Source: Methylobacterium sp. WL119 | GTDB lineage: Bacteria; Pseudomonadota; Alphaproteobacteria; Rhizobiales; Beijerinckiaceae | DNA: 64,000 nucleotides | Direction: 5' to 3' | Assembly: GCF_008039875.1 (NCBI RefSeq) | Contig: NZ_VRUU01000004.1 | Coordinates: forward strand, 62,001-126,000 | Shown: positions 1 through 64,000 of the stretch, piece after piece | How positions within the stretch are numbered: the stretch's first letter is position 1 | Layout of the letters: the number at the start of each line of letters is the position of its first letter | Program-made: the position numbers and the translations under genes | The notes under the pieces: model-generated | Database searches by the model: none | What the model was told of the DNA's origin: nothing | Seen by the model: only the letters and a program-made list of their open reading frames with translations

Positions 1-1745
<1,745 letters not shown>

Positions 1746-1769
1746 GGCGGCAGGGTGTATGGTGACGGC

Positions 1770-2231
1770 ATGATGCGCGAGCCCCCCACCCGTACCGGCC
1801 TGGTCCGCTCGATGGCGCAGGGCTTCGTCGGCCGCTGCCCGCATTGCGGGGAGGGCCGGATCTTCGGGCGCTACCTCAAGGTCCGGCCCGAATGCGACGC
1901 GTGCGGGCTCGAGCTGCACCATCACCGCGCCGACGACCTGCCGCCCTACCTGGTGATCTTCGTGGTCGCCCACGTGATCGGCTACCTGATCCTCGAATCG
2001 GAGCTGAACTACGACGTGCCGCTCTGGGTCTCGCTCAGCGTCTGGCCGGTGGTGACGCTGGCGCTGGCGCTCGGGCTGCTCCAGCCGGTGAAGGGCGCGG
2101 TGGTCGGGCTGCAATACGCGCTTGGCATGCACGGCTTCGCCACGCTACCGGGAGCTAAGCCCGACGCGGGGCCGGAGGACGCGCACCTTGACCGACCCGG
2201 CCTCGACGGCGCGTCCCCCCTCCGGCCCTAA
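1770..2231 (+). CDS. DUF983 family membrane protein
   Basis: A protein of about 153 residues with the DUF983 signature. A CPHCGEG motif near the N-terminus and a CDACG motif about 20 residues later could bind a metal, and they are followed by a His-rich HHHRADD segment. Two hydrophobic segments around residues 60-80 and 90-115 predict an inner-membrane protein. The family has no firmly established role. ATG 1770 was chosen; GTG 1755 and ATG 1773 are also in frame. The gene starts 25 bases after rnr and its end overlaps the next gene in another frame, so the three are probably co-transcribed. Confidence 0.85.
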   Translation: MMREPPTRTGLVRSMAQGFVGRCPHCGEGRIFGRYLKVRPECDACGLELHHHRADDLPPYLVIFVVAHVIGYLILESELNYDVPLWVSLSVWPVVTLALALGLLQPVKGAVVGLQYALGMHGFATLPGAKPDAGPEDAHLDRPGLDGASPLRP

Positions 2232-2925
2232 GCCGAAACCGTCCGCGGCCTTGCGCCCGCGCGACGCCGCGACGCTGATCGTGCTCGACCGCCGCAGCAG
2301 CGGGCCGAAGGTGCTGATGGGGCGGCGCAACGCCGGCCTCGCCTTCATGCCGGGCAAGTTCGTGTTTCCCGGCGGGCGGATCGAGGCGAGCGACAGGCGC
2401 ATGCCGGTGGCCGGCGCGCTGCCCGACTACGCCGAGGCCGCGCTGACCCGGCAGGTGGTGCGCCCGCCCCACCATCTCGGCCGCGCGCTGGCGCTCGCCG
2501 CCATCCGCGAGACCTTCGAGGAGACCGGCCTGCTCGTCGGCACCCGCGAATACGGGCCGCCGGAGGAGGTGCCGGCCGGCTGGGAGGCCTTCGCCGCCCA
2601 CGGCGTGCTGCCGGACCTCGAGGCGCTGCACTTCGTCGCCCGCGCGATCACGCCGCCGAAGCGCGTGCGCCGCTTCGACACCCGCTTCTTCACGGTCGAC
2701 CGCCGCGCCATCGCCGCCGAGGAGCCGGGCCGGGTCTCGGAGGCGTCGGAACTCACCGAGCTCGCGTGGTTCACCTTCGCCGCCGCGCGCAAGCTCGACC
2801 TGCCGACCATCACAGGCATGATCCTCGACGAGCTGGAAGCCCAGGTCGCGGTCGACTTCGCGCCCTACCGCCCGATCCCGTTCCACGCCGAGCGCCGCGG
2901 CCGGCGCGAGCGCACGGTGCTGTAG
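2188..2925 (+). CDS. Nudix hydrolase
   Basis: A Nudix-fold pyrophosphohydrolase of about 245 residues. The second half of the Nudix box reads RETFEETGLL, which carries the metal-binding glutamates. The glycine-rich first half, FPGGRIEAS, lies some 40 residues earlier, so the box is split by an inserted loop, as in NUDT19-like subfamilies. The TTG start at 2188 is preferred because GGAGG lies at 2174-2178 with 9 bases of spacing; a longer frame from 2122 would run far into the DUF983 gene. The start overlaps that gene by 44 bases. The substrate cannot be told from sequence; a nucleoside diphosphate derivative or CoA ester is possible. Confidence 0.85.
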   Translation: MTDPASTARPPSGPKPKPSAALRPRDAATLIVLDRRSSGPKVLMGRRNAGLAFMPGKFVFPGGRIEASDRRMPVAGALPDYAEAALTRQVVRPPHHLGRALALAAIRETFEETGLLVGTREYGPPEEVPAGWEAFAAHGVLPDLEALHFVARAITPPKRVRRFDTRFFTVDRRAIAAEEPGRVSEASELTELAWFTFAAARKLDLPTITGMILDELEAQVAVDFAPYRPIPFHAERRGRRERTVL

Positions 2926-3072
2926 GGCTCGGGCCGCGGGGCGCCCGAGCGGGTCCCCACCTTGACGGCCCCGGCCCGATCGGGCATTCACCCGCCGGTA
3001 TTCGGCCGGCCACGCCCGGCCCTTTTGCGTTTCGCGCTTGCGGAATGCCGCGAAGCCCCAGGAGCGCCCGCC

Positions 3073-3240
3073 ATGGCCAAGGCCGTCACCGTCAAGATCA
3101 AGCTCGTCTCCACCGCCGACACGGGCTACTTCTACGTCACCAAGAAGAACTCCCGCACGCAGACCGAGAAGCTGACGCAGCGCAAGTACGACCCGGTCGT
3201 GCGCAAGCACGTCGACTTCAAGGAATCGAAGATCAAGTAA
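3073..3240 (+). CDS. rpmG: 50S ribosomal protein L33
   Basis: A 55-residue basic protein starting [18 protein letters not shown], the normal length and N-terminus of alphaproteobacterial L33. AGGAG at 3060-3064 lies 8 bases before the ATG, which rules out the upstream in-frame extension to 2962. It lacks the CxxC zinc motifs of the C+ L33 type, so it is a C- form. A TTGACG at 2962-2967 could be a -35 element, but the matching -10 is weak. A strong hairpin terminator follows 35 bases after the stop. Confidence 0.97.
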
Positions 3241-3274
3241 GCGTTTCGGTCCGGCAGCCCGGATCGGACGACGA

Positions 3275-3302
3275 GGCCGCCCCCGACCGGGGCGGCCTTT
3301 TT
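3275..3302 (+). terminator. Intrinsic terminator of rpmG
   Basis: A perfect 9-bp GC stem (GGCCGCCCC paired with GGGGCGGCC) around a 5-base loop is followed by TTTTT. It ends the rnr-to-rpmG transcript and separates it from the convergent LysR gene. Confidence 0.9.
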
Positions 3303-3324
3303 CGTGCACGCCGGTGCGGCGCTC

Positions 3325-4227
3325 CTACAGGTCCGGCGCGTCGAGCGTCTTCGCCAATGTCCGCGCGATGGCGACCAGCGCCGTGATCATCGGGGTGGAG
3401 GGCTCGCGCCGCGGCGCCACCAGGCCGATCGTGTGCTCCAGCTCCGGCGCGACGATCGGGATCGCGCGCACGCCGACCATCGGCCCGAGGGCGTCGGCGA
3501 GGATCGCCGGCATCACGCTCGCCCACTTGAGCGTGCGGACATGGGTCATCAGCACGATCATCGAGTTCGATTCGAGCGAGGCCGAGGGCTCGCCGCCCGC
3601 GTCGCGGATCTGCTGGTCGATGATGCGCCGGTTCTGCATGTTCGGCGTGAGCAGGCACAGCGGCAGGCGGCCGATCTCGGCCCAGGTCACCGAGGCGCGT
3701 GCGTCGAAGGCGCCGCCTTCCGCGGTCAGCAGCCGGTAGCGCTCGCGGTAGAGCGGCACCGAGATCACCCGGCCGAGCGGCTCGTTGTCGAGGTAGGTCA
3801 GGCCGGCATCGGCCTCCAGGTTCTCGATCAACGAGAAGATGTCGGCCGAGGTGGTCGATTCCACCGTCAGCCGCACGTCGGGGTGCTTCTCGCGGTAGGG
3901 CGTGGTGAGGTTGGCCACCATCGGCAACGCGGTCGGGATCGCGGCGATGCGCAGGTGCCCGGTGAGGCCGCGGCGCAGGCCCGCCACGTCCTCGTGCATG
4001 GCGCGGCTGTCGGCGACGATGCGCCGGCCCCATTCGAGCACGCGCTCGCCCTCCGGGGTGAAGCCCTGGAAGCGCGAGCCGCGCCGCACCAGCTGCACCC
4101 CGAAGCGGTTCTCGAGCTGCTTCACCCCCGCCGACAGGGTCTGCTGGGTGACGCCGCAGGTCTCGGCGGCGCGCCCGAAATGCTGCTCCCGCGAGAGCGC
4201 GAGCAGGAAGTCGAGCTTGTCGATCAT
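3325..4227 (-). CDS. LysR-family regulator of the formate dehydrogenase locus
   Basis: A 300-residue LysR-type regulator. The N-terminal winged HTH (residues about 3-62, containing REQHFGRAAETCGVTQQTLS) is followed by a type 2 periplasmic-binding-like effector domain (about 90-295). It is the last gene of the minus-strand block carrying the formate dehydrogenase and the OFA transporter, so control of that locus by formate or oxalate is a reasonable inference. LysR regulators (FdsR) next to fds operons are known in other bacteria. It starts 58 bases after the transporter stop. No copy of the motif found upstream of fdsG and the transporter is seen at its own start. Confidence 0.85.
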   Translation of the reverse strand: MIDKLDFLLALSREQHFGRAAETCGVTQQTLSAGVKQLENRFGVQLVRRGSRFQGFTPEGERVLEWGRRIVADSRAMHEDVAGLRRGLTGHLRIAAIPTALPMVANLTTPYREKHPDVRLTVESTTSADIFSLIENLEADAGLTYLDNEPLGRVISVPLYRERYRLLTAEGGAFDARASVTWAEIGRLPLCLLTPNMQNRRIIDQQIRDAGGEPSASLESNSMIVLMTHVRTLKWASVMPAILADALGPMVGVRAIPIVAPELEHTIGLVAPRREPSTPMITALVAIARTLAKTLDAPDL

Positions 4228-4285
4228 GGCACCCTCCCCGGCGGCGTGCCGGGAAGGCTATACCCATTCGGCCGACCGCGCCCGC

Positions 4286-5941
4286 TCAGCGGAACAGGAT
4301 CAGCGCCTTGGCCAGCGTCGTCCACACGCCCCAGGCGATCGGGATGCCGACGACGGCCCAGGCGGCGAGCGCCGCCAGGCCGAAGCCGCCGCGGCCGATG
4401 CCGAAGGAGCCCGAGGGGATCGTCCCCGCCGCGCCCCGGCTGTTCAGCGCCGCCACGTCGGCGTCCGACATGAACCACTTGGCCTTGAGCGGGCGCACCA
4501 GCAGGTTGGCGACGAAGCCGAGCGCCAGCATGCCGGCGAGGATGTACATGGTGCCGTCGTAGAGGCGCGAGCCGGCGACGCCGGCATCGACCTGCGCCTG
4601 GCGGATGTAGTTGACCACCACCGGCCCGACGATGCCGGCCGTCGACCACGCGGTGAGCAGCCGCCCGTGGATCGCGCCGACGAACTGCGTGCCGAAGATG
4701 TCGGCGAGATAGGCCGGCACCGTGGCGAAGCCGCCGCCGTACATCGACAGGATGACGCAGAACGCGAGCACGAACAGCGCCTGCGAGCCTGCGGCGGCGA
4801 AGGACGGCGCACCGGCATAGAGCGCGATGCCGAGCGCGAAGAAGATCGCGTAGGTGGTCTTGCGCCCGAGCTTGTCCGACATCGAGGCCCAGAAGAAGCG
4901 GCCGCCGATGTTGAACAGCGACAGCAGCCCGACGAAGCCCGCCGCGATCGCGGCGACCTGCGCCTTCTGGCCGGCCTCGAGGGCGGAAAAGCCGACATCC
5001 GGCGCGCCGACGAGGCGGCCGCCGAAGATCTCCTGCAGCATCGGCGAGGCGATGCCGATGACGCCGATCCCGGCCGAGACGTTGAGGCACAGCACCGCCC
5101 AGATCAGCCAGAACTGCGCGGTCTTGTGCGCGTCGTCGAGGTGGACCTGGCCGTTGGTGATCATCCCCGCCTTGGCCGGCGCCGGGCTCCAGCCCTCGGG
5201 CTTCCAGCCGGCCGGCGGCACGCGGTAGCCGAGCGCGCCGGCCATCATGAACACGAAGTAGCCGGCGGCCATCACCAGGAAGGTCTGCCACACGCCGACC
5301 GAGGTCGGCGACTTGAACGCGTCCATCAGCATCGCCGCCAGCGGCGAGCCGATCAGCGCGCCGCCGCCGAACCCCATGATCGCCATGCCGGTGGCCATGC
5401 CGCGCCGGTCCGGGAACCACTTGATCAGGGTCGAGACCGGCGAGATGTAGCCGAGCCCGAGGCCGATGCCGCCGATCACGCCCGAGCCGAGCCACATCAT
5501 CCAGAGCTGATGGGTGACGATGCCCAGCGCCGAGATCGCCATGCCGCCGCACCAGCACAAAGCCGCGGCGATGCCGGCCTTGCGCGGCCCCGCCCGCTCG
5601 AGCCAGCCGCCAAACACCGCGGCCGAGGCCCCGAGGAAGACGAAGAACAGGGTGTACATCCAGCCGAGATCGGCCACCCGCCAATCGCAGGTGGTGGTCA
5701 CCAGCGCGGTCGCCAGCGACATGTCCGGGCAGGCCTTCGACGCGGTGATGCCGAGGGCGCGCGAGAGCGGCAGCCAGAACACCGAGAAGCCGTAGGCCAT
5801 GCCGATGCAGAGGTGGATCGCCAGGGCCGCCGGCGGCACGAGCCAGCGGTTAAACCCGGGTTTCGCGACGATGTATTCGCGCGACAACCAGGATGTCGGC
5901 CGCTCGCGCAGCAAGGTGACGTCGGCGGTCCGTGCGGTCAT
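4286..5941 (-). CDS. OFA-family MFS transporter (oxalate/formate type)
   Basis: A 551-residue major facilitator protein with about 12 hydrophobic helices. It opens with a cytoplasmic N-terminus and the segment LCIGMAYGFSVFWLPLSRALG, typical of the oxalate:formate antiporter family. The MFS loop motif between helices 2 and 3 reads GGWLERAGPRKAG. Its place directly downstream of fdsD suggests it brings in formate, or exchanges oxalate for formate, and so feeds the dehydrogenase. The substrate is inferred from family and context, not from residues. A 142-base gap with a palindrome and a hairpin separates it from fdsD, so it may also have its own promoter. Confidence 0.85.
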   Translation of the reverse strand: MTARTADVTLLRERPTSWLSREYIVAKPGFNRWLVPPAALAIHLCIGMAYGFSVFWLPLSRALGITASKACPDMSLATALVTTTCDWRVADLGWMYTLFFVFLGASAAVFGGWLERAGPRKAGIAAALCWCGGMAISALGIVTHQLWMMWLGSGVIGGIGLGLGYISPVSTLIKWFPDRRGMATGMAIMGFGGGALIGSPLAAMLMDAFKSPTSVGVWQTFLVMAAGYFVFMMAGALGYRVPPAGWKPEGWSPAPAKAGMITNGQVHLDDAHKTAQFWLIWAVLCLNVSAGIGVIGIASPMLQEIFGGRLVGAPDVGFSALEAGQKAQVAAIAAGFVGLLSLFNIGGRFFWASMSDKLGRKTTYAIFFALGIALYAGAPSFAAAGSQALFVLAFCVILSMYGGGFATVPAYLADIFGTQFVGAIHGRLLTAWSTAGIVGPVVVNYIRQAQVDAGVAGSRLYDGTMYILAGMLALGFVANLLVRPLKAKWFMSDADVAALNSRGAAGTIPSGSFGIGRGGFGLAALAAWAVVGIPIAWGVWTTLAKALILFR

Positions 5942-5990
5942 CGGTGAAGTTCCCCCGAAGCGGCCCTGTTGAGCGGGCCGTCAATCGAGG

Positions 5991-6016
5991 TGAATTCTAA
6001 GGATTGAATTCAAGCG
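5991..6016 (-). promoter_or_regulatory. Palindrome with candidate LysR box upstream of the OFA transporter
   Basis: TGAATTC (5991-5997) and GAATTCA (6006-6012) form a perfect inverted repeat with 8 bases between. The overlapping 15-mer GATTGAATTCAAGCG at 6002-6016 matches 13 of 15 bases of a site upstream of fdsG at 11433-11447. It lies about 60 bases before the transporter ATG. It is AT-rich in a very GC-rich region, as expected for an operator. Confidence 0.5.
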
Positions 6017-6040
6017 CGACTATCCGCGGATGTCGACGAG

Positions 6041-6061
6041 TCGGACGTTTCATCCGTCCGA
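6041..6061 (-). other. Hairpin between fdsD and the OFA transporter
   Basis: TCGGACG and CGTCCGA form a 7-bp stem with a 7-base loop, 23 bases after the fdsD stop on the minus strand. There is no T tract, so it could be an attenuator or mRNA-stabilising hairpin rather than a full terminator. Confidence 0.4.
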
Positions 6062-6083
6062 TCGTGACAAAACCGCGCCGGCG

Positions 6084-6377
6084 TCAACCGGCGTCGCTCG
6101 CACCTTCGCCGAGCTTCTGCGGATCGCGGGTGGCGGACCGCACCGGGCTCTCGGCCTCGGTCCGGCCCTCGCGCATCGCGCGGACCACGAGCGGGTCGAC
6201 CCGCTCGCCCATCGCCGGCAGGCAGGCCTCGAGGCTCGCGAGCATCTTCGGGGTCCAGAACGCGACCACGTGCTTGTGGATGCCGGTCACCGCCTCGTCG
6301 TCCGGGTAGGACCGGAAGAAGGACGCGATCTGGTTGGCCATTCGCACCAGCTTCTCGTCGCTCGTCAGCGCGCTCAT
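6084..6377 (-). CDS. fdsD: Formate dehydrogenase delta subunit
   Basis: A 97-residue protein starting MSALTSDEKLVRMANQIASF, characteristic of FdsD, the small subunit of NAD-linked molybdenum formate dehydrogenases, needed for full enzyme activity or assembly. The family motifs MANQIAxFF and KHVVAFWTPKM are present. ATG 6377 was chosen because upstream in-frame codons look non-coding. It follows fdsA after 88 bases containing a 10-bp palindrome. The sulfurtransferase gene fdsC, which sits between fdsA and fdsD in the canonical fdsGBACD operon, is absent here. Confidence 0.9.
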   Translation of the reverse strand: MSALTSDEKLVRMANQIASFFRSYPDDEAVTGIHKHVVAFWTPKMLASLEACLPAMGERVDPLVVRAMREGRTEAESPVRSATRDPQKLGEGASDAG

Positions 6378-6428
6378 CGAAAACCTTTGCTTGCCTGCGT
6401 TGCCGAACGATGCGCGAGCAGCGCGTGT

Positions 6429-6453
6429 CCCTCCCCCCGCAGAGGGGGGAGGG
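6429..6453. repeat. Palindromic intergenic element between fdsA and fdsD
   Basis: CCCTCCCCCC (6429-6438) and GGGGGGAGGG (6444-6453) form a perfect 10-bp stem with a 5-base loop. Similar C-run/G-run palindromes occur at 13683, 32010, 34270 and 48186, so it looks like a short dispersed element. Inside this operon it could stabilise or separate segments of the mRNA. Confidence 0.6.
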
Positions 6454-6465
6454 AAGAGCCTGCCG

Positions 6466-9327
6466 CTACTCCGCCGCGTCGAGCTGCTGCGCGATGCGGG
6501 TGAGCGAGAAGTCCTCCTCGTAGAACTTCGCCTGCCAGTCCGACGGGCGGTTGGTGCGCCGGACCTGCACCGCCGTGACCTTGTACTCGGGGCAGTTGGT
6601 CGCCCAGTCCGAGAAGTCCGTCGTGATGACGTTCGCGCCGGTCTTGGCGTGATGGAAGGTGGTGTAGACCACGCCCGGCTGCATCCGCTCGGTGATACGC
6701 GCCTTGAGCGCGATGTCGCCCGACCGGCTCTCCAGCGAGACCAGGTCGCCGTCGACCACGCCGCGGACCTCGGCGTCGAACGGGTGGATCTCCAGCACGT
6801 CCTCCTCGTGCCAGCGCGAGTTCTCGGTGCGCCGGGTCTGCGCGCCGACATTGTACTGCGACAGGATCCGGCCGGTGGTGAGGATGAGCGGGAACTTCGC
6901 CCCCGTGCGCTCCTCGGTGGCCACGAACTCGGTGATCATGAACCGGCCGAGGCCGCGCACGAACCGGTCGACGTGCATCATCGGCGTGCCCATCGGCGCC
7001 TTGTCGTTGCAGGGCCACTGCACCGAGCCGAGCTCATCGAGCTTGGCGAAGGAGACGCCGGCGAAGCTCGGCGTCAGCGCCGCGATCTCGTCCATGATCT
7101 CCGACGGATGGCTGTAGTCCATCTCGTAGCCCAGCGCCTTGGAGAGCAGGATCGTGCCCTCCCAGTCGCCGTAGCCGCCCATCGGCGGCATCACCTTGCG
7201 CACGCGCGAGATCCGGCGCTCGGCGTTGGTGAAGGTGCCGTCCTTCTCCAGGAACGAGGCGCCCGGCAGGAAGACGTGGGCGTACTTGGCGGTCTCGTTC
7301 AGGAACAGGTCCTGGATGACGATGCACTCCATCGCCATCAGGCCGGACGTGACGTGGTGGGTGTCCGGGTCCGACTGGGCGATGTCCTCGCCCTGGATGT
7401 ACATGCCCTTGAAGGCGCCATCGACGGCCTCGTCGAGCATGTTGGTGATGCGCAGGCCCGGCGCGTTGTCGAGCTTGGCCCCCCAGAGCGCCTCGAAGCT
7501 CTCGCGGGTGGCGTCGTCCGAGACGTGGCGGTAGCCCGGCAGCTCGTGCGGGAACGAGCCCATGTCGCAGGAGCCCTGGACGTTGTTCTGGCCGCGCAGC
7601 GGGTTCACGCCGGCGCCGAGCTTGCCGATGTTGCCGGTGGCCATGGCGATGTTGGCCATGCCCATCACCATGGTCGAGCCCTGGCTGTGCTCGGTGACGC
7701 CGAGGCCGTAGTAGATGCCGGCGTTGCCGCCGGTGGCGTAGAGCCGGGCGGCGGCGCGGAGCTCAACGGGGTCGATGCCGGTGTATTGCGCCTGCGCCTC
7801 CGGCGAGTGGCGCTCGTCGGCGATGAAGCGGGCCCAGGACTCGAACTCGGCGAGGTCGCAGCGCTCGCGCACGTAGGCCTCGTCGATCAGCCCCTCGGTG
7901 ACGATCACGTGCGCCATCGAGTTGATGAAGGCGACGTTGGAGCCGGGCTTCAGCGGCAGGTGGTGCGTCGCCTTGATGTGGGGCGACTTCACCAGGTCGA
8001 TCTTGCGCGGATCGGCGACGATGAGCTTGGCGCCCTGGCGCAGGCGCCGCTTCATCCGCGAGCCGAAGACCGGGTGGCCGTCGGTCGGGTTGGCGCCGAT
8101 CACCAGGATCACGTCGGACTGCTCGACCGACTTGAAGTCCTGCGTGCCGGCCGAGGTGCCGAGCGTCGACATCAGGCCGTAGCCGGTCGGCGAGTGGCAG
8201 ACGCGGGCGCAGGTGTCGACGTTGTTGTTGCCGAAGGCGGCGCGCACCAGCTTCTGGACGAGGTAGGCCTCCTCGTTGGTGCAGCGCGACGAGGTGATGC
8301 CGCCGACCGAGTCCCGGCCGTAGGTCGCCTGGATGCGCTTGAACTCGGAGGCCGCGCGGCCGATCGCCTCCTCCCACGACACCTCGCGCCACGGATCCGT
8401 GATCTTCTCGCGGATCATCGGCTTGGTGATGCGGTCCTTGTGGGTGGCGTAGCCGTAGGCGAAGCGGCCCTTGACGCAGCTGTGGCCCTCGTTGGCCTTG
8501 CCGCCCTTGTAGGGCACCATGCGGATGATCTTGGTGCCCTGCATCTCCGCCTTGAACGAGCAGCCGACGCCGCAATAGGCGCAGGTCGTGACCTCCGAAT
8601 GCTCGGGCTGGCCGTGCTCGTGGATCGACTTCTCCTGGAGCGTCGCGGTCGGGCAGGCCTGCACGCAGGCGCCGCAGGACACGCACTCGGATTCCATGAA
8701 GTTGGTGTTGCCGGCCGCCACGCGGCTGTCGAAGCCGCGGCCCTCGATGGTGAGCGCGAAGGTGCCCTGCACCTCCTCGCAGGCGCGGACGCAGCGGTTG
8801 CAGACGATGCACTTCGACGGATCGTAGGTGAAGTACGGGTTCGACTCGTCCTTCGGCAGGTACTTCTCGGCGGTGGGCACGACGTGGTTGTCGCCGTCGT
8901 AGCCGTAGCGCACGTCGCGCAGGCCCACGATCCCGGCCATGTCCTGCAGCTCGCAGTCGCCGTTGGCCGCGCAGGTCAGGCAGGTCAGCGGGTGGTCGGA
9001 GATGTAGAGCTCCATCACGCCCTTGCGGAGCTTGGCGAGCTTGTCGGTCTGCGTCCGCACCACCATGCCGTTCTCGGCCGGCGTGGTGCAGGAGGCCGGC
9101 GTGCCGCGCCGCCCCTCGATCTCCACGAGGCAGAGGCGGCAGGAGCCGAACGGCTCCAGCGAATCCGTCGCGCACAGCTTGGGGATCTGCGTGCCCGCCG
9201 TCATCGCGGCGGCCATCACCGACGTTCCGGCCGGGACGGTGACGTCCATGCCGTCGATGCTCAGCGTCACCGTCTGATCGCTGACGCGGATCGGGGTGCC
9301 GTAGTCGATCTCTTTGATGAGGGCCAT
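6466..9327 (-). CDS. fdsA: NAD-linked formate dehydrogenase, molybdenum alpha subunit
   Basis: A 953-residue catalytic subunit that oxidises formate to CO2. An N-terminal [2Fe-2S] domain has C52, C63, C66 and C80. A His-Cys3 cluster follows (H112, C116, C119, C125), then two ferredoxin-type [4Fe-4S] motifs (C173-C183 and C215-C225) and the [4Fe-4S] of the molybdopterin domain (C249, C252, C256, C284). In NVDTCARVCHSPTG, C377 aligns with the Sec140 Mo/W ligand of E. coli FdhF and H378 is the conserved neighbour. The length and the full cluster set match the fds type, and no key residue is missing. Cytoplasmic. It lies 10 bases after fdsB. Assembly needs bis-MGD cofactor and an FdhD-type protein, which is not encoded here. 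Confidence 0.97.
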   Translation of the reverse strand: MALIKEIDYGTPIRVSDQTVTLSIDGMDVTVPAGTSVMAAAMTAGTQIPKLCATDSLEPFGSCRLCLVEIEGRRGTPASCTTPAENGMVVRTQTDKLAKLRKGVMELYISDHPLTCLTCAANGDCELQDMAGIVGLRDVRYGYDGDNHVVPTAEKYLPKDESNPYFTYDPSKCIVCNRCVRACEEVQGTFALTIEGRGFDSRVAAGNTNFMESECVSCGACVQACPTATLQEKSIHEHGQPEHSEVTTCAYCGVGCSFKAEMQGTKIIRMVPYKGGKANEGHSCVKGRFAYGYATHKDRITKPMIREKITDPWREVSWEEAIGRAASEFKRIQATYGRDSVGGITSSRCTNEEAYLVQKLVRAAFGNNNVDTCARVCHSPTGYGLMSTLGTSAGTQDFKSVEQSDVILVIGANPTDGHPVFGSRMKRRLRQGAKLIVADPRKIDLVKSPHIKATHHLPLKPGSNVAFINSMAHVIVTEGLIDEAYVRERCDLAEFESWARFIADERHSPEAQAQYTGIDPVELRAAARLYATGGNAGIYYGLGVTEHSQGSTMVMGMANIAMATGNIGKLGAGVNPLRGQNNVQGSCDMGSFPHELPGYRHVSDDATRESFEALWGAKLDNAPGLRITNMLDEAVDGAFKGMYIQGEDIAQSDPDTHHVTSGLMAMECIVIQDLFLNETAKYAHVFLPGASFLEKDGTFTNAERRISRVRKVMPPMGGYGDWEGTILLSKALGYEMDYSHPSEIMDEIAALTPSFAGVSFAKLDELGSVQWPCNDKAPMGTPMMHVDRFVRGLGRFMITEFVATEERTGAKFPLILTTGRILSQYNVGAQTRRTENSRWHEEDVLEIHPFDAEVRGVVDGDLVSLESRSGDIALKARITERMQPGVVYTTFHHAKTGANVITTDFSDWATNCPEYKVTAVQVRRTNRPSDWQAKFYEEDFSLTRIAQQLDAAE

Positions 9328-9337
9328 GGACGCCTCC

Positions 9338-10909
9338 CTACTCCGCCGCGACGGGCAGGTCGCCCGCGCGCGAAAAGTCTTCGGGGAAATGGGTGATCGC
9401 GCTCATCACGGGCATCGGCGTGAGCCCGCCCATGGCGCAGAGCGAACCGTCGGTCATGACCTCACAGAGGTCGGCGATGACGGTGAGGTTCTTCTCCGGG
9501 CTGATCCCGGCGATGACCTTGTCCATCGTCTCGACGCCGCGGGTCGCGCCGATGCGGCACGGGGTGCACTTGCCGCAGGATTCCGTGGCGCAGAACTCGA
9601 AGGCGAAGCGGGCCTGCTTCGCCATATCGACGGTGTCGTCGAACACGACGATGCCGCCGTGGCCGACGAGACCCTTGTTGGCTGCCATCGCCTCGTAATC
9701 GAGGGGCGTGTCGAGCAGATGATCGGGGAAGTAGGCCCCGAGCGGGCCGCCGACCTGCACCGCGCGGACCGGGCGGCCGGAGAAGGTGCCGCCGCCGTAG
9801 CCCTCGATCACCTCGCGCAGCGTGATGCCGAAGGCGGTCTCGATCAGGCCGCCGTGCTTCACGTTGCCGGCGAGCTGGATCGGCAGGGTGCCGAGCGAGC
9901 GGCCCATGCCGTAATCGGCGTAGGCCTTGGCGCCGTGCTCCAGGATCCAGGGCGTCGCCGTGAAGGTCATCACGTTGTTGACGAGCGTCGGCTGGCCGAG
10001 GAAGCCCTTCAGCGCCGGGATCGGCGGCTTGGCGCGGACGATGCCGCGCTTGCCCTCGAGGCTCTCCAGCAGCGAGGTCTCCTCGCCGCAGATGTAGGCG
10101 CCGGCGCCGAGCCGCACCTCGAGGTGGAAGCTCTTGCCCGAGCCCATCACGTCGTCGCCGAGGACGCCCGCCGCGATGCCGTTGGCGATGGCCTCTTTCA
10201 GCGTCGCGAAGGCCTGCGGGTACTCGGAGCGCAGGTAGATGTAGCCCCGCGTCGCGCCGACGGCGACGGCAGCGATGGTCATGCCCTCGATGAGGTTGAA
10301 GGGGTCGCCCTCCATCATCATCCGGTCGGCGAAGGTGCCGGAATCGCCCTCGTCGGCGTTGCAGACCACGTATTTCTGGTGCGACTGCGCCAGCATCACC
10401 GTGTTCCACTTGATGCCGGCGGGAAAGCCGGCGCCGCCGCGGCCGCGCAGGCCGGATTCGCGGACCTCGCCGACGGTGCCCTCGGGGCCGAGCCGCAACG
10501 CGGCCTCGAGGCCGCGATAGCCGCCATGGGCCTTGTAGTCGTCGACCGAGACCGGATCGATCACGCCGCAGCGGTGGAAGGTGAGCCGCTGCTGGCGGGC
10601 GAGGAACGGGATCGCCTCCGGGTCGCCGAGGCGGAGCGGGTGGTCGCCGCCCTCCGCCAGGCCGGCATCGAGGAGCGCGTCGACGTCGGCGGGCGTCACC
10701 GGGCCGTAGGCGACGCGGCCCTCGGGGGTCGCGACCTCGATCATCGGCTCGAGCCAGAACAGGCCGCGCGAGCCGGTGCGGACGATCGACACGTCGAGGC
10801 CGCGGCGCTCGGCGCCGGAGAACAGCGCGCGGGCGACGCGGTTGGCGCCGAGGCCGAGGGCCACGGCGTCGCGGGGGACGTAGAGGGTGATGCTCATGGG
10901 GGTGCTCAT
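9338..10909 (-). CDS. fdsB: NAD-linked formate dehydrogenase beta subunit
   Basis: A 523-residue NADH-binding subunit homologous to NuoF fused to a thioredoxin-like N-terminus. The FMN motif RGRGGAGFPAG starts near residue 155, NADEGDSG is at 184-191, and the [4Fe-4S] ligands are C445, C448, C451 and C491. It passes electrons from the FdsA clusters through FMN to NAD+. ATG 10909 overlaps the fdsG stop as ATGA, which supports this start; a second ATG at 10897 is possible. Translational coupling with fdsG is likely. Confidence 0.96.
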   Translation of the reverse strand: MSTPMSITLYVPRDAVALGLGANRVARALFSGAERRGLDVSIVRTGSRGLFWLEPMIEVATPEGRVAYGPVTPADVDALLDAGLAEGGDHPLRLGDPEAIPFLARQQRLTFHRCGVIDPVSVDDYKAHGGYRGLEAALRLGPEGTVGEVRESGLRGRGGAGFPAGIKWNTVMLAQSHQKYVVCNADEGDSGTFADRMMMEGDPFNLIEGMTIAAVAVGATRGYIYLRSEYPQAFATLKEAIANGIAAGVLGDDVMGSGKSFHLEVRLGAGAYICGEETSLLESLEGKRGIVRAKPPIPALKGFLGQPTLVNNVMTFTATPWILEHGAKAYADYGMGRSLGTLPIQLAGNVKHGGLIETAFGITLREVIEGYGGGTFSGRPVRAVQVGGPLGAYFPDHLLDTPLDYEAMAANKGLVGHGGIVVFDDTVDMAKQARFAFEFCATESCGKCTPCRIGATRGVETMDKVIAGISPEKNLTVIADLCEVMTDGSLCAMGGLTPMPVMSAITHFPEDFSRAGDLPVAAE

Positions 10910-11379
10910 GCGCGCGCCTCGCTGAGGGCCGCGTCGAGGCTGTCGGCGGTGAGGCGTGCGATCGGCTCGCCGTCCACCAGCGCCGCCGGGGCGTTGGAGC
11001 ACAGGCCGAGGCAGTAGACCGGCTCGACCGTCGCGTTCCCGTCGGCGGTGGTGCCGTGCCAGCCGGTGCCGAGGCGCGACAGGATCTCGGCGTGCAGCCG
11101 GTCCGAGCCCATGGCCTGGCAGGCCTCGGCGCGGCACAGCTTCACCGCGTGCCGGCCGGTCGGGTGGGCGCGGAAGTCGTGGTAGAAGGTGATGCAGCCG
11201 TGGACCTCGGCCCGCGACAGGTTGAGCGCATCGGCGATCAGCGGCACCGCGCCGGCATCGACGTAGCCGAAGGTCTCCTGCAGCGCGTGCAGGATCGGAA
11301 GGGTGGCGCCTTCCAGGTGACGGTGCTCGGCGATGATCCCGGAAGCGCGCTGCGCATCCCAGGGCTCGAAACGCGGCAT
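10906..11379 (-). CDS. fdsG: NAD-linked formate dehydrogenase gamma subunit
   Basis: A 157-residue NuoE-like subunit with a thioredoxin-type [2Fe-2S] site formed by C82, C87, C123 and C127 (CRAEAC and CLGLC). It forms the diaphorase unit with FdsB. It is the first gene of the fdsG-B-A-D operon. A GGCAGGA ribosome-binding site lies about 6 bases before the ATG, and a candidate LysR box lies 54-68 bases upstream. Confidence 0.95.
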   Translation of the reverse strand: MPRFEPWDAQRASGIIAEHRHLEGATLPILHALQETFGYVDAGAVPLIADALNLSRAEVHGCITFYHDFRAHPTGRHAVKLCRAEACQAMGSDRLHAEILSRLGTGWHGTTADGNATVEPVYCLGLCSNAPAALVDGEPIARLTADSLDAALSEARA

Positions 11380-11827
11380 GATTTCCTGCCCAGATTGTTC
11401 CCGTTCTAAGTGGCGACTGGAACAGAAATGCCGATTGCATTCAATCGTGCAGATCGGTCGCTCGACAAAGGTCTTCTGTCGAAATCGAGGGTCCGGCCCT
11501 CTGCTTCCCTACGGACGAACCCGCGAGCGCGGCATTTTCAACACGTCCGATTTGTCATGCTGCACCGCAACAGAACGGAGCGTCGGAGCGCACGTCATGC
11601 TGCCGTGCAATAAACTACCGGTTCGCATTCCGGCCTCAACCCTCGGATGGTTCGGCCCACGTTCGTCTGCAACCATCGACGGGCACACCGAAACTTTCTT
11701 TTCGCCGGCATGAAACCCTGGACCAAAGCACGACTTGACAAGCCCTAAGGGCAGTCTTGGAGCTGTCCGTCAGGCTTACGACGGCGCTGGCAACGGGATG
11801 AATAGGGCGCCGAAGGTGACGAATTCC
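11380..11827. other. Intergenic region upstream of the fds operon
   Basis: About 450 bases of clearly lower GC than the surroundings separate fdsG (minus) from a small plus-strand ORF. It holds the fds control region at its left end. No tRNA fold and no convincing coding frame was seen in the rest. Confidence 0.6.
11433..11447 (-). promoter_or_regulatory. Candidate LysR box upstream of fdsG
   Basis: GATTGCATTCAATCG contains the inverted repeat GATTG-CATT-CAATC. It matches 13 of 15 bases of the site upstream of the OFA transporter (6002-6016), in the same orientation and at a similar distance from the start codon (54 versus 61 bases). The core TTG-N4-CAA resembles LysR-type recognition sequences. 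Confidence 0.5.
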
Positions 11828-11992
11828 ATGGTCAAGAGCGATCTCCACCCGCCGCATTCCGGGCCCGGGTCCGATCCGGTGCTCTACGGGGTGGCCGCCG
11901 GGCTCGCCGAGCTGTTCCCGCCGGTGACGGCGCACCCGCGCCCGGTCCACGATCGCGACCGGGCCGAGACCGACGAGCCCGACCAGGACTGA
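11828..11992 (+). CDS. Small hypothetical protein (54 aa)
   Basis: ATG 11828 opens a 54-residue frame starting MVKSDLHPPHSGPG, with strong G/C preference at third codon positions and an acidic C-terminus ending DEPDQD. The middle, VLYGVAAGLAELFPPVTAH, may form one helix. A GAAGG at 11811-11815 is a weak, distant ribosome-binding site. It is not recognised. The coding-like composition in an otherwise AT-richer gap supports it, but it could be chance. Confidence 0.4.
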   Translation: MVKSDLHPPHSGPGSDPVLYGVAAGLAELFPPVTAHPRPVHDRDRAETDEPDQD

Positions 11993-12058
11993 GGCGACGC
12001 GCCCCGAGCGCGCAACCCGACGCGTCTTCCGTCGGAGCGCGTCCCGCGGCGATCGTGA

Positions 12059-12913
12059 TCAGAGCGCGTCCCGCGCCGTGTCCTGCCAGCGCACCAGCGG
12101 GGTCGTGAGCGCGACCAGCAAAGCGTCGGCGAGCTTGCCCGCCACCGCGAAGGCGATGATCGCGGCGAGGATCTGCTCGGGCTTGGAGAATTGCTGGCCG
12201 TCGATCAGCAGGTAGCCGAGACCTTCGGACGCCCCCATCAGCTCGGCCGCGACCACGAACAGGAAGCCGAGCCCGAGGCCGGTGCGCAAGGCCGTGACGG
12301 TGGCCGGCAGCACCGCGGGCAGCAGGATGCGCCGCACCTGCGCCGCCCGCGACAGCCGGAAGATCCGCCCGACCTCGACGAGCTTGCGGTCGACCGAGGC
12401 GATGGCGCCCGCGACCCCGACATAGACGGGGAAGAACACCCCGACCGCGATCAGCATCACCTTCGGCGTCTCGAGGATGCCGAACCACAGGATGAACAGC
12501 GGCACCCAGGCGAGCGACGGCACCGCGCGCAACGCCTGCAGGCTCGGGTCGACGAGCCGGCGCAGGTCCGGCAGGGTCGCGGTCAGCGCGCCCGCGACGA
12601 TCCCCGCCGCCGCGCCGAGCGCGAAGCCGAGGCCGACGCGCACCAGCGTCGCGGAGACGTGCATCCACAGGTCGCCCGAGCGGGCGAGCTCCCACAGCGT
12701 CGCCGCGATTCGGCTCGGCGGCGGCAGCAGCCGCCCCTGCGCCAGGCCGGCACGGACCGCCGCCTCCCAGCCCAGAGCCAGCGCCAGCGGAAGCAGGAGG
12801 CCGAGGCCGGCCCGGCCCAAGCGCGGGGAGACCGCGCGTCCGGCCCGTGGGGCGGCGCTTGGCGCGAGGTTGGAAGCGGCGTTCGCCGCCGGAGCGGCCG
12901 CGGGTCCGGTCAT
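12059..12913 (-). CDS. ABC transporter permease, SsuC/TauC type
   Basis: A 284-residue binding-protein-dependent permease with about six membrane helices. The inner-membrane EAA-type loop is seen around VEVGRIFRLSRAAQVRRILLP. Similarity is to aliphatic sulfonate, taurine and nitrate permeases. An Ala/Pro-rich N-terminal tail of about 35 residues precedes the first helix. The matching binding protein is encoded at 13851-14834, but a LysE gene lies between and no ATPase gene is adjacent, so the transporter may rely on an ATPase encoded elsewhere. Confidence 0.85.
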   Translation of the reverse strand: MTGPAAAPAANAASNLAPSAAPRAGRAVSPRLGRAGLGLLLPLALALGWEAAVRAGLAQGRLLPPPSRIAATLWELARSGDLWMHVSATLVRVGLGFALGAAAGIVAGALTATLPDLRRLVDPSLQALRAVPSLAWVPLFILWFGILETPKVMLIAVGVFFPVYVGVAGAIASVDRKLVEVGRIFRLSRAAQVRRILLPAVLPATVTALRTGLGLGFLFVVAAELMGASEGLGYLLIDGQQFSKPEQILAAIIAFAVAGKLADALLVALTTPLVRWQDTARDAL

Positions 12914-12992
12914 CGGGCGTAGAGCTCGGAAAGGTGTGGCATCGGACCGTCGGGAGCTGGAGGGTCGGCGGCCCTATAGCACCGCCGCGGGC

Positions 12993-13625
12993 TCAGCGCC
13001 GCGCCTCGGTCGCCATCCGCACCGCGAGGCCGGCGAGCACGGTGCCCATCAGCCAGCGCTGCGCCACCATCCAGGCCGGGCGCCCGCCGAGGAAGCCGGC
13101 CACCGACCCGGCGGTGACGGCGAGCAGCGCGTTCACGCCGACGCTGATCCCGGTCTGCACCGACCCCAGCACCAGCGATTGCACCAGCACGCTGCCGTGC
13201 CCCGGCGTGATGAACTGCGGCAGCAGCGACAGGTACATCACCGCGATCTTCGGGTTGAGGAGGTTCGTCAGGAACCCCATCGCGAACAGCCGCCGCGGCC
13301 CGTCGGGCGGCAGCATCCGCGGCTGGAACGGCGAGCGCCCGCCCGGCCGCACCGCCTGCCAGGCCAGCCACAGCAGGTAGAGCGCGCCGGAAAGGCGCAG
13401 GGCGTCGTAGGCGAAGGGCACGGCGAGCAGCAGCGCGGTGATGCCGAAGGCCGCCGCCAGCATGTAGACGAGATACCCCGCCGCGACCCCGCCGAGCGAG
13501 ACCAGCCCGGCGCCCGCCCCCTGCGAGAGCGAGCGCGAGACCAGGTAGACCATGTTCGGCCCCGGCGTCAGCACCATGCCGAGGGAGACCAGCGCGAAGG
13601 CGAGGAGGTTCGTGATCTCGGGCAT
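12993..13625 (-). CDS. LysE/RhtB family amino-acid exporter
   Basis: A 210-residue membrane protein with about six helices and the family signature VLTPGPNMVYLVSRSL near residue 18. The LLNPKIAVMYLSLLPQF segment and the C-terminal AQRWLMG are also typical. It exports amino acids or small metabolites from the cytoplasm. ATG 13625 was chosen because the upstream in-frame extension covers a palindromic repeat. It is closely similar to the LysE protein at 23308-23934, and it interrupts the ABC transporter gene pair. Confidence 0.88.
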   Translation of the reverse strand: MPEITNLLAFALVSLGMVLTPGPNMVYLVSRSLSQGAGAGLVSLGGVAAGYLVYMLAAAFGITALLLAVPFAYDALRLSGALYLLWLAWQAVRPGGRSPFQPRMLPPDGPRRLFAMGFLTNLLNPKIAVMYLSLLPQFITPGHGSVLVQSLVLGSVQTGISVGVNALLAVTAGSVAGFLGGRPAWMVAQRWLMGTVLAGLAVRMATEARR

Positions 13626-13682
13626 GCCTCCGGTCGCTCCTGCTGTGTGCGTCGACCGAACCGTGGGCATATCGCGGCGCGG

Positions 13683-13778
13683 CCCCCCTCTCCCAGGGGG
13701 AGAGGGACAGGGTGAGGGGTGTGACCTTTCCGTCTGAGGCACGCCCCTCATCCCACCCTTCTCCCCCTGGGAGAAGGA
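13683..13778. repeat. Inverted pair of palindromic intergenic elements
   Basis: Two related elements of about 35 bases face each other. The first (about 13683-13719) contains CTCTCCCAGGGGGAGAG followed by GGGTGAGGGG. The second (about 13743-13778) is its near reverse complement, with CCCCTCATCCCACCC then CTCCCCCTGGGAG. Each core is itself palindromic. This is the structure of REP/BIME-like repeats. It lies between the LysE and binding-protein genes. Confidence 0.65.
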
Positions 13779-13850
13779 GCCGCGCTGCGGATCGCGCGGA
13801 CGATACGGCTCTGCGACGAACGATGCGAGCGGGGCTCGATACGCCCTCGC

Positions 13851-14834
13851 CTACCGCGCCGGGTTGAAGCGCGTGTCGATCAGCCCGTCGACGGCGGCGG
13901 GGACGTCGGTGCCGGCGGGGATGATGCCGGCCTGCTGCAGGGCGAGGCCGGCCGCCTGGATCGAGGCCGCCTGGGCCTTGCCGACCGCCGGCTCGGAGAG
14001 GTCGGTGCGGGCGACCTGCCGGGCGATCACCGGCTCGGGCAGCTTCGTGGCGGCGACCAGGGCCGCCTTCAGCGCGTCCGGGTTCTGGATCGCGAACAGC
14101 CGCGCCCGCTCGTAGGCGGCGATCACGGTGCGGACGAGCTCGGGGTTCTCCTGGGCGAACGCCTCGCGCACGTCGAGCAGGCCCCAGGTGTTGGCGCTCG
14201 CGTCGCGGAAGAACAGCACGTCGTCGTTCTCGATCTCGGCCGCGGCCATCATCGGGTCGAGGCCGGCCCAGGCGTCGACGTCGCCGCGGTCGAGCGCCGT
14301 GCGGCCGTCGGCGTGCTGGAGCAGGACGAGCTTGGCGTCGCGCTCGGTCAGGCCCGCGCCCTGGAGGGCGCGGATCAGGAAGATGTGCGGGTCGGTGCCG
14401 CGGGTCACCGCGATGCGCTTGCCCTTGAGGTCGGCGACCCGCGCGATGCCGCTGTCCTTGCGGGTGACGAGCGCGGTCCATTCCGGCCGCGAGTAGGCGT
14501 AGACCGCCTTGATCGGGTTGCCGTTGATGCGCGCCACGAGGGCGGCGGCGCCGGCCGAGGAGCCGAAGTCGATCGCGCCGGCATTGAGGAATTCGAGCGC
14601 CTTGTTGGAGCCGAGCGACTGGACCCAGCGCACGGTGATGCCCCTCGGCTTCAGCGCTTCCTCCAAAAACCCCTTGTCCTTCAGGACCAGCCCGACCGGG
14701 TTGTAGGTCGCCCAGTCGAGGCGGACCTCCTTGACCTCGGCGGCGCCGGCGGGCGCGGACAAGGCGGCGGGCAGGGCGACCGGGAGAGCGAGCGCGAGGG
14801 CGGCACCGAGAAGCGCGCGGCGGGCAAGGCGCAT
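13851..14834 (-). CDS. ABC transporter substrate-binding protein, SsuA type
   Basis: A 327-residue periplasmic binding protein. The twin-Arg-rich start, hydrophobic stretch and cleavage near AGA-AE around residue 32 form a signal peptide. The mature part has the aliphatic sulfonate/taurine-binding pattern (LDWATYNPVGLVLKDKG and SLGSNKALEFLNAGAIDFGSSAG). It captures a small sulfonate-like or related anionic ligand, exact ligand unknown, for the permease at 12059-12913. An AT-richer stretch at about 14880-14920 is the probable promoter region. Confidence 0.88.
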   Translation of the reverse strand: MRLARRALLGAALALALPVALPAALSAPAGAAEVKEVRLDWATYNPVGLVLKDKGFLEEALKPRGITVRWVQSLGSNKALEFLNAGAIDFGSSAGAAALVARINGNPIKAVYAYSRPEWTALVTRKDSGIARVADLKGKRIAVTRGTDPHIFLIRALQGAGLTERDAKLVLLQHADGRTALDRGDVDAWAGLDPMMAAAEIENDDVLFFRDASANTWGLLDVREAFAQENPELVRTVIAAYERARLFAIQNPDALKAALVAATKLPEPVIARQVARTDLSEPAVGKAQAASIQAAGLALQQAGIIPAGTDVPAAVDGLIDTRFNPAR

Positions 14835-14942
14835 GAGGACAGTCCTTTTCGGATCGGGCGTTTGATCCGAGCTAGGCCGGTGCGTTCTTTATGTCAAACG
14901 ACAATTCCGCAATATAGGACGCACAGCCGTGGATGATCGGCA

Positions 14943-15299
14943 TCAACCGAGTTGCAGGAACGCCGCGATCTTCGCCTTCACGTCATCGATCACGGCCGCC
15001 GGCGCGACGTCGACGAAGCGCGCGTAGCGCTCGGCCCAGGCGAGCGGCTTGCCCTGGTCCGCAAGGACGAAGCCGTGGATCTTCAGCCCGGACGGCAGGG
15101 CCACCTCGTAAGGGTAGCCACGTCCGCGGCTGGTGACCGGACACGCGAAGCAGCGCCCGACGAGGCCGTTGTAGGACCGCGGCGTGAGGACGAGCCCGGG
15201 CCGGGTGAAGCCCTGCTCGGTCCCAAGATGCGGACTGAACTCGAGGAAGATCAGGTCGCCGAGATCAGGGCAATAGGGCGGCTCACCAGATCTCGTCAC
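14943..15299 (-). CDS. mazF: MazF-type toxin, endoribonuclease
   Basis: A 118-residue toxin resembling E. coli MazF along its length. GDLIFLEFSPHLGTEQGFTRPGLV near the N-terminus holds the conserved substrate-loop region; VTSRGRGYPYEV and VLADQGKPLAW follow, and the C-terminus is helical. MazF toxins cleave mRNA at short sequences. GTG 15299 is chosen by alignment to MazF; it overlaps the antitoxin gene by 17 bases, which fits coupled translation. Confidence 0.88.
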   Translation of the reverse strand: MTRSGEPPYCPDLGDLIFLEFSPHLGTEQGFTRPGLVLTPRSYNGLVGRCFACPVTSRGRGYPYEVALPSGLKIHGFVLADQGKPLAWAERYARFVDVAPAAVIDDVKAKIAAFLQLG

Positions 15300-15528
15300 C
15301 GACCGTCCGCCCCTCGAACTGGTCGTCGTGCAGGTTCTCTTTGGTGATGCCGGCAAGCAGGCCGTCGAAGGTGTAGCGCGGCGGCTCTGCGCGCGGCGCG
15401 ATGACGATCCGCCCCTCCTCGACACTCAGTTCGGCCGTGCTGCCTTCAGCAGCGCCGACGTCTCGCAGGATCTGCGCCGGGATGCGGAGGGCGAGACTGT
15501 TGCCCCATCGGGAGAACTGAACGATCAC
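15283..15528 (-). CDS. mazE: MazE-type antitoxin (AbrB-fold)
   Basis: An 81-residue antitoxin with the AbrB-like N-terminal motif RWGNSLALRIPAQIL and an acidic C-terminal tail (ITKENLHDDQFEG) like the MazF-binding tail of E. coli MazE. GTG 15528 is preferred because AGGAG lies about 8 bases upstream and the resulting length matches MazE; ATG 15546 is an alternative. It normally represses its own operon together with the toxin. A palindrome 75 bases upstream is a candidate operator. Confidence 0.85.
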   Translation of the reverse strand: MIVQFSRWGNSLALRIPAQILRDVGAAEGSTAELSVEEGRIVIAPRAEPPRYTFDGLLAGITKENLHDDQFEGRTVGDEIW

Positions 15529-15602
15529 GCGCACCTCTCCTGGCATGGCTGTGACCAAGCTTCGAACGGCACCGTGCCGCGCTCGCATCAACGTATCGCC
15601 TT

Positions 15603-15612
15603 CGTATATACG
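15603..15612 (-). promoter_or_regulatory. Candidate mazEF operator / -10 region
   Basis: CGTATATACG is a perfect 10-base palindrome, AT-rich in a GC-rich setting, 75 bases before mazE. Its TATATAC core could double as a -10 element. Confidence 0.4.
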
Positions 15613-15828
15613 ATCCCCGGGACGGCGCGTCAAAGCTCGCCCACCGGCACCCCGCCCGCTCCGGCGGATCCGGATCGAGCGTGGCTTCGGCGTGGCTCTT
15701 GCTCGCGGCCCCTCGCCCGAGGCCCTTCGCTGACGAGCCCCGGCTCGAGGACCCTGGCTCGACGCCGCGCGCCTGTCCAGAAGCCCGGCCCCGCTGGCAG
15801 CACCGGCAGTTCATGCTAACGGGTACCC

Positions 15829-18621
15829 ATGTTCGATGCCGTCGCTGCCCTGGACAAGGTTCTGGATGCCCTGGATCGCGAGGCTCGTGAGCCGACGAAG
15901 CTCCGCGCCGTCCTGGTGCCGGAGCTGAAGCGGGTCATCGAGGCCGGCCACGCGGCGGCCGAGGCGCAGCTTCTGAAGGACCGGGACGGCATGCGCTGCG
16001 CCCGCGCGCTGTCGAACCTCACCGACGCGGTGGTGCGCGCGATCCACGACGCGGTGGTCTGGCGGCTCTATCCGAACGACAACCCCTCCACCGGCGAGCA
16101 GCTCGCGGTGGTGGCGACCGGCGGCTACGGCCGGGGCACGATGGCGCCGGGCTCCGACATCGATCTCCTGTTCCTGCTGCCCTACAAGCAGACCGCATGG
16201 TCGGAGAGCGTCGTCGAGGCGATGCTCTACGTGCTGTGGGACCTCAAGCTGAAGGTCGGCCACGCCACCCGCTCGGTCGAGGAATGCCTGCGCGAGGCCC
16301 GCGCCGACATGACGATCCGCACGGCGCTCCTGGAGGCGCGCTTCCTGTTCGGCACGCGGGTGCTGTTCGAGGAGCTGGTGACGCGCTTCGACGCCGAGCT
16401 GGTGATGGGCACCGCGCACGAGTTCGTCGAGGCCAAGCTGCGCGAGCGCGACGGCCGCATCACCAAGGCCGGCTCCTCGCGCTACCTGGTCGAGCCCAAC
16501 GTCAAGGACGGCAAGGGCGGCCTGCGCGACCTCAACACCCTGTTCTGGATCGCCAAGTACACCTACCGGGTGCGCGACCAGGTCGAGCTCGTCGCCGCCG
16601 GCCTGTTCACGGCGGAGGAGTACCGCCTGTTCGAGCGCTGCGACGAGTTCCTGTGGCGGGTGCGCTGCCACCTGCACTTCGTCACGCGGCGCGCGGAGGA
16701 GCGGCTGTCCTTCGGGCTGCAGCCGAAGATCGCCGAGCGCCTCGGCTTCGGGCCGCGCGGCGGGCTGTCGGGCGTCGAGCGCTTCATGAAGGCGTACTTC
16801 CTGATCGCCAAGGACGTCGGCGACCTCACCGCCATCGTCTGCGCCGAGCTGGAGGCGCGCCACGCCAAGCGCACGCCGGTGCTCGACCGCTGGATCGGCA
16901 AGTTCCGCGATCGGTTCCGCGCCACCGCGATCGAGGCGGAGGATTTCTGGCTCGACCACGGCCGGGTCAACGTCCGCGCCGAGGACGCGTTCGAGCGCGA
17001 TCCGGTCAACCTCCTGCGCCTGTTCTGGCTCGCCGACCGGCACAACCTCGCGATCCATCCCGACGCCAAGCGCCTGGCGAACCGCTCCCTGCGCCTGATC
17101 GGCCACGCCCTGCGCGCCGACGAGGAGGCCAACCGCCTCTTCCTCGAGATCCTGACCTCGAAGAACTCGCCGGAATCGGTGCTGCGGCAGATGAACGAGG
17201 CCGGCGTGCTCGGCCGCTTCATCCCGGATTTCGGCCGCATCGTCGCGATGATGCAGTTCAACATGTACCACCATTTCACGGTGGACGAGCACCTGCTGCG
17301 CTCGCTCGGCGTGCTCGCGGCGATCGATTCCGGGCGCACCGAGGAGCAGTTCCCGCTGGTCTCGCGCCTGGTCAACGCGATCCACAACCGGCGCGCGCTC
17401 TACGTGGCGATCCTGCTCCACGACATCGCCAAGGGCCGGCCCGAGGACCACTCGATCGCCGGCGCGGCGATCGCGCAGAAGCTGTGCCCGCGCTTCGGCC
17501 TGACCCAGGCCGAGACCGAGACGGTGGCCTGGCTCGTCGAGCACCATCTCCTGATGTCGATGACCGCCCAGAGCCGCGACCTTTCGGATCCGAAGACCAT
17601 CGAGAAGTTCGCCGCCGTGGTGCAGACGCTGGAGCGCCTGCGCCTGCTGACGATCCTCACCGTCGCCGACATCACCGCCGTCGGCCCCGGCGTCTGGACC
17701 GCGTGGAAGGGCACGCTGATCCGCACCCTCTACGACGAGACCGAGGTGGTGCTGTCGGGCGGCCATTCCGAGATCGCCCGCACCGACCGCGTCCGGCTGA
17801 TCCAGATGGGCCTGCGCGAGCAGCTGCCCGACTGGTCGTCGGAGGTGTTCGACGCCTACGCCGCGCGCCACAACCAGGCCTACTGGCTGAAGGTCGACGG
17901 CGTGCGCCAGTTCAAGAACGCCGGCTTCATCCGCCAGGCGATCGAGGCCGGCCGCACCAGCGCCACCGACGTCGAGACCGATCCGGTCCGCGGCGTCACC
18001 GAGCTGACGGTGTACTCGCCCGACCACCCGCGGCTGCTGGCCATCGTCACCGGGGCCTGCGCGGCGGCCGGCGGCAACATCGTCGACGCCCAGGCCTTCA
18101 CCACCAGCGACGGCTTCGCCCTCGATTCGATCTTCATCTCCCGCGCCTTCGAGCGCGACGAGGACGAGATGCGCCGCGGCCGGCGCATCACCGCCTCGAT
18201 CGAGCGCTCGCTCAAGGGCGAGATCAAGATCGCCGAGCTCGTGGCCGACAAGCACCCGCCCTCCACCGGCCGGGCCAAGACCTTCCTGGTCCCGCCGGAC
18301 GTGGCGATCGACAACGCGCTGTCCAGCCGCGAGACGGTGGTCGAGGTCACCGGCCTCGACCGGCCGGGCCTGCTCTACGAGCTGACCACGGCGCTGAACC
18401 GCCTCAACCTCAACATCACCTCGGCGCATGTCGCGACCTTCGGCGAGCGGGCGGTGGACGTGTTCTACGTCACCGACCTGACCGGCACCCGCGTCACCCA
18501 GCCCGACCGCCAGGCGGCGATCCGCAGCGCGGTGATGGAGGTCTTCGCCGGCGACGTGGCGGTGATGAAGGCGGAGGGGCTGGAGGCGCTCGTCGCCGCG
18601 CCGCCGCCGCGGGAGGCGTGA
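15829..18621 (+). CDS. glnD: Bifunctional PII uridylyltransferase/uridylyl-removing enzyme
   Basis: A 930-residue nitrogen sensor that uridylylates PII proteins at low glutamine and removes UMP at high glutamine. The nucleotidyltransferase motif [18 protein letters not shown] is at about residues 98-115. The HD hydrolase motif LLHDIAKG is near 527, and two ACT domains for glutamine sensing cover about 725-800 and 840-925. Length and domain order are normal. It starts at ATG 15829, which follows ACGGGTACCC with no strong ribosome-binding site. Confidence 0.96.
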
Positions 18622-18703
18622 TGTGCTTCGCCGGGTTGATTTCGCGGCCCGCGCGCCTGATATCAACGCCGACCCCGAAATCACCCGGCGAGCCCTTTTC
18701 GCG

Positions 18704-19330
18704 ATGACGAGCAACGACATGCAGCATGACGACCCGCGCCAGAGCACGGTCGAGGCCGGCGCCGGCGTGGCGCACGAGGCGCCGCACGACGCCCCCGCGT
18801 CCCAGGACGGGTCGGCCGCCGACGCGAAGCTCGCGGCGATGACCGCCGAGCGCGACGAGCTGAAGGACCGCACGCTGCGCACGCTGGCCGAGATGGAGAA
18901 CCTGCGCCGCCGGACCGAGCGCGAGGTCGCCGACGGCCGGACCTACGCGGTCACCAACTTCGCCCGCGACGTGCTCAACGTCGCCGACAACATCCGCCGC
19001 GCGCTCGACAGCGTCCCGGCCGAGGCGCGGGCCTCGGCCGAGGGCGCCCTGAAGGGCCTGATCGACGGCATCGAGCTGACCGAGCGGGATCTCGCCAAGA
19101 CCCTGGAGCGCCACGGCGTGAAGGTGGTCGAGCCCAAGGGCCAGCGCTTCGACCCGAACCGCCACCAGGCGATGTTCGAGGTGCCCGACCCGGAGGTGCC
19201 GGCCGGCACCGTCGTGCAGGTGGTCCAGTCGGGCTACGTCATCGGCGACCGGACCCTGCGCCCGGCCCTGGTCGGCGTCGCCAAGGGCGGCCCGAAGGCC
19301 GGCGCGCCGGCGGACGCCGCGCAGGCGTAA
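18704..19330 (+). CDS. grpE: Heat-shock protein GrpE, nucleotide exchange factor of DnaK
   Basis: A 208-residue GrpE. A variable acidic N-terminus precedes a long coiled coil ([23 protein letters not shown]). The beta domain carries the signature [32 protein letters not shown] 18704 (MTSNDMQ) is preferred over upstream in-frame starts that would give an atypical N-terminus. It lies 82 bases after glnD on the same strand. hrcA and dnaK are not adjacent. Confidence 0.95.
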
Positions 19331-19804
19331 GGCGGCCGACGCAGGCCGGGCCTCGTCCGGCCTGCGTCCCGCCTCGGGGGCGCCGCCGCGACGCCTTCCT
19401 GCCCGGCCCGTCGGTTCGCGGCTGCGCGGGATCTCGGCGCCGGATCGATCGCGCCACGCACCGCGCGCCCGTCTCGGACGGGAAAGGCGCCCTTCCCCCG
19501 CCGGGCGGGAGGGACGGGCGATCGGGCGTCGCAGGACAGTCCGACAGCGGCCCGCGCGGGTCGGGCGCCGGCAGCGCACGCCATCCGGGAACGGCCACGC
19601 CATCGCCGTGCGCGAACGCACGGCGCGTCCGCCGAATCCTCGCCCGCACGGCTTCCGGATGCAGGCGACAGTTGAACATTCGGAAACGCTTGGGCCATAA
19701 CTTCGCCATCGGCCGGGCGCATCCCGGACGAGTCGGCGCGGCGCGCGAAGCGTCGGGGCCGGGCTCGCGGGCGCATCGCCCCAGCGTCGCGCATCGGAAT
19801 CGTC
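19331..19804 (+). other. Intergenic region with candidate promoter for the lpt operon
   Basis: After the grpE hairpin the next 300 bases show no convincing gene. A possible sigma-70-like promoter, TTGAAC (19672-19677) with 18 bases to CATAAC (19696-19701), lies about 100 bases before lptC. Confidence 0.35.
19338..19368 (+). terminator. Hairpin after grpE
   Basis: A perfect 12-bp stem (GACGCAGGCCGG with CCGGCCTGCGTC) and a 7-base loop begins 8 bases after the grpE stop. There is no T tract, so it is either a weak or Rho-assisted terminator or a 3'-end stabiliser. Confidence 0.55.
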
Positions 19805-20569
19805 ATGCAGGTCGTCGACGCGGTCGAGATGAACGGGTACGCCCAGGCGAGCGGTCGGACCGACCTGCGCCGCACCCGCGCGCATGCGCGCGCCCATCGC
19901 CACAGCGCCCAGGTGCGCACGCTGCGCCGGGTGCTGCCCCTGGTCGCGGGCGGCGCGGTGATCGCGCTCGGAGCCTGGCTGTTCAACCCGTTCGCGGCCG
20001 TCATCCCCGGCGTCAGCGTCGGGCCGGTGACGCTGTCGGGCACCAAGGTGCGGATGGAGAACCCGAAGCTCTCCGGCTTCCGCAAGGGCGACCGCGGCTA
20101 CGAGGTCACCGCCACCGCCGCGCTGCAGGACATGCGCAAGCCGAGCCTGATCGAGCTCGAGGCGATGCGCGGCCACGTCGCCACCGACGACAAGGGCGGC
20201 CTCGCCTGGATCGAGGCGGCGACCGGGCTGTTCGACACCACCCGCGAGGCGCTCGACCTCAAGCAGGACATCCGGATCTGGACCGACAAGGGCGAGGAGG
20301 CGCGGCTGCAATCGGCCGCCGTCGACTTCAAGGCCGGCAGCGTGAAATCGGCCGAGACCGTCACCGTGTCGGTGCCGAGCGGCCAGGTGGTCGCCGACGG
20401 GCTCGACGTGGTCGAGAACGGCCGCGTGATCTCGTTCATCGGCAACGTCCACACCGTGTTCCACCAGGACAAGGCCAAGGACGCGAAGGCCGACGACAAG
20501 GCCGAGCCGGCCAAGGCGCCCCTGCGCGTCCTCACCTCCTCGGCCGAGCCGACGGACGGCCGCCCATGA
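19805..20569 (+). CDS. lptC: LPS export protein LptC
   Basis: A 254-residue protein with a basic cytoplasmic N-terminus, a single membrane helix at about residues 40-62 (LPLVAGGAVIALGAWLF) and a periplasmic beta-jellyroll domain. This is the LptC layout: it links the LptB2FG ABC transporter to the LptA bridge. A charged low-complexity Lys/Asp/Ala stretch (KAKDAKADDKAEPAKAP) ends the protein. The stop overlaps the lptA start as ATGA. Confidence 0.88.
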   Translation: MQVVDAVEMNGYAQASGRTDLRRTRAHARAHRHSAQVRTLRRVLPLVAGGAVIALGAWLFNPFAAVIPGVSVGPVTLSGTKVRMENPKLSGFRKGDRGYEVTATAALQDMRKPSLIELEAMRGHVATDDKGGLAWIEAATGLFDTTREALDLKQDIRIWTDKGEEARLQSAAVDFKAGSVKSAETVTVSVPSGQVVADGLDVVENGRVISFIGNVHTVFHQDKAKDAKADDKAEPAKAPLRVLTSSAEPTDGRP

Positions 20570-21375
20570 CGGGCCTGTCCGGTCTGCCGGCGCGGCTCGC
20601 CGCCGCCTTCGCGGCCGCGTCGCTTCTCTCCGTTGCGCTGCCGGTCGCGCCCGCCCGGGCCGAGAAGCCGGCCGTCGCGGCGGCGCCGAAGAAGGATCCG
20701 ACCTCGCCGTTCGGATCGATGGGCGGCGGCAAGGAGCCGATCAAGATCGACGCCGACCGGCTCGACGTGTTCGACCGCGAGAGCAAGGCGATCTTCGCCG
20801 GCAACGTCGTGGCCGTGCAGGGCGAGAGCACCATCCGCTGCTCGACGATGACGGTCCACTACAAGCGCGGCAAGGACAAGGACGCCAAGGACAAGGCGAG
20901 CCCGGCCGCGGAGGCCGAGGACAAGCCCAAGGATGCGGCCGGCATGGGCGAGAACGGCATCCAGAAGGTGGAATGCGCCGGCCCGGTCACGGTGGTGCAG
21001 AAGGACCAGGTCGCCACCGGCGACAGCGCGGTGTTCGACCAGGCGGCCAAGCGCATCGTGCTCACCGGCAACGTCGTGCTGAGCCAGTGCCAGAACGTCA
21101 CCCGCGGCCAACGCCTCGTCTACGACATGAACACCGGCCGCGCGAACATGGACCCGGTGCCGGGTGGGCGCGTCTCCGCCCTGTTCGTGCCGGGCGAGAA
21201 GGCCGAGAAGGACAAGCCCGCCAAGGGCTGCGCGCAGCCCGCCGGCATCGCCAGGACCGCGCCGAAGCCGGCCGACGCCGCCAAGGGTGACGCGGCCAAG
21301 GGTGACGCAGCCAAGACGGATGCCGCCAAGGGCGACGGCAAGTCCGACGGCAAGACGCGGGCCCAGGCCAATTGA
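20566..21375 (+). CDS. lptA: LPS transport periplasmic protein LptA
   Basis: A 269-residue protein with a signal peptide (cleavage near ARA-EK, about residue 30) and an OstA-like jellyroll containing IKIDADRLDVFDRESKAIFAGNVVAVQG, which builds the periplasmic LPS bridge. It is longer than E. coli LptA because of a charged insert around residues 105-125 and a C-terminal tail of imperfect AAKGD repeats. ATG 20566 is set by the 4-base overlap with lptC; the stop overlaps the lptB start. Confidence 0.9.
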   Translation: MTGLSGLPARLAAAFAAASLLSVALPVAPARAEKPAVAAAPKKDPTSPFGSMGGGKEPIKIDADRLDVFDRESKAIFAGNVVAVQGESTIRCSTMTVHYKRGKDKDAKDKASPAAEAEDKPKDAAGMGENGIQKVECAGPVTVVQKDQVATGDSAVFDQAAKRIVLTGNVVLSQCQNVTRGQRLVYDMNTGRANMDPVPGGRVSALFVPGEKAEKDKPAKGCAQPAGIARTAPKPADAAKGDAAKGDAAKTDAAKGDGKSDGKTRAQAN

Positions 21376-22235
21376 GCGGTTCGATCGGCGTCCCCGGCGG
21401 TCAGGCCCTCTCCCCGCACCGGTCCGAGACCGCGAGCCCGCGCCCGTCCTGGCTCGGGCGGGTGCTCGGCCGCGCCCGGCCCGAGGCCGCGCCGTCCGAG
21501 GTCGAGGGCGGCCCCGGCATCCTCAGCGTCCGCGGCCTGCGCAAGAGCTACGGCGCGCGCACCGTCGTGCACGAGGCCGGGCTCACGGTGCGGACCGGCG
21601 AGGCGGTCGGCCTGCTCGGGCCGAACGGCGCCGGCAAGACCACGATCTTCTACATGATCACCGGGCTGGTGGCGGCCGACCGCGGCCACATCACGCTGGA
21701 CGGCCTGGCGATCACCCACCTGCCGATGTACCAGCGCGCGCGCCTCGGCATCGGCTACCTGCCGCAGGAAGCCTCGATCTTCCGCGGCCTGACGGTGGAG
21801 GACAACATCCGCGCCGTGCTCGAGGTCGCCGAGCCCGACCGCAAGGCGCGGGCGAGGAAGCTCGATTCGCTGCTCGAGGAATTCGACATCGCGCGCCTGC
21901 GCAAGTCCCCGTCGATCGCGCTCTCGGGCGGCGAGCGGCGGCGCTGCGAGATCGCCCGGGCGCTGGCCTCGTCGCCGACCTTCATGCTGCTCGACGAGCC
22001 CTTCGCCGGCATCGACCCGATCGCGGTCGGCGACATCCAGGACCTCGTCAAGCACCTGAAGCAGCGCGGCATCGGCGTGCTGATCACCGACCACAACGTC
22101 CGCGAGACGCTCGGCCTGATCGACCGCGCCTACATCGCCCATTCCGGCCGCATCCTCACCGAGGGCACCCCGGAGGAGATCGTCGCCAACGCCGACGCGC
22201 GCCGGCTCTACCTCGGCGAGGATTTCCGGCTGTAG
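21372..22235 (+). CDS. lptB: LPS export ABC transporter ATPase LptB
   Basis: A 287-residue ATPase with Walker A GPNGAGKTT, signature LSGGERRR, Walker B FMLLDEPFAGID and switch His in ITDHNVRET. This LptB-specific pattern identifies the motor of LPS extraction from the inner membrane. The TTG start at 21372 overlaps the lptA stop as TTGA and adds about 45 residues before the ABC domain; a later start is possible. The rpoN gene that often follows lptB in alphaproteobacteria is not here; a convergent LysR gene is. Confidence 0.95.
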   Translation: MSGSIGVPGGQALSPHRSETASPRPSWLGRVLGRARPEAAPSEVEGGPGILSVRGLRKSYGARTVVHEAGLTVRTGEAVGLLGPNGAGKTTIFYMITGLVAADRGHITLDGLAITHLPMYQRARLGIGYLPQEASIFRGLTVEDNIRAVLEVAEPDRKARARKLDSLLEEFDIARLRKSPSIALSGGERRRCEIARALASSPTFMLLDEPFAGIDPIAVGDIQDLVKHLKQRGIGVLITDHNVRETLGLIDRAYIAHSGRILTEGTPEEIVANADARRLYLGEDFRL

Positions 22236-22296
22236 CGGCGGCGGCTCCGGTCGGGCCCGGTGTCGTGACCGGAAGGACGGCTCGGGGTGGGAAGCC

Positions 22297-23196
22297 TCAT
22301 CCGGTCGGCTCCGTGAACGACGCGATGGCCGCGTCGACCAGAGGATTGCTGCGGGCGTCCGACCAGACCAGGGCCGCCGCGACGATCTCGACGTTCTCGG
22401 CCAGCGGTCGGATCACGACCTGGGGCGGGGCGAGCCCTTCGAAGCGCAGGGGCACCAGCGCGACACCCTGCCCGCAGGCCACGAAGGCGATCTGCGAGGT
22501 CACGGCGCGGACCTCGTGCACGATGCGCGGCGCGAACCCCGCCGCGTGGCAGGCTGCCGTCACCCGGTCGAAGTAGACCGGGCTGGAGCGGCGAGCGAAC
22601 ATCGCGAAATCCGCATCGGCCAGCAGCGCCAGCGGGACCGCCGCCATCCCGGTCAGCCGGTGATCGCGCGGCAGGGCGACGGCGAGACGATCGGTGGCGA
22701 CCGGCCGCGAGCGGATGTTCGGGCCGAGTTCCCCTTCCAGGCGCGCGAAGGCGAGATCGATCTCGCCCGCCTCGATCAGCGGCACCGCCTCGACGCTGTC
22801 GATCTCGCGCACGGCGATCGTCAGCCCCGGCTGGGCCGCACGCAGGCGCGCCACCATCGGCGGCAAGTCCTCCAGAAGCGCCGAGTTGATCGCGCCGACG
22901 GTCAGCGTGCCGGTCCGGCCTGCGACCGCCTCGCGCACGGCCCGCTCCAAGCGCTCGACCTGGCCGGCGAAGACCTGCACCGCCGGCAGGATCGCGGCGC
23001 CCGCGGGCGTGAGCCGCACGCCGCGGCGGTCGCGGTCGAACAACCGCGCGCCCAGCATCCGCTCCAAGGTCTGGATGCCCTCGCTCAGCGGGGGCTGCGA
23101 CATGCCGAGCCGCTGGGCGGCACGCCCGAAATGCCGTGCCTCGGCCACCGCCAGGAACAGCCAGAGGTGCCGGATCAACCGGACGTCCACGGTCAC
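22297..23196 (-). CDS. LysR-family regulator, divergent to a LysE exporter
   Basis: A 299-residue LysR-type regulator with an N-terminal HTH (EARHFGRAAQRLGMSQPPLSEGIQTLE, about residues 19-45) and a C-terminal effector-binding domain. It is transcribed away from the LysE gene at 23308, across a 111-base gap. This is the arrangement typical of LysR regulators controlling the neighbouring exporter (the ArgP/LysG-LysE pattern). The ligand is unknown. Confidence 0.85.
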   Translation of the reverse strand: MTVDVRLIRHLWLFLAVAEARHFGRAAQRLGMSQPPLSEGIQTLERMLGARLFDRDRRGVRLTPAGAAILPAVQVFAGQVERLERAVREAVAGRTGTLTVGAINSALLEDLPPMVARLRAAQPGLTIAVREIDSVEAVPLIEAGEIDLAFARLEGELGPNIRSRPVATDRLAVALPRDHRLTGMAAVPLALLADADFAMFARRSSPVYFDRVTAACHAAGFAPRIVHEVRAVTSQIAFVACGQGVALVPLRFEGLAPPQVVIRPLAENVEIVAAALVWSDARSNPLVDAAIASFTEPTG

Positions 23197-23307
23197 TTCG
23201 ATAGCCCAGCCGTATCACAGGGATCTTGAGATGGTATTTTACCGATCGAAGGGCCGATGGGAAATCCGGGGCTGCGCCGCCACGAAGCGTGCGGCAGGAG
23301 CCCGACG

Positions 23308-23934
23308 ATGCCCGACCATCCCACCCTCGTCGCCTACGGCGCGGTGATCCTCGGCTTGGCGATCACGCCGGGGCCGAACATGATCTACCTGATCTCGCGC
23401 TCGATCGCGCAGGGGCGCCGGGCCGGCTTGGTCTCGCTGGTGGGCAGCGCGCTGGGGTTCCTGCTCTACATGGCCTGCGCCGCCTTCGGGATCACGGCAC
23501 TGCTTGCGACGGTGCCCTACGCCCACGATGCCCTGCGGCTCGCCGGGGCGGCCTACCTGCTGCTCCTCGCCTGGTCCGCAGTGCGCCCCGGGGGCGTCTC
23601 GCCGTTCCAGGCCGCGGACCTGCCGCAGGCCGGCCCATGCCGGGTGCTCGCGATGGGGCTGGCCACGACCTTGCTGAACCCCAAGGCGGCGCTGCTCTAC
23701 CTCGCGCTGCTGCCGCAATTCGTGATCCCCGGCCACGGCAGCGTGCTGGCTCAGACCCTGGTGCTCGGCCTGATGCACATCGCCCTCAACCTCGCCTTCG
23801 GCGTCGTCATCGCCACCACGGCCGGGGCGCTGGCGGCCGGCCTCGCCCGGCGCCCGTCCTGGATGCGGGCGCAGCGCTGGCTGATGGGCGGCATGCTCGG
23901 TGCGTTCGCGGCCAAGCTGCTCGCCGAGGCCTGA
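23308..23934 (+). CDS. LysE/RhtB family amino-acid exporter
   Basis: A 208-residue inner-membrane exporter with the signature ITPGPNMIYLISRSIAQG and about six helices. ATG 23308 has GGCAGGAG about 7 bases upstream, which is why the longer frame from 23257 was not used. It is strikingly similar to the LysE gene at 12993-13625, sharing LLNPK, LLPQFVIPGHGSVL and AQRWLMGGML. Probably controlled by the divergent LysR gene. Confidence 0.88.
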   Translation: MPDHPTLVAYGAVILGLAITPGPNMIYLISRSIAQGRRAGLVSLVGSALGFLLYMACAAFGITALLATVPYAHDALRLAGAAYLLLLAWSAVRPGGVSPFQAADLPQAGPCRVLAMGLATTLLNPKAALLYLALLPQFVIPGHGSVLAQTLVLGLMHIALNLAFGVVIATTAGALAAGLARRPSWMRAQRWLMGGMLGAFAAKLLAEA

Positions 23935-24056
23935 GGCGAGCCCGACGACCCGCCCGGCGATCGACGGGGCGCCAGGCCGTCCCGATCACCACCACGGCGG
24001 CGGGCCGAATGACGCAAGCGGGCGGCGCTCAGCACCGGCTCACGGGACGGCCGCCC

Positions 24057-24398
24057 TCACGCCGTCGGCTCGTAGACCGACACCAGCCCGGCCGGCGCCG
24101 TGGCGCGCCAGGCGGCGAGCAGGGCGTCCCGCAAAATCTCCTCCTCGCAGGCGTCGAGGTCGAGGTTGGTCCAGCCGCGGCGGCCCCAGGCGCCGTCGAT
24201 GGCCGAGAACAGGCCCGGCTCGGCCTCCAGCAGGCGCTCCTGGTCCTCCGGCGACAGCCGCAGCACCAGCCGGTCCTCCTCGGTCCACAGCGTCGCGAAG
24301 ACCCGGCCGCCCACGCGAAAATCCGGGTTGCCCTTGTGCGCGCCGGGGATCGCTTCCGGCAGCATCAGCGCGAGGGCGCGCACGTCCTCCGGCAGCAC
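24057..24398 (-). CDS. MmcQ/YjbR family protein
   Basis: A 113-residue protein of the small YjbR/MmcQ fold. The family pattern is present: an N-terminal LPEAIPGAHKGNPDFRVGGRVFATLW, then LVLRLSPEDQERLLEAEPGLFS and GWTNLDLD. Members are called DNA-binding-like, but no function is established here. GTG 24398 begins 3 bases after the stop of the upstream gene, so the two form an operon. Confidence 0.8.
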   Translation of the reverse strand: MLPEDVRALALMLPEAIPGAHKGNPDFRVGGRVFATLWTEEDRLVLRLSPEDQERLLEAEPGLFSAIDGAWGRRGWTNLDLDACEEEILRDALLAAWRATAPAGLVSVYEPTA

Positions 24399-24401
24399 CG
24401 C

Positions 24402-24653
24402 TCAGGGCCCGGCGGGCGCCCGCGACAGGCTGGTCGGCCAGGTGCTGCCGGGATGCTCGCGGACGTCGCCGGGGTTCGATCCGGTCGCGGCATCGCTGGC
24501 CCACTCGCCCGGCTCGGCCACCGCCTCGATCCGGTCCTCGGGGTAGTGCGCCTCGAGGAACAGCAGCGCCTCGGCCTCCGAGGCCGCGCGCACCGTGACC
24601 AGGGGGCGCGGGCCGGACGGGGTCCGGACGTCGGCGATGAACAGGCGCGTCAT
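24402..24653 (-). CDS. Hypothetical protein (83 aa)
   Basis: An unrecognised 83-residue protein starting MTRLFIADVRTPSGPRPLVTVRAASEAEALLFLEAHYPEDRIEAV, with a likely small alpha/beta fold, and a loosely structured end (GSTWPTSLSRAPAGP). ATG 24653 is chosen because the upstream in-frame part looks non-coding. It is the first gene of a two-gene operon with the YjbR-like gene. Confidence 0.6.
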   Translation of the reverse strand: MTRLFIADVRTPSGPRPLVTVRAASEAEALLFLEAHYPEDRIEAVAEPGEWASDAATGSNPGDVREHPGSTWPTSLSRAPAGP

Positions 24654-24869
24654 GTCGATCTCGCTCGGTGGAGGCTGTGCAGGCAACGCCCGGAACGGCG
24701 ATTGTGTCCGCAGGACCGCATCGGGGACGTGCAGGATTGCGCACCTCAAACAATCCATAACGCTAAGTTTTAACGTTAAGCCAGCTTTAAGACCTTGCGG
24801 CCATGGTCCGGGAGGTCACCAGAGCCGGCACCGAAAGCTTCCGGCACATTTAAGCGTGAAGGAATTCTT

Positions 24870-25883
24870 ATGGCCCGCTCCAAGCTCGTCGCTTTGGTGC
24901 GCACCCTGACGCTCGCGGCGAGCGTCGGCGCGCCCTCACTGGCCGCAGCCGCCGACCTGCTGCCGCCCCCGCCCCCGCCGCCCTATGCCCCGCCGATCGA
25001 GGTCGGCGGCGGCTGGTACCTGCGCGGCGACGTCGGGGCCAGCGTCTACGACCGGGCGAAGTACAGCACGTCCTACGACTATGCCGGCTACCCGGAGGCG
25101 AACCGCTCCTACGGCAACGAGGTCGGCGGCGGCGGCTTCGCCGGGGTCGGCGTCGGCTACCAGTTCACCCCGTTCCTGCGCGGCGACGTGACCGGCGAGT
25201 ACCGCTACTCCACCGGCCTGCGCGGCAGCGAGTACTACAGGGGCCCCGACTACGACAACGGCCTCGGCTCGTACGGCATCAACAAGTCGAGCGGCCACTT
25301 CGATTCGGCCGTCGTCCTCGCCAACGCCTACTTCGACCTCGGCACCTGGTACGGCATCACGCCGTTCATCGGCGCCGGCGCCGGCTACGCCTTCAACCAC
25401 GTCTCCGGCTACGGCACGAACGGCCAGTTCACGAGCCCGACCTACGCCTACGATTACGGCAACCCGCAATACGGCGGCTGCCCCTGCGCCCCGCCGACCT
25501 ACAACTACACCCCGACCTACACGGTCGACGCGAACGGCAACGCGACGCCGGTCTACAACAGCCAGGCGACGACCAAGTCGTACAAGGACAAGACCACCGG
25601 CAGCTTCGCCTGGGCGCTCCATGCCGGTCTCGCCTACAACGTCACCGACGCGTTCAAGGTCGAGCTCGCCTACCGCTACCTGAACCTCGGCCACGCCTCG
25701 ACCGGCGCCAGCTTCTCCACCTGCTGCGGCGAGGCCGGAGCCGGCGTGAAGATCAAGGACATCGAGGCCCACGACGTGAAGATCGGCGTGCGCTACCTGC
25801 TCGGCGGCCTCGTCGCCGCGCCGCTGCCGCCGCTGGTGCCCGACTATCAGCCGGCCCCGGGCCCGCTCGTCCGCAAGTACTGA
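24870..25883 (+). CDS. Outer-membrane beta-barrel protein, porin-like
   Basis: A 337-residue protein with a signal peptide (cleavage near AAA-ADLLPPP). A Pro-rich linker then leads to VGGGWYLRGDVGAS and an eight-strand-type barrel with alternating aromatic strands, as in the Omp25/Omp31/RopB family. The last strand HDVKIGVRYLLGG is followed by an extension ending in Tyr. Asn/Tyr-rich loops with CPCAPP and STCCGEAG are unusual Cys-containing surface loops. GAAGGA lies about 7 bases before ATG 24870. The upstream 100 bases are AT-rich and probably hold the promoter. Confidence 0.82.
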   Translation: MARSKLVALVRTLTLAASVGAPSLAAAADLLPPPPPPPYAPPIEVGGGWYLRGDVGASVYDRAKYSTSYDYAGYPEANRSYGNEVGGGGFAGVGVGYQFTPFLRGDVTGEYRYSTGLRGSEYYRGPDYDNGLGSYGINKSSGHFDSAVVLANAYFDLGTWYGITPFIGAGAGYAFNHVSGYGTNGQFTSPTYAYDYGNPQYGGCPCAPPTYNYTPTYTVDANGNATPVYNSQATTKSYKDKTTGSFAWALHAGLAYNVTDAFKVELAYRYLNLGHASTGASFSTCCGEAGAGVKIKDIEAHDVKIGVRYLLGGLVAAPLPPLVPDYQPAPGPLVRKY

Positions 25884-25915
25884 GACACGTACCGAACCTG
25901 CACGGCCTCGACATC

Positions 25916-25956
25916 GAAGACGGCGCGGATCCGATCCGCGCCGTCTTCTTTCGTTT
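25916..25956 (+). terminator. Strong intrinsic terminator
   Basis: GAAGACGGCGCGGAT and ATCCGCGCCGTCTTC form a perfect 15-bp stem with a 3-base loop, followed by TTTCGTTT. It ends the first outer-membrane gene. Confidence 0.9.
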
Positions 25957-26081
25957 CAGGGCCAAGACGCGCGCCACGGACCGCGAAATACGGTTAAGCC
26001 GTTCACAAGATTTGGGGTTTAGGGTCCTCGTCAAGTCGTCCTACGGGATGCAACTGTTGATCTTGCGTGAGGACTTTCCCC

Positions 26082-26918
26082 ATGGCTGCGCTCGAACGCC
26101 GCTTCGCCGCCGCGGCGCTGCTTCTCCTCGGGATCGGCCGAGCCGAGGCCGCCGACCTGCTGCCCCCGCCCCCGCCGATGGCGCCGCCGGTCGCGGTCGG
26201 CGGCGGCTGGTACCTGCGGGCCGACTTCACCGAATCGGCCTACGCGCGCCCGCACGACGACACCCGGGCGGACGCGAACGACCCGGGCATGCCGCCGCTC
26301 GTCGGCCTGCGCCTGAGCGATGCGGCCGGCTACGGCGGCGGCGTCGGCTACCGGATCACCCCGTGGCTGCGCGTCGACGCGACCGTCGACCAGCGCGAGC
26401 CGGCCCGCTACGGCGCCGCCTCCTCGCGCTCGAACTTCGCCACCGGCTACAACGTCGAGGCGGCGCAGGTCTCCGCGCTCACCGCCCTCGTCAACGTCTA
26501 CGCCGACCTCGGCACCTGGTGGGGGCTGACGCCCTATGTCGGCGCCGGCATCGGCGTCTCGGACATGGGCGTGGCGCGGGGCTACACCCAGACCACCTGC
26601 ACGGTCGACGCCTGCGACGGCAACCCCGGCACCGGCCTGCGCACCGCCGTGACGCGCCCGAACCGCTCGGTCGCCTCGCTCGCCTGGGCGCTGACCGGCG
26701 GCGTCTCCTACGCGATCGGCGGCGGCTTCAGCCTGGACGCGGCCTATCGCTACGTCGATTTCGGCAACGCCAAGAGCGGGCTCGACGCCTACAACGCCGG
26801 CACGCGGCTGAAGGACATCGCCGCCAACGAGTTCCGCCTCGGCCTGCGCTACGACCTCGGTGGCTTCGGCAGCGGCCCGAGCCTCGCCGGCCTCGGCGGC
26901 AGCGCCTACGGCAACTGA
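26082..26918 (+). CDS. Outer-membrane beta-barrel protein, paralogue
   Basis: A 278-residue protein with a signal peptide ending RAEA-ADLLPPPPP and the same VGGGWYLRADFTES opening as its upstream neighbour, so the two are probably tandem duplicates. A barrel pattern follows, with GLTPYVGAGIGVS and a final strand FRLGLRYDLGG, then a Gly/Ser tail ending in Asn rather than an aromatic residue. GTGAGGA at 26067-26073 lies 8 bases before ATG 26082; the GTG inside it would be a longer but less likely start. Confidence 0.8.
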   Translation: MAALERRFAAAALLLLGIGRAEAADLLPPPPPMAPPVAVGGGWYLRADFTESAYARPHDDTRADANDPGMPPLVGLRLSDAAGYGGGVGYRITPWLRVDATVDQREPARYGAASSRSNFATGYNVEAAQVSALTALVNVYADLGTWWGLTPYVGAGIGVSDMGVARGYTQTTCTVDACDGNPGTGLRTAVTRPNRSVASLAWALTGGVSYAIGGGFSLDAAYRYVDFGNAKSGLDAYNAGTRLKDIAANEFRLGLRYDLGGFGSGPSLAGLGGSAYGN

Positions 26919-27331
26919 TCCGCGACCGGGCGATCGCCGACGGACGCGAAGCGGCCGCGGGCCTCGCGCGGCCCCTTGCCCTGCGGCGAGATGGCTGGAT
27001 CGGGGGCGTGACCGCCCCCGGACGGTATCGGATTTCCCACCTCGCGACCGTCGCATGCGGGCGCTCGTCCGCGGCACGGCGGGCGAGCCGACGCCCGAAG
27101 CCACGGGCGTCGGCGGTCGGGGTGGCGTCGCGATCCGCGGATCGAAGCCTCGGCCCGGTCGCCGGGCGCGGGCGTGCGGTAAAATCCCGTCTTCGTTCCG
27201 GTTTTCGCGTCGCATCCCCGCATTGGCACGGCACGCCGGCCGATATCGAAACCAGCCATTAAGGTTACTCTCCTATCAAGAGAGAACAGGTTTCGTAGTG
27301 CGGTCGTGTTGCCGCCCCGAGGACGACCGCG
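26919..27331 (+). other. Intergenic region between outer-membrane genes
   Basis: A 413-base gap without a convincing gene. It contains a perfect 8-bp hairpin CGGGGGCG/CGCCCCCG at 27001-27020 without a T tract (possible terminator of the upstream gene). An AT-richer stretch at about 27240-27300 probably carries the promoter of the next gene. Confidence 0.5.
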
Positions 27332-28249
27332 ATGCGTAAGACTTCCCGCGCACTTCTTGCCGCCCTGAGCCTGGCCGGCCCGACCACGGCCCGCGCCGCC
27401 GACCTCGACTACGATTTCCTCCGCGGCCCCGACTACGACCCGCCGGTCGCGGTCACGGCGATCGACTGGAGCGGCGTGTATGTCGGCGGGCACGGCGGGT
27501 ACAGCTCGGCTGCGCTCGGGTTCCAGAGGTCGTATCAGCCGTTGATCATCCAGCAGACGCACAACTCGACTGCCGAGTCGGACTTCGGCGCCTCCAACCT
27601 GTTAACGTCGAAGCCCAGACGCGTGGGCGACGTGAGCTTCGGCGGGTACGCCGGCTACAATGTCCAGTTCGACGACGTCGTCCTCGGTATCGAAGTCGAC
27701 TACACCAGCTTCGGGCGCAGCGGCTCGTCTTCGGACGGCATCTCCCGTTTCAAGACCAACAGCCTCGGTTATCTCGAGACGGTCAGCCTGAACGGCGCCT
27801 CGAGCACCAAGATCAACGATTTCGGGACAATCCGCGCGCGCGCAGGCTACGCCTTCGGCAACCTTCTGCCTTACGTAACGGGCGGTTTCGCGATCGGTCG
27901 CGCCCGCATCGCGGACGGCGTGTTCATTGAGGATTCGGGATACAACGCCACCACCTACAACGCTAACCAGGCTCTGACGGTCGGCAAGCCGGCCTACGTC
28001 GAGAACTTCGGTTATCGTGCCGGAACGTTCAGCCAGACCGATCCCACGACGGGCGTCCCCTACTCCACCTATGTCAGTAAGTCGAAGACCAAGACGGTCG
28101 GCGGCGTCGCTCTGGGCGGCGGTCTCGAATACGCGATCACGCCGAGCATCCTGCTCCGCGCCGAATACCAGTACGTGCTGTTCAACGACTTCGACGGGCA
28201 CAGGGCCAACCTCAACACCGTCCGCGGCGGCGCGGCCGTCAAGTTCTGA
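27332..28249 (+). CDS. Outer-membrane beta-barrel protein, Omp31-like
   Basis: A 305-residue protein with a signal peptide (cleavage near ARA-ADLDYDF). The typical Omp31 opening IDWSGVYVGGHGGYSS follows, then barrel strands including VSFGGYAGYNVQFDDVVLGIEVDY and a C-terminal strand ending GGAAVKF, the aromatic ending needed for barrel insertion. Its base composition is less GC-rich at third positions than its neighbours and it uses a rare TTA codon (27602-27604), hinting at different ancestry. An unusually long open frame of the MFS gene runs antisense through its 3' two thirds. Confidence 0.85.
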   Translation: MRKTSRALLAALSLAGPTTARAADLDYDFLRGPDYDPPVAVTAIDWSGVYVGGHGGYSSAALGFQRSYQPLIIQQTHNSTAESDFGASNLLTSKPRRVGDVSFGGYAGYNVQFDDVVLGIEVDYTSFGRSGSSSDGISRFKTNSLGYLETVSLNGASSTKINDFGTIRARAGYAFGNLLPYVTGGFAIGRARIADGVFIEDSGYNATTYNANQALTVGKPAYVENFGYRAGTFSQTDPTTGVPYSTYVSKSKTKTVGGVALGGGLEYAITPSILLRAEYQYVLFNDFDGHRANLNTVRGGAAVKF

Positions 28250-29956
28250 CCGGCAAGCCGCCGACCGCCTTCCCTCGCGCCGGATGACCCCGATGCCCGT
28301 TCGGATCTCGCTCCCCCTCGCCGCCCTCGCGGGGCCCGCCCCCGGCCCGGGGCGCCGCAGGCCCCCGGCGGCCGCCGCCGCGGGCCTGCGGATCAGGGGC
28401 GTGGCCAGCGCCATCAGCAGGAACAGGCCGGTGAGAACGAGAAACACGTCCTCGAAGCTCATCACCAGCCCCTGCATCCGCACGGTGTTGGTCATCGCCT
28501 TCAGGGCCATCTTCTCGGCGTCGCCGCCGGTCGCCTCGAACTGGCGGCGCATCGCGTCGAGGCGCTCCAGGGCCGCGCCGTTGGCCCAGGTGAAGCGTTC
28601 GTGCAGGCGCTCGAGGTGCAGGTCCCAGCGGTCGTTGAGCAGGGTGTTGATCAGCGCGAGCCCGACCGCGCCGCCGAGGTTCCGCGTGAGGTTGTAGAGG
28701 CCGGAGGCGTTCTTGATCCGGGCCGGCGGCAGGGTGCCGAGCGCGATGTTGTTGATCGGGATCATGCACAGCATCAGCGAGCAGCCCCGCAGGACCTGCG
28801 GCCACAGCAGCTCCCAGAAGTCCCAATCCTTGGTAAGCCCGGTGACGATCCAGGTCCCGGCGGCGAAGCCCGAGAACCCGATCGCCATCAGGATGCGCGG
28901 GTCGACCTTGCCGGAGAACCGCCCGGCGATCGGCGCGGTGGCGAACATGCACAGGCCCGAGACGAACATCGTCTCGCCGATCTGCAGCGCCGAGTAGCCG
29001 CGGATCCGCGCGAGGTAGACCGGGTAGAGGTAGGTCAGCCCGTAGAGGCCGATGCCGAGGACGAAGCTCGCCGCGCAGCCGGCGGCGAAGTTGCGGTCGG
29101 CGAAGGCGCGCAGGTCCACGATCGGCTGCTTCGCGGTGAAGACCCGCCAGAAGAAGCCGACCGCCGAGACCGTGCCGATGACGCTGCAGATCGCCACCGC
29201 GTCGTCTTGCAGCCAATCGTGGTTCGGCCCCTCCTCGAGCACGTATTCGAGGCAGCCGAGGAAGCCCGCCATGCCGGCGAGCCCGTACCAGTCGAAGCTC
29301 CTGAATAGGTCGAGGTTCGGCTCGTCGAAGTCGACGAGGAAGAAGGTCGAGACCGTGACGGCGATGCCGGGCATCACGTTGATCAGGAACAGCCAGTGCC
29401 AGGAGCCGAGGTCCGTCAGGTAGCCGCCGACCGTCGGGCCGATGGTCGGCGCCAGCGTCGCCACGAGGCCGATCATCGGCGAGACGATCGAGCGCTTGGA
29501 CGGCGGGAAGATGGTGAAGGCCGAGGCGAACACCGTCGGGATCATGCCGCCGCCGATGAAGCCCTGCAGCGCGCGCCAGACGATCATCTCGTCGATCGAG
29601 GAGGCGGTGGCGCACATCACGCTCATCAGCGTGAAGCCGCCGGCCGAGATCACGAACATCCACCGGGTCGAGAGCACCCGCGAGAGGGTGCCCGAGAGCG
29701 GGATCGAGATCACCTCGGCGATCAGGTAACTGGTCTGGACCCAGGGGATCTCGTCGCCCGACGCCGAGAGGCCGGCCTGGATCTCGTTGAGCGAGGCCGA
29801 GACGATCTGGATGTCCAGGATCGCCATGAACATCCCGAACACCATGCACAGGAACGCCACCATCCGGCGGCGGTCGAGCGGCGGCTCGGCCGTCGCGGAG
29901 GGCGACGCCGCGGGGATGGGGGCTCGGCCGGGGCCGGCGGCGGCGGTCGCGGCCAT
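27602..29956 (-). CDS. EmrB/DHA2-type drug efflux MFS permease with abnormal antisense tail
   Basis: The first 525 or so residues are a complete DHA2-family MFS permease with about 14 helices. FGMFMAILDIQIVSASLNEIQAGL lies in helix 1, and RALQGFIGGGMIPTVFASAF and VGGYLTDLGSWHWLFLIN follow. With the EmrA-like protein just upstream it should form a proton-driven efflux pump. The frame has no stop after the last helix (near 28385) and continues about 260 residues, 648 bases of it exactly antisense to the Omp31-like gene. It ends only at the complement of that gene's TTA codon. The tail looks non-native; a lost stop, a frameshift or a sequence error near 28250-28385 may explain it. Confidence 0.85.
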   Translation of the reverse strand: MAATAAAGPGRAPIPAASPSATAEPPLDRRRMVAFLCMVFGMFMAILDIQIVSASLNEIQAGLSASGDEIPWVQTSYLIAEVISIPLSGTLSRVLSTRWMFVISAGGFTLMSVMCATASSIDEMIVWRALQGFIGGGMIPTVFASAFTIFPPSKRSIVSPMIGLVATLAPTIGPTVGGYLTDLGSWHWLFLINVMPGIAVTVSTFFLVDFDEPNLDLFRSFDWYGLAGMAGFLGCLEYVLEEGPNHDWLQDDAVAICSVIGTVSAVGFFWRVFTAKQPIVDLRAFADRNFAAGCAASFVLGIGLYGLTYLYPVYLARIRGYSALQIGETMFVSGLCMFATAPIAGRFSGKVDPRILMAIGFSGFAAGTWIVTGLTKDWDFWELLWPQVLRGCSLMLCMIPINNIALGTLPPARIKNASGLYNLTRNLGGAVGLALINTLLNDRWDLHLERLHERFTWANGAALERLDAMRRQFEATGGDAEKMALKAMTNTVRMQGLVMSFEDVFLVLTGLFLLMALATPLIRRPAAAAAGGLRRPGPGAGPARAARGSEIRTGIGVIRREGRRSAACRSELDGRAAADGVEVGPVPVEVVEQHVLVFGAEQDARRDRVFETAAQSDAADRLGLRLTDIGGVGDARRGIGLAERSGTITEVLDVGRLADRQSLVSVVGGGVVSRILNEHAVRDAGATDRETARYVRQKVAEGVACARADCPEIVDLGARGAVQADRLEITEAVGLETGDAVRRRAAAPEAGVVDFDTEDDVVELDIVAGVPAEAHVAHASGLRR

Positions 29957-29961
29957 GGCGG

Positions 29962-31182
29962 TCAGTCCTGCTTATGCGCGGTCCGCAGGAGCGGCGCGTC
30001 GGCGCCGTCGCGGGTGTCGATGCGGACCGTCACCGACAGGCCGGGCCGGAGCAGGCCCTCGGCGGCGACGTCAGCCGGCACCTTCACCCGCACCGGCAGG
30101 CGCTGGACGATCTTGGTGAAGTTGCCGGTCGCGTTGTCGGGCGGCAGCAGGCTGAACACCGAGCCCGAGGCGGGCGAGAGCGACTCGACCTCGCCCGCGA
30201 TCTCGCGGTCGGGATAGGCGTCGACCTCGATGCGCACGTGCTGCCCGGGGCGGACGCGCACGAGCTGGGTCTCCTTGAAGTTCGCATCGATGCGGACGCT
30301 CTTGAGCGGCACCAGGGCGGCGACGCGCGAGCCCGGCGCGACGTAGGCGCCGGCCTCCACCGCCTTGTTGCCGACGACCCCGTCGAACGGTGCCCGGATC
30401 GTCGAGAAGGCGACGTCGCGCTTGGCGCGGTCGACGGCGGTGCGCAGCTCGGCCGCGAGGCTCTCGGCCTCGCGCTGCTGGGCGTGCAGAACCTCGACGT
30501 TGGCCTTGGCCGCGATCAGACCGGCCTCGGCCCCCTTGACCGCGGCATCGGTGCGGTCGCGGTCGGCCTTGGCCTGGTCGAGGCGGGATTTCGCGACGTA
30601 GTCGGCCTGCATCTGGGTCGCGCGGTTGTAGTCGGCGAGCGCCCGCACCGCGTCGGCCTTGGTCGCGTCGATCTGGGCGGCCATCTGCACGACCTGCGCC
30701 TGCGCCGCCTCGGCCTGCCGGCCGATCCGCACGATGGTGCTCTCCTGGGTCGCGAGCTTGTCCTGCGCCGCCTGCTGCGCGAGCCGGTAGTCGCCGTCGT
30801 CGAGCCGGGCGATCACGTCGCCCTTCTTGACCGACTGCCCGTTCACCACCGGGACGGCTTCGAGGTAGCCGGAGATCTTGGCGGCGAGCACCGAGATGTC
30901 CGCCTGCACGTAGGCGTCGTCGGTCGTGACGAAGAACCGCCCGACGGTCCAGTACTGCCAGCCCTGGTAGCCGCCCCCGGCCAACGCCGCGCAGAGCAGG
31001 CCCGCCAGGACGAGCGTCTTGCGCGAGCGCTTCCCGACCACCGGGGCCTCGGTGGGAGCCGGGACGTGGGACGAGGCCGCGGCCGCCTTCGGCGTGGCGC
31101 GCGGCGCCTCGGCGCGCTCGTCCCGCACGGCGTCGGCCGCCTCGGCCGCATCGATCCGGTCGCTATCCTCGCGCAACGACAT
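29962..31182 (-). CDS. EmrA/HlyD-family membrane fusion protein
   Basis: A 406-residue periplasmic adaptor. It has an N-terminal charged region, one membrane helix at about 55-75, lipoyl half-motifs (VTTDDAYVQADISVLAAKISGYL and TIRAPFDGVVGNKAVEAGAYV) flanking a coiled coil of about 100 residues, and a beta-barrel domain. It couples the MFS permease, 5 bases downstream, to an outer-membrane channel not encoded here. The divergent TetR gene and two palindromes at the start indicate repression. Confidence 0.9.
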   Translation of the reverse strand: MSLREDSDRIDAAEAADAVRDERAEAPRATPKAAAASSHVPAPTEAPVVGKRSRKTLVLAGLLCAALAGGGYQGWQYWTVGRFFVTTDDAYVQADISVLAAKISGYLEAVPVVNGQSVKKGDVIARLDDGDYRLAQQAAQDKLATQESTIVRIGRQAEAAQAQVVQMAAQIDATKADAVRALADYNRATQMQADYVAKSRLDQAKADRDRTDAAVKGAEAGLIAAKANVEVLHAQQREAESLAAELRTAVDRAKRDVAFSTIRAPFDGVVGNKAVEAGAYVAPGSRVAALVPLKSVRIDANFKETQLVRVRPGQHVRIEVDAYPDREIAGEVESLSPASGSVFSLLPPDNATGNFTKIVQRLPVRVKVPADVAAEGLLRPGLSVTVRIDTRDGADAPLLRTAHKQD

Positions 31183-31208
31183 GCCCGAAATCCCAGCTTG
31201 AAACTTGC

Positions 31209-31227
31209 TGACCGAACGGTTCGGTCA
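31209..31227. promoter_or_regulatory. TetR operator 1
   Basis: TGACCGAACGGTTCGGTCA is a perfect 19-base palindrome 27 bases before the emrA-like start. The same sequence recurs at 31275-31293. It is ideally placed to block transcription of the pump genes. Confidence 0.85.
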
Positions 31228-31240
31228 TCAACGAGGACGA

Positions 31241-31270
31241 TTGACGTCCGCCGTTCCAACGCAGTAGATA
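31241..31270 (+). promoter_or_regulatory. Candidate promoter of the TetR gene
   Basis: TTGACG (31241-31246) and TAGATA (31265-31270) with 18 bases between fit a sigma-70-type promoter. The second operator begins just after the -10, at the expected transcription start, so autorepression is likely. Confidence 0.5.
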
Positions 31271-31272
31271 TC

Positions 31273-31295
31273 ATTGACCGAACGGTTCGGTCAAT
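31273..31295. promoter_or_regulatory. TetR operator 2
   Basis: A 23-base perfect palindrome with core identical to operator 1 (TGACCGAACGGTTCGGTCA), extended by AT on one side and AT on the other. The centres of the two operators are 66 bases apart. It lies 14 bases before the TetR ATG. Confidence 0.85.
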
Positions 31296-31308
31296 CAGGA
31301 TCGCCAAG

Positions 31309-31950
31309 ATGCCCGCGACCCCCGCGACGCTGGAACGAGACGCCGTCACGCCCGAGAGCGACAAGCGCCGCCAGATCCTCGACGGCGCGCGCCAGGTCTT
31401 CATGGGCGCGGGCTTCGACGGCGCGAGCATGGGCGAGATCGCTCGCACGGCGGGCGTCTCGAAGGGCACGCTCTACGTCTACTTCGACAGCAAGGAGGCG
31501 CTGTTCGAGGCGCTGACCCTGGAGGAGAAGCGGGGCTTGGCCGAGGCCCTGTTCCTGCTGGATGCCGACGACCCCGACGTCGCCGCGGTGCTGACGCGGC
31601 TCGGCACCACCTACCTCATCGAGATGGTGCGGCCCGAGCACGTGGCGGTGATCCGCATGGTGATCGGCGCCTGCGAGAAGTTCCCGCGCTTCGGGCAGGC
31701 CTTCTTCGAGGCCGGCCCGGCGATGGGCGTGACGCGGCTCACCGCCTACCTCGACGCGCAGGTGGCGGCCGGGCGCCTGAACGCGGCGGACACGGACCTC
31801 GCCGCCAAGCACTTCCTGCATCTCTGCCAGGCCGGCCTGCTGACGCGCCTGCTCTTCCACGCCGGCGATCCGGTGACGCGGGAGGAGATCGACTATCGCA
31901 TCCGCGAGGCCGTGCGGGTGTTCTTCGCGGGCTACGGCCCGGGGCGCTGA
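31309..31950 (+). CDS. TetR-family repressor of the efflux pump
   Basis: A 213-residue TetR regulator. The HTH (about residues 25-68) reads FDGASMGEIARTAGVSKGTLYVYFDSKEALF, followed by an all-helical ligand domain of the AcrR C-terminal type. ATG 31309 is the first in-frame start after operator 2. Divergent from the EmrAB-like genes and sharing two identical palindromes with them, it very probably represses both itself and the pump until a toxic ligand binds. The inducer is unknown. Confidence 0.92.
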   Translation: MPATPATLERDAVTPESDKRRQILDGARQVFMGAGFDGASMGEIARTAGVSKGTLYVYFDSKEALFEALTLEEKRGLAEALFLLDADDPDVAAVLTRLGTTYLIEMVRPEHVAVIRMVIGACEKFPRFGQAFFEAGPAMGVTRLTAYLDAQVAAGRLNAADTDLAAKHFLHLCQAGLLTRLLFHAGDPVTREEIDYRIREAVRVFFAGYGPGR

Positions 31951-32009
31951 GGCACGCCCTTCGCTCCCGACGACGTGCGGATGCGGCCAGGCCTCGACTC
32001 CGAGCACCC

Positions 32010-32039
32010 TTTCCTCCTCCGCTCAAGGGGGGAGGGAAA
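32010..32039. terminator. Imperfect hairpin between convergent TetR gene and dxr
   Basis: TTTCCTCCTCC and GGGGGGAGGGAAA pair with small irregularities between two convergent stops, so it may terminate in both directions. It resembles the C-run/G-run palindromes elsewhere in the window. Confidence 0.4.
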
Positions 32040-32069
32040 CGCCGGTGCGGATCGGAAAACCCGTCGCGC

Positions 32070-33248
32070 TCAGCCGGCCGCGCGCATCCGCGGCAAAGCG
32101 GCCGTGCTCCAGGCCCGCACCTCGGCGTCGATCGCCAGGGCCTCCTCGACGCCGTCGGGGGTGGTGCGGTGGATCCCCGCGAAATGCGCGATCGCGCGCT
32201 CGACGAGGTCGGCGATGCCGTAGAACGGGATCGTGCCGGCGATGAAGGCCGCCACCGCGATCTCGTTGGCCGCGTTCATCACCGTCGGCGCCGCGCCGCC
32301 CTCGGCGAGCGCCGCGCGGGCGATCCGCAGGCACGGGAAGCGCGCCTCGTCGGCGGCCTCGAAGGTGAGGCTGCCCAAAGCCACGAGGTCGAGGGACCGG
32401 CCGCGGGCGATGGTCAGGCGGTCGCCGAGGCCGAGGCAGTGCGAGATCGGCACGCGCATGTCGGGCAGCGCCAGCTCGGCGGTGACGGCGCCGTCGAGCC
32501 AATAGATCATCCCGTGGATCACCGATTGCGGATGCACCACCACGTCGAGGCGGCCCGGCTCGATGCCGAACAGGTGATGCGCCTCGATCAGCTCCAGCCC
32601 CTTGTTCATCAGGGAGGCGGAATCGATGTTGATCTTCATCCCCATCGACCAGGTCGGGTGGGCGGCGGCCTCCGCCGGCGAGGCGGCGGCGATGCGCTCG
32701 CGCGTCCAGGTCCGGAACGGGCCGCCGGAGGCGGTGATCATCATGGTGCGCACGTCTTCCAGCGGCCGGCCGGCCATCGCCTGGCTGAGCGCGTCGTGCT
32801 CGGAATCCATCGGCAGGATGGTCGCGCCGTAGCGCTTGGCGTCGCGCATGAAGGCGTCGCCGGCGCAGACCAGGCTCTCCTTGTTGGCGAGCGCGACCTG
32901 CCGCCCGAGGCGGAGCGCCTCGTGGGTCGGCTTCAGGCCGGCGGCCCCGCTGATCGCCGCGACGACGATGTCGGCCTCCTGCGCTACCGCGTCGAGCACC
33001 GCCGCCTCGCCCGCCCCGGACGGGATGCCGGAGCCCGACAGCGCCTCGGCGAGCGCCGCGCCGCCGGCCGGATCGGCGAGCGCGGCGAAGCGCGCGCCGG
33101 TCTCGCGCGCGACCTTGGCCAGGGCCGCCGCATCGCGGCCGCCGACCACCGCGCCCACCCGGAAGCGATCCGGGTGCTGGGCGAGGAGGTCGGTGGTCGA
33201 GCGGCCGATCGAGCCCGTGGCGCCCAGGATGGTGACGGTGTGGGTCAC
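32070..33248 (-). CDS. dxr: 1-deoxy-D-xylulose 5-phosphate reductoisomerase
   Basis: A 392-residue enzyme making MEP, the second step of the non-mevalonate isoprenoid pathway. The NADPH motif LGATGSIGRST is at residues about 8-18. The metal and substrate site MDSEHDALSQ and the flexible lid region near ITASGGPFR are present, and VMNAANEIAV closes the active-site domain. GTG 33248 was chosen: GGAG lies about 9 bases upstream, and it begins 14 bases after the cdsA stop. The rseP gene that usually follows is absent; a convergent TetR gene lies there instead. Confidence 0.95.
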   Translation of the reverse strand: MTHTVTILGATGSIGRSTTDLLAQHPDRFRVGAVVGGRDAAALAKVARETGARFAALADPAGGAALAEALSGSGIPSGAGEAAVLDAVAQEADIVVAAISGAAGLKPTHEALRLGRQVALANKESLVCAGDAFMRDAKRYGATILPMDSEHDALSQAMAGRPLEDVRTMMITASGGPFRTWTRERIAAASPAEAAAHPTWSMGMKINIDSASLMNKGLELIEAHHLFGIEPGRLDVVVHPQSVIHGMIYWLDGAVTAELALPDMRVPISHCLGLGDRLTIARGRSLDLVALGSLTFEAADEARFPCLRIARAALAEGGAAPTVMNAANEIAVAAFIAGTIPFYGIADLVERAIAHFAGIHRTTPDGVEEALAIDAEVRAWSTAALPRMRAAG

Positions 33249-33262
33249 GGCGAAAAACTCCG

Positions 33263-34126
33263 TCAGGCCGCGAGGCGGCGCAGGATCAGGTACAGGCCGG
33301 CGAGCAACGCGACCGCGAAGAACCCGTCGAGCCGGTCCATCACCCCGCCATGGCCCGGAATGGACTTGCCGGAATCCTTGACGCCGTAGCGGCGCTTCAG
33401 GGCCGATTCGACGAGGTCGCCGCCCTGGCTCAGGACCGAGGCGACGGCGCTGGCGAGCCCGACCCAGACGAGGGCGGTCTCGGCGAGCGGGCTCCAGCCC
33501 TGCGCCCGGGCGAGCGCGACGACCGCGAGACCGGCGACCACCGCGCCAGCGAGCCCGCCGAGCGCGCCGGACCACGTCTTCTTCGGCGACACCCGCGGCA
33601 TCAGCTTCGGCCCGCCGAGCGTCCGGCCGGTGAAGTAGGCCACCACGTCGGTCGACCACACCACGGCGAACATCCAAGCCGGCCCGAGGATGCCGATCGC
33701 CGGCGCGTCGCGGAGCGCCACCGGCACCAGGGCGACGACCGCGCCGCCGAACAGGGCGCCGAGCGCCCGCAGGCGCCCGGCCGGCCCCTCCGCCACGATC
33801 AGGCAGAGCGCAGCGCCGAGCGCCAGGAGCACCGGCACCGCGTAGGTCGGCGCGTCGCCCTCGAAGCATGCCGCCGCCAGGATCAGCGTGCCGGCGACGA
33901 TGGCCAGTAGCGCGCGCCGCGGCGTCGTCCGGCTCATGCCGATCCATTCGGCGGCGCCGACGATCCCGGCGGCGAGCCAGATCACGGCGAAGGCCCAGCC
34001 GCCGACCACCAGGGCCGCCACGACGATCGCCGCCAGCACGAGCCCGGAGACCACGCGCAGGCCGAACTCACGGTTCGCGAACGGGTTCTTCCGCGCGCCC
34101 ACCGCCCTGTCGTCGGCGGCCATCAC
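33263..34126 (-). CDS. cdsA: Phosphatidate cytidylyltransferase
   Basis: A 287-residue integral membrane enzyme that makes CDP-diacylglycerol for phospholipid synthesis. About eight hydrophobic helices and the C-terminal CDS signature SALKRRYGVKDSGKSIPGHGGVMDRLDG are seen. It starts at ATG 34126, with 34123 a close alternative. It is 177 bases after frr, and uppS, which normally sits between frr and cdsA, is missing. Confidence 0.93.
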   Translation of the reverse strand: MMAADDRAVGARKNPFANREFGLRVVSGLVLAAIVVAALVVGGWAFAVIWLAAGIVGAAEWIGMSRTTPRRALLAIVAGTLILAAACFEGDAPTYAVPVLLALGAALCLIVAEGPAGRLRALGALFGGAVVALVPVALRDAPAIGILGPAWMFAVVWSTDVVAYFTGRTLGGPKLMPRVSPKKTWSGALGGLAGAVVAGLAVVALARAQGWSPLAETALVWVGLASAVASVLSQGGDLVESALKRRYGVKDSGKSIPGHGGVMDRLDGFFAVALLAGLYLILRRLAA

Positions 34127-34269
34127 CGCGCCCTCGAACCGTCGGTCCGCGCGGATGCAAGGCGCGCAGAGTGCTTCCCGTCCACGCGTCCCCTCTCCGT
34201 CACGTCGCCGGCCCCGGGGCAGCCGGCCCGGTCTAGCGTTTCCTCACAGGTCGGCGCAGGCACCGTCAC

Positions 34270-34293
34270 GCCCCCTCCCCTCGGGAGCGGGGC
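34270..34293 (-). terminator. Hairpin after frr
   Basis: GCCCC-TCCC and GGGA-GGGGC arms with a short CTC loop lie 11 bases after the frr stop. With no T tract its terminator role is uncertain. It is also one of the palindromic C-run/G-run elements. Confidence 0.35.
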
Positions 34294-34303
34294 CGAGGCC
34301 GCC

Positions 34304-34867
34304 TCACACCTGCATGATTTCCTTTTCCTTGGACGCCAGCACCCCGTCGACCTCGGCGATGTGCTGGTCGGTGACCTTCTGCACTTCCGTGGCCTGGCGC
34401 TTCTCGTCGTCCTCGGAGATGGCGCTGTCCTTGAGCAGCTTCTTGAGGTGGTCGAGCCCGTCGCGGCGCACGTGGCGGACCGCGACGCGGGCCTCCTCGG
34501 TGTACTTGTGCGCGACCTTGACCATCTCCTTGCGGCGCTGCTCGTTCATCTCGGGGATGCGCAGGCGGATGGTCTGGCCTTCCGTCTGCGGATTGAGACC
34601 GAGATCGGATTCGCGGATCGCCTTCTCGACGGCCGTGACCATGCCGCGGTCCCACACCGAGATCGACAGCAGGCGCGGCTCGGGCACGCTCACGGTGGCG
34701 ACCTGCGCCATCGGCATCGATGCGCCGTAGGCGTCGACCTGGATCGGGTCGAGGATGCTCGGCGTCGCGCGGCCGGTGCGCAGCGAGCCGAGATCCTTGG
34801 AGAGCGCCGTGACCGCGCCCTGCATGCGGCGCTTGATGTCGGCGAGGTCGAAGTCCGGTGTAGCCAT
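34304..34867 (-). CDS. frr: Ribosome recycling factor
   Basis: A 187-residue RRF of normal length, with the three-helix domain pattern [22 protein letters not shown] and the C-terminal [26 protein letters not shown]. It dissociates post-termination ribosomes with EF-G. It follows pyrH after 135 bases in the conserved rpsB-tsf-pyrH-frr order. Confidence 0.97.
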
Positions 34868-35002
34868 TGTCTCAGAGTTCCCGAAACGTCTTCACTGTTC
34901 GTCGGTCGAGCCGGCCCGCCGGGCCAGAGCGCGTCGGCGCCTCAATGAACGAAATCCCGTGAGGCCGCAAACCGCAACGCCCCTCGGGGACGCCCGCCGT
35001 CC

Positions 35003-35725
35003 TCAAGGCACGACCAGGGTCGAGGCCGCATGCCCGGTGAGGATCGCAGTGATCGAGGAGGGCGGGTGCACCGAGCCGACCACGATCGACAGCCGGCTCT
35101 CGCGGGCGAGCGCGAAGGCGGCGGTGTCCATGATCTTGAGGTCGCGGGCGATCGCCTCGTCGTGGGTGATGCGGTCGTAGCGGGTCGCCTCCGGATGGGT
35201 CTTCGGGTCGGCCGAGTAGACGCCGTCGACCTGCGTCGCCTTCAGGACCGCGTCGCAGCGGAGCTCGGCCGCGCGCAGCACGGCGGCGGTGTCGGTGGTG
35301 AAGAACGGGTTGCCGGTGCCGCCGGCGAGCACGACCACCTGGCCCTTGTCGAGGTGGTGCAGGGCCGGCTGGCGCGCGTAGGTCTCGCAGATCGTCGGCA
35401 TCGAGACCGCCGACATCGTCCGCGCGGGGACGCCGGCCGCGTTGAGCGCGGTCTCGAGCGCGAGCGAGTTCATCACCGTGGCCATCATGCCGAGCGAGTC
35501 GCCGGTGGCCCTGTCGATGAACCCGGCCTGCGAGATCCGCGCGCCGCGGATCATGTTGCCGCCGCCGACCACCAGCGCGACCTCGATCCCGGCCTCGATG
35601 GCGCGGGCGATGTCCTCGGCGAGGCCCGCCAGCGTCGGCGGATGGAGCCAGTACCCGTCGGGGGCGGCCAGCGCCTCGCCCGAGAGTTTCACCAGCACCC
35701 GGCGAAACGGCGTCGTCTCCGGCAT
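35003..35725 (-). CDS. pyrH: UMP kinase
   Basis: A 240-residue amino-acid-kinase-fold enzyme phosphorylating UMP to UDP. It has VLVKLSGEALA at the N-terminus, VVGGGNMIRGARI, the GMMATVMNSLAL segment and LKATQVDGVYSADPKTHPEATRYD. ATG 35725 is preferred to 35737 and 35752 because GAGG lies about 6 bases before it. In most relatives pyrH directly follows tsf; here a divergent-strand toxin-antitoxin-like pair separates them, so pyrH must have its own promoter in 35726-35909. Confidence 0.95.
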   Translation of the reverse strand: MPETTPFRRVLVKLSGEALAAPDGYWLHPPTLAGLAEDIARAIEAGIEVALVVGGGNMIRGARISQAGFIDRATGDSLGMMATVMNSLALETALNAAGVPARTMSAVSMPTICETYARQPALHHLDKGQVVVLAGGTGNPFFTTDTAAVLRAAELRCDAVLKATQVDGVYSADPKTHPEATRYDRITHDEAIARDLKIMDTAAFALARESRLSIVVGSVHPPSSITAILTGHAASTLVVP

Positions 35726-35883
35726 CGTCCACCTCATAGGGTCCGGCGACACGGCCGAACCTGATCCAGAACCGAGGGGCTTCTACGTCAGGCCGCCCGG
35801 GACCGTCGAGGCCCCGGAGACCGCTCTCCGCGGACCGTTTCGGAAAAATCGGCTGCCGGCCTCGGATGTCGCCTTGTTGAAGG

Positions 35884-35898
35884 TACGGGATTTCCGTA
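35884..35898 (+). promoter_or_regulatory. Candidate operator of the BrnT-like module
   Basis: TACGG-GATTT-CCGTA is an inverted repeat 11 bases before the toxin start, in the pyrH/brnT intergenic region. Toxin-antitoxin operons are usually autorepressed at such sites. Confidence 0.35.
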
Positions 35899-35909
35899 TC
35901 ATTCGTGGG

Positions 35910-36182
35910 ATGAGCGAGCCGTTCGATCCCGGCAAGGATGCGATCAACCGCGAACGGCACGGCCTGTCGCTCGCGTTCGGCGACAAGATCATGGCGGACG
36001 AGGCCCACCCGATCATTCCCTCCGTCCGGCCGCGGGACGGCGAGGAACGTTTCAAGGCCATTGGTCTGGTCGAGGGCAAACTCCACGCGGCCGTGTTCAC
36101 CTGGCGAAACGGGTGGCCACGGTTCATCTCTGTGAGGCGAAGCAATGCCGGTGAAGGACGAGCCTACGATTCTGGCCTCTGA
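35910..36182 (+). CDS. BrnT-like toxin
   Basis: A 90-residue protein with the BrnT family pattern: FDPGKDAINRERHGLSLAFGDKI, DGEERFKAIGLVEGKLHAAVFTWR and FISVRRSNAGEGRAYD. BrnT is a RelE-fold ribonuclease toxin. ATG 35910 has a weak GTGGGA upstream. The partner begins 38 bases before this stop in another frame. The module is on the plus strand between pyrH and tsf, interrupting a conserved translation operon. Confidence 0.75.
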   Translation: MSEPFDPGKDAINRERHGLSLAFGDKIMADEAHPIIPSVRPRDGEERFKAIGLVEGKLHAAVFTWRNGWPRFISVRRSNAGEGRAYDSGL

Positions 36183-36429
36183 GACCAGCGACCCGGAGGA
36201 TTTCGATGTCCCCGCGACGGCTTTGGATCGGGCGCAGAAGGCCCGGCTGATCCGGATGGCGCGCACGACGCTGGGCCTTTCGCAAGCCGCGTTCGCCCTC
36301 AGGTTCCGTGTCCCGCTCGGAACCCTGCGCGATTGGGAACAGGCTCGGACCACGCCTCCCGATTTCGCGGTCGCCTACGTTCGCGTCATCGCCCGGCATC
36401 CGGACATGGTCGCCGCGGCCGTCGCTTGA
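36145..36429 (+). CDS. HTH-type partner of the BrnT-like toxin (probable antitoxin)
   Basis: A 94-residue protein with an acidic, probably flexible N-terminus (about residues 1-25) and a Cro/C1-like HTH (about 38-70) in LSQAAFALRFRVPLGTLRDWEQAR. Classical BrnA antitoxins are ribbon-helix-helix proteins, so this HTH pairing is unusual. The 38-base overlap with the toxin gene supports a functional pair. The binding half is at the C-terminus, unlike MazE-type antitoxins. Confidence 0.7.
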   Translation: MPVKDEPTILASETSDPEDFDVPATALDRAQKARLIRMARTTLGLSQAAFALRFRVPLGTLRDWEQARTTPPDFAVAYVRVIARHPDMVAAAVA

Positions 36430-36468
36430 GCGAGACGCCGGCGGCTTCGTCGGGTGCCGGAACGCGAA

Positions 36469-36494
36469 GAGCCCCGGCCTTGCGGCCGAGGCTC
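36469..36494. terminator. Hairpin between convergent antitoxin gene and tsf
   Basis: GAGCCCCGGCC and GGCCGAGGCTC pair over 11 bp with one C-A mismatch and a TTGC loop. It lies between the two stops and could serve both strands; T tracts are poor. Confidence 0.45.
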
Positions 36495-36515
36495 CTCGGA
36501 AGAACCTATCATGTC

Positions 36516-36560
36516 GCTCAGCGCGACATGACTCAGCGCAACTTGGCTCAGCGCGACATG
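36516..36560 (-). repeat. Threefold 15-bp tandem repeat at the tsf 3' end
   Basis: Units GCTCAGCGCGACATG, ACTCAGCGCAACTTG and GCTCAGCGCGACATG lie end to end; units 1 and 3 are identical and unit 2 differs at 3 positions. Unit 3 contains the last codons and the TGA stop of tsf on the minus strand, so the end of the gene has been triplicated into the 3' untranslated region. Confidence 0.85.
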
Positions 36561-37468
36561 GCGGCGACTTCGGAGGCGAAGTCGGGGCCCTCTTCCTTCT
36601 CGATGCCGTCGCCGAGCGCGTAGCGCACGAAGCCGGTGAGCGCGACCGGGGCGCCGGCCTTGCCGGCGGCCTCCTTGATCACCTGGGTGATCGTCTTCGA
36701 GCCGTCGTGCACGAAGGGCTGCTCCAGGAGGGTGACCTCCTTGTAGTAGCTCTTCAGGCCGCTCTCGACGATCTTCGCCATCACGTGGTCGGGCTTGCCG
36801 GCGTTCTTCTCGCGCAGGATGTTCGACTCGCGCTCCAACGTGGCGGCGTCGACGCCGGAGGCGTCGAGCGCCACCGGGTTGGTGGCGGCGACGTGCATCG
36901 CGATCTGGCGGCCGAGCGTCGACAGGTATTCGACGTCGCCCTCCGACTCGAGCGCGACCAGCACGCCGATCTTGCCGAGGCCTTCGGAGATCTGGCCGTG
37001 GACGTAGCTCGCGATCACGCCCTTGGTCACGTCGAGCTTGGCGACGCGGCGCAGGTTCATGTTCTCGCCGATGGTGGCGATGAGGTTCTGCAGCTTCTCC
37101 GAGACGGTCTCGCTGCCGCCGGGGAAGTGCGCGGCCTGGAGGCTGTCCAGGGTGCCGTCGGAATCGAGCGCCATCTTGGCGGCTTCGCGGGCGAAGGCCT
37201 GGAAGGCGTCGTTGCGGGCGACGAAGTCGGTCTCGGAATTCACCTCGACGATGGCGGCGTGGTGTCCGGAGGACTCCACGGCGACGAGGCCCTCGGCGGC
37301 GACGCGGCCGGCCTTCTTGGCGGCCTTGGCGAGGCCCTTGGTGCGGAGCCAGTCGACGGCGGCCTCGAGGTCGCCCTGCGTCTCGTTAAGCGCGCCCTTG
37401 CAGTCCATCATGCCCGCGCCGGTCTTCTCGCGGAGTTCCTTCACCATCGCGGCGGTGATGTTGGCCAT
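36548..37468 (-). CDS. tsf: Elongation factor Ts
   Basis: A 306-residue nucleotide exchange factor of EF-Tu. The N-terminal UBA-like part [34 protein letters not shown] and the core motif [11 protein letters not shown] are present. ATG 37468 (MANITAAMV) has AAAGGA upstream; the ATG at 37486 is less likely. It ends MSR inside a tandem repeat. It is 121 bases after rpsB and probably co-transcribed with it. Confidence 0.96.
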
Positions 37469-37589
37469 GGCCGGTCCTTTCGTCATCTCAGATGAGAGGA
37501 GCCCGACGTCCAGGGGTGAACGCCGGGCCCGAATGTGGTGGTGCGGATCATGGCGCCCCGGATGGGGCCGCCGCGATCCCGGCGGGCGA

Positions 37590-38657
37590 TCAGGCGGCGG
37601 CCTGGGCCTCGACGAAGCCGCGGGCCTGGGCGACCCAGCCGTCGCGGCCGAAGCGGTCGTTGAGCTTCAGGTCGGCGTCGACCTTGGCGACGTCTTCCGG
37701 GCTCATCGCGGCGATCTGCCAGTAGTGGTAGATGCCGGCGTCGTTGAGCTTCTGTACGATCTGCGGGCCGGCGCCGTGGAGCTTGGACAGGTCGTCCGGC
37801 GCGCCGCGGGGGGCGGCGAGCAGCTCGAAATGCTCGGTCGACTCGGCGAGCATCGCGACGTCGGCCGGATCGAGGGCCCCCGACTCCACCGAGACGGCGG
37901 CGGCCTCGTCCGACGGAAGCTCCTCGGCCATCGGCTCCTCGGAGGCGCCGAGGTCGACGCCCGACGAGCCCTGGCCGCGCGAGATGCCGTCGATGGCGGC
38001 GCGGGCGATCAGGTCGCAGTAGAGCGCGATGGCGCGGCCGGCGTCGTCGTTGGCCGGGACGACGTAGGTGATGCCGTCCGGGTTGCAGTTGGTGTCGACG
38101 ATCGCGGCCACCGGGATCCCGAGGCGCTGGGCCTCCTTGATCGCGAGCTGCTCCTTGTTGGTGTCGATCACGAACAGCAGGTCGGGCACGCCGCCCATGT
38201 CCTTGATGCCGCCGAGCGCCTTCTCGAGCTTGTCCTTCTCACGGGACAGCATCAGGCGCTCCTTCTTGGTGAGGCCCGGGCCGCCGGTGTCGAGGGTCTC
38301 GTCGACCTTGCGCAGGCGCGAGATCGAGCCGGAGATGGTCTTCCAGTTGGTCAGCATGCCGCCGAGCCAGCGGGAGTTGACGTAGTACTGGGCCGAACGC
38401 TTGGCGGCCTCGGCGATCGTGTCGGCCGCCTGGCGCTTGGTGCCGACGAACAGCACGCGGCCGCCCTTGGCGACGGTGTCGCTCACCGCCTGCAGCGCGG
38501 TGTGCAGCGCCGGCACCGTCTGGGCGAGGTCGATGATGTGGATGTTGTTGCGGGTGCCGAAGATGTAGGGCTGCATCTTCGGGTTCCAGCGGTGCGACTG
38601 GTGCCCGAAATGGGCGCCGGCCTCGAGGAGCTGGCGCATGGTGAAATCGACGGCCAT
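37590..38657 (-). CDS. rpsB: 30S ribosomal protein S2 with C-terminal extension
   Basis: A 355-residue S2, about 110 residues longer than the E. coli protein. The S2 core has [23 protein letters not shown] and [24 protein letters not shown]. After an acidic linker a helix-hairpin-helix-like module follows (about 285-355: [35 protein letters not shown]), of the kind also found on alphaproteobacterial L21 and NuoE. It is the first gene of the translation operon. The upstream 200 bases hold two palindromes (about 38709-38726 and 38737-38756) that may be leader or terminator structures. Confidence 0.95.
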
Positions 38658-38858
38658 GAGTCTTTCGCTTTCTTTCCGGTTTATGCCGCCGCGGAGGTAG
38701 CGACCGGCCGACGGATCGGCCGATCACCGGAAACGCCCCATTCAGGCATGGGGCCGGCTCCGCGTGTGGAATGGGCGGGGCCTTAGCAGAGGTTGGCCGC
38801 CAGGGCAACGGTATCGCCGGGGCGCCGGAAACCCCAGGCAGCGGACCCGAGGCCGGGA

Positions 38859-39602
38859 TCAGGCGGCGGAAAAGACGTTCGCCACGTCCGCCGCGTCCAT
38901 CACCCGATACGCCCCCGCCGGCAGGTCCGCCGGCAGGGCGAGGCCGCCGATCCGGTCGCGATGGAGCGCGGTGACGTGGTTGCCCATCGCCGCGAACATG
39001 CGGCGGACCTGATGATAGCGGCCCTCGTGCAGGGTCACGGTGGCATGCGTCGCGTCCTCGGCGGAGAAGCCCACCGGCAGGAGCGGCTTGTCGTCGTCCT
39101 CCAGCATCAGGGTGCCGGCGGCGAGGATCGCGTCCTCGTCGCCCTTCAGCGGGCGGTCGAGCGTCACGCGGTAGCGCTTGGCCACGTTGGCCTTGGGCGC
39201 GATGATCCGATGCAGCAGCCCACCGTCGTCGGTGAGCAGCAGCAGGCCCGAGGTCTCCTTGTCGAGGCGGCCGACGGTGGAGAGCGCCGGGTCGCGGCGG
39301 TGCCAGCGCTCGGGCAGGAGCCCGTAGACCAGCGGGCCGGCCTCCTTGTGCGAGCAGGTGACGCCGAGCGGCTTGTGCAGCATCAGCGCGAGGCCGGGGG
39401 GCGGGTCGATGCCCGCGCCGTCGACGGCCAGACGCGTGGGCAGGTCCGGCGTCACGGCGATGCGGGCTCCCGCGTCGGCGAGGGCCGCGCCGTCCAGAAC
39501 GATGCGTCCGGCCCGCGCCAGGCCGGCGATCTCGCGGCGCGAGCCGTAGCCGAGGTTGGCCAGCAGCTTGTCGAGCCGGGCGGTCGGGGCCTTGGCGCTC
39601 AT
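38859..39602 (-). CDS. RsuA-family 16S rRNA pseudouridine synthase
   Basis: A 247-residue enzyme with an N-terminal S4 RNA-binding domain (RLDKLLANLGYGSRREIAGLARAGRIVLDG) and the RsuA/RluB/E/F catalytic domain. The catalytic Asp is in VGRLDKETSGLLLLTDD, and the C-terminal motif is HEGRYHQVRRMFAAMGN. The likely target is pseudouridine 516 of 16S rRNA, by analogy to RsuA. The ATG at 39602 overlaps the rsmC-like stop as ATGA. Confidence 0.9.
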   Translation of the reverse strand: MSAKAPTARLDKLLANLGYGSRREIAGLARAGRIVLDGAALADAGARIAVTPDLPTRLAVDGAGIDPPPGLALMLHKPLGVTCSHKEAGPLVYGLLPERWHRRDPALSTVGRLDKETSGLLLLTDDGGLLHRIIAPKANVAKRYRVTLDRPLKGDEDAILAAGTLMLEDDDKPLLPVGFSAEDATHATVTLHEGRYHQVRRMFAAMGNHVTALHRDRIGGLALPADLPAGAYRVMDAADVANVFSAA

Positions 39603-40519
39603 TTGCGCGCCTCGAACACCTTGTAGCCGTGGGCGGACGCCTTCACCGTCACGGCCTTGAAGGCCTCGGCGAGCACGCGCTCGTAGGGCAGGTGCGCGTT
39701 GGCCGTCAGCCACAGGCTGCCGCCGGGGCGCAAGGCCTCCGCGGCACGGCGGATGAAGACCTGCCCGAGCTTCTGGTCCTCGGCGCCGCCGTCGTGGAAC
39801 GGCGGGTTGGTCACCACGAAGTCGAGGCGCGTCAGGCCGGGATCCGCCGCGCGGATGTCGGCCCAGCGGATGGTGCTGCGCGGGTCGCCGACGTTGCGGC
39901 GCGCCATCTCGACGGCGCGGCGGTCGATGTCGATCAGCGTGAGCGCGGTGACGGCGGGCGAGGCCAGCACCGCGCGCGCCAGGATGCCGAGGCCGCAGCC
40001 GAAATCGGCGCCGCCGCCCTTCAGCGCCGGCAGGGTCGCGAGCAGAAGCGCGCTGCCGGGATCGAGCCGGTCCCACGAGAAGATGCCGGGCTGCGTGCAC
40101 AGGGAAAGGTTGTCGATGTGGCGCGGCGCCCCCTCCTCCAGCGCGGCGGCCAGCGGCAGGTCGCCCTCGGGCCGGACGACGCGGCAGATCCGGTGATGGC
40201 GACGGGCCTCCTCGGCGCTGGTGCAGCCGAGATCCGTCAGCTCGCGCGCCAGCCGCGCGCCGCCCCGATCCTTCGGGGCCATCGCCAGGAGCTCGCCGCC
40301 GGGCCGCAGCGCCCGCAGCGCCTGCGCCAGCACGAAGCGGCGTTCCACGGTGCCGGGCGGCGCCAGCATCCGAACCTGCGCGAGGCTCGCATCCGCGCAA
40401 TCCTCCAGCCGGGCGGACCCGGGAACGAGGGGCGAGAGCTGGACGGCGTCCGGTGGAACCTCGGCGAGCTCGGCCGGCGGCAGGCCGTAGACGGCGTCGG
40501 AGATGGCGGTTTCGGGCAT
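39599..40519 (-). CDS. RsmC-like class I methyltransferase
   Basis: A 306-residue protein with a degenerate N-terminal methyltransferase-like half and an active C-terminal half. The SAM motif GGGADFGCGLGILARAVL and the catalytic NPPFHDGG, typical of RsmC/RlmG guanine-N2 rRNA methyltransferases, are in the C-terminal half. It probably modifies 16S rRNA. ATG 40519 is chosen (MPETAISDAVYGLP); the upstream extension to 40639 is low complexity. Coupled to the pseudouridine synthase gene. Confidence 0.88.
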   Translation of the reverse strand: MPETAISDAVYGLPPAELAEVPPDAVQLSPLVPGSARLEDCADASLAQVRMLAPPGTVERRFVLAQALRALRPGGELLAMAPKDRGGARLARELTDLGCTSAEEARRHHRICRVVRPEGDLPLAAALEEGAPRHIDNLSLCTQPGIFSWDRLDPGSALLLATLPALKGGGADFGCGLGILARAVLASPAVTALTLIDIDRRAVEMARRNVGDPRSTIRWADIRAADPGLTRLDFVVTNPPFHDGGAEDQKLGQVFIRRAAEALRPGGSLWLTANAHLPYERVLAEAFKAVTVKASAHGYKVFEARK

Positions 40520-40692
40520 GGGTGACGGGAATTTCGGGACCGGGCCGCCGAAGCGGCCTTGGAGGATGGGGAAACGCCGCGCCTCGGGCGACCCCGCGCG
40601 AGCGGTTCGGGGGGGCGGCCGGATCGGCACGGGGAGCACGGCGCATCAACACGCGGTTTCGCGCGATTCGAGAAGCCGGAAACCGAAACGGA

Positions 40693-41688
40693 TCAGCCGC
40701 GCGGGAATTCCAGGCCCATCTCGCGGTAGCGGGCCGGGTCGTCGGCCCAGTTCTCGCGCACCTTCACGTGCAGGAACAGGTGGACCGTGGTCTCGGCGAC
40801 CTCGGCGATCTCGCGGCGGGCCGCCGTGCCGATCGCCTTGATGGTCTGGCCGTCCTTGCCGAGCACGATCGAGCGCTGGCTCTCGCGCTCGACGAAGATG
40901 GTCTGCTCGATCCGCACCGAGCCGTCCTTGCGCACCTGCCACTGGTCGGTCTCGACGGTGGAGCGGTAGGGCAGCTCCTCGTGCAGCCGATCGTAGAGCT
41001 TTTCGCGCGTGATCTCGGAGGCGAGCATGCGGATGGGGGCGTCCGAGACCTGGTCCTCCGGGTAGAGCCAGGGGCCGGAGGGCATCAGCTTGGCGAGCGC
41101 CTGCTTCAGCGTGGCGATGCCGTCGCCGTTCAGCGCCGAGATCATGAAGGTGTCGGCGAACGGGATGCGCTTGTTCAAGTCCTCGGCGAGCGCGAGCAGC
41201 TTCTCGCGCAGGATCAGGTCGATCTTGTTGAGGATCAGGATCTTGTGGCGGCGCACGTCCGGCAGGCGCGCCAGGATCGTCTCCAGCTCCTCGTCGATCC
41301 CCTTGCGCGCGTCGACCAGCAGGCAGACCGCGTCGGCGTCCGCCGCCCCGCTCCAGGCGGAGTGGACCATCGCCCGGTCGAGCCGGCGCTTGGGCTGGAA
41401 GATGCCGGGGGTGTCGACCAGCACCACCTGGGCCGAGCCCTCGATCAGGATGCCGCGCACCAGCGCCCGCGTGGTCTGGACCTTGCGCGAGACGATCGAG
41501 ACCTTGGTGCCGACGAGGCTGTTCAGGAGCGTCGACTTGCCGGCGTTCGGCACGCCGATCAGTGCGACGAAGCCGGCCTTGGCATCGGCCGGGGTGCCCG
41601 GCAGCAGGCTCGGGGGGGCGCGCTCCGGCACCGCCTCGAATTCGTCCCGCGGGCCGTCCTCGCGTTCGTCGTGGGGCATCGCGCTCAT
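40693..41688 (-). CDS. era: GTPase Era
   Basis: A 331-residue GTPase needed for 30S maturation. G1 is GVPNAGKST, G3 VDTPGIF and G4 NKID, followed by a C-terminal KH RNA-binding domain with EQTIFVERESQRSIVLGKDGQTIK. It has a 40-residue acidic N-terminal extension. ATG 41688 overlaps the rnc stop as ATGA; a second ATG 9 bases later is possible. Last gene of pdxJ-acpS-lepB-rnc-era. Confidence 0.95.
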   Translation of the reverse strand: MSAMPHDEREDGPRDEFEAVPERAPPSLLPGTPADAKAGFVALIGVPNAGKSTLLNSLVGTKVSIVSRKVQTTRALVRGILIEGSAQVVLVDTPGIFQPKRRLDRAMVHSAWSGAADADAVCLLVDARKGIDEELETILARLPDVRRHKILILNKIDLILREKLLALAEDLNKRIPFADTFMISALNGDGIATLKQALAKLMPSGPWLYPEDQVSDAPIRMLASEITREKLYDRLHEELPYRSTVETDQWQVRKDGSVRIEQTIFVERESQRSIVLGKDGQTIKAIGTAARREIAEVAETTVHLFLHVKVRENWADDPARYREMGLEFPRG

Positions 41689-42491
41689 GTCCGGTCCTCG
41701 CTCGGCCGCTCGCCGGCCCCCTGGCCGGCATCCCGCCCTGCCCCGTCTCCGCCCGGGCCGGCGCCGTCGCCGATGCCCTCGCGCGCCAGCACGGTGCGGG
41801 CGGCGTCCTGCTCGGCGAGGCGCTTCGACGGCCCCTCGCCGACCCCCGGCTCGAGCCCTTCGACGCGGGCGGCGATGCGGAAATGCGGCGCGTGGTCGGG
41901 GCCGGAGCGCTCGACGACGTCGTAGGCCGGAATCGCGAGGCCGCGGCCCATCGCCCATTCCTGCAGCGCCGACTTCGCGTCGCGGCCGCGCGGCGCGCCG
42001 GTCGGCTCGGCCGGGCGGAAGGCGGATTCGATCAGCGCCCGGGCGGCCCCGTAGCCGGCATCCATGTAGACCGCGCCGAGGATCGCCTCGCAGACGTCGG
42101 CCAGGATGGTCTGGTTGCGGCGGCCGCCGCCCAGGACCTCGCCCTGCCCGAGGACGAGGTGCGGGCCGACGTCCCAGGCGGTGGCGACGGCGGCGCAGGT
42201 CTCGCGCCGGACCAGCCCCGCCAGCCGGCGCGAGAGGTCGCCCTCGTCGGCCTGCGGAAAGGCGGCGTAGAGCCGGTCGGCGATGGCGAGGCCGAGGACG
42301 CGGTCGCCGAGGAATTCGAGGCGCTGATAGCTGCCGGCGCGGCCCGCCGCCTTGCTCACATGCGTCACCGCGCGGGCGAGCAGCGACGGATCGGCGAAGC
42401 TGTGGCCGATGCGCGCCTCCAGCACCGACAGGTCGGGCTTCGGGCGGGTGATGCGCCGTGCGCGGGCGGAGGGGCGCGCCTCGTCGGGCAA
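41685..42491 (-). CDS. rnc: Ribonuclease III
   Basis: A 268-residue double-strand-specific RNase with catalytic motif RLEFLGDRVLGLAIADRLY and the second acidic site in DVCEAILGAVYMDAG. A C-terminal dsRNA-binding domain and a Gly/Ala/Asp-rich tail of about 25 residues follow. It processes rRNA precursors. TTG 42491 is the likely start, 9 bases after the lepB stop; no ATG or GTG is suitably placed before the catalytic domain. Confidence 0.93.
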   Translation of the reverse strand: MPDEARPSARARRITRPKPDLSVLEARIGHSFADPSLLARAVTHVSKAAGRAGSYQRLEFLGDRVLGLAIADRLYAAFPQADEGDLSRRLAGLVRRETCAAVATAWDVGPHLVLGQGEVLGGGRRNQTILADVCEAILGAVYMDAGYGAARALIESAFRPAEPTGAPRGRDAKSALQEWAMGRGLAIPAYDVVERSGPDHAPHFRIAARVEGLEPGVGEGPSKRLAEQDAARTVLAREGIGDGAGPGGDGAGRDAGQGAGERPSEDRT

Positions 42492-42499
42492 GGCGGGGG

Positions 42500-43297
42500 T
42501 CAGTGGATCGTCGAGAACAGGCGGCCCCAGCGCACGTGGGCCGGCCAGTTCCAGATCTGCCAGGCGGGCGTGCCCTCGTCGATCGAGAAGAAGATCATCT
42601 CGGCGCGGCCGACGAAGTTCTCGAACGGGACGTAGCCGACGTTGGCGAGGTCGCGCGAGTCGGTGGAGTTGTCGCGGTTGTCGCCCATCATGAAGAAGTG
42701 CCCCGGCGGCACGGTGTAGAGCTCGGTCTTGTCCCAGAACCCGTTGTCGCCGTCGCGCTCGATCGTGTGGTGCACGACGCCGTTCGGCAGCGTCTCGTTG
42801 TACTGCGGCACCTTGGTCGCCTGGCCGTACGGGTCGATGGTCTCGTAATCGGCGATGCGCTCGCGCTTGACCGCCTTGCCGTTGATGTTGAGCACGCCGT
42901 CGATCATCTGGATCTTGTCGCCGGGCAGGCCGATCACCCGCTTGATGTAGTCGGTGGCGTTGTCCTTGGGCAGCTTGAACACCGCGATGTCGCCGCGCTT
43001 CGGCTCGGCGGCCCAGATGCGCCCCTCCGCCTTGGTCGGCAGGTATTCGCTCAAGGGCAGCGAGTACTTCGAGTAGCCGTAGGAATATTTCGACACGAAC
43101 AGGTAGTCGCCGATCAGCAGCGTCGGGATCAACGATCCCGAGGGGATGTTGAACGGCTGGAACAGCAGCGTGCGCACCACCAGCGCGATGAGCAGCGCCT
43201 GGATCCCGACCTTCAGGGTCTCGCGGATGCTGGCCCAGGTCCCCGGTTGCGCCCGGACCTCGTGTTTGCCGTCCCGATCCAAGCGCGCGCGTTCCAT
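42500..43297 (-). CDS. lepB: Signal peptidase I
   Basis: A 265-residue membrane protease that removes signal peptides. One N-terminal helix (about 30-48) precedes the catalytic Ser in IPSGSLIPTLLIGDY (Ser55); the Met usually after it is Leu. The general base is Lys119 in YIKRVIGLPGD, and MGDNRDNSTDSR is the box E motif. ATG 43297 is chosen over upstream in-frame starts. It sits in the conserved acpS-lepB-rnc-era order, 126 bases after acpS. Confidence 0.95.
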   Translation of the reverse strand: MERARLDRDGKHEVRAQPGTWASIRETLKVGIQALLIALVVRTLLFQPFNIPSGSLIPTLLIGDYLFVSKYSYGYSKYSLPLSEYLPTKAEGRIWAAEPKRGDIAVFKLPKDNATDYIKRVIGLPGDKIQMIDGVLNINGKAVKRERIADYETIDPYGQATKVPQYNETLPNGVVHHTIERDGDNGFWDKTELYTVPPGHFFMMGDNRDNSTDSRDLANVGYVPFENFVGRAEMIFFSIDEGTPAWQIWNWPAHVRWGRLFSTIH

Positions 43298-43423
43298 CTG
43301 TCGATCCGTCTGGGACGAGGCCGACGGCCCGCGCGGGCGCTGCCCGCGGCGCCCCACCGTGTCCGTTGCGTCGCGGCGGTCTAGACCAAGCCGGGTTCCC
43401 CCGCAACGCGGCGGGAGGTGGCG

Positions 43424-43837
43424 TCAACCCCGCCCGGTGCCCTCCGGCACGGCCTCGATGATCACGAAAGCTTGTGCCATCGGCGGGTCGTCGGTGAGGG
43501 TGACGTGCAACCGCGCCGCGTGCCCGGCCGGCAGCATCGCGGCCAGCCGGTCCAGGGCTCCGCCGGTGAGATGCAGCGTCGGCTGCCCGCCGGGCAGGTT
43601 CACGACCTCCATGTCGCGCCAGAACACCCCGTGCGCGAGGCCGGTGCCGAGCGCCTTGGCGCAGGCCTCCTTGGCGGCGAAGCGCCTTGCGTAGGACGGC
43701 GCGCGGGCCGCCTTGCGGTCGCACCGGGCCCGCTCGCCGTCGGTGAACACCCGGTGCGTGAAGCGCTCGCCGAAGCGCGCGAGCGAGCGCTCGATCCGGC
43801 GGATGTCGCAGAGGTCGGAGCCGATCCCGAGGATCAT
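43424..43837 (-). CDS. acpS: Holo-[acyl-carrier-protein] synthase
   Basis: A 137-residue enzyme transferring phosphopantetheine from CoA to acyl carrier protein. The Mg-binding motif [13 protein letters not shown] and the [13 protein letters not shown] motif are intact. The start overlaps the pdxJ stop as ATGA. Cytoplasmic. Confidence 0.95.
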
Positions 43838-44595
43838 CGGCCCCGGCTCCCCGCCCGGGCCGCCTCCATCGCCGCGCGCATGTCGCGGATCGCCCGGGGC
43901 AGCCCGACGAAGATCGCGTCGGCGATGAGCGCGTGGCCGATGTTGAGCTCGCGGATCTCCGGGATCCGCGCGATCGGCCCGACGCTGTCGGTGGTCAGCC
44001 CGTGGCCGGCATGGATCTCCAGCCCGAGCCCCTGCCCGTGCTCGGCGGCACGGACGATCCGGGCGAGCTCGTGCGCGGTCGCGGCCGCATCGCCCGCGAC
44101 CGTGGCCTCGCAGTAGCTGCCGGTATGAAGCTCCACGACCGGCGCGCCGAGCGCGTGGGCCGCCTCCATCACCGCCGCGTCCGGCTCGACGAACAGCGAC
44201 ACCCGGATGCCGGCCTCGGCCAGCGCGCGGATGCGAGGCGCGAGGTGATCGTGCCCGCCGACGATGTCGAGGCCGCCCTCCGTGGTGCGCTCCTCGCGCT
44301 TCTCGGGGACGAGGCAGGCGGCATGCGGCTTCAGCGTGCGGGCGAGCGCCACCATCTCGTCGGTGGCTGCCATCTCGAAGTTGAGCGGCACGGTCAACGT
44401 CCGGGCGAGCGCGGCCATGTCGGCGTCGCGGATGTGCCGCCGGTCCTCGCGCAGGTGGGCCGTGATCCCGTCGGCACCGGCCTCCACCGCCAGCAGCGCC
44501 GCCCGCACCGGGTCGGGATAGCTGCCGCCGCGGGCGTTCCGGACGGTGGCGACGTGGTCGATGTTCACGCCGAGGCGGAGAGGATGTGCCGACAT
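43834..44595 (-). CDS. pdxJ: Pyridoxine 5'-phosphate synthase
   Basis: A 253-residue TIM-barrel enzyme forming the pyridoxal phosphate ring. The signature [23 protein letters not shown] is at the N-terminus and [11 protein letters not shown] follows. First gene of the pdxJ-acpS-lepB-rnc-era group; its promoter must lie in 44596-44760. Confidence 0.96.
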
Positions 44596-44764
44596 GCGCC
44601 GATCTTTTCGCGTGGCTTCGAGGTGATCGCGTCGTGCTTAGCCCAGATCGGGCCGCCCTGGCGCCTCGCCGCCGCGAGAAATCGCCCGACCCGTGCTGTT
44701 TCGAAGGCGACGCGCCGCGGGTCGGATGGTCGCGGCCTCCTGCGAAGGGCCCTCGAACGCGGAA

Positions 44765-44788
44765 AGGCCGGGCACGACGGCCCGGCCT
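44765..44788 (-). terminator. Terminator of the small secreted protein gene
   Basis: AGGCCGGGC and GCCCGGCCT form a 9-bp stem with a 6-base loop. On the minus strand it is followed by TTTCC, 40 bases after the stop of the gene at 44828-45091. Confidence 0.6.
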
Positions 44789-44827
44789 CCCTTCGACGAA
44801 GCCCGAAGGCTCGTCCGTCGTTGGTGC

Positions 44828-45091
44828 TCAGCGGACCGGGTTGGCGCCGGCGTTGCCCGGAACCGTGCGGGCGCCGTCCTCGCGGCCGGCCGGCATCGCG
44901 TTGGCGGCGCCCGGAGCGGTGCCGGTTGTGGCCGGCATGTCGCCCCGCATCGTGCCGCCCTTCTCCATCGTCTTCTCGGACGGGCTCTTCACGCTGCCGG
45001 GATTGTTCATGTTGCCGGTCGCGGACTGCGCGAACGCCGCACCCGAGAGTGCGAGCACGAGCGCCGTGGCGGAGATGAGTGTCTTACGCAT
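44828..45091 (-). CDS. Small secreted hypothetical protein
   Basis: An 87-residue protein with a clear signal peptide ([21 protein letters not shown], cleavage before QS). The mature part has about 66 residues, is rich in Gly, Met, Asn and Pro ([21 protein letters not shown]), and is probably disordered. It has no recognised domain and no Cys. ATG 45091 is chosen because it begins the signal peptide. It stands alone between pdxJ and rpsF. A role in the periplasm or envelope stress is only a guess. Confidence 0.7.
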
Positions 45092-45316
45092 GGGACGGAT
45101 CCTTCGTGTGGTCGGTGTGGGAGGAGGAACGTCGCGGCCCGGGGATGGTTCGGAGAAACTTCGCGCGGCCGACCTCCCGGTGCGTGCGAGCCGCGCCCAG
45201 GGGCCTGGTCCCGTTGCGCTTTCCGGGGAACGGAAATCGTCGCCGCCCTCCGGAAGCGCGTCGCGGCATTCGATCGCCGGCACGCAGGCGACGGGACGGC
45301 CCGACGTGCCCGGCCG

Positions 45317-45352
45317 TGCGATTCAGACTTGCGATTCAGCCTTGCGATTTTC
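45317..45352. repeat. 13-bp tandem repeat (2.6 copies)
   Basis: TGCGATTCAGACT, TGCGATTCAGCCT and a partial TGCGATT occur in direct succession about 265 bases before rpsF. Function unknown. Confidence 0.7.
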
Positions 45353-45586
45353 CCCGAAACCGACTATCCGCCGCCACTCGCGTTCGCTCCGGCTGGGGGC
45401 TGAACGGACGGTGCCGTTCGCGGCACAGGCTTTTTTCCGCGTCGCCTGGCGACGATCGAACGAGCCGTCGTCCCGTGTCTCCGCCTTCGATCAACCGCTC
45501 GGGCCCGTTGAAACGGCTCGGAGGGCTTGGCGCCGGGCGATCTCGCGAACCGAACCGGCCCGGAACTCATCGTGCATCTGCATGTC

Positions 45587-45613
45587 CGGGCCTCATTCAA
45601 GCTGAAGGGCCCG
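45587..45613 (+). promoter_or_regulatory. Hairpin covering the rpsF ribosome-binding site
   Basis: CGGGCC (45587-45592) pairs with GGCCCG (45608-45613), ending 2 bases before the rpsF ATG and including part of the GAAGGG Shine-Dalgarno. S6:S18 leader autoregulation is known in other bacteria; whether this is an example is inference. Confidence 0.35.
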
Positions 45614-45615
45614 TA

Positions 45616-46086
45616 ATGCCTCTCTACGAGCACGTATTCCTGGCACGCCAGGACGTGACGTCCCAGCAGGTCGAGACGATGATCGAGACCTACAAGGGCG
45701 TCATCGAACAGAACGGCGGACGTTTCGAGAAGATCGAGATGTGGGGCGTCAAGTCCCTCGCCTACCGGATCAAGAAGAACCGCAAGGCGCACTTCACCCT
45801 GCTCAACATCGACGCCCCCCCGGCCGCCATGGCCGAGATGGAGCGCCAGATGCAGATCTCGGAAGACGTGCTGCGCTTCATGACCATCCGCGTGGAGGAG
45901 CTCGAGCACGAGCCGTCCGCGATGATGCAGAAGCGCGACCGCGACGACCGCAAGGATCGCGAGCGCGGCCGTCGTCGCGACGACGAGGGCTTCGGTGGTG
46001 GCGGTGGCTTCGGCGGCGACCGCGACCGTGGGGATCGTGGCGACCGCGGCGACCGGCCCGAGCGCAACTTCGGCGGGGAGAACTAA
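45616..46086 (+). CDS. rpsF: 30S ribosomal protein S6
   Basis: A 156-residue S6. The core (residues 1-95) starts [21 protein letters not shown] long charged Arg/Asp/Gly tail (about 105-156) extends it beyond E. coli S6, as in many Rhizobiales-type proteins. ATG 45616 was chosen by homology. First gene of rpsF-rpsR-DUF2232-rplI. Confidence 0.96.
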
Positions 46087-46089
46087 GCC

Positions 46090-46356
46090 ATGGCATTCGG
46101 TGCAAGTGCTGGTGGAGCCGCCGGCGGCGGTGGCCGTCGTCCGTTCTTCCGTCGTCGCAAGACCTGCCCCTTCTCCGGCGCCAACGCGCCGAAGATCGAC
46201 TACAAGGACGTGAAGCTGCTGTCCCGCTACGTCTCGGAGCGCGGCAAGATCGTCCCGTCCCGCATCACCGCGGTCTCGGCCAAGAAGCAGCGCGAGCTCG
46301 CCCAGGCGATCAAGCGCTCGCGCTTCCTCGGCCTGCTCCCCTACGTCATCAAGTAG
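46090..46356 (+). CDS. rpsR: 30S ribosomal protein S18
   Basis: An 88-residue basic protein with a Gly-rich N-terminus and the S18 core [26 protein letters not shown]. It begins 3 bases after rpsF and binds S6 in the 30S platform. An imperfect hairpin around GCCCTGG/CCAGGG follows at about 46374-46395. Confidence 0.97.
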
Positions 46357-46495
46357 GCTCTTCGGAAACCTGCCGGCCCTGGTCCGCCAGGGTCGGCCAC
46401 CATCCTTCGGGCGACGGTCTCCGCCGCCCGATCGTTGGGGCGCCTCGCCTCTAACCCCGCCCGCACTCCTGCGCGGCGGCGGGACAGCGGATCTC

Positions 46496-47548
46496 ATGGT
46501 TCAGAACCTCGGCATCGGCATCGGCGCGGGCCTCGTCTCGGCACTCCTGTTCGGGATGCTGCTGAAGGCCACCCCGCTCGCGGTCGTCCTCTACCTCTTG
46601 GCACCCCTGCCGATCCTCATCGTGGGACTCGGCTGGAATTCCCGCGCCGCGCTCGCGGCGGCGGCTTCCGGCAGCCTCGCGCTCGCCCTCGTCGTCTCCC
46701 CCTATCTCGGCCTCGGATTCGCCGCCTACCTCGCCGTGCCGGCGTGGTGGCTCGCCTATCTCGCCCTGCTCGGCCGGCCGAACGCCGACGGCAGCCTCGA
46801 ATGGTATCCGACAGGCCGCCTCCTCGGCTGGACCGGCGCGACCGCGGCGCTGGCCTTCATCGCCATCGCCGTCCTGTCCGCACCGAGCCACGAGGCGTTC
46901 GAGGGACAGCTGAAGAGCCTGGCCGGCACCATCGTCCGCGCCCAGATGCGTGGCCTGCCGAGCGCGCCGGCCAAGCCCGATGCCGCCCGCCCGGACGCCG
47001 GCGAGCCCGTCGCTGACAAGCCCGTCGGCGAAAAGCCGGCGCCCCCCGAAAAGCCCAGCGACGCGGCCGATGCCGCGCCTGCGGGATCCGAGGCGCACGA
47101 CGACCTGGTCGATGCGCTGGCGCGCACCGTGCCGGCCTTCGCCGCCAACGGGCTCGCCCTGCTCCTGACCTTCTACCTCTGGGCCTCCGCCCGCATCGTC
47201 CAGCTCTCGGGCCGCCTGCCGCGGCCGTGGCCGGACATCCCGTCGACCGTGATGCCGCGCGCCATGCTCGGGCTGCTCGGCCTCGCCGTGATCCTCGCCT
47301 TCGCGCCGGGCTACGCGGGCGTGCTCGGCACGGCCCTGGTCGGCTCGGTGAGCGCGGTCTTCGCGCTGCAGGGGCTCGCCGCCTTCCACGACCGCAGCCG
47401 CGGCCGGCCGGCGCGCGGCATGATGCTGTTCGGTCTCTACCTGATCCTGTTCTTCACGCAGGGCATCGCCCTGATCGTGCTCACCCTGTTCGGCCTCGCC
47501 GACACCGCGCTCAACCGGCGCCGTCGCCCCGACGGCGCGACCCCTTGA
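46496..47548 (+). CDS. DUF2232 family membrane protein
   Basis: A 350-residue inner-membrane protein with about eight helices. A cytoplasmic or periplasmic Pro/Ala/Lys-rich insert (about 155-205, PAKPDAARPDAGEPVADKP) splits two helical bundles. DUF2232 proteins are regularly encoded between rpsR and rplI in alphaproteobacteria; their function is unknown. ATG 46496 starts MVQNLGIGIGAGLVSALLFG. Confidence 0.85.
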   Translation: MVQNLGIGIGAGLVSALLFGMLLKATPLAVVLYLLAPLPILIVGLGWNSRAALAAAASGSLALALVVSPYLGLGFAAYLAVPAWWLAYLALLGRPNADGSLEWYPTGRLLGWTGATAALAFIAIAVLSAPSHEAFEGQLKSLAGTIVRAQMRGLPSAPAKPDAARPDAGEPVADKPVGEKPAPPEKPSDAADAAPAGSEAHDDLVDALARTVPAFAANGLALLLTFYLWASARIVQLSGRLPRPWPDIPSTVMPRAMLGLLGLAVILAFAPGYAGVLGTALVGSVSAVFALQGLAAFHDRSRGRPARGMMLFGLYLILFFTQGIALIVLTLFGLADTALNRRRRPDGATP

Positions 47549-47598
47549 GACCCCGGCCGGCCCTCATCGGCGGCCTTACCTGAAGAAGGACGAAGACC

Positions 47599-48171
47599 AT
47601 GGAAGTGATCCTGCTGGAGCGCGTCGCCAAGCTCGGCCAGATGGGCGAGACCGTGAACGTCAAGCCGGGCTTCGCCCGCAACTTCCTCCTCGCCCGCGGC
47701 AAGGCGCTGCGCGCGACGGAAGGCAACAAGAAGCACTTCGAGACCCAGCGCGCGCAGCTCGAGGCGAAGAACCTCGACCGCAAGAAGGACGCCGAGGCGG
47801 TCGCCGAGAAGCTCGACGGCCAGACCTTCGTGCTCATCCGCCAGTCGGGCGAGTCGGGCGTGCTCTACGGCTCGGTCTCGACCCGCGACCTCGCCGAGGT
47901 CGTGACCAAGGAGGGCTTCACCGTCGAGCGCGGCCAGTTCACCCTGAACCAGCCGATCAAGACGCTCGGCCTGCACGTGATCCCGGTGGTGCTCCACCCC
48001 GAGGTCGACGTGAAGGTCACCGTCAACGTCGCCCGCAGCCCGGAAGAGGCCGAGCGTCAGGCCCGCGGCGAGTCGGTCACCGAGCGCGAGGCATTCAACC
48101 TCGACGACCTCGGCCTGGAGGTCGGCATGGCGCTGGCCGAAGCCGGCGAAGGCGCCGACGACCGCGGCTGA
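47599..48171 (+). CDS. rplI: 50S ribosomal protein L9
   Basis: A 190-residue L9 with the N-terminal signature [31 protein letters not shown], the long connecting helix and the C-terminal domain. A tail of about 40 residues ([20 protein letters not shown]) makes it longer than E. coli L9. GAAGAAGGA precedes the ATG. Confidence 0.96.
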
Positions 48172-48185
48172 TCGCATCGCCCTGC

Positions 48186-48206
48186 CCCCTCCCCACGCGG
48201 GAGGGG
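48186..48206 (+). repeat. Palindromic element after rplI
   Basis: CCCCTCCC and GGGAGGGG form an 8-bp stem with a 5-base loop, 15 bases after rplI. No T tract. Same style as the elements at 6429 and 13683; may act as a 3'-end stabiliser or weak terminator. Confidence 0.5.
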
Positions 48207-48443
48207 CGGGCTGTGAATGGCGGTGACAGCGGGGAAGGCGGCCCGGGAGGGTTGACGCGTTCCTCGTTTGTTCCAAGATGGGCGCCCGTTCCTCGCACCG
48301 AGGGGCGGGCGTCCTCGCGTTCCGGGCACGGTGACGCGGACGCCGGCGGCTAAGCATCGGTCAACCCGACTGGTGCCATGGTCGTCGGATCATGTCTGGG
48401 ATGCGGCGCCGGCCCGGCCCGCATCGATTCGGAGCGACCGCCG

Positions 48444-49931
48444 ATGGCCCTGCCCAATGCCCTAGCGGCCAAGCTCGAAGCCGTGCAGGCGGAGTACCGC
48501 GTCGCGCCGCACAACATCGACGCGGAGCAGGCGCTGCTCGGCGCGATGCTGGTGAACAACGACGCCTACTACCGCGTCTCGGACTTCCTGCTGCCCGAGC
48601 ACTTCATGGAGGACGCCCACCAGCAGATCTTCCAGGTGGCGACCTCGCTGATCAAGGCGGGCAAGCTCGCGACCCCGATCACCCTGAAGACCTATCTCGG
48701 CGACGCCGACTTCGGCGGCCAGACGGTGATGCAGTACCTCGCGCGGCTGGCGGCGGACGCCACCACCGTCATCAACGCCGGCGAGTACGGCCGCACGATC
48801 TACGACCTCGCGATCCGCCGTCGGCTGATCACCATCGGCGAGGACCTCGTCAACGGCGCCTACGAGGCCCCGGTCGAGCAGGCCCCGCGCGACCAGATCG
48901 AGGACACCGAGCGCCGGCTCTACGAGCTCGCCGAGGCCGGCAAGTACAGTGGCGGCTTCCAGAAGTTCTCGGACGCGCTCACCGCCGCCGTCGACATGGC
49001 GGCCAAGGCGTATCAGCGCGAGGGCAAGCTCTCGGGGCTGGCCACGGGGCTCTCCGACCTCGACGCCAAGATGGGCGGCCTGCAATCCTCGGACCTGATC
49101 ATCCTCGCCGGCCGCCCGGCCATGGGCAAGACCTCGCTCGTCACCAACATCGCCTTCAACATCGCGAAGGCCTACCAGGGCGAGAAGCAGGCCGACGGCA
49201 CGATCAAGACCAAGAACGGCGGCATCGTCGGGTTCTTCTCGCTCGAGATGTCGGCCGAGCAGCTCGCCACCCGCATCATCGCCGAGCAGTCGGGCGTGCC
49301 CTCCTACAAGATCCGCCGCGGCGACATCCGGCCGGAGGACTTCTACAAGATCACCGACGCAGCCCGCGACATGCAGACGATCCCGTTCTACATCGACCAA
49401 TCGGGCGGCATCTCGATCGCGCAGCTCGCCGCCCGCGCCCGGCGCCTCAAGCGCCAGAAGGGCCTCGACGTGCTGATCGTCGACTACCTCCAGCTGCTGG
49501 CGGGCTCGGGCAAGCGCTCGGACAACCGCGTGCAGGAGATGACCGAGATCACCACCGGCATGAAGGCGCTGGCCAAGGAGCTCTCGGTTCCGATCATCGC
49601 CCTGTCGCAGCTGTCGCGTCAGGTCGAGAACCGCGACGACAAGCGCCCGCAGCTCTCGGACCTGCGCGAATCGGGCTCGATCGAGCAGGACGCCGACGTG
49701 GTGATGTTCGTGTTCCGCGAGGAATACTACGTCAACAACAAGAAGCCCCGCGAGGGGACGGAGGAGTTCTTCGCCTGGGAGGCGGAGATGAACCGCGTCC
49801 ACGGAAAGGCCGAGGTGATCCTCGGCAAGCAGCGCCACGGCCCGACCGGCACGGTGGAGCTGCAGTTCGACGCCAACATCACCCGGTTCTCGAACCTCGC
49901 GCAGAGCGACCGGCTGCCCGAGCAGATGTGA
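48444..49931 (+). CDS. dnaB: Replicative DNA helicase DnaB
   Basis: A 495-residue hexameric fork helicase. The N-terminal primase-interacting domain (about 10-115, PHNIDAEQALLGAMLVNNDAYY) is followed by a RecA-like domain with Walker A ILAGRPAMGKTSLV near 223 and Walker B VLIVDYLQLL; the LSRQVENRDDKRPQLSDLRESGSIEQDAD segment is conserved. No intein is present. ATG 48444 has GGAG 9 bases upstream; the frame extending to 48378 is rejected. Confidence 0.97.
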   Translation: MALPNALAAKLEAVQAEYRVAPHNIDAEQALLGAMLVNNDAYYRVSDFLLPEHFMEDAHQQIFQVATSLIKAGKLATPITLKTYLGDADFGGQTVMQYLARLAADATTVINAGEYGRTIYDLAIRRRLITIGEDLVNGAYEAPVEQAPRDQIEDTERRLYELAEAGKYSGGFQKFSDALTAAVDMAAKAYQREGKLSGLATGLSDLDAKMGGLQSSDLIILAGRPAMGKTSLVTNIAFNIAKAYQGEKQADGTIKTKNGGIVGFFSLEMSAEQLATRIIAEQSGVPSYKIRRGDIRPEDFYKITDAARDMQTIPFYIDQSGGISIAQLAARARRLKRQKGLDVLIVDYLQLLAGSGKRSDNRVQEMTEITTGMKALAKELSVPIIALSQLSRQVENRDDKRPQLSDLRESGSIEQDADVVMFVFREEYYVNNKKPREGTEEFFAWEAEMNRVHGKAEVILGKQRHGPTGTVELQFDANITRFSNLAQSDRLPEQM

Positions 49932-49965
49932 TAGGGTGTGACTGCGCGAATGCAGGAGGACGACC

Positions 49966-50448
49966 GTGGCGGCGCCGAGACGCGTGGAGAGCTCGAGATC
50001 CGGAGCGGCTTACGAGGCCGACGTTGCGGCATGGTCGCTGGAGCAGGCCGCGCATCTGCGCGCGCGCGCTTGGGATCGCCTCGACCTCGCGCATCTCGCA
50101 GATGAGATCGAAGCCTTGTCCCGCACGGAACATCATGCCCTGACGAGCGCTCTGCACGTGATCCTGCTACACCTGCTGAAGTGGGATCACCAGCCCCAGC
50201 GGCGCACGCGTGGTTGGGCCATCTCGATCAAGACGCAGCGCCTCTCGGTCGCTGAACGGATCGAGGACAGCCCGAGCCTTGCGCCGCTGCTTCCGCAATT
50301 CCTGGCTCGTGCCTATCGCCGGGCCCGGATCGAGGCCGCCGGCGAGACCGGCCTCGACGAGTCGGCCTTCCCCGTCGCGTGCCCCTATTCTTACGAAACG
50401 ATCATGACGCGTCCGATCCCCTGGCCGCCCGAGCCCGAGGCCACTTAG
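49966..50448 (+). CDS. DUF29 family protein
   Basis: A 160-residue DUF29 protein: AYEADVAAWSLEQAAHLRAR, LDLAHLADEIEALSRTEHHAL, LLHLLKWDHQPQRR and a C-terminal CPYSYETIM. Helical, cytoplasmic, function unknown. GTG 49966 has CAGGAGGA about 6 bases upstream, an excellent site. It follows dnaB by 34 bases and its stop is 3 bases from the convergent cupin stop. It is an insertion in the usual dnaB-alr interval. Confidence 0.85.
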   Translation: MAAPRRVESSRSGAAYEADVAAWSLEQAAHLRARAWDRLDLAHLADEIEALSRTEHHALTSALHVILLHLLKWDHQPQRRTRGWAISIKTQRLSVAERIEDSPSLAPLLPQFLARAYRRARIEAAGETGLDESAFPVACPYSYETIMTRPIPWPPEPEAT

Positions 50449-50451
50449 GCG

Positions 50452-50769
50452 TTACAGCGTCACCAGCGCGCCGGGCTGCTTCACCTCGATCTCGACGAAG
50501 GCGATCGGATGGTCCGAGCCGTTCATCACGTCGTGGCGGATGCCCGCCGGGCGGCTGTAGGCCTGCCCCGCGGCGAGCGCGGTCTCGCCGACCTGCTCGC
50601 CGTCATGGACCCGGAGCGTTCCGGCCACCAGCATCACCACGAAGTAGGGCCAGCCGTGCTCGTGCCATCCGGTCACCGCGCCGGGGGCGAAATCCCAGCG
50701 GGTGATGCGAAGCGTCGCGTCGTCCTGCTGGACGGTGGGAATCGCCGGGATCGTGCAGGCGAACGCCAT
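50452..50769 (-). CDS. Small cupin-domain protein
   Basis: A 105-residue single-domain cupin. Motif 1 is seen in GAVTGWHEHGWPYFVVMLVAG and motif 2 in AGQAYSRPAGIRHDVMNGS, giving plausible metal-binding His residues. GAGGAG lies about 7 bases before ATG 50769. The substrate is unknown. Confidence 0.8.
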   Translation of the reverse strand: MAFACTIPAIPTVQQDDATLRITRWDFAPGAVTGWHEHGWPYFVVMLVAGTLRVHDGEQVGETALAAGQAYSRPAGIRHDVMNGSDHPIAFVEIEVKQPGALVTL

Positions 50770-50810
50770 TGGCTGTCTCCTCGGAAGGCTGCGCGCGCCG
50801 CAAGCCCCGT

Positions 50811-50851
50811 GTTGCAGGTTTCGCGTTGCAGGTCCTGCGTTGCAGGCCACG
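50811..50851. repeat. 14-bp tandem repeat (3 copies) between cupin and alr
   Basis: GTTGCAGGTTTCGC, GTTGCAGGTCCTGC and GTTGCAGGCCACG follow one another, sharing GTTGCAGG. They lie in the divergent control region of the cupin and alr genes. Confidence 0.75.
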
Positions 50852-50875
50852 TGCCTTCCGGCCGCTGGCGCGGTA

Positions 50876-52051
50876 ATGGCATGCCCTGACCCGTCAGGCT
50901 GCGCGGACGGCGACGCACGCGCGGCGGAACATCGGAGCCCGACGATTTCCCGAGACAGCACCGTCGCGACCGACGCCATCGGGCACGGCGCCCGCCTCAT
51001 CGTCGATCTCGACGCCATCGCGGAGAACTGGCGCCGCCTCTCGGCAGAGGCACCGGGCCGCGCCTGCGCCGCGGTGGTGAAGGCCGACGCCTATGGCTGC
51101 GGCGCCGAGCCGGTCGCCCGGGCGCTCTGGGCGGCGGGCTGCCGCACGTTCTTCGTCGCGCATCTCGGCGAGGCCGCACGCGTGCGGGGCGCGCTGCCCG
51201 AGGCCGCGATCTACGTCCTGAACGGGCTCTCCCCCGGCTCCGCCCCGGCCTATCTGGCGATGGACCTGCGCCCCGTCCTCGGCTCGGTCGAGGAGGTGTC
51301 GGACTGGGCGGCGGCCTCGCGCGGGATGCGTGCGGCCGCGCTCCACGTCGACACCGGCATGAACCGTCTCGGGCTCGCCGTCCCGGAGGCGCTGGCGCTT
51401 GCCGGCGATCCACGGATCGGGGCCGCCGGCATCGACCTCGTGATGAGCCACCTCGTCAGCGCCGAGCTGCCCGACGAGGCGGTCAACGCCCGGCAGATCG
51501 CCGACTTCGCGACGGTGCGGGCGGCGTTTCCCGGCATTCCCGGCTCGCTCGCCAACTCGTCGGGCATCTTCCTCGACGGGGCGACGCATCACGACCTGCT
51601 GCGGCCCGGCTACGCGCTGTTCGGCGGCAACCCGACCCCCACGCGCCATGCCAACCCGATGCGGCCGGTGGTGCGGCTGGAGGCGACGATCCTGCAGATC
51701 CGGCAGGTCGCCGCCGGCGCGCAGGCCGGCTACAACGGGCGCTGGACCGCGCCCGCGCCCCGGCGCCTCGCGACGCTCTCACTCGGCTACGCCGACGGCT
51801 ATCCCCGGGCCGCGAGCGGGCACGGCCACGCGCTCGTCGCCGGCATTCCCTGCCCGATCCTCGGCCTCGTCTCCATGGACCTGATCATCCTCGACGTCAC
51901 CGAGGCGGCGGACGCCCGGCGCGGCACCGTCGCCACGCTGATCGGCGATGGGCTGGACGTCGACACGGTGGGACACGCCGCCGGCACGATCGGCTACGAG
52001 ATCCTGACGGGGCTGGGTTCTCGTTACGTTCGCACGTATATCGGGACGTGA
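50876..52051 (+). CDS. alr: Alanine racemase
   Basis: A 391-residue PLP enzyme making D-alanine for peptidoglycan. The PLP lysine lies in AAVVKADAYGCGA near residue 69, and the second catalytic region around GAQAGYNGRW and LSLGYADGYPRAAS is present. ATG 50876 gives about 32 residues before the barrel, slightly long; the frame upstream (to 50702) overlaps the cupin gene and is rejected. Part of the dnaB-alr-radA-cvpA-purF order. Confidence 0.92.
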   Translation: MACPDPSGCADGDARAAEHRSPTISRDSTVATDAIGHGARLIVDLDAIAENWRRLSAEAPGRACAAVVKADAYGCGAEPVARALWAAGCRTFFVAHLGEAARVRGALPEAAIYVLNGLSPGSAPAYLAMDLRPVLGSVEEVSDWAAASRGMRAAALHVDTGMNRLGLAVPEALALAGDPRIGAAGIDLVMSHLVSAELPDEAVNARQIADFATVRAAFPGIPGSLANSSGIFLDGATHHDLLRPGYALFGGNPTPTRHANPMRPVVRLEATILQIRQVAAGAQAGYNGRWTAPAPRRLATLSLGYADGYPRAASGHGHALVAGIPCPILGLVSMDLIILDVTEAADARRGTVATLIGDGLDVDTVGHAAGTIGYEILTGLGSRYVRTYIGT

Positions 52052-52097
52052 CGCCGTCCGCCCCGAGCGGATCCGGCCCCGAACCTGCTGCGAGCGC

Positions 52098-53537
52098 ATG
52101 GCAAAGATCCACCAGACCTTCATCTGCCAGGCCTGCGGCGCGGTCTACAACCGCTGGCGCGGGCGCTGCGAGGCCTGCAATGGCTGGAACACGATCGTCG
52201 AGGAGACGCCGGGCGGCTCCGGGCCGCAATCGGGCCCGGCCGCGACCCGGCCCGGCCGGGCCCGCGGGCGGGTGTTTCCCCTCGAGGGCCTGACCGGCGA
52301 GGCGCGGGAAGCGCCGCGCATCCCCTCCGGCATCGGCGAGCTCGACCGCGTCACCGGCGGCGGATTCGTGCGCGGCTCGGTGATCCTGCTCGGCGGCGAT
52401 CCCGGCATCGGCAAGTCGACCCTGCTGATGCAGGCCTCGGCCGCGATGGCGAAGACCGGCGAGCGCGTCGCCTACATCTCCGGCGAGGAGGCGGTGGGGC
52501 AGGTGCGCCTGCGCGCCGAGCGCCTCGGGCTGTCGGGCCACCCGGTGGAGCTGGCGGCCGAGACCAACGTCGAGGACATCGTCGAGACCCTGTCGCAGGG
52601 GCGCCCGCCGGCACTGGCGATCATCGATTCGATCCAGACCATGTGGACCGAGACCGTCGAATCGGCCCCCGGCACGGTCACGCAGGTGCGCTCCTCCGCC
52701 CAGTCCCTGATCCGCTTCGCCAAGACCACCGGCACGGCGGTGATCCTGGTCGGCCACGTCACCAAGGACGGGCAGATCGCCGGCCCGCGGGTGGTCGAGC
52801 ACATGGTCGACGCGGTGGCCTCGTTCGAGGGCGACCAGGGCCACCATTTCCGCATCCTGCGGGCGGTGAAGAACCGCTTCGGGCCGACCGACGAGATCGG
52901 CGTATTCGAGATGACCGACATGGGGCTGGCCGAGGTGCCGAACCCCTCGGCGCTGTTCCTGGCGGGACGCGACCATCAGGCCGCCGGCACCGCGGTCTTC
53001 GCCGGCATGGAGGGCACGCGGCCCCTGCTGGTGGAGATCCAAGCGCTGGTCGCGCCCTCGTCGCTCGGCATGCCGCGCCGGGCCGTGGTCGGCTGGGACC
53101 CGAACCGGCTCTCGATGGTGCTCGCGGTGCTCGAAGCCCATGGCGGCATCCGCCTGGGCACGCACGACGTCTATCTCAACGTCGCGGGCGGCCTGCGCAT
53201 CTCCGAGCCCGCGGCGGATCTGGCGGTGGCCGCCGCCCTGGTCTCGTCGCTGTCGGGCGCGGTGCTGCCGCCGGAGACCGTGTATTTCGGCGAGATCGGC
53301 CTGTCCGGCGCGATCCGGCCGGTGGCGCAGGCCGGCGCGCGCCTCAAGGAGGCGCAGAAGCTCGGCTTCGCCAAGGCGATGACGCCGCAAGGGCGCGGCG
53401 AGACCACCGACCGCGCGCTCGCCACGGAGTCGCTGCGCCACATCGCCGACCTCGTGGCCGGCATCGCCGCGAACGGGCCGCGCCGGGTCGCCTCGGGCAA
53501 GCGCCGCCATGCGGCCCACGACGAGGATGCGGATTAG
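52098..53537 (+). CDS. radA: DNA repair protein RadA
   Basis: A 479-residue RecA-like branch-migration protein. It has an N-terminal C4 zinc finger (C10, C13, C24, C27), Walker A GGDPGIGKST near 98, the KNRFG motif near 258 typical of RadA, and a C-terminal Lon-protease-like domain (PAADLAVAAALVSSLSGAVLP). It starts 46 bases after alr. Confidence 0.96.
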   Translation: MAKIHQTFICQACGAVYNRWRGRCEACNGWNTIVEETPGGSGPQSGPAATRPGRARGRVFPLEGLTGEAREAPRIPSGIGELDRVTGGGFVRGSVILLGGDPGIGKSTLLMQASAAMAKTGERVAYISGEEAVGQVRLRAERLGLSGHPVELAAETNVEDIVETLSQGRPPALAIIDSIQTMWTETVESAPGTVTQVRSSAQSLIRFAKTTGTAVILVGHVTKDGQIAGPRVVEHMVDAVASFEGDQGHHFRILRAVKNRFGPTDEIGVFEMTDMGLAEVPNPSALFLAGRDHQAAGTAVFAGMEGTRPLLVEIQALVAPSSLGMPRRAVVGWDPNRLSMVLAVLEAHGGIRLGTHDVYLNVAGGLRISEPAADLAVAAALVSSLSGAVLPPETVYFGEIGLSGAIRPVAQAGARLKEAQKLGFAKAMTPQGRGETTDRALATESLRHIADLVAGIAANGPRRVASGKRRHAAHDEDAD

Positions 53538-53756
53538 GCGACCGGCTGAGCGCGGTTCTCAGGACGACCTGTGCCGCGCCGGCGGCTTGGGAAGGGCGGT
53601 GAAAGCCCGTCTGCAACCGGCGGGTTCCGGCGGCCGGCAGTCGCCACCGAGGGTGACGGCCGAGTTTGACCGCGATATAAGGCGCCCGCGGTCCAGGGGA
53701 GCCGCAGACCGCATCGCTTTCGTCGTGGCATCTCCCCATCCGATCCGAACCCGCAG

Positions 53757-54362
53757 ATGCCGTTTTCCGTCCTCGATCTCGTGGTGCTCGGCATCGTCGT
53801 GGTGTCCGCCCTGCTGGCGGCCGTCCGCGGCGTCACGCGGGAGGTGCTGGCGATCATCGCCTGGGTCGCCGCCGCCGCGGTGGCGTGGTCGCTCTATCCG
53901 ATGCTTCTGCCGACGGTGAAGCAGCACGTGACCAGCGACACCGTCGCCCTCGTCGCCTCGATCGCGGCGATCTTCCTCGGCACGCTGATCGTCGTCTCGA
54001 TCATCACGGTGAAGATCTCCGACGTGGTGCTCGATTCGCGCATCGGCGCGATCGACCGCTCCCTCGGCTTCCTGTTCGGCGCCGCCCGCGGCTTCCTGAT
54101 CTGCGTGATCGGCTGGGTGTTCCTGTCCTGGCTGGTGCAGGGCAAGGTGCCGACCTGGGCCGCCGAGGCGCGCACCCGGCCGATGCTGGAGAAGTCCGGC
54201 GACGCGCTGGTGGCGCAGCTGCCCGAGAATCCGGAAGGCTTCCTGAAGCAGTTCAAGAAGCCGAAGGTCGACACCCCGCAGAACGAACCTGTGGATGCAC
54301 CGGCCGAGACCGAGGTGCCCCCGCGCCAGACCACGCCGGCCATGCCCGCGCCGCGGCGCTGA
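53757..54362 (+). CDS. cvpA: CvpA family membrane protein
   Basis: A 201-residue protein with four membrane helices. FSVLDLVVLGIVVVSALLAAVRG and the family loop IGAIDRSLGFLFGAARGFLI are present. The C-terminus is Pro/Thr-rich and cytoplasmic. CvpA homologues lie before purF in many bacteria; colicin V production or envelope roles are described for E. coli. An AT-rich GATATAAGG near 53674 may be a -10 element. Confidence 0.88.
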   Translation: MPFSVLDLVVLGIVVVSALLAAVRGVTREVLAIIAWVAAAAVAWSLYPMLLPTVKQHVTSDTVALVASIAAIFLGTLIVVSIITVKISDVVLDSRIGAIDRSLGFLFGAARGFLICVIGWVFLSWLVQGKVPTWAAEARTRPMLEKSGDALVAQLPENPEGFLKQFKKPKVDTPQNEPVDAPAETEVPPRQTTPAMPAPRR

Positions 54363-54548
54363 GGGCGCGCGAAAGAAGGCCGGCTCGGCATATGTTGCCG
54401 CGGTGACCCTGACCTGCGTCCGGTCCGGCTTGGTTGCGATGCCGCGAGGCCTCAGATAACGCCTTGACGACGGCGCCGCGGGGCCGGCCGCGCGGACGCG
54501 GTCCGGGCAGCTTGCGGGCGGACGGCAACCAGGGATCGACCTCAGGCC

Positions 54549-56027
54549 ATGTCACACCGCGCCGTAACCGTGGATTCCGTGTTCGACCCCGAGACCGACG
54601 GCGATACGCTCCGCGAGGAATGCGGCGTCTTCGGCATCTTCGGGCATCCCGACGCCTCGGCGATCGTCGCGCTCGGGCTGCACGCCCTGCAGCACCGCGG
54701 CCAAGAGGCGGCGGGCATCGTCGCCTTCGACGGCGAGGTCTTCCATTCCGAGCGGCGCCCCGGCCTCGTCGGCGACTCGTTCTCGGACGGCGGCACGATC
54801 GCCCGGCTGAAGGGCCGCGCCGCGATCGGCCACGTGCGCTACTCGACCACCGGCGGCACCATCCTGCGCAACGTCCAGCCGCTCTTCGCCGAGCTGGCCG
54901 GCGGCGGCCTGGCGGTGGCGCATAACGGCAACCTCACCAACGCGCTCTCGATCCGCCGCGACCTCGTGCGCGACGGCGCGATCACCCAGTCGACCTCCGA
55001 CACGGAGGTGATCCTGCACCTGGCCGCGCGCTCGCGTAAGCCGCGGATCGTCGAGCGCTTCATCGATGCGCTGCAGGCGATCCAGGGCGCCTACGCCATC
55101 GTCGCGCTCACCAACAAGAAGCTGATCGGCGCCCGCGACCCGCTCGGCATCCGCCCGCTGGTGCTCGGCGAGCTCGACGGCCGCTACATGCTGGCCTCGG
55201 AGACCTGCGCGCTCGACATCATCGGCGCGAAGTTCGTGCGCGACGTCGAGAACGGCGAGGTCGTGGTGATCTCGGAGGACGGCATCGAGTCGATCCGCTT
55301 CGCCGACAAGGTGCCGATGCGGCCGTGCATCTTCGAGTACATCTACTTCGCCCGGCCGGATTCGGTGGTGAACGGCAAGAGCGTCTACGCCGTGCGCAAG
55401 AACATCGGCGTCGAGCTGGCCCGCGAGGCCGCGGTGCCGGCCGACGTGGTGGTGCCGGTGCCCGATTCCGGCGTGCCGGCCGCGCTCGGCTTCGCACAGC
55501 AGACCGGCATCCCGTTCGAGATGGGAATCATCCGCAACCACTATGTCGGCCGCACCTTCATCCAGCCGACCCAGTCGGTGCGCGAGCTCGGCGTGCGGAT
55601 GAAGCATTCGGCCAACCGGGCGGCGATCGAGGGCAAGCGCATCGTGCTGGTCGACGACAGCCTGGTGCGCGGCACCACCTCGGTGAAGATCGTGCGGATG
55701 ATGCGCGAGGCCGGCGCGGCGGAGGTGCACTTCCGCATCGCGAGCCCGCCGATCACCTATCCCGACTTCTACGGCATCGACACGCCGGAGCGCGAGAAGC
55801 TGCTGGCCGCCACCCACGACCTCGAAGGCATGCGCCGCTACATCGGCGCGGATTCGCTGGCCTTCCTCTCGATCCCCGGCCTGTACCGGGCGATGGGCGA
55901 GGCGGAGCGGATTGAGGCCTGCCCGCAATACACCGACCATTGCTTCACCGGCGACTACCCGACCGGCCTGACGGACCTCGCCATCGCCGGGCCAAAGCGC
56001 CTCGCGATGCTCGCCGAAGCGGACTGA
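54549..56027 (+). CDS. purF: Amidophosphoribosyltransferase
   Basis: A 492-residue first enzyme of purine synthesis. A 24-residue propeptide precedes the catalytic Cys25 in EECGVFGIFGH; the glutaminase N-terminal-nucleophile domain follows, and the phosphoribosyl-binding motif is IVLVDDSLVRGTTSV. Cys residues near the C-terminus (ACPQYTDHC) suggest the iron-sulfur-containing Bacillus-like type. Confidence 0.97.
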   Translation: MSHRAVTVDSVFDPETDGDTLREECGVFGIFGHPDASAIVALGLHALQHRGQEAAGIVAFDGEVFHSERRPGLVGDSFSDGGTIARLKGRAAIGHVRYSTTGGTILRNVQPLFAELAGGGLAVAHNGNLTNALSIRRDLVRDGAITQSTSDTEVILHLAARSRKPRIVERFIDALQAIQGAYAIVALTNKKLIGARDPLGIRPLVLGELDGRYMLASETCALDIIGAKFVRDVENGEVVVISEDGIESIRFADKVPMRPCIFEYIYFARPDSVVNGKSVYAVRKNIGVELAREAAVPADVVVPVPDSGVPAALGFAQQTGIPFEMGIIRNHYVGRTFIQPTQSVRELGVRMKHSANRAAIEGKRIVLVDDSLVRGTTSVKIVRMMREAGAAEVHFRIASPPITYPDFYGIDTPEREKLLAATHDLEGMRRYIGADSLAFLSIPGLYRAMGEAERIEACPQYTDHCFTGDYPTGLTDLAIAGPKRLAMLAEAD

Positions 56028-56037
56028 CCCCTCGCGC

Positions 56038-56787
56038 ATGACCGACACGAAGACCTCACTCGACGGACGCGTCGCCGTCGTCACCGGCGCGTCCCGTGGG
56101 ATCGGCCGGGCCGCTGCGCTGGCCCTGGCGGAGGCCGGCGCGCACGTCATCGCCGTGGCGCGCACGCAGGGCGCGCTGGAGGAGCTCGACGACGCGATCC
56201 GCAGGGTCGGCTCGAGCGCGACCCTCGTGCCCCTCGACCTGACCGACTACGACGGCATCGACCGGCTCGGCGCGGCGATCAACGAGCGCTGGAAGCGCCT
56301 CGACATCGTCGTCGGCAATGCCGGCATCCTCGGCAATCTCATGCCGATCGGGCACATCACCCCGAAGGTCTGGGGCCAGGTGATGGACGTCAACGTCACC
56401 GCGAACTGGCGGCTGATCCGCTCGTTCGACCCGCTGCTGCGGATGTCGGATGCCGGCCGGGCGATCTTCGTCACCTCCGGGGCGGCGGGCAAGTGCCGGG
56501 CCTACTGGGGGCCCTACTCGGTGTCGAAGGCGGCGCTCGAGGCGCTGGTGCGGACCTACGCCGCCGAGAACGAGACCACCAACGTCCGGGCGATGCTCCT
56601 CAATCCCGGCCCCCTGCGCACCGACATGCGCCGCGCGGCGATGCCGGGCGAGGACCCGGAGACGCTGAGGACGCCGGAAGACCTCGCCCCGCATTTCGTG
56701 CGGCTGGCGAGCCCCGCCTCGAGCGAAACCGGGCTGATCTACGACTTCCCCACCGATCGCACCGTGAGCCCGCAAGCGCCGCGCTGA
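56038..56787 (+). CDS. SDR-family oxidoreductase
   Basis: A 249-residue short-chain dehydrogenase/reductase. The cofactor motif TGASRGIG is near residue 18, NAG near 95, and the catalytic Ser (VTSGAAG) and YSVSK are present. Arg after Ser in the cofactor loop and ARTQ after the second strand suggest NADPH. It starts 10 bases after purF, a position often held by an SDR in alphaproteobacteria. The substrate is unknown. Confidence 0.9.
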   Translation: MTDTKTSLDGRVAVVTGASRGIGRAAALALAEAGAHVIAVARTQGALEELDDAIRRVGSSATLVPLDLTDYDGIDRLGAAINERWKRLDIVVGNAGILGNLMPIGHITPKVWGQVMDVNVTANWRLIRSFDPLLRMSDAGRAIFVTSGAAGKCRAYWGPYSVSKAALEALVRTYAAENETTNVRAMLLNPGPLRTDMRRAAMPGEDPETLRTPEDLAPHFVRLASPASSETGLIYDFPTDRTVSPQAPR

Positions 56788-56825
56788 GCGGTCGGGGCCG
56801 AGCCCGCACTTTTCCGGATATCCTG

Positions 56826-57947
<1,122 letters not shown>

Positions 57948-58036
57948 CGTCCTTCGCGCCGAAAAATGCGCCCTCGGGACCGCACTAGGCCCGCTCCCGC
58001 CCTATCTGCGCTCGGATCCTCCCGACGAAAGATGCC

Positions 58037-59161
58037 ATGAGCGCCCACAGCTACCGCTTCGGCATCGAAGAAGAGTATTTCCTGGCCGATGCGGAGACGC
58101 GCGGCACGCCGCGGCGCTCGGTCAAGCCGTTCCACGTCGAGGCGGCCGAGCGCTTGCCCGAGGCGGGGCGCGAGCTGCTGCAGTGCCAGGTCGAGGTCTG
58201 CACCCCGCCCGTCACCGCCTTCGCCGAGGCGCGCGACTCGCTCGCCCGGCAGCGCGGCGCGCTCGCGGACCTCGCCGCCGAGCACGAGCTGCTGATCTTT
58301 GCCGCGGGCACCCATCCGGTGGCCGACTGGTCGCGGCAACTGCCGACCAAGGGCGACCGCTACCGCGGCATCCTGCGCGACGTCGGCCTCGCCGGGCGCC
58401 GCAGCCTGATCTGCGGCATGCACGTCCACGTCGAGGTGCCGGACCCGGAGGCGCGGGTCGACCTGATGAACCGGCTGCTGCCGTTCCAGCCGCTGCTGTT
58501 CGCGCTCTCGGCCTCCTCGCCGTTCTGGCAGGGCAAGCCGACGGGGCTCACCGCCTACCGCCTGAGCGCCTTCGGCGAGCTGCCGCGCACCGGCCTGCCC
58601 GAGCTCTTCGCCGATGCCGCCGCCTATGCGCGCTACGTGCGGATCATGACGGAGGCCGGCTCGATCCAGGATGCGAGCTTCCTGTGGTGGTCGCTCCGGC
58701 CCTCGATCAAGTTCCCGACGCTGGAGCTGCGCATCGCCGACAGCTGCACGCGGCTCGCCGACGCGCTGACCATCGCCGCGCTGTTCCGCTGCCTCGTGCG
58801 CTGCGTGGTGCGCCGGCCGGACCTCAATGCCGGGCTCGACGGCGTCTCCCGGGCACTCGCCGACGAGAACCTCTGGCGCACCCAGCGCAGCGGCGTGGGC
58901 GCCGAGCTGATCGACGAAGCCCGCGAGGCGGCCCTGCCCTTCGCCGACGCCTTGGAGACGGTGCTCGACCTCGTCGCCGAGGATGCGGCGGCGCTCGGCT
59001 GCGCGGCCGAGGTCGCGCATGCGCGGACCATCGTCTCGGGCGGCACCAGCGCCGACGGCCAGATCGCCGCGTTCGAGGCCGCGCGAGAAGCGGGGCACAG
59101 CAACCGGCAGGCGCTGGACAAGGTGGTGGAATGGCTGGCGCGGACGACCCGAGGGGTGTGA
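58037..59161 (+). CDS. YbdK-type carboxylate-amine ligase (GCS2 family)
   Basis: A 374-residue ATP-dependent ligase of the glutamate-cysteine ligase 2 family: FGIEEEYFLADAETR at the N-terminus, CGMHVHVEVPDPEARVDLMNRL and FPTLELRIADSCTRLADAL. E. coli YbdK has weak glutamate-cysteine ligase activity; the physiological substrate is unknown. ATG 58037 follows AAAGATGCC without a strong ribosome-binding site. The stop overlaps the next gene as GTGA. Confidence 0.87.
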   Translation: MSAHSYRFGIEEEYFLADAETRGTPRRSVKPFHVEAAERLPEAGRELLQCQVEVCTPPVTAFAEARDSLARQRGALADLAAEHELLIFAAGTHPVADWSRQLPTKGDRYRGILRDVGLAGRRSLICGMHVHVEVPDPEARVDLMNRLLPFQPLLFALSASSPFWQGKPTGLTAYRLSAFGELPRTGLPELFADAAAYARYVRIMTEAGSIQDASFLWWSLRPSIKFPTLELRIADSCTRLADALTIAALFRCLVRCVVRRPDLNAGLDGVSRALADENLWRTQRSGVGAELIDEAREAALPFADALETVLDLVAEDAAALGCAAEVAHARTIVSGGTSADGQIAAFEAAREAGHSNRQALDKVVEWLARTTRGV

Positions 59162-60267
59162 GCGTGCCCTCGCCCGGCCGTATTTCGGCTGCGCCCGTTC
59201 GCGTCCTCTGCGTCGGCTATAGCGTCACAGAGCAGATCGGCTACGTGGAGCGGGCTGGCGACTGCGCCTCCTCTGACGGTGCCGACCTCGTTTTCCTCAA
59301 GTCTGGCTGGGGCGGGCACAGCGTCCACGCCATCGCCTACATGATCGACGAGATCCTCGACACGATCCCCTGCGATCGGGTCCTGCTGGAATTGTTCACC
59401 GACAACGTGCGCTACTACGATCGGAGGGCGCTGCGCTTCTATCTCGATCAGATCCTCGCGGCGACCGCCCGCCGCGGCCGGCCTGTGGCCTTCCTCAACC
59501 TGTATCAGAACGGGGTCAACTATGCGTCGGAGACGGTCGCCGGCCTCCTCGACGACTACGAGACCAGTTTCGGTATCCCGACCCTGGATCTCGCCCTGCC
59601 CCTGGCCAAGTCCGGCCCAGAGGAGCGTGCACTCTGGCTGAAGGACGGCACCCACGTGACTCCTGCCGGTGCCGATCTGTATGGCAGGCAGGTCTTTGAC
59701 TTCGTGCGCGGGCGTGGGTTCGGCGACGCCTACATCCGCCACTACCGCACGCTTCCTGGCCTGTTCGTGCCCCTCAAGCTCGCGACGACGCCGGACCGGT
59801 CTCGCCCTTTTGCGCTGTACCGAAACGGCATTCCGCTGCACTATGTGACGATCCCTGAAAAGACGTCGCTCTCGATCGATCTCGGGCGTACCGCCGACGT
59901 GCGCCCCGTAATGACCACCTACGGCCCCCTGAACGGGACACTACGCTTCTCGAGCCCATCCATCGAGCGGACCCGCGACGTGCTGCTCTACGACCGTTTC
60001 AGCTACTACGCGCGCTCGATCGTCATGAACGTGAACCTCAAGGGCATCCGAACCTTGACGTGCTTTCAGCTCGACATCGTGCCCGACATTGAACTCGCGA
60101 AGGGTGAGAAGAACACCGGGCCGCGGATGGGCTACGTCTCGCACGTATTCCTGCACCGCCGCCTGAGGCCGGCGGAATGGTTGCGCCATTACGGGCACGG
60201 CGCATGCTGGGCTGTGCATCGCATGCGATGCGCCCTCGCCCGCGTCGGAGGGAGAACCGGCGCGTGA
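59158..60267 (+). CDS. SGNH/GDSL-like hydrolase fold protein
   Basis: A 369-residue protein. The N-terminal domain resembles SGNH hydrolases: VRVLCVGYSVTEQIGYVE in the block I position (Ser kept, the usual Asp of GDS replaced by Tyr), LLELFTDNVRYYD as block III and LKDGTHVTPAGADLYG giving the Asp and His of block V. A C-terminal beta-rich part of about 150 residues (LPGLFVPLKLATTPDRSRPF onward) is unrecognised. No signal peptide is evident. GTG 59158 is chosen for its GTGA overlap with the ligase gene; GTG 59164 is possible. Codon use is less GC-biased than neighbours, suggesting a later arrival. Confidence 0.6.
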   Translation: MSVPSPGRISAAPVRVLCVGYSVTEQIGYVERAGDCASSDGADLVFLKSGWGGHSVHAIAYMIDEILDTIPCDRVLLELFTDNVRYYDRRALRFYLDQILAATARRGRPVAFLNLYQNGVNYASETVAGLLDDYETSFGIPTLDLALPLAKSGPEERALWLKDGTHVTPAGADLYGRQVFDFVRGRGFGDAYIRHYRTLPGLFVPLKLATTPDRSRPFALYRNGIPLHYVTIPEKTSLSIDLGRTADVRPVMTTYGPLNGTLRFSSPSIERTRDVLLYDRFSYYARSIVMNVNLKGIRTLTCFQLDIVPDIELAKGEKNTGPRMGYVSHVFLHRRLRPAEWLRHYGHGACWAVHRMRCALARVGGRTGA

Positions 60268-60268
60268 T

Positions 60269-61612
60269 CTACCCTTTGTCGAACGGGTTCGACGAGGTGC
60301 GCAGGGAGAGCCGGATCGGGGTGCCCGGCAGGGCGAACGCCTCGCGCAGCGAGTTCGTGAGGTAGCGGGTGTAGCTCTTCGGCATCGCGTTGAGCTGGTT
60401 GCCGAACAGGGCGAAGTGCGGCGGGCGGCTCTTCACCTGCGTGGCGTAGCGGATCTTGATGCGCCGGCCCGATACGGCCGGCGGCGGGTTGCGCTGCGTC
60501 GCCTCGGAGAGCCAGTCGTTGATCCGCGAGGTCGAGATGCGGGTGTCCCAGACCTCGGCCGCCTGCACCACCGCCTGCATCAGCTTGTCGACGCCGTCGC
60601 CGGCGAGCCCCGAGAGCGGCACCACCGCGACGCCGCGGACCTGCGGCAGCAGGCGGGTACAGTCCTCGCGCAGCGACTTGAGCAGGCCCGGCTGGTCGGC
60701 GACGAGGTCCCACTTGTTGAGGCCGATCACCAGCGAGCGCCCCTCGCTCTCGACGAGGTCGACGATGGTGAGGTCCTGCTTCTCGAACGGGATCGTGGCG
60801 TCGAGCAGCACCACCACCACCTCGGCGAAGCGCACGGCGCGGATGCCGTCCGAGACCGCGAGCTTCTCGAGCTTGTCCTCGATCCGGGCGCGGCGGCGCA
60901 TCCCGGCGGTGTCGTGCAGCTTGATCCGGCGCCCGCGCCATTCCCAGTCGAGCGAGATCGAATCGCGGGTGATGCCGGCCTCCGGGCCGACGAGCAGGCG
61001 GTCCTCGCCGAGCATCCGGTTGATCAGGGTCGACTTGCCGGCGTTGGGGCGGCCGACGATGGCGACCTTGAGCGGCTTGCCGCGCGGGTCGTCGTCGTCC
61101 TCGTCCTCGTCGGTCTCGGGCAGGGCTTCCTTCAGCGCCTCGTGCAGCTCGCCGATGCCCTCGCCGTGCTCGGCCGAGAACGGGATCGGGTCGCCCAGCC
61201 CGAGCCGGAACGACTCGTAGGCCCCGGCCATGCCCGCGCCGCCCTCGGCCTTGTTGGCGATGAGGATCACCTTGCAGCCGGCCCGGCGCACCAGCTCGGC
61301 GAAGGGCTGGTCGGCGGGCAGGATGCCGGCCCGCGCGTCGATGACGAACAGCACCACGTCCGCCTCGAGGATCGCGGCCTCGGTCTGCATCCGCATCCGG
61401 CCGAGCAGGGTGGCCGAATCGGCCTCCTCGAGACCGGCGGTGTCGATGATGCGGAAGTTCAGCCCGCCGAAGGCGACGTCGCCCTCGCGGCGGTCGCGGG
61501 TGACGCCGGGGCGGTCGTCGACCAGCGCCAGCTTCTTGCCGACGAGGCGGTTGAACAGGGTCGACTTGCCGACATTCGGCCGTCCGACGATCGCGACGGT
61601 CGGCAGTTCCAT
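60269..61612 (-). CDS. der: GTPase Der (EngA)
   Basis: A 447-residue 50S assembly factor with two tandem G domains (G1 GRPNVGKST near residue 8 and GRPNAGKST near 187), joined by an acidic linker ([11 protein letters not shown]), and a C-terminal KH-like domain. All G motifs are intact. The convergent upstream-strand gene ends only one base away. Confidence 0.96.
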
Positions 61613-61679
61613 GGGGTGGTCCGTTCTATGTTCGGTCGAGCCGCCGGGCTGGCCGGGCGGCGAAGGTCCGGAGAATGCC

Positions 61680-61718
61680 CAAAACCTCCGGTGCGAGCCA
61701 GTCGCGCCGGAGGTTTTG
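61680..61718 (-). terminator. Bidirectional-type intrinsic terminator
   Basis: CAAAACCTCCGG pairs with CCGGAGGTTTTG (12 bp), with an inner GCGA/TCGC stem and a 5-base loop, giving a 17-bp hairpin flanked by A and T runs. It lies just after the YfgM-like gene on the minus strand and before der. Confidence 0.85.
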
Positions 61719-61736
61719 GACTGGCGTGTCGAGCGA

Positions 61737-62447
61737 TCAGCGCGTGATCGGCGGCGGGGGCGCGGCGGGCTCGGGCTTCGCCTCGGTCACCGTCACGGGA
61801 CCGCCGGCGACCAGGGCGACGTAGACCTCGATGCGCTGGCGCAGGTTCTGCGGCGTCTCGGGGTCCATGTTGAGCTGGTCGAACCAGCGCCCGGCCTCGT
61901 CGTACTGGCCGTTCTTCAGGGCGGTCAGCCCGAGCATCTCGCGGGCGGTGAAGCGGAACGGCGTGCCGGCGGCCAGGCTCTGCAGGCTGGCGAGCGCGGG
62001 CGCCGGATCGGGCAGGTCGAGGCGGATCAGCGCCGCGCGGAGCCGCGCGAGGTCGCGCAGGCCGTCGCCGAGCGCCGTGTCGCCGGAGATCGCCTCGAAC
62101 GCGGCGGCACCCGCGGCCGGGTCGCGCTTGGCGGTCTCGGCGGCCGAGCGGAACTGGGCGAGCAGGCGGTAGCCGGCCGGCCCCTGCGCCTCGAGGGCGT
62201 CGAACGCCTTGTCGGCCTCCGCCACCTTGCCGTCGCGGGCCAGGCGGTTGGCCTCGTCGAACTGCTGCGAGGCGGCCTCGGCCGCGTTGCGCTGGCCCGT
62301 CTGCCAGTAGCGCCAGCCGCCGACGCCGGCGACCACCAGGATCGCCACCGCGATGATCACGCCGCTGTAGCGGCGCCAGATCTCGGCGACCTTGTCGCGG
62401 CGATAGTCTTCGTTGACCTCGCGGATGAACTCGTTGTTCTCAGCCAT
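61737..62447 (-). CDS. YfgM-like membrane-anchored TPR protein
   Basis: A 236-residue protein with a charged cytoplasmic N-terminus ([24 protein letters not shown]), one membrane helix at about 28-45 and a periplasmic tetratricopeptide-like region ([18 protein letters not shown]). The C-terminus is Pro-rich. It matches the YfgM/DUF2133 ancillary SecYEG-BamB family that is usually encoded next to der. Start ATG 62447. Confidence 0.85.
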
Positions 62448-62542
62448 CGTATCCCGGTCCGGCGCGCGAGCCGGACGACCTGAAGCGTCTCGATTGGCCC
62501 CGCGCCTAGCACGCGGGCGCCGGTTTGGCGACCGGGCGGCGT

Positions 62543-63148
62543 CTACGCCTGGCCCGGCCAGGCGTAGACGCCGATCAGGATCGGGTGGAGATACTTGCCG
62601 AACACGAACCAGGCGACGACGCCGACGACCACCGCGATCGCGTCGTTGCGCCAGCCCGCAGGGGCCGCGGCGCCCCCGTGCTGCGCGACGACCTGACCCG
62701 CCGTGAGCGCGCGGCGCTTGGCGCTGATCCGGGCGATCACCGCCCAGGCCAGGAACGAGCCGAACAGCAGGATCGAGCCGAGGTCGCCGTTGGCGAGCAG
62801 GTGCGCCGTCGCCCAGATCTTCACGGCGAGCAGCATCGGGTGCTTGGCCTTCGCCCGGATGTGGCCCGGCAGGTAGGCCGAGGCCAGCACGATGAAGGCG
62901 AGCAGCACCAGCACCAGGGACAGGTGGCGCGTCCAGACCGGCGGATCCCAGACCGGGATGTACCCGTCGACGCGATAGTTGTGGAAGCCGACACCGATCA
63001 GCACGAGGCCGAGGACCGAGAGCAGGGTGTAGCCGAGCTTGTACTTGCCCTCGCCGACTTGGCCGACGACCTCGGAGCGCTTGGCGCGCAGCATCGAGAA
63101 GGCGTGGGTGCCGAGGAACAGCACCAGCCCGAGGATCAGGATCAGCAT
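62543..63148 (-). CDS. NnrU family membrane protein
   Basis: A 201-residue integral membrane protein with about six helices. FLGTHAFSM near the N-terminus, VWDPPVWTRHLSLVLVLLAF and KHPMLLAVKIWATAHLLANGDLGSILLFG match the NnrU/isoprenylcysteine-methyltransferase-like family. NnrU was named from nitric oxide metabolism loci, but no such genes are here, so the role is unknown. ATG 63148. Confidence 0.85.
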   Translation of the reverse strand: MLILILGLVLFLGTHAFSMLRAKRSEVVGQVGEGKYKLGYTLLSVLGLVLIGVGFHNYRVDGYIPVWDPPVWTRHLSLVLVLLAFIVLASAYLPGHIRAKAKHPMLLAVKIWATAHLLANGDLGSILLFGSFLAWAVIARISAKRRALTAGQVVAQHGGAAAPAGWRNDAIAVVVGVVAWFVFGKYLHPILIGVYAWPGQA

Positions 63149-63310
63149 GGATGGGGACTCGGCTCGGGAGGATCGGGCCCCCGCACCGGCGGGAAGCCAT
63201 TCTGTAACGGTTCTGAACAGAAACTCCCGTGGTTTGTCCAGGCGCGCGACCGTCGTCCGTGCGCGCTCCTCGTCCAAGTGCGCTTTCGGCGCACCCATCG
63301 GTCTCGTCCC

Positions 63311-64000
63311 ATGCGGCTCCGCCTCGCGCTGTTTCTCCTGTCGCTGCCGGCGCTCGCGCAGGCGGCCGCCGAGCCGCCGCTGTCGAGCCTGACCCTGGTC
63401 GGGCCGCCGAGCATCGTGTTCAAGGCCGGGCGCGACGCCTGTGACGGCGCCGACGTGCCCGACGCCTCGGCCCGCGCGTTCCGGGATGCCACCGGTGCGG
63501 TCGCCCTGTTCGGCATGCACTACCGCAACCGGGCCCTGCGCGGGCCGGACCTCGACCACCTCAAGCTCGACTGCACGGTGGTGCTCGACTCGGGCGAGAA
63601 GGCCGACCCGGCGCTCTACGACGACCGCTCCTGGATCACCGCCACCTGGACCGAGGACGGCGCCCGGATCGCCGCGCTGGTGCACCACGAGTACCAGGCG
63701 AACGAGCATCCGGGCCGCTGCACGGCCGAGACCTACGAGGCCTGCTGGTACAACACGATCACCGCCGCCGCCTCCGCGGATGGCGGCCGCAGCTTCCTGC
63801 GCACGACCCCGCCCGCGGTGGCGATGGCGGCCCCGTTCCGGCAGGAGGTCGGCCAGGGGCGTCACCGCGGCTTCTTCAACCCGTCGAACGTCTTCGCCGA
63901 CGGGCGCTTCCGCTACGTCTTCGTCTCGACCACCGGCTGGGACCGGCCCGGGGATCAGGAGGCCGGGGTGTGCCTGTTCCGCACCGCCACGCCCGGCGAT
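63311..64000 (+). CDS. Secreted protein, 5' part (cut by window end)
   Basis: ATG 63311 opens a frame with no stop to base 64000 (230 codons). A signal peptide (MRLRLALFLLSLPALAQA, cleavage before AAEPP) is followed by several Cys residues. Segments such as ALVHHEYQANEHPGRC, CWYNTITAAASADGGRSF and FFNPSNVFADGRFRYVFVSTTGWD resemble the repeated blades of five-bladed beta-propeller or sialidase-like proteins. The exact family was not recognised; a glycan-binding or hydrolysing envelope protein is possible. Confidence 0.7.
   Translation, partial: MRLRLALFLLSLPALAQAAAEPPLSSLTLVGPPSIVFKAGRDACDGADVPDASARAFRDATGAVALFGMHYRNRALRGPDLDHLKLDCTVVLDSGEKADPALYDDRSWITATWTEDGARIAALVHHEYQANEHPGRCTAETYEACWYNTITAAASADGGRSFLRTTPPAVAMAAPFRQEVGQGRHRGFFNPSNVFADGRFRYVFVSTTGWDRPGDQEAGVCLFRTATPGD

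Follow-up and report, generated by a model that had tools for sequence, protein, structure and literature searches.

We propose a model for two small overlapping genes, encoding a BrnT-like toxin and a helix-turn-helix (HTH) protein, found within a 64,000-nucleotide stretch of the Methylobacterium sp. WL119 genome (the window). Very probably the two form a toxin-antitoxin (TA) module, the HTH gene product is very probably the antitoxin of BrnT, and we think it likely that the whole is a mobile type II module of a BrnT-HTH subfamily, neutralized by an antitoxin arm, autoregulated through a palindrome and equipped with a leaderless toxin mRNA. BrnT would inhibit growth by cleaving RNA, in the manner of RelE/BECR-type toxins, and would be covered by the flexible, BrnA-like N-terminal arm of its antitoxin. 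The HigA/YiaG-like HTH domain, taking the place of the ribbon-helix-helix (RHH) of classical BrnA, would form a dimer on TACGG-N5-CCGTA, a palindrome lying between the two promoter elements, and turn the promoter off, perhaps best as the toxin-antitoxin complex. The toxin mRNA would begin no more than a few bases away from its start codon. The antitoxin would be translated from a Shine-Dalgarno site of its own within brnT, an arrangement that should favour it over the toxin. What can be read from the sequence itself is the gene pair and its recurrence, the palindrome with its promoter geometry, a similar arm and an asymmetry of decay.

The most interesting part of the analysis beyond the initial annotation of this DNA is the combination of a conserved toxin-binding arm, an exchangeable DNA-binding domain and a promoter palindrome that matches one branch. 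On balance we lean towards a modular view of BrnT antitoxins, in which a conserved arm, coded beside the toxin gene and in part inside it, would have been joined on more than one occasion to DNA-binding domains that are unrelated to each other, RHH or HTH, the new palindrome would have come with the new domain in the window's branch, and the HTH form would be a large, little-described branch whose protein ratio is set by a leaderless toxin mRNA together with a Shine-Dalgarno site inside the toxin gene. If this is true, the rule that BrnT pairs with a ribbon-helix-helix BrnA gives way to a modular one, with the arm constant and the DNA-binding part exchangeable, and natural sister pairs make antitoxin domain exchange directly testable. 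The promoter palindrome could then be used to annotate a branch whose antitoxins are named 'helix-turn-helix domain-containing protein', and a function would be suggested for the solved protein Atu1735 (2ppx).

The toxin, its HTH partner and their known relatives

The brnT-like gene (35910-36182, + strand) encodes 90 residues with a predicted RelE/BECR-type fold, and the antitoxin gene (36145-36429, + strand) encodes 94 residues, a BrnA-like arm at about residues 13-35 being followed by the HTH domain. The two overlap by 38 nt (36145-36182, +) with the toxin gene first, as in BrnT-BrnA systems. This agrees with the initial annotation, which had described a BrnT-like frame overlapping an HTH frame by 38 bases on the strand opposite to tsf and pyrH: both frames are open on the + strand and both flanking genes lie on the - strand. 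The start that it gave, 35884, is not in the brnT reading frame; the palindrome begins with this base. For its label 'Cro-like', HigA2/YiaG/MqsA-C-terminal-like is the better description.

The toxin matches the BrnT family PF04365 over the complete model (1-77 of 77) with 61.4 bits against a cut-off of 34.5, which is its sole Pfam match at E-values up to 1; no HigB or RelE family was found at that threshold. Its AlphaFold model (pLDDT 90.3) has as its best solved match 7vd7_A, a Salmonella toxin of a TA complex (Foldseek E 5.8e-6, VIA Z 13.1), and superimposes on BrnT of Brucella abortus (3u97) with a Z of 9.4 and 2.5 Å over 73 residues. D6, K9, H17, R40 and E82 are kept and, by our own mapping in motif order, correspond to several of the residues that B. 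abortus BrnT needs, as named in the accessible text of PMC5086665 and PMC13284704. The same accessible text reports positions Lys16 and Glu7 as important in B. abortus BrnT; the window's toxin has R at position 16, a lysine in 30 of 32 aligned toxins, and P at position 7, and this copy may therefore be weak or may cut differently.

The replacement of a near-invariant lysine by R16, together with the toxin-first decay known in this family, gives some room to the reading that the toxin is a decayed or inactive remnant beside an HTH gene kept as a stray regulator. Both frames are nevertheless open and of full length, the toxin agrees with its relatives at each of the 21 positions listed as invariant among 32 aligned toxins, and the palindrome and promoter are intact; we hold a remnant to be unlikely. 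Decay itself is asymmetric. Among 87 HTH-partnered loci, which were gathered through the toxin and not through the antitoxin, a toxin split over two frames stands beside a whole antitoxin in 10, and a damaged antitoxin beside an undamaged toxin in none. One locus (L144) is damaged in both genes, the toxins of L149, L158 and L162 give short matches with no second frame and are outside the 10, and L156 shows a frame change in one comparison yet passes the broken-toxin test. Toxin-first decay is what an addiction pair would predict, and errors of draft assembly would be expected to hit both genes alike. According to the accessible text of PMC7280312, an intact toxin is missing from 23% of the loci that are homologous to the brnTA locus of P. 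putida.

The HTH domain of the antitoxin falls just below the Pfam cut-offs (HTH_31, 25.3 of 27; HTH_3, 22.6 of 23), and its NCBIfam matches are likewise all below cut-off. Among solved proteins, its match to Atu1735 of Agrobacterium (2ppx, an entry titled HTH XRE-family like protein) has an E-value of 8e-15 and its match to HigA2 one of 4e-5, or 6e-8 by profile. The RHH family PF14384 gave no match at E-values up to 1 in a scan in which two BrnA-type control proteins were both recovered. A resemblance to MqsA is limited to the C-terminal HTH part and is below cut-off; the N-terminus of MqsA carries zinc-binding cysteines, and membership of MqsRA was rejected on the grounds that the 94-residue antitoxin has no cysteine at all. 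In the AlphaFold model (pLDDT 89.3) residues 1-20 are of low confidence and a long helix, 24-42, runs into the HTH domain, the nearest solved structures being again 2ppx and HigA2 (Foldseek E 1e-3 to 2e-2). Toxin-binding segments typically look like this, a flexible arm ahead of the domain that binds DNA, and it is presumably through such an arm that the antitoxin neutralizes BrnT. A search of solved structures with a BrnA query gave no lead.

Over arm and HTH domain together Atu1735 is the nearest solved relative, but it belongs to another branch of the family, and its linkage to BrnT is seen at loci of Atu1735-like proteins: six of eight such loci (L235-L242) have a clear BrnT directly upstream, one has a weak remnant and one has none. 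Atu1735 is thus a member of the BrnT-partner family. A literature search for Atu1735 or 2ppx returned seven papers, to judge by titles on unrelated subjects only.

With its HTH partner the pair truly departs from textbook BrnTA. The BrnT-BrnA system of the B. abortus type (PF04365 with PF14384) shares with the window's pair the toxin family, the predicted fold, the toxin-first overlapping genes and the N-terminal arm of the antitoxin, but has an RHH where the window's antitoxin has a HigA/YiaG-like HTH. As far as their accessible text goes, the BrnT entry of Makarova et al. 2009 (PMC2701414) has RHH as the predicted partner type, and TASmania (PMC6504116) finds the BrnA cluster nearly always with BrnT. 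Fusions that join BrnT with an HTH domain are reported in PMC11980606 (two among 33 BrnTA fusions), whereas the window has two separate overlapping genes; in the accessible portion of that paper the canonical two-gene form is shown as RHH, and there is no mention of a two-gene HTH form, of the palindrome or of the shared arm. The systems HigB2-HigA2 and RelE-YiaG appear to have a similar type of antitoxin HTH, and RelE-YiaG has the same toxin-first order (PMC11980606, accessible text), but the window's toxin is a BrnT and not a member of the HigB or RelE Pfam families, and the arm of its antitoxin is BrnA-like. In the literature searched, to which most subscription papers did not belong, the only two-gene BrnT-HTH system described, in the text accessible, was RelS-RelI of Mycobacterium tuberculosis. 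The two BrnT-HTH fusions and RelS-RelI are thus in print, plasmid records already carry the annotation, and in the accessible text the two-gene BrnT-HTH form appears barely described.

The palindrome, the promoter and the translation starts

The palindromic operator candidate TACGG-N5-CCGTA, TACGGGATTTCCGTA in the window, lies at 35884-35898 (+) just 5' of brnT and recurs upstream of many HTH-partnered toxins. It is set between a -35 element, TTGTTG (35874-35879, +), and a -10 element, TATCAT (35897-35902, +), with a spacer of 17 nt, such that the -10 box begins in the last two bases of the palindrome. Position-wise information over 44 loci with flanks less than 70% alike reveals strong upstream conservation only at the TTG of the -35 position, the palindrome and the -10 box, with the same 17-nt spacer. 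A consensus promoter scan listed nothing at brnT, though the family alignment shows the promoter; the -35 element was missed because TTGTTG has only three of the six consensus bases. In one relative (G041, 61% identical) the reverse complement of the window's palindrome word is found in the same place, and the whole genome of the window's strain has two distinct exact sites, one of them 35884-35898.

All 158 collected loci (87 HTH-partnered, 53 BrnA-type and 18 other BrnT loci) were searched over the 100 nt upstream of the toxin. The exact palindrome is present at 54 of the 87 HTH-partnered loci, a figure that leans on loci gathered by similarity to the window's toxin; 66 of the 87 have it with at most one mismatch. 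At BrnA-type loci (0/53) and other BrnT loci (0/18) it was not found even with one mismatch. Among the 21 HTH-partnered loci that fail the same relaxed search, 11 come from the class census described below, in which L194 alone of 12 HTH loci passes, and nine are relatives, for the most part Sphingomonadales-like; only four of 14 viral-contig relatives have the exact palindrome. The palindrome thus marks the window's branch and some neighbours, not all HTH partners. We infer that it is an operator to which the HTH protein binds. More distant HTH antitoxins (L160, L163, L165, L166) have the same palindrome arms around another core, for example TACGGCAATGCCGTA.

The position of the palindrome also bears on how the toxin is translated. 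Exact palindromes are present at 46 of the 66 loci in the set of relatives described below, and 42 of the 46 begin 24-28 nt ahead of the toxin start codon, the start codons having been taken from the protein match, independently of the palindrome. The -10 box ends 19 nt into this stretch and leaves about 5-9 nt to the start codon, which puts the expected transcription start on or close to that codon and predicts a leaderless toxin mRNA. A Shine-Dalgarno word of at least three bases is missing at 37 of 52 toxin starts and a six-base one is found at 38 of 47 antitoxin starts, in a count where start codons were picked nearest the expected distance, a bias that flatters its distances and of which the 42 of 46 is free. 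The excess at antitoxin starts may be partly coding, because the sites fall inside conserved toxin codons. The window's own antitoxin start has a weaker, four-base word, GAGG.

A shared antitoxin arm and the toxin tree

Four near relatives of the window's toxin (L105, L150, L152 and L155, from Sphingomonas and Sphingobium) have BrnA-type RHH partners, and the N-terminal segment of these four partners (ADPNDPEDFDVSEEAIEQAL in L150) resembles the arms of the HTH antitoxins. For a test of this resemblance, residues coded inside the toxin overlap were removed beforehand and loci with broken toxins or without a recognizable arm boundary were left out, so that 75 HTH arms and 38 RHH arms were kept; a similarity that is a by-product of overlap with toxin codons was in this way eliminated as an explanation. 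Twenty-eight representatives were chosen, of which three had no arm, and in 23 of the 25 tested the best local score of the HTH arm against the 38 RHH arms beats that of its own shuffles (p at most 0.03). The window's arm reaches z 6.0 (p 0.005) against the RHH antitoxins and the best HTH/RHH pair, L224/L229, z 18.2; the HTH arms of L184 and L205 showed no similarity to RHH arms in the shuffle test. When the background consisted of stretches of real proteins encoded in the window's housekeeping region, the 95th percentile was exceeded by all 61 short arms, one of two middle and nine of 11 long ones, one of the 75 arms lying outside these size classes, and the independent cases are fewer than counted because many arms are closely related.

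In a tree of 146 toxins the type of partner needs 10 changes, at least three of which are forced by well supported branches, although the tree is a quick search over 91 columns in which gain and loss are indistinguishable. The window's toxin is placed in an all-HTH set of 51 rows (SH-aLRT 99), nested in a set of 62 rows that includes four RHH rows (99). Arms and tree together suggest that the toxin-binding arm was conserved and that the DNA-binding domain behind it was exchanged on more than one occasion.

That the likeness to BrnA is in the arm, outside the HTH domain, speaks against a reading in which the HTH domain itself would clamp the toxin, as in RelS-RelI, with no autoregulation through DNA binding. 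There is a published case, for in the accessible text of PMC13284704 a BrnT-like toxin is blocked sterically by its HTH-containing partner with, according to the authors, no evidence that this partner binds DNA. RelS-RelI resembles the window's pair in having a BrnT-like toxin followed by an HTH-containing antitoxin, but RelI is described there as ClpC2-like and almost confined to Actinomycetes, which sets it apart. The promoter-spacer palindrome, moreover, is a feature of HTH-partnered loci only, at 54 of 87 against none of the 71 BrnA-type or unassigned loci, a difference that also separates the window's system from BrnT-BrnA, and the best solved relatives of the antitoxin, HigA2 and Atu1735, are ordinary HTH domains, HigA2 having been solved on operator DNA. 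We regard an HTH clamp as decidedly improbable and retain an arm that would cover the toxin with an HTH domain that would bind the palindrome.

Distribution of the module and the tsf-pyrH site

The module is a mobile, widespread variant rather than a unique one. Searching 72,556 plasmid records gave 72 toxin matches. Of the 40 of these that were listed, 16 already bear the annotation 'BrnT family toxin | helix-turn-helix domain-containing protein', against four with 'BrnT family toxin | BrnA antitoxin family protein'; plasmid-borne modules (L101-L104, L108) occur in Zymomonas, Cereibacter and Komagataeibacter, and a single strain, C. azotoformans ORIO, has the module on both pORIO1 and pORIO2. 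A scan of genome contigs returned 66 relatives, whose names are with few exceptions alphaproteobacterial or unspecified; two, L172 (Salinisphaera) and L174 (Competibacteraceae), we take to be gammaproteobacteria. The partner is HTH in 63 of the 66 and RHH in three, and the recurrence of BrnT followed by an HTH partner at 63 of 66 related loci excludes a chance pairing. Hosts of different families are intermixed in the toxin tree, nine of the 14 viral-contig relatives have an HTH partner downstream, and 23 further loci of relatives have 19 RHH and four HTH partners.

A census of the BrnT family over 142 genomes of the class was not aimed at the HTH form and mostly left out below-cut-off matches and second halves of split matches. 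It fetched 58 loci, of which 57 were usable, with a recognized toxin; the partners are 27 BrnA-type, 12 HTH and 18 matching neither model, and of 12 of these 18 viewed by eye 11 have the look of a CopG-type RHH. The genome of the window has three more BrnT, all with BrnA-type partners. All such counts are partly redundant (sister strains, two Cereibacter plasmids) and are not independent events; L004, L006 and L027 (duplicates) and L201 (no BrnT match) were dropped beforehand. The initial annotation had suggested a new TA combination and a search for co-occurring BrnT and HTH pairs, which turned up many, in relatives, census, plasmids and viral contigs alike. Of that suggestion there survives a very probable HTH antitoxin in a barely described pairing; the idea that the pair is rare or specific to its site is contradicted by the 12 of 57 and 63 of 66.

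The module lies between pyrH (UMP kinase, PF00696, named by similarity and gene order; 35003-35740, - strand) and tsf (EF-Ts, PF00889; 36548-37471, - strand). The insertion, about 650 bp, comprises toxin, antitoxin and promoter (approximately 35812-36466), its edges are homologous to module-free junctions of the same genus, and no convincing target-site duplication was found at it. Behind tsf is a terminator-like hairpin (36466-36497, -), the fold of 36430-36547 (-) having -62.8 kcal/mol and z -3.9, which a consensus terminator scan did not list because it asks for a T run. This hairpin and the antiparallel transcription speak against the module being part of a tsf-pyrH operon. The initial annotation had placed it inside a translation operon and suggested that this essential operon may stabilize it; an unbroken tsf-pyrH operon is ruled out here by the hairpin and the junction data, and stabilization lacks support, since the other resolved junctions are short or have other genes.

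Fifty-five tsf-pyrH junctions were resolved in 59 genomes of the genus. The 54 others measure 106-4075 bp, 34 of them below 300 bp and 11 at 700 bp or more, and several have diacylglycerol-kinase-type and metallophosphoesterase genes (families confirmed for L061). Gene content was noted at L061-L066, L068, L072, L075 and L100, with a fatty-acid-hydroxylase gene in addition at L065 and a family-2 glycosyltransferase at L066, and L045 and L070 have, by eye, remnants of the diacylglycerol-kinase-type/metallophosphoesterase genes. The genome nearest by Tsf (G014) has a small ORF with a sub-threshold match to DUF4926. Comparing relatives at this junction, as had been proposed, shows the module in this genome only among the junctions seen: the toxin and HTH proteins matched one of 30 junction loci searched, this genome's own, and blastn of the window's junction against the 54 others aligned flanks and short pieces but not the module genes.

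A close BrnT (E up to 1e-18) is found in eight of 111 genus genomes, this one included, and the other seven loci all have an HTH partner, six with the exact palindrome. Neither tsf nor pyrH was seen in the fetched flanks of these seven, of the 14 viral loci or of 74 other plasmid and genome loci; a pair peculiar to tsf-pyrH is ruled out by these loci elsewhere, and its place here is incidental, a variable intergenic site. It is barely credible that the module is a domesticated regulator of tsf or pyrH held in place by selection: it does lie in the divergent region upstream of pyrH, where a repressor could touch pyrH transcription, but among the genomes looked at it is at tsf-pyrH in this one alone, and neither the junction searches nor the flanks elsewhere give it that company again. 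For the mobile TA module that we favour, we see no role with respect to the neighbouring genes. At 36516-36560 a 15-bp unit (GCTCAGCGCGACATG-like) is present in three tandem copies that span the stop codon of tsf.
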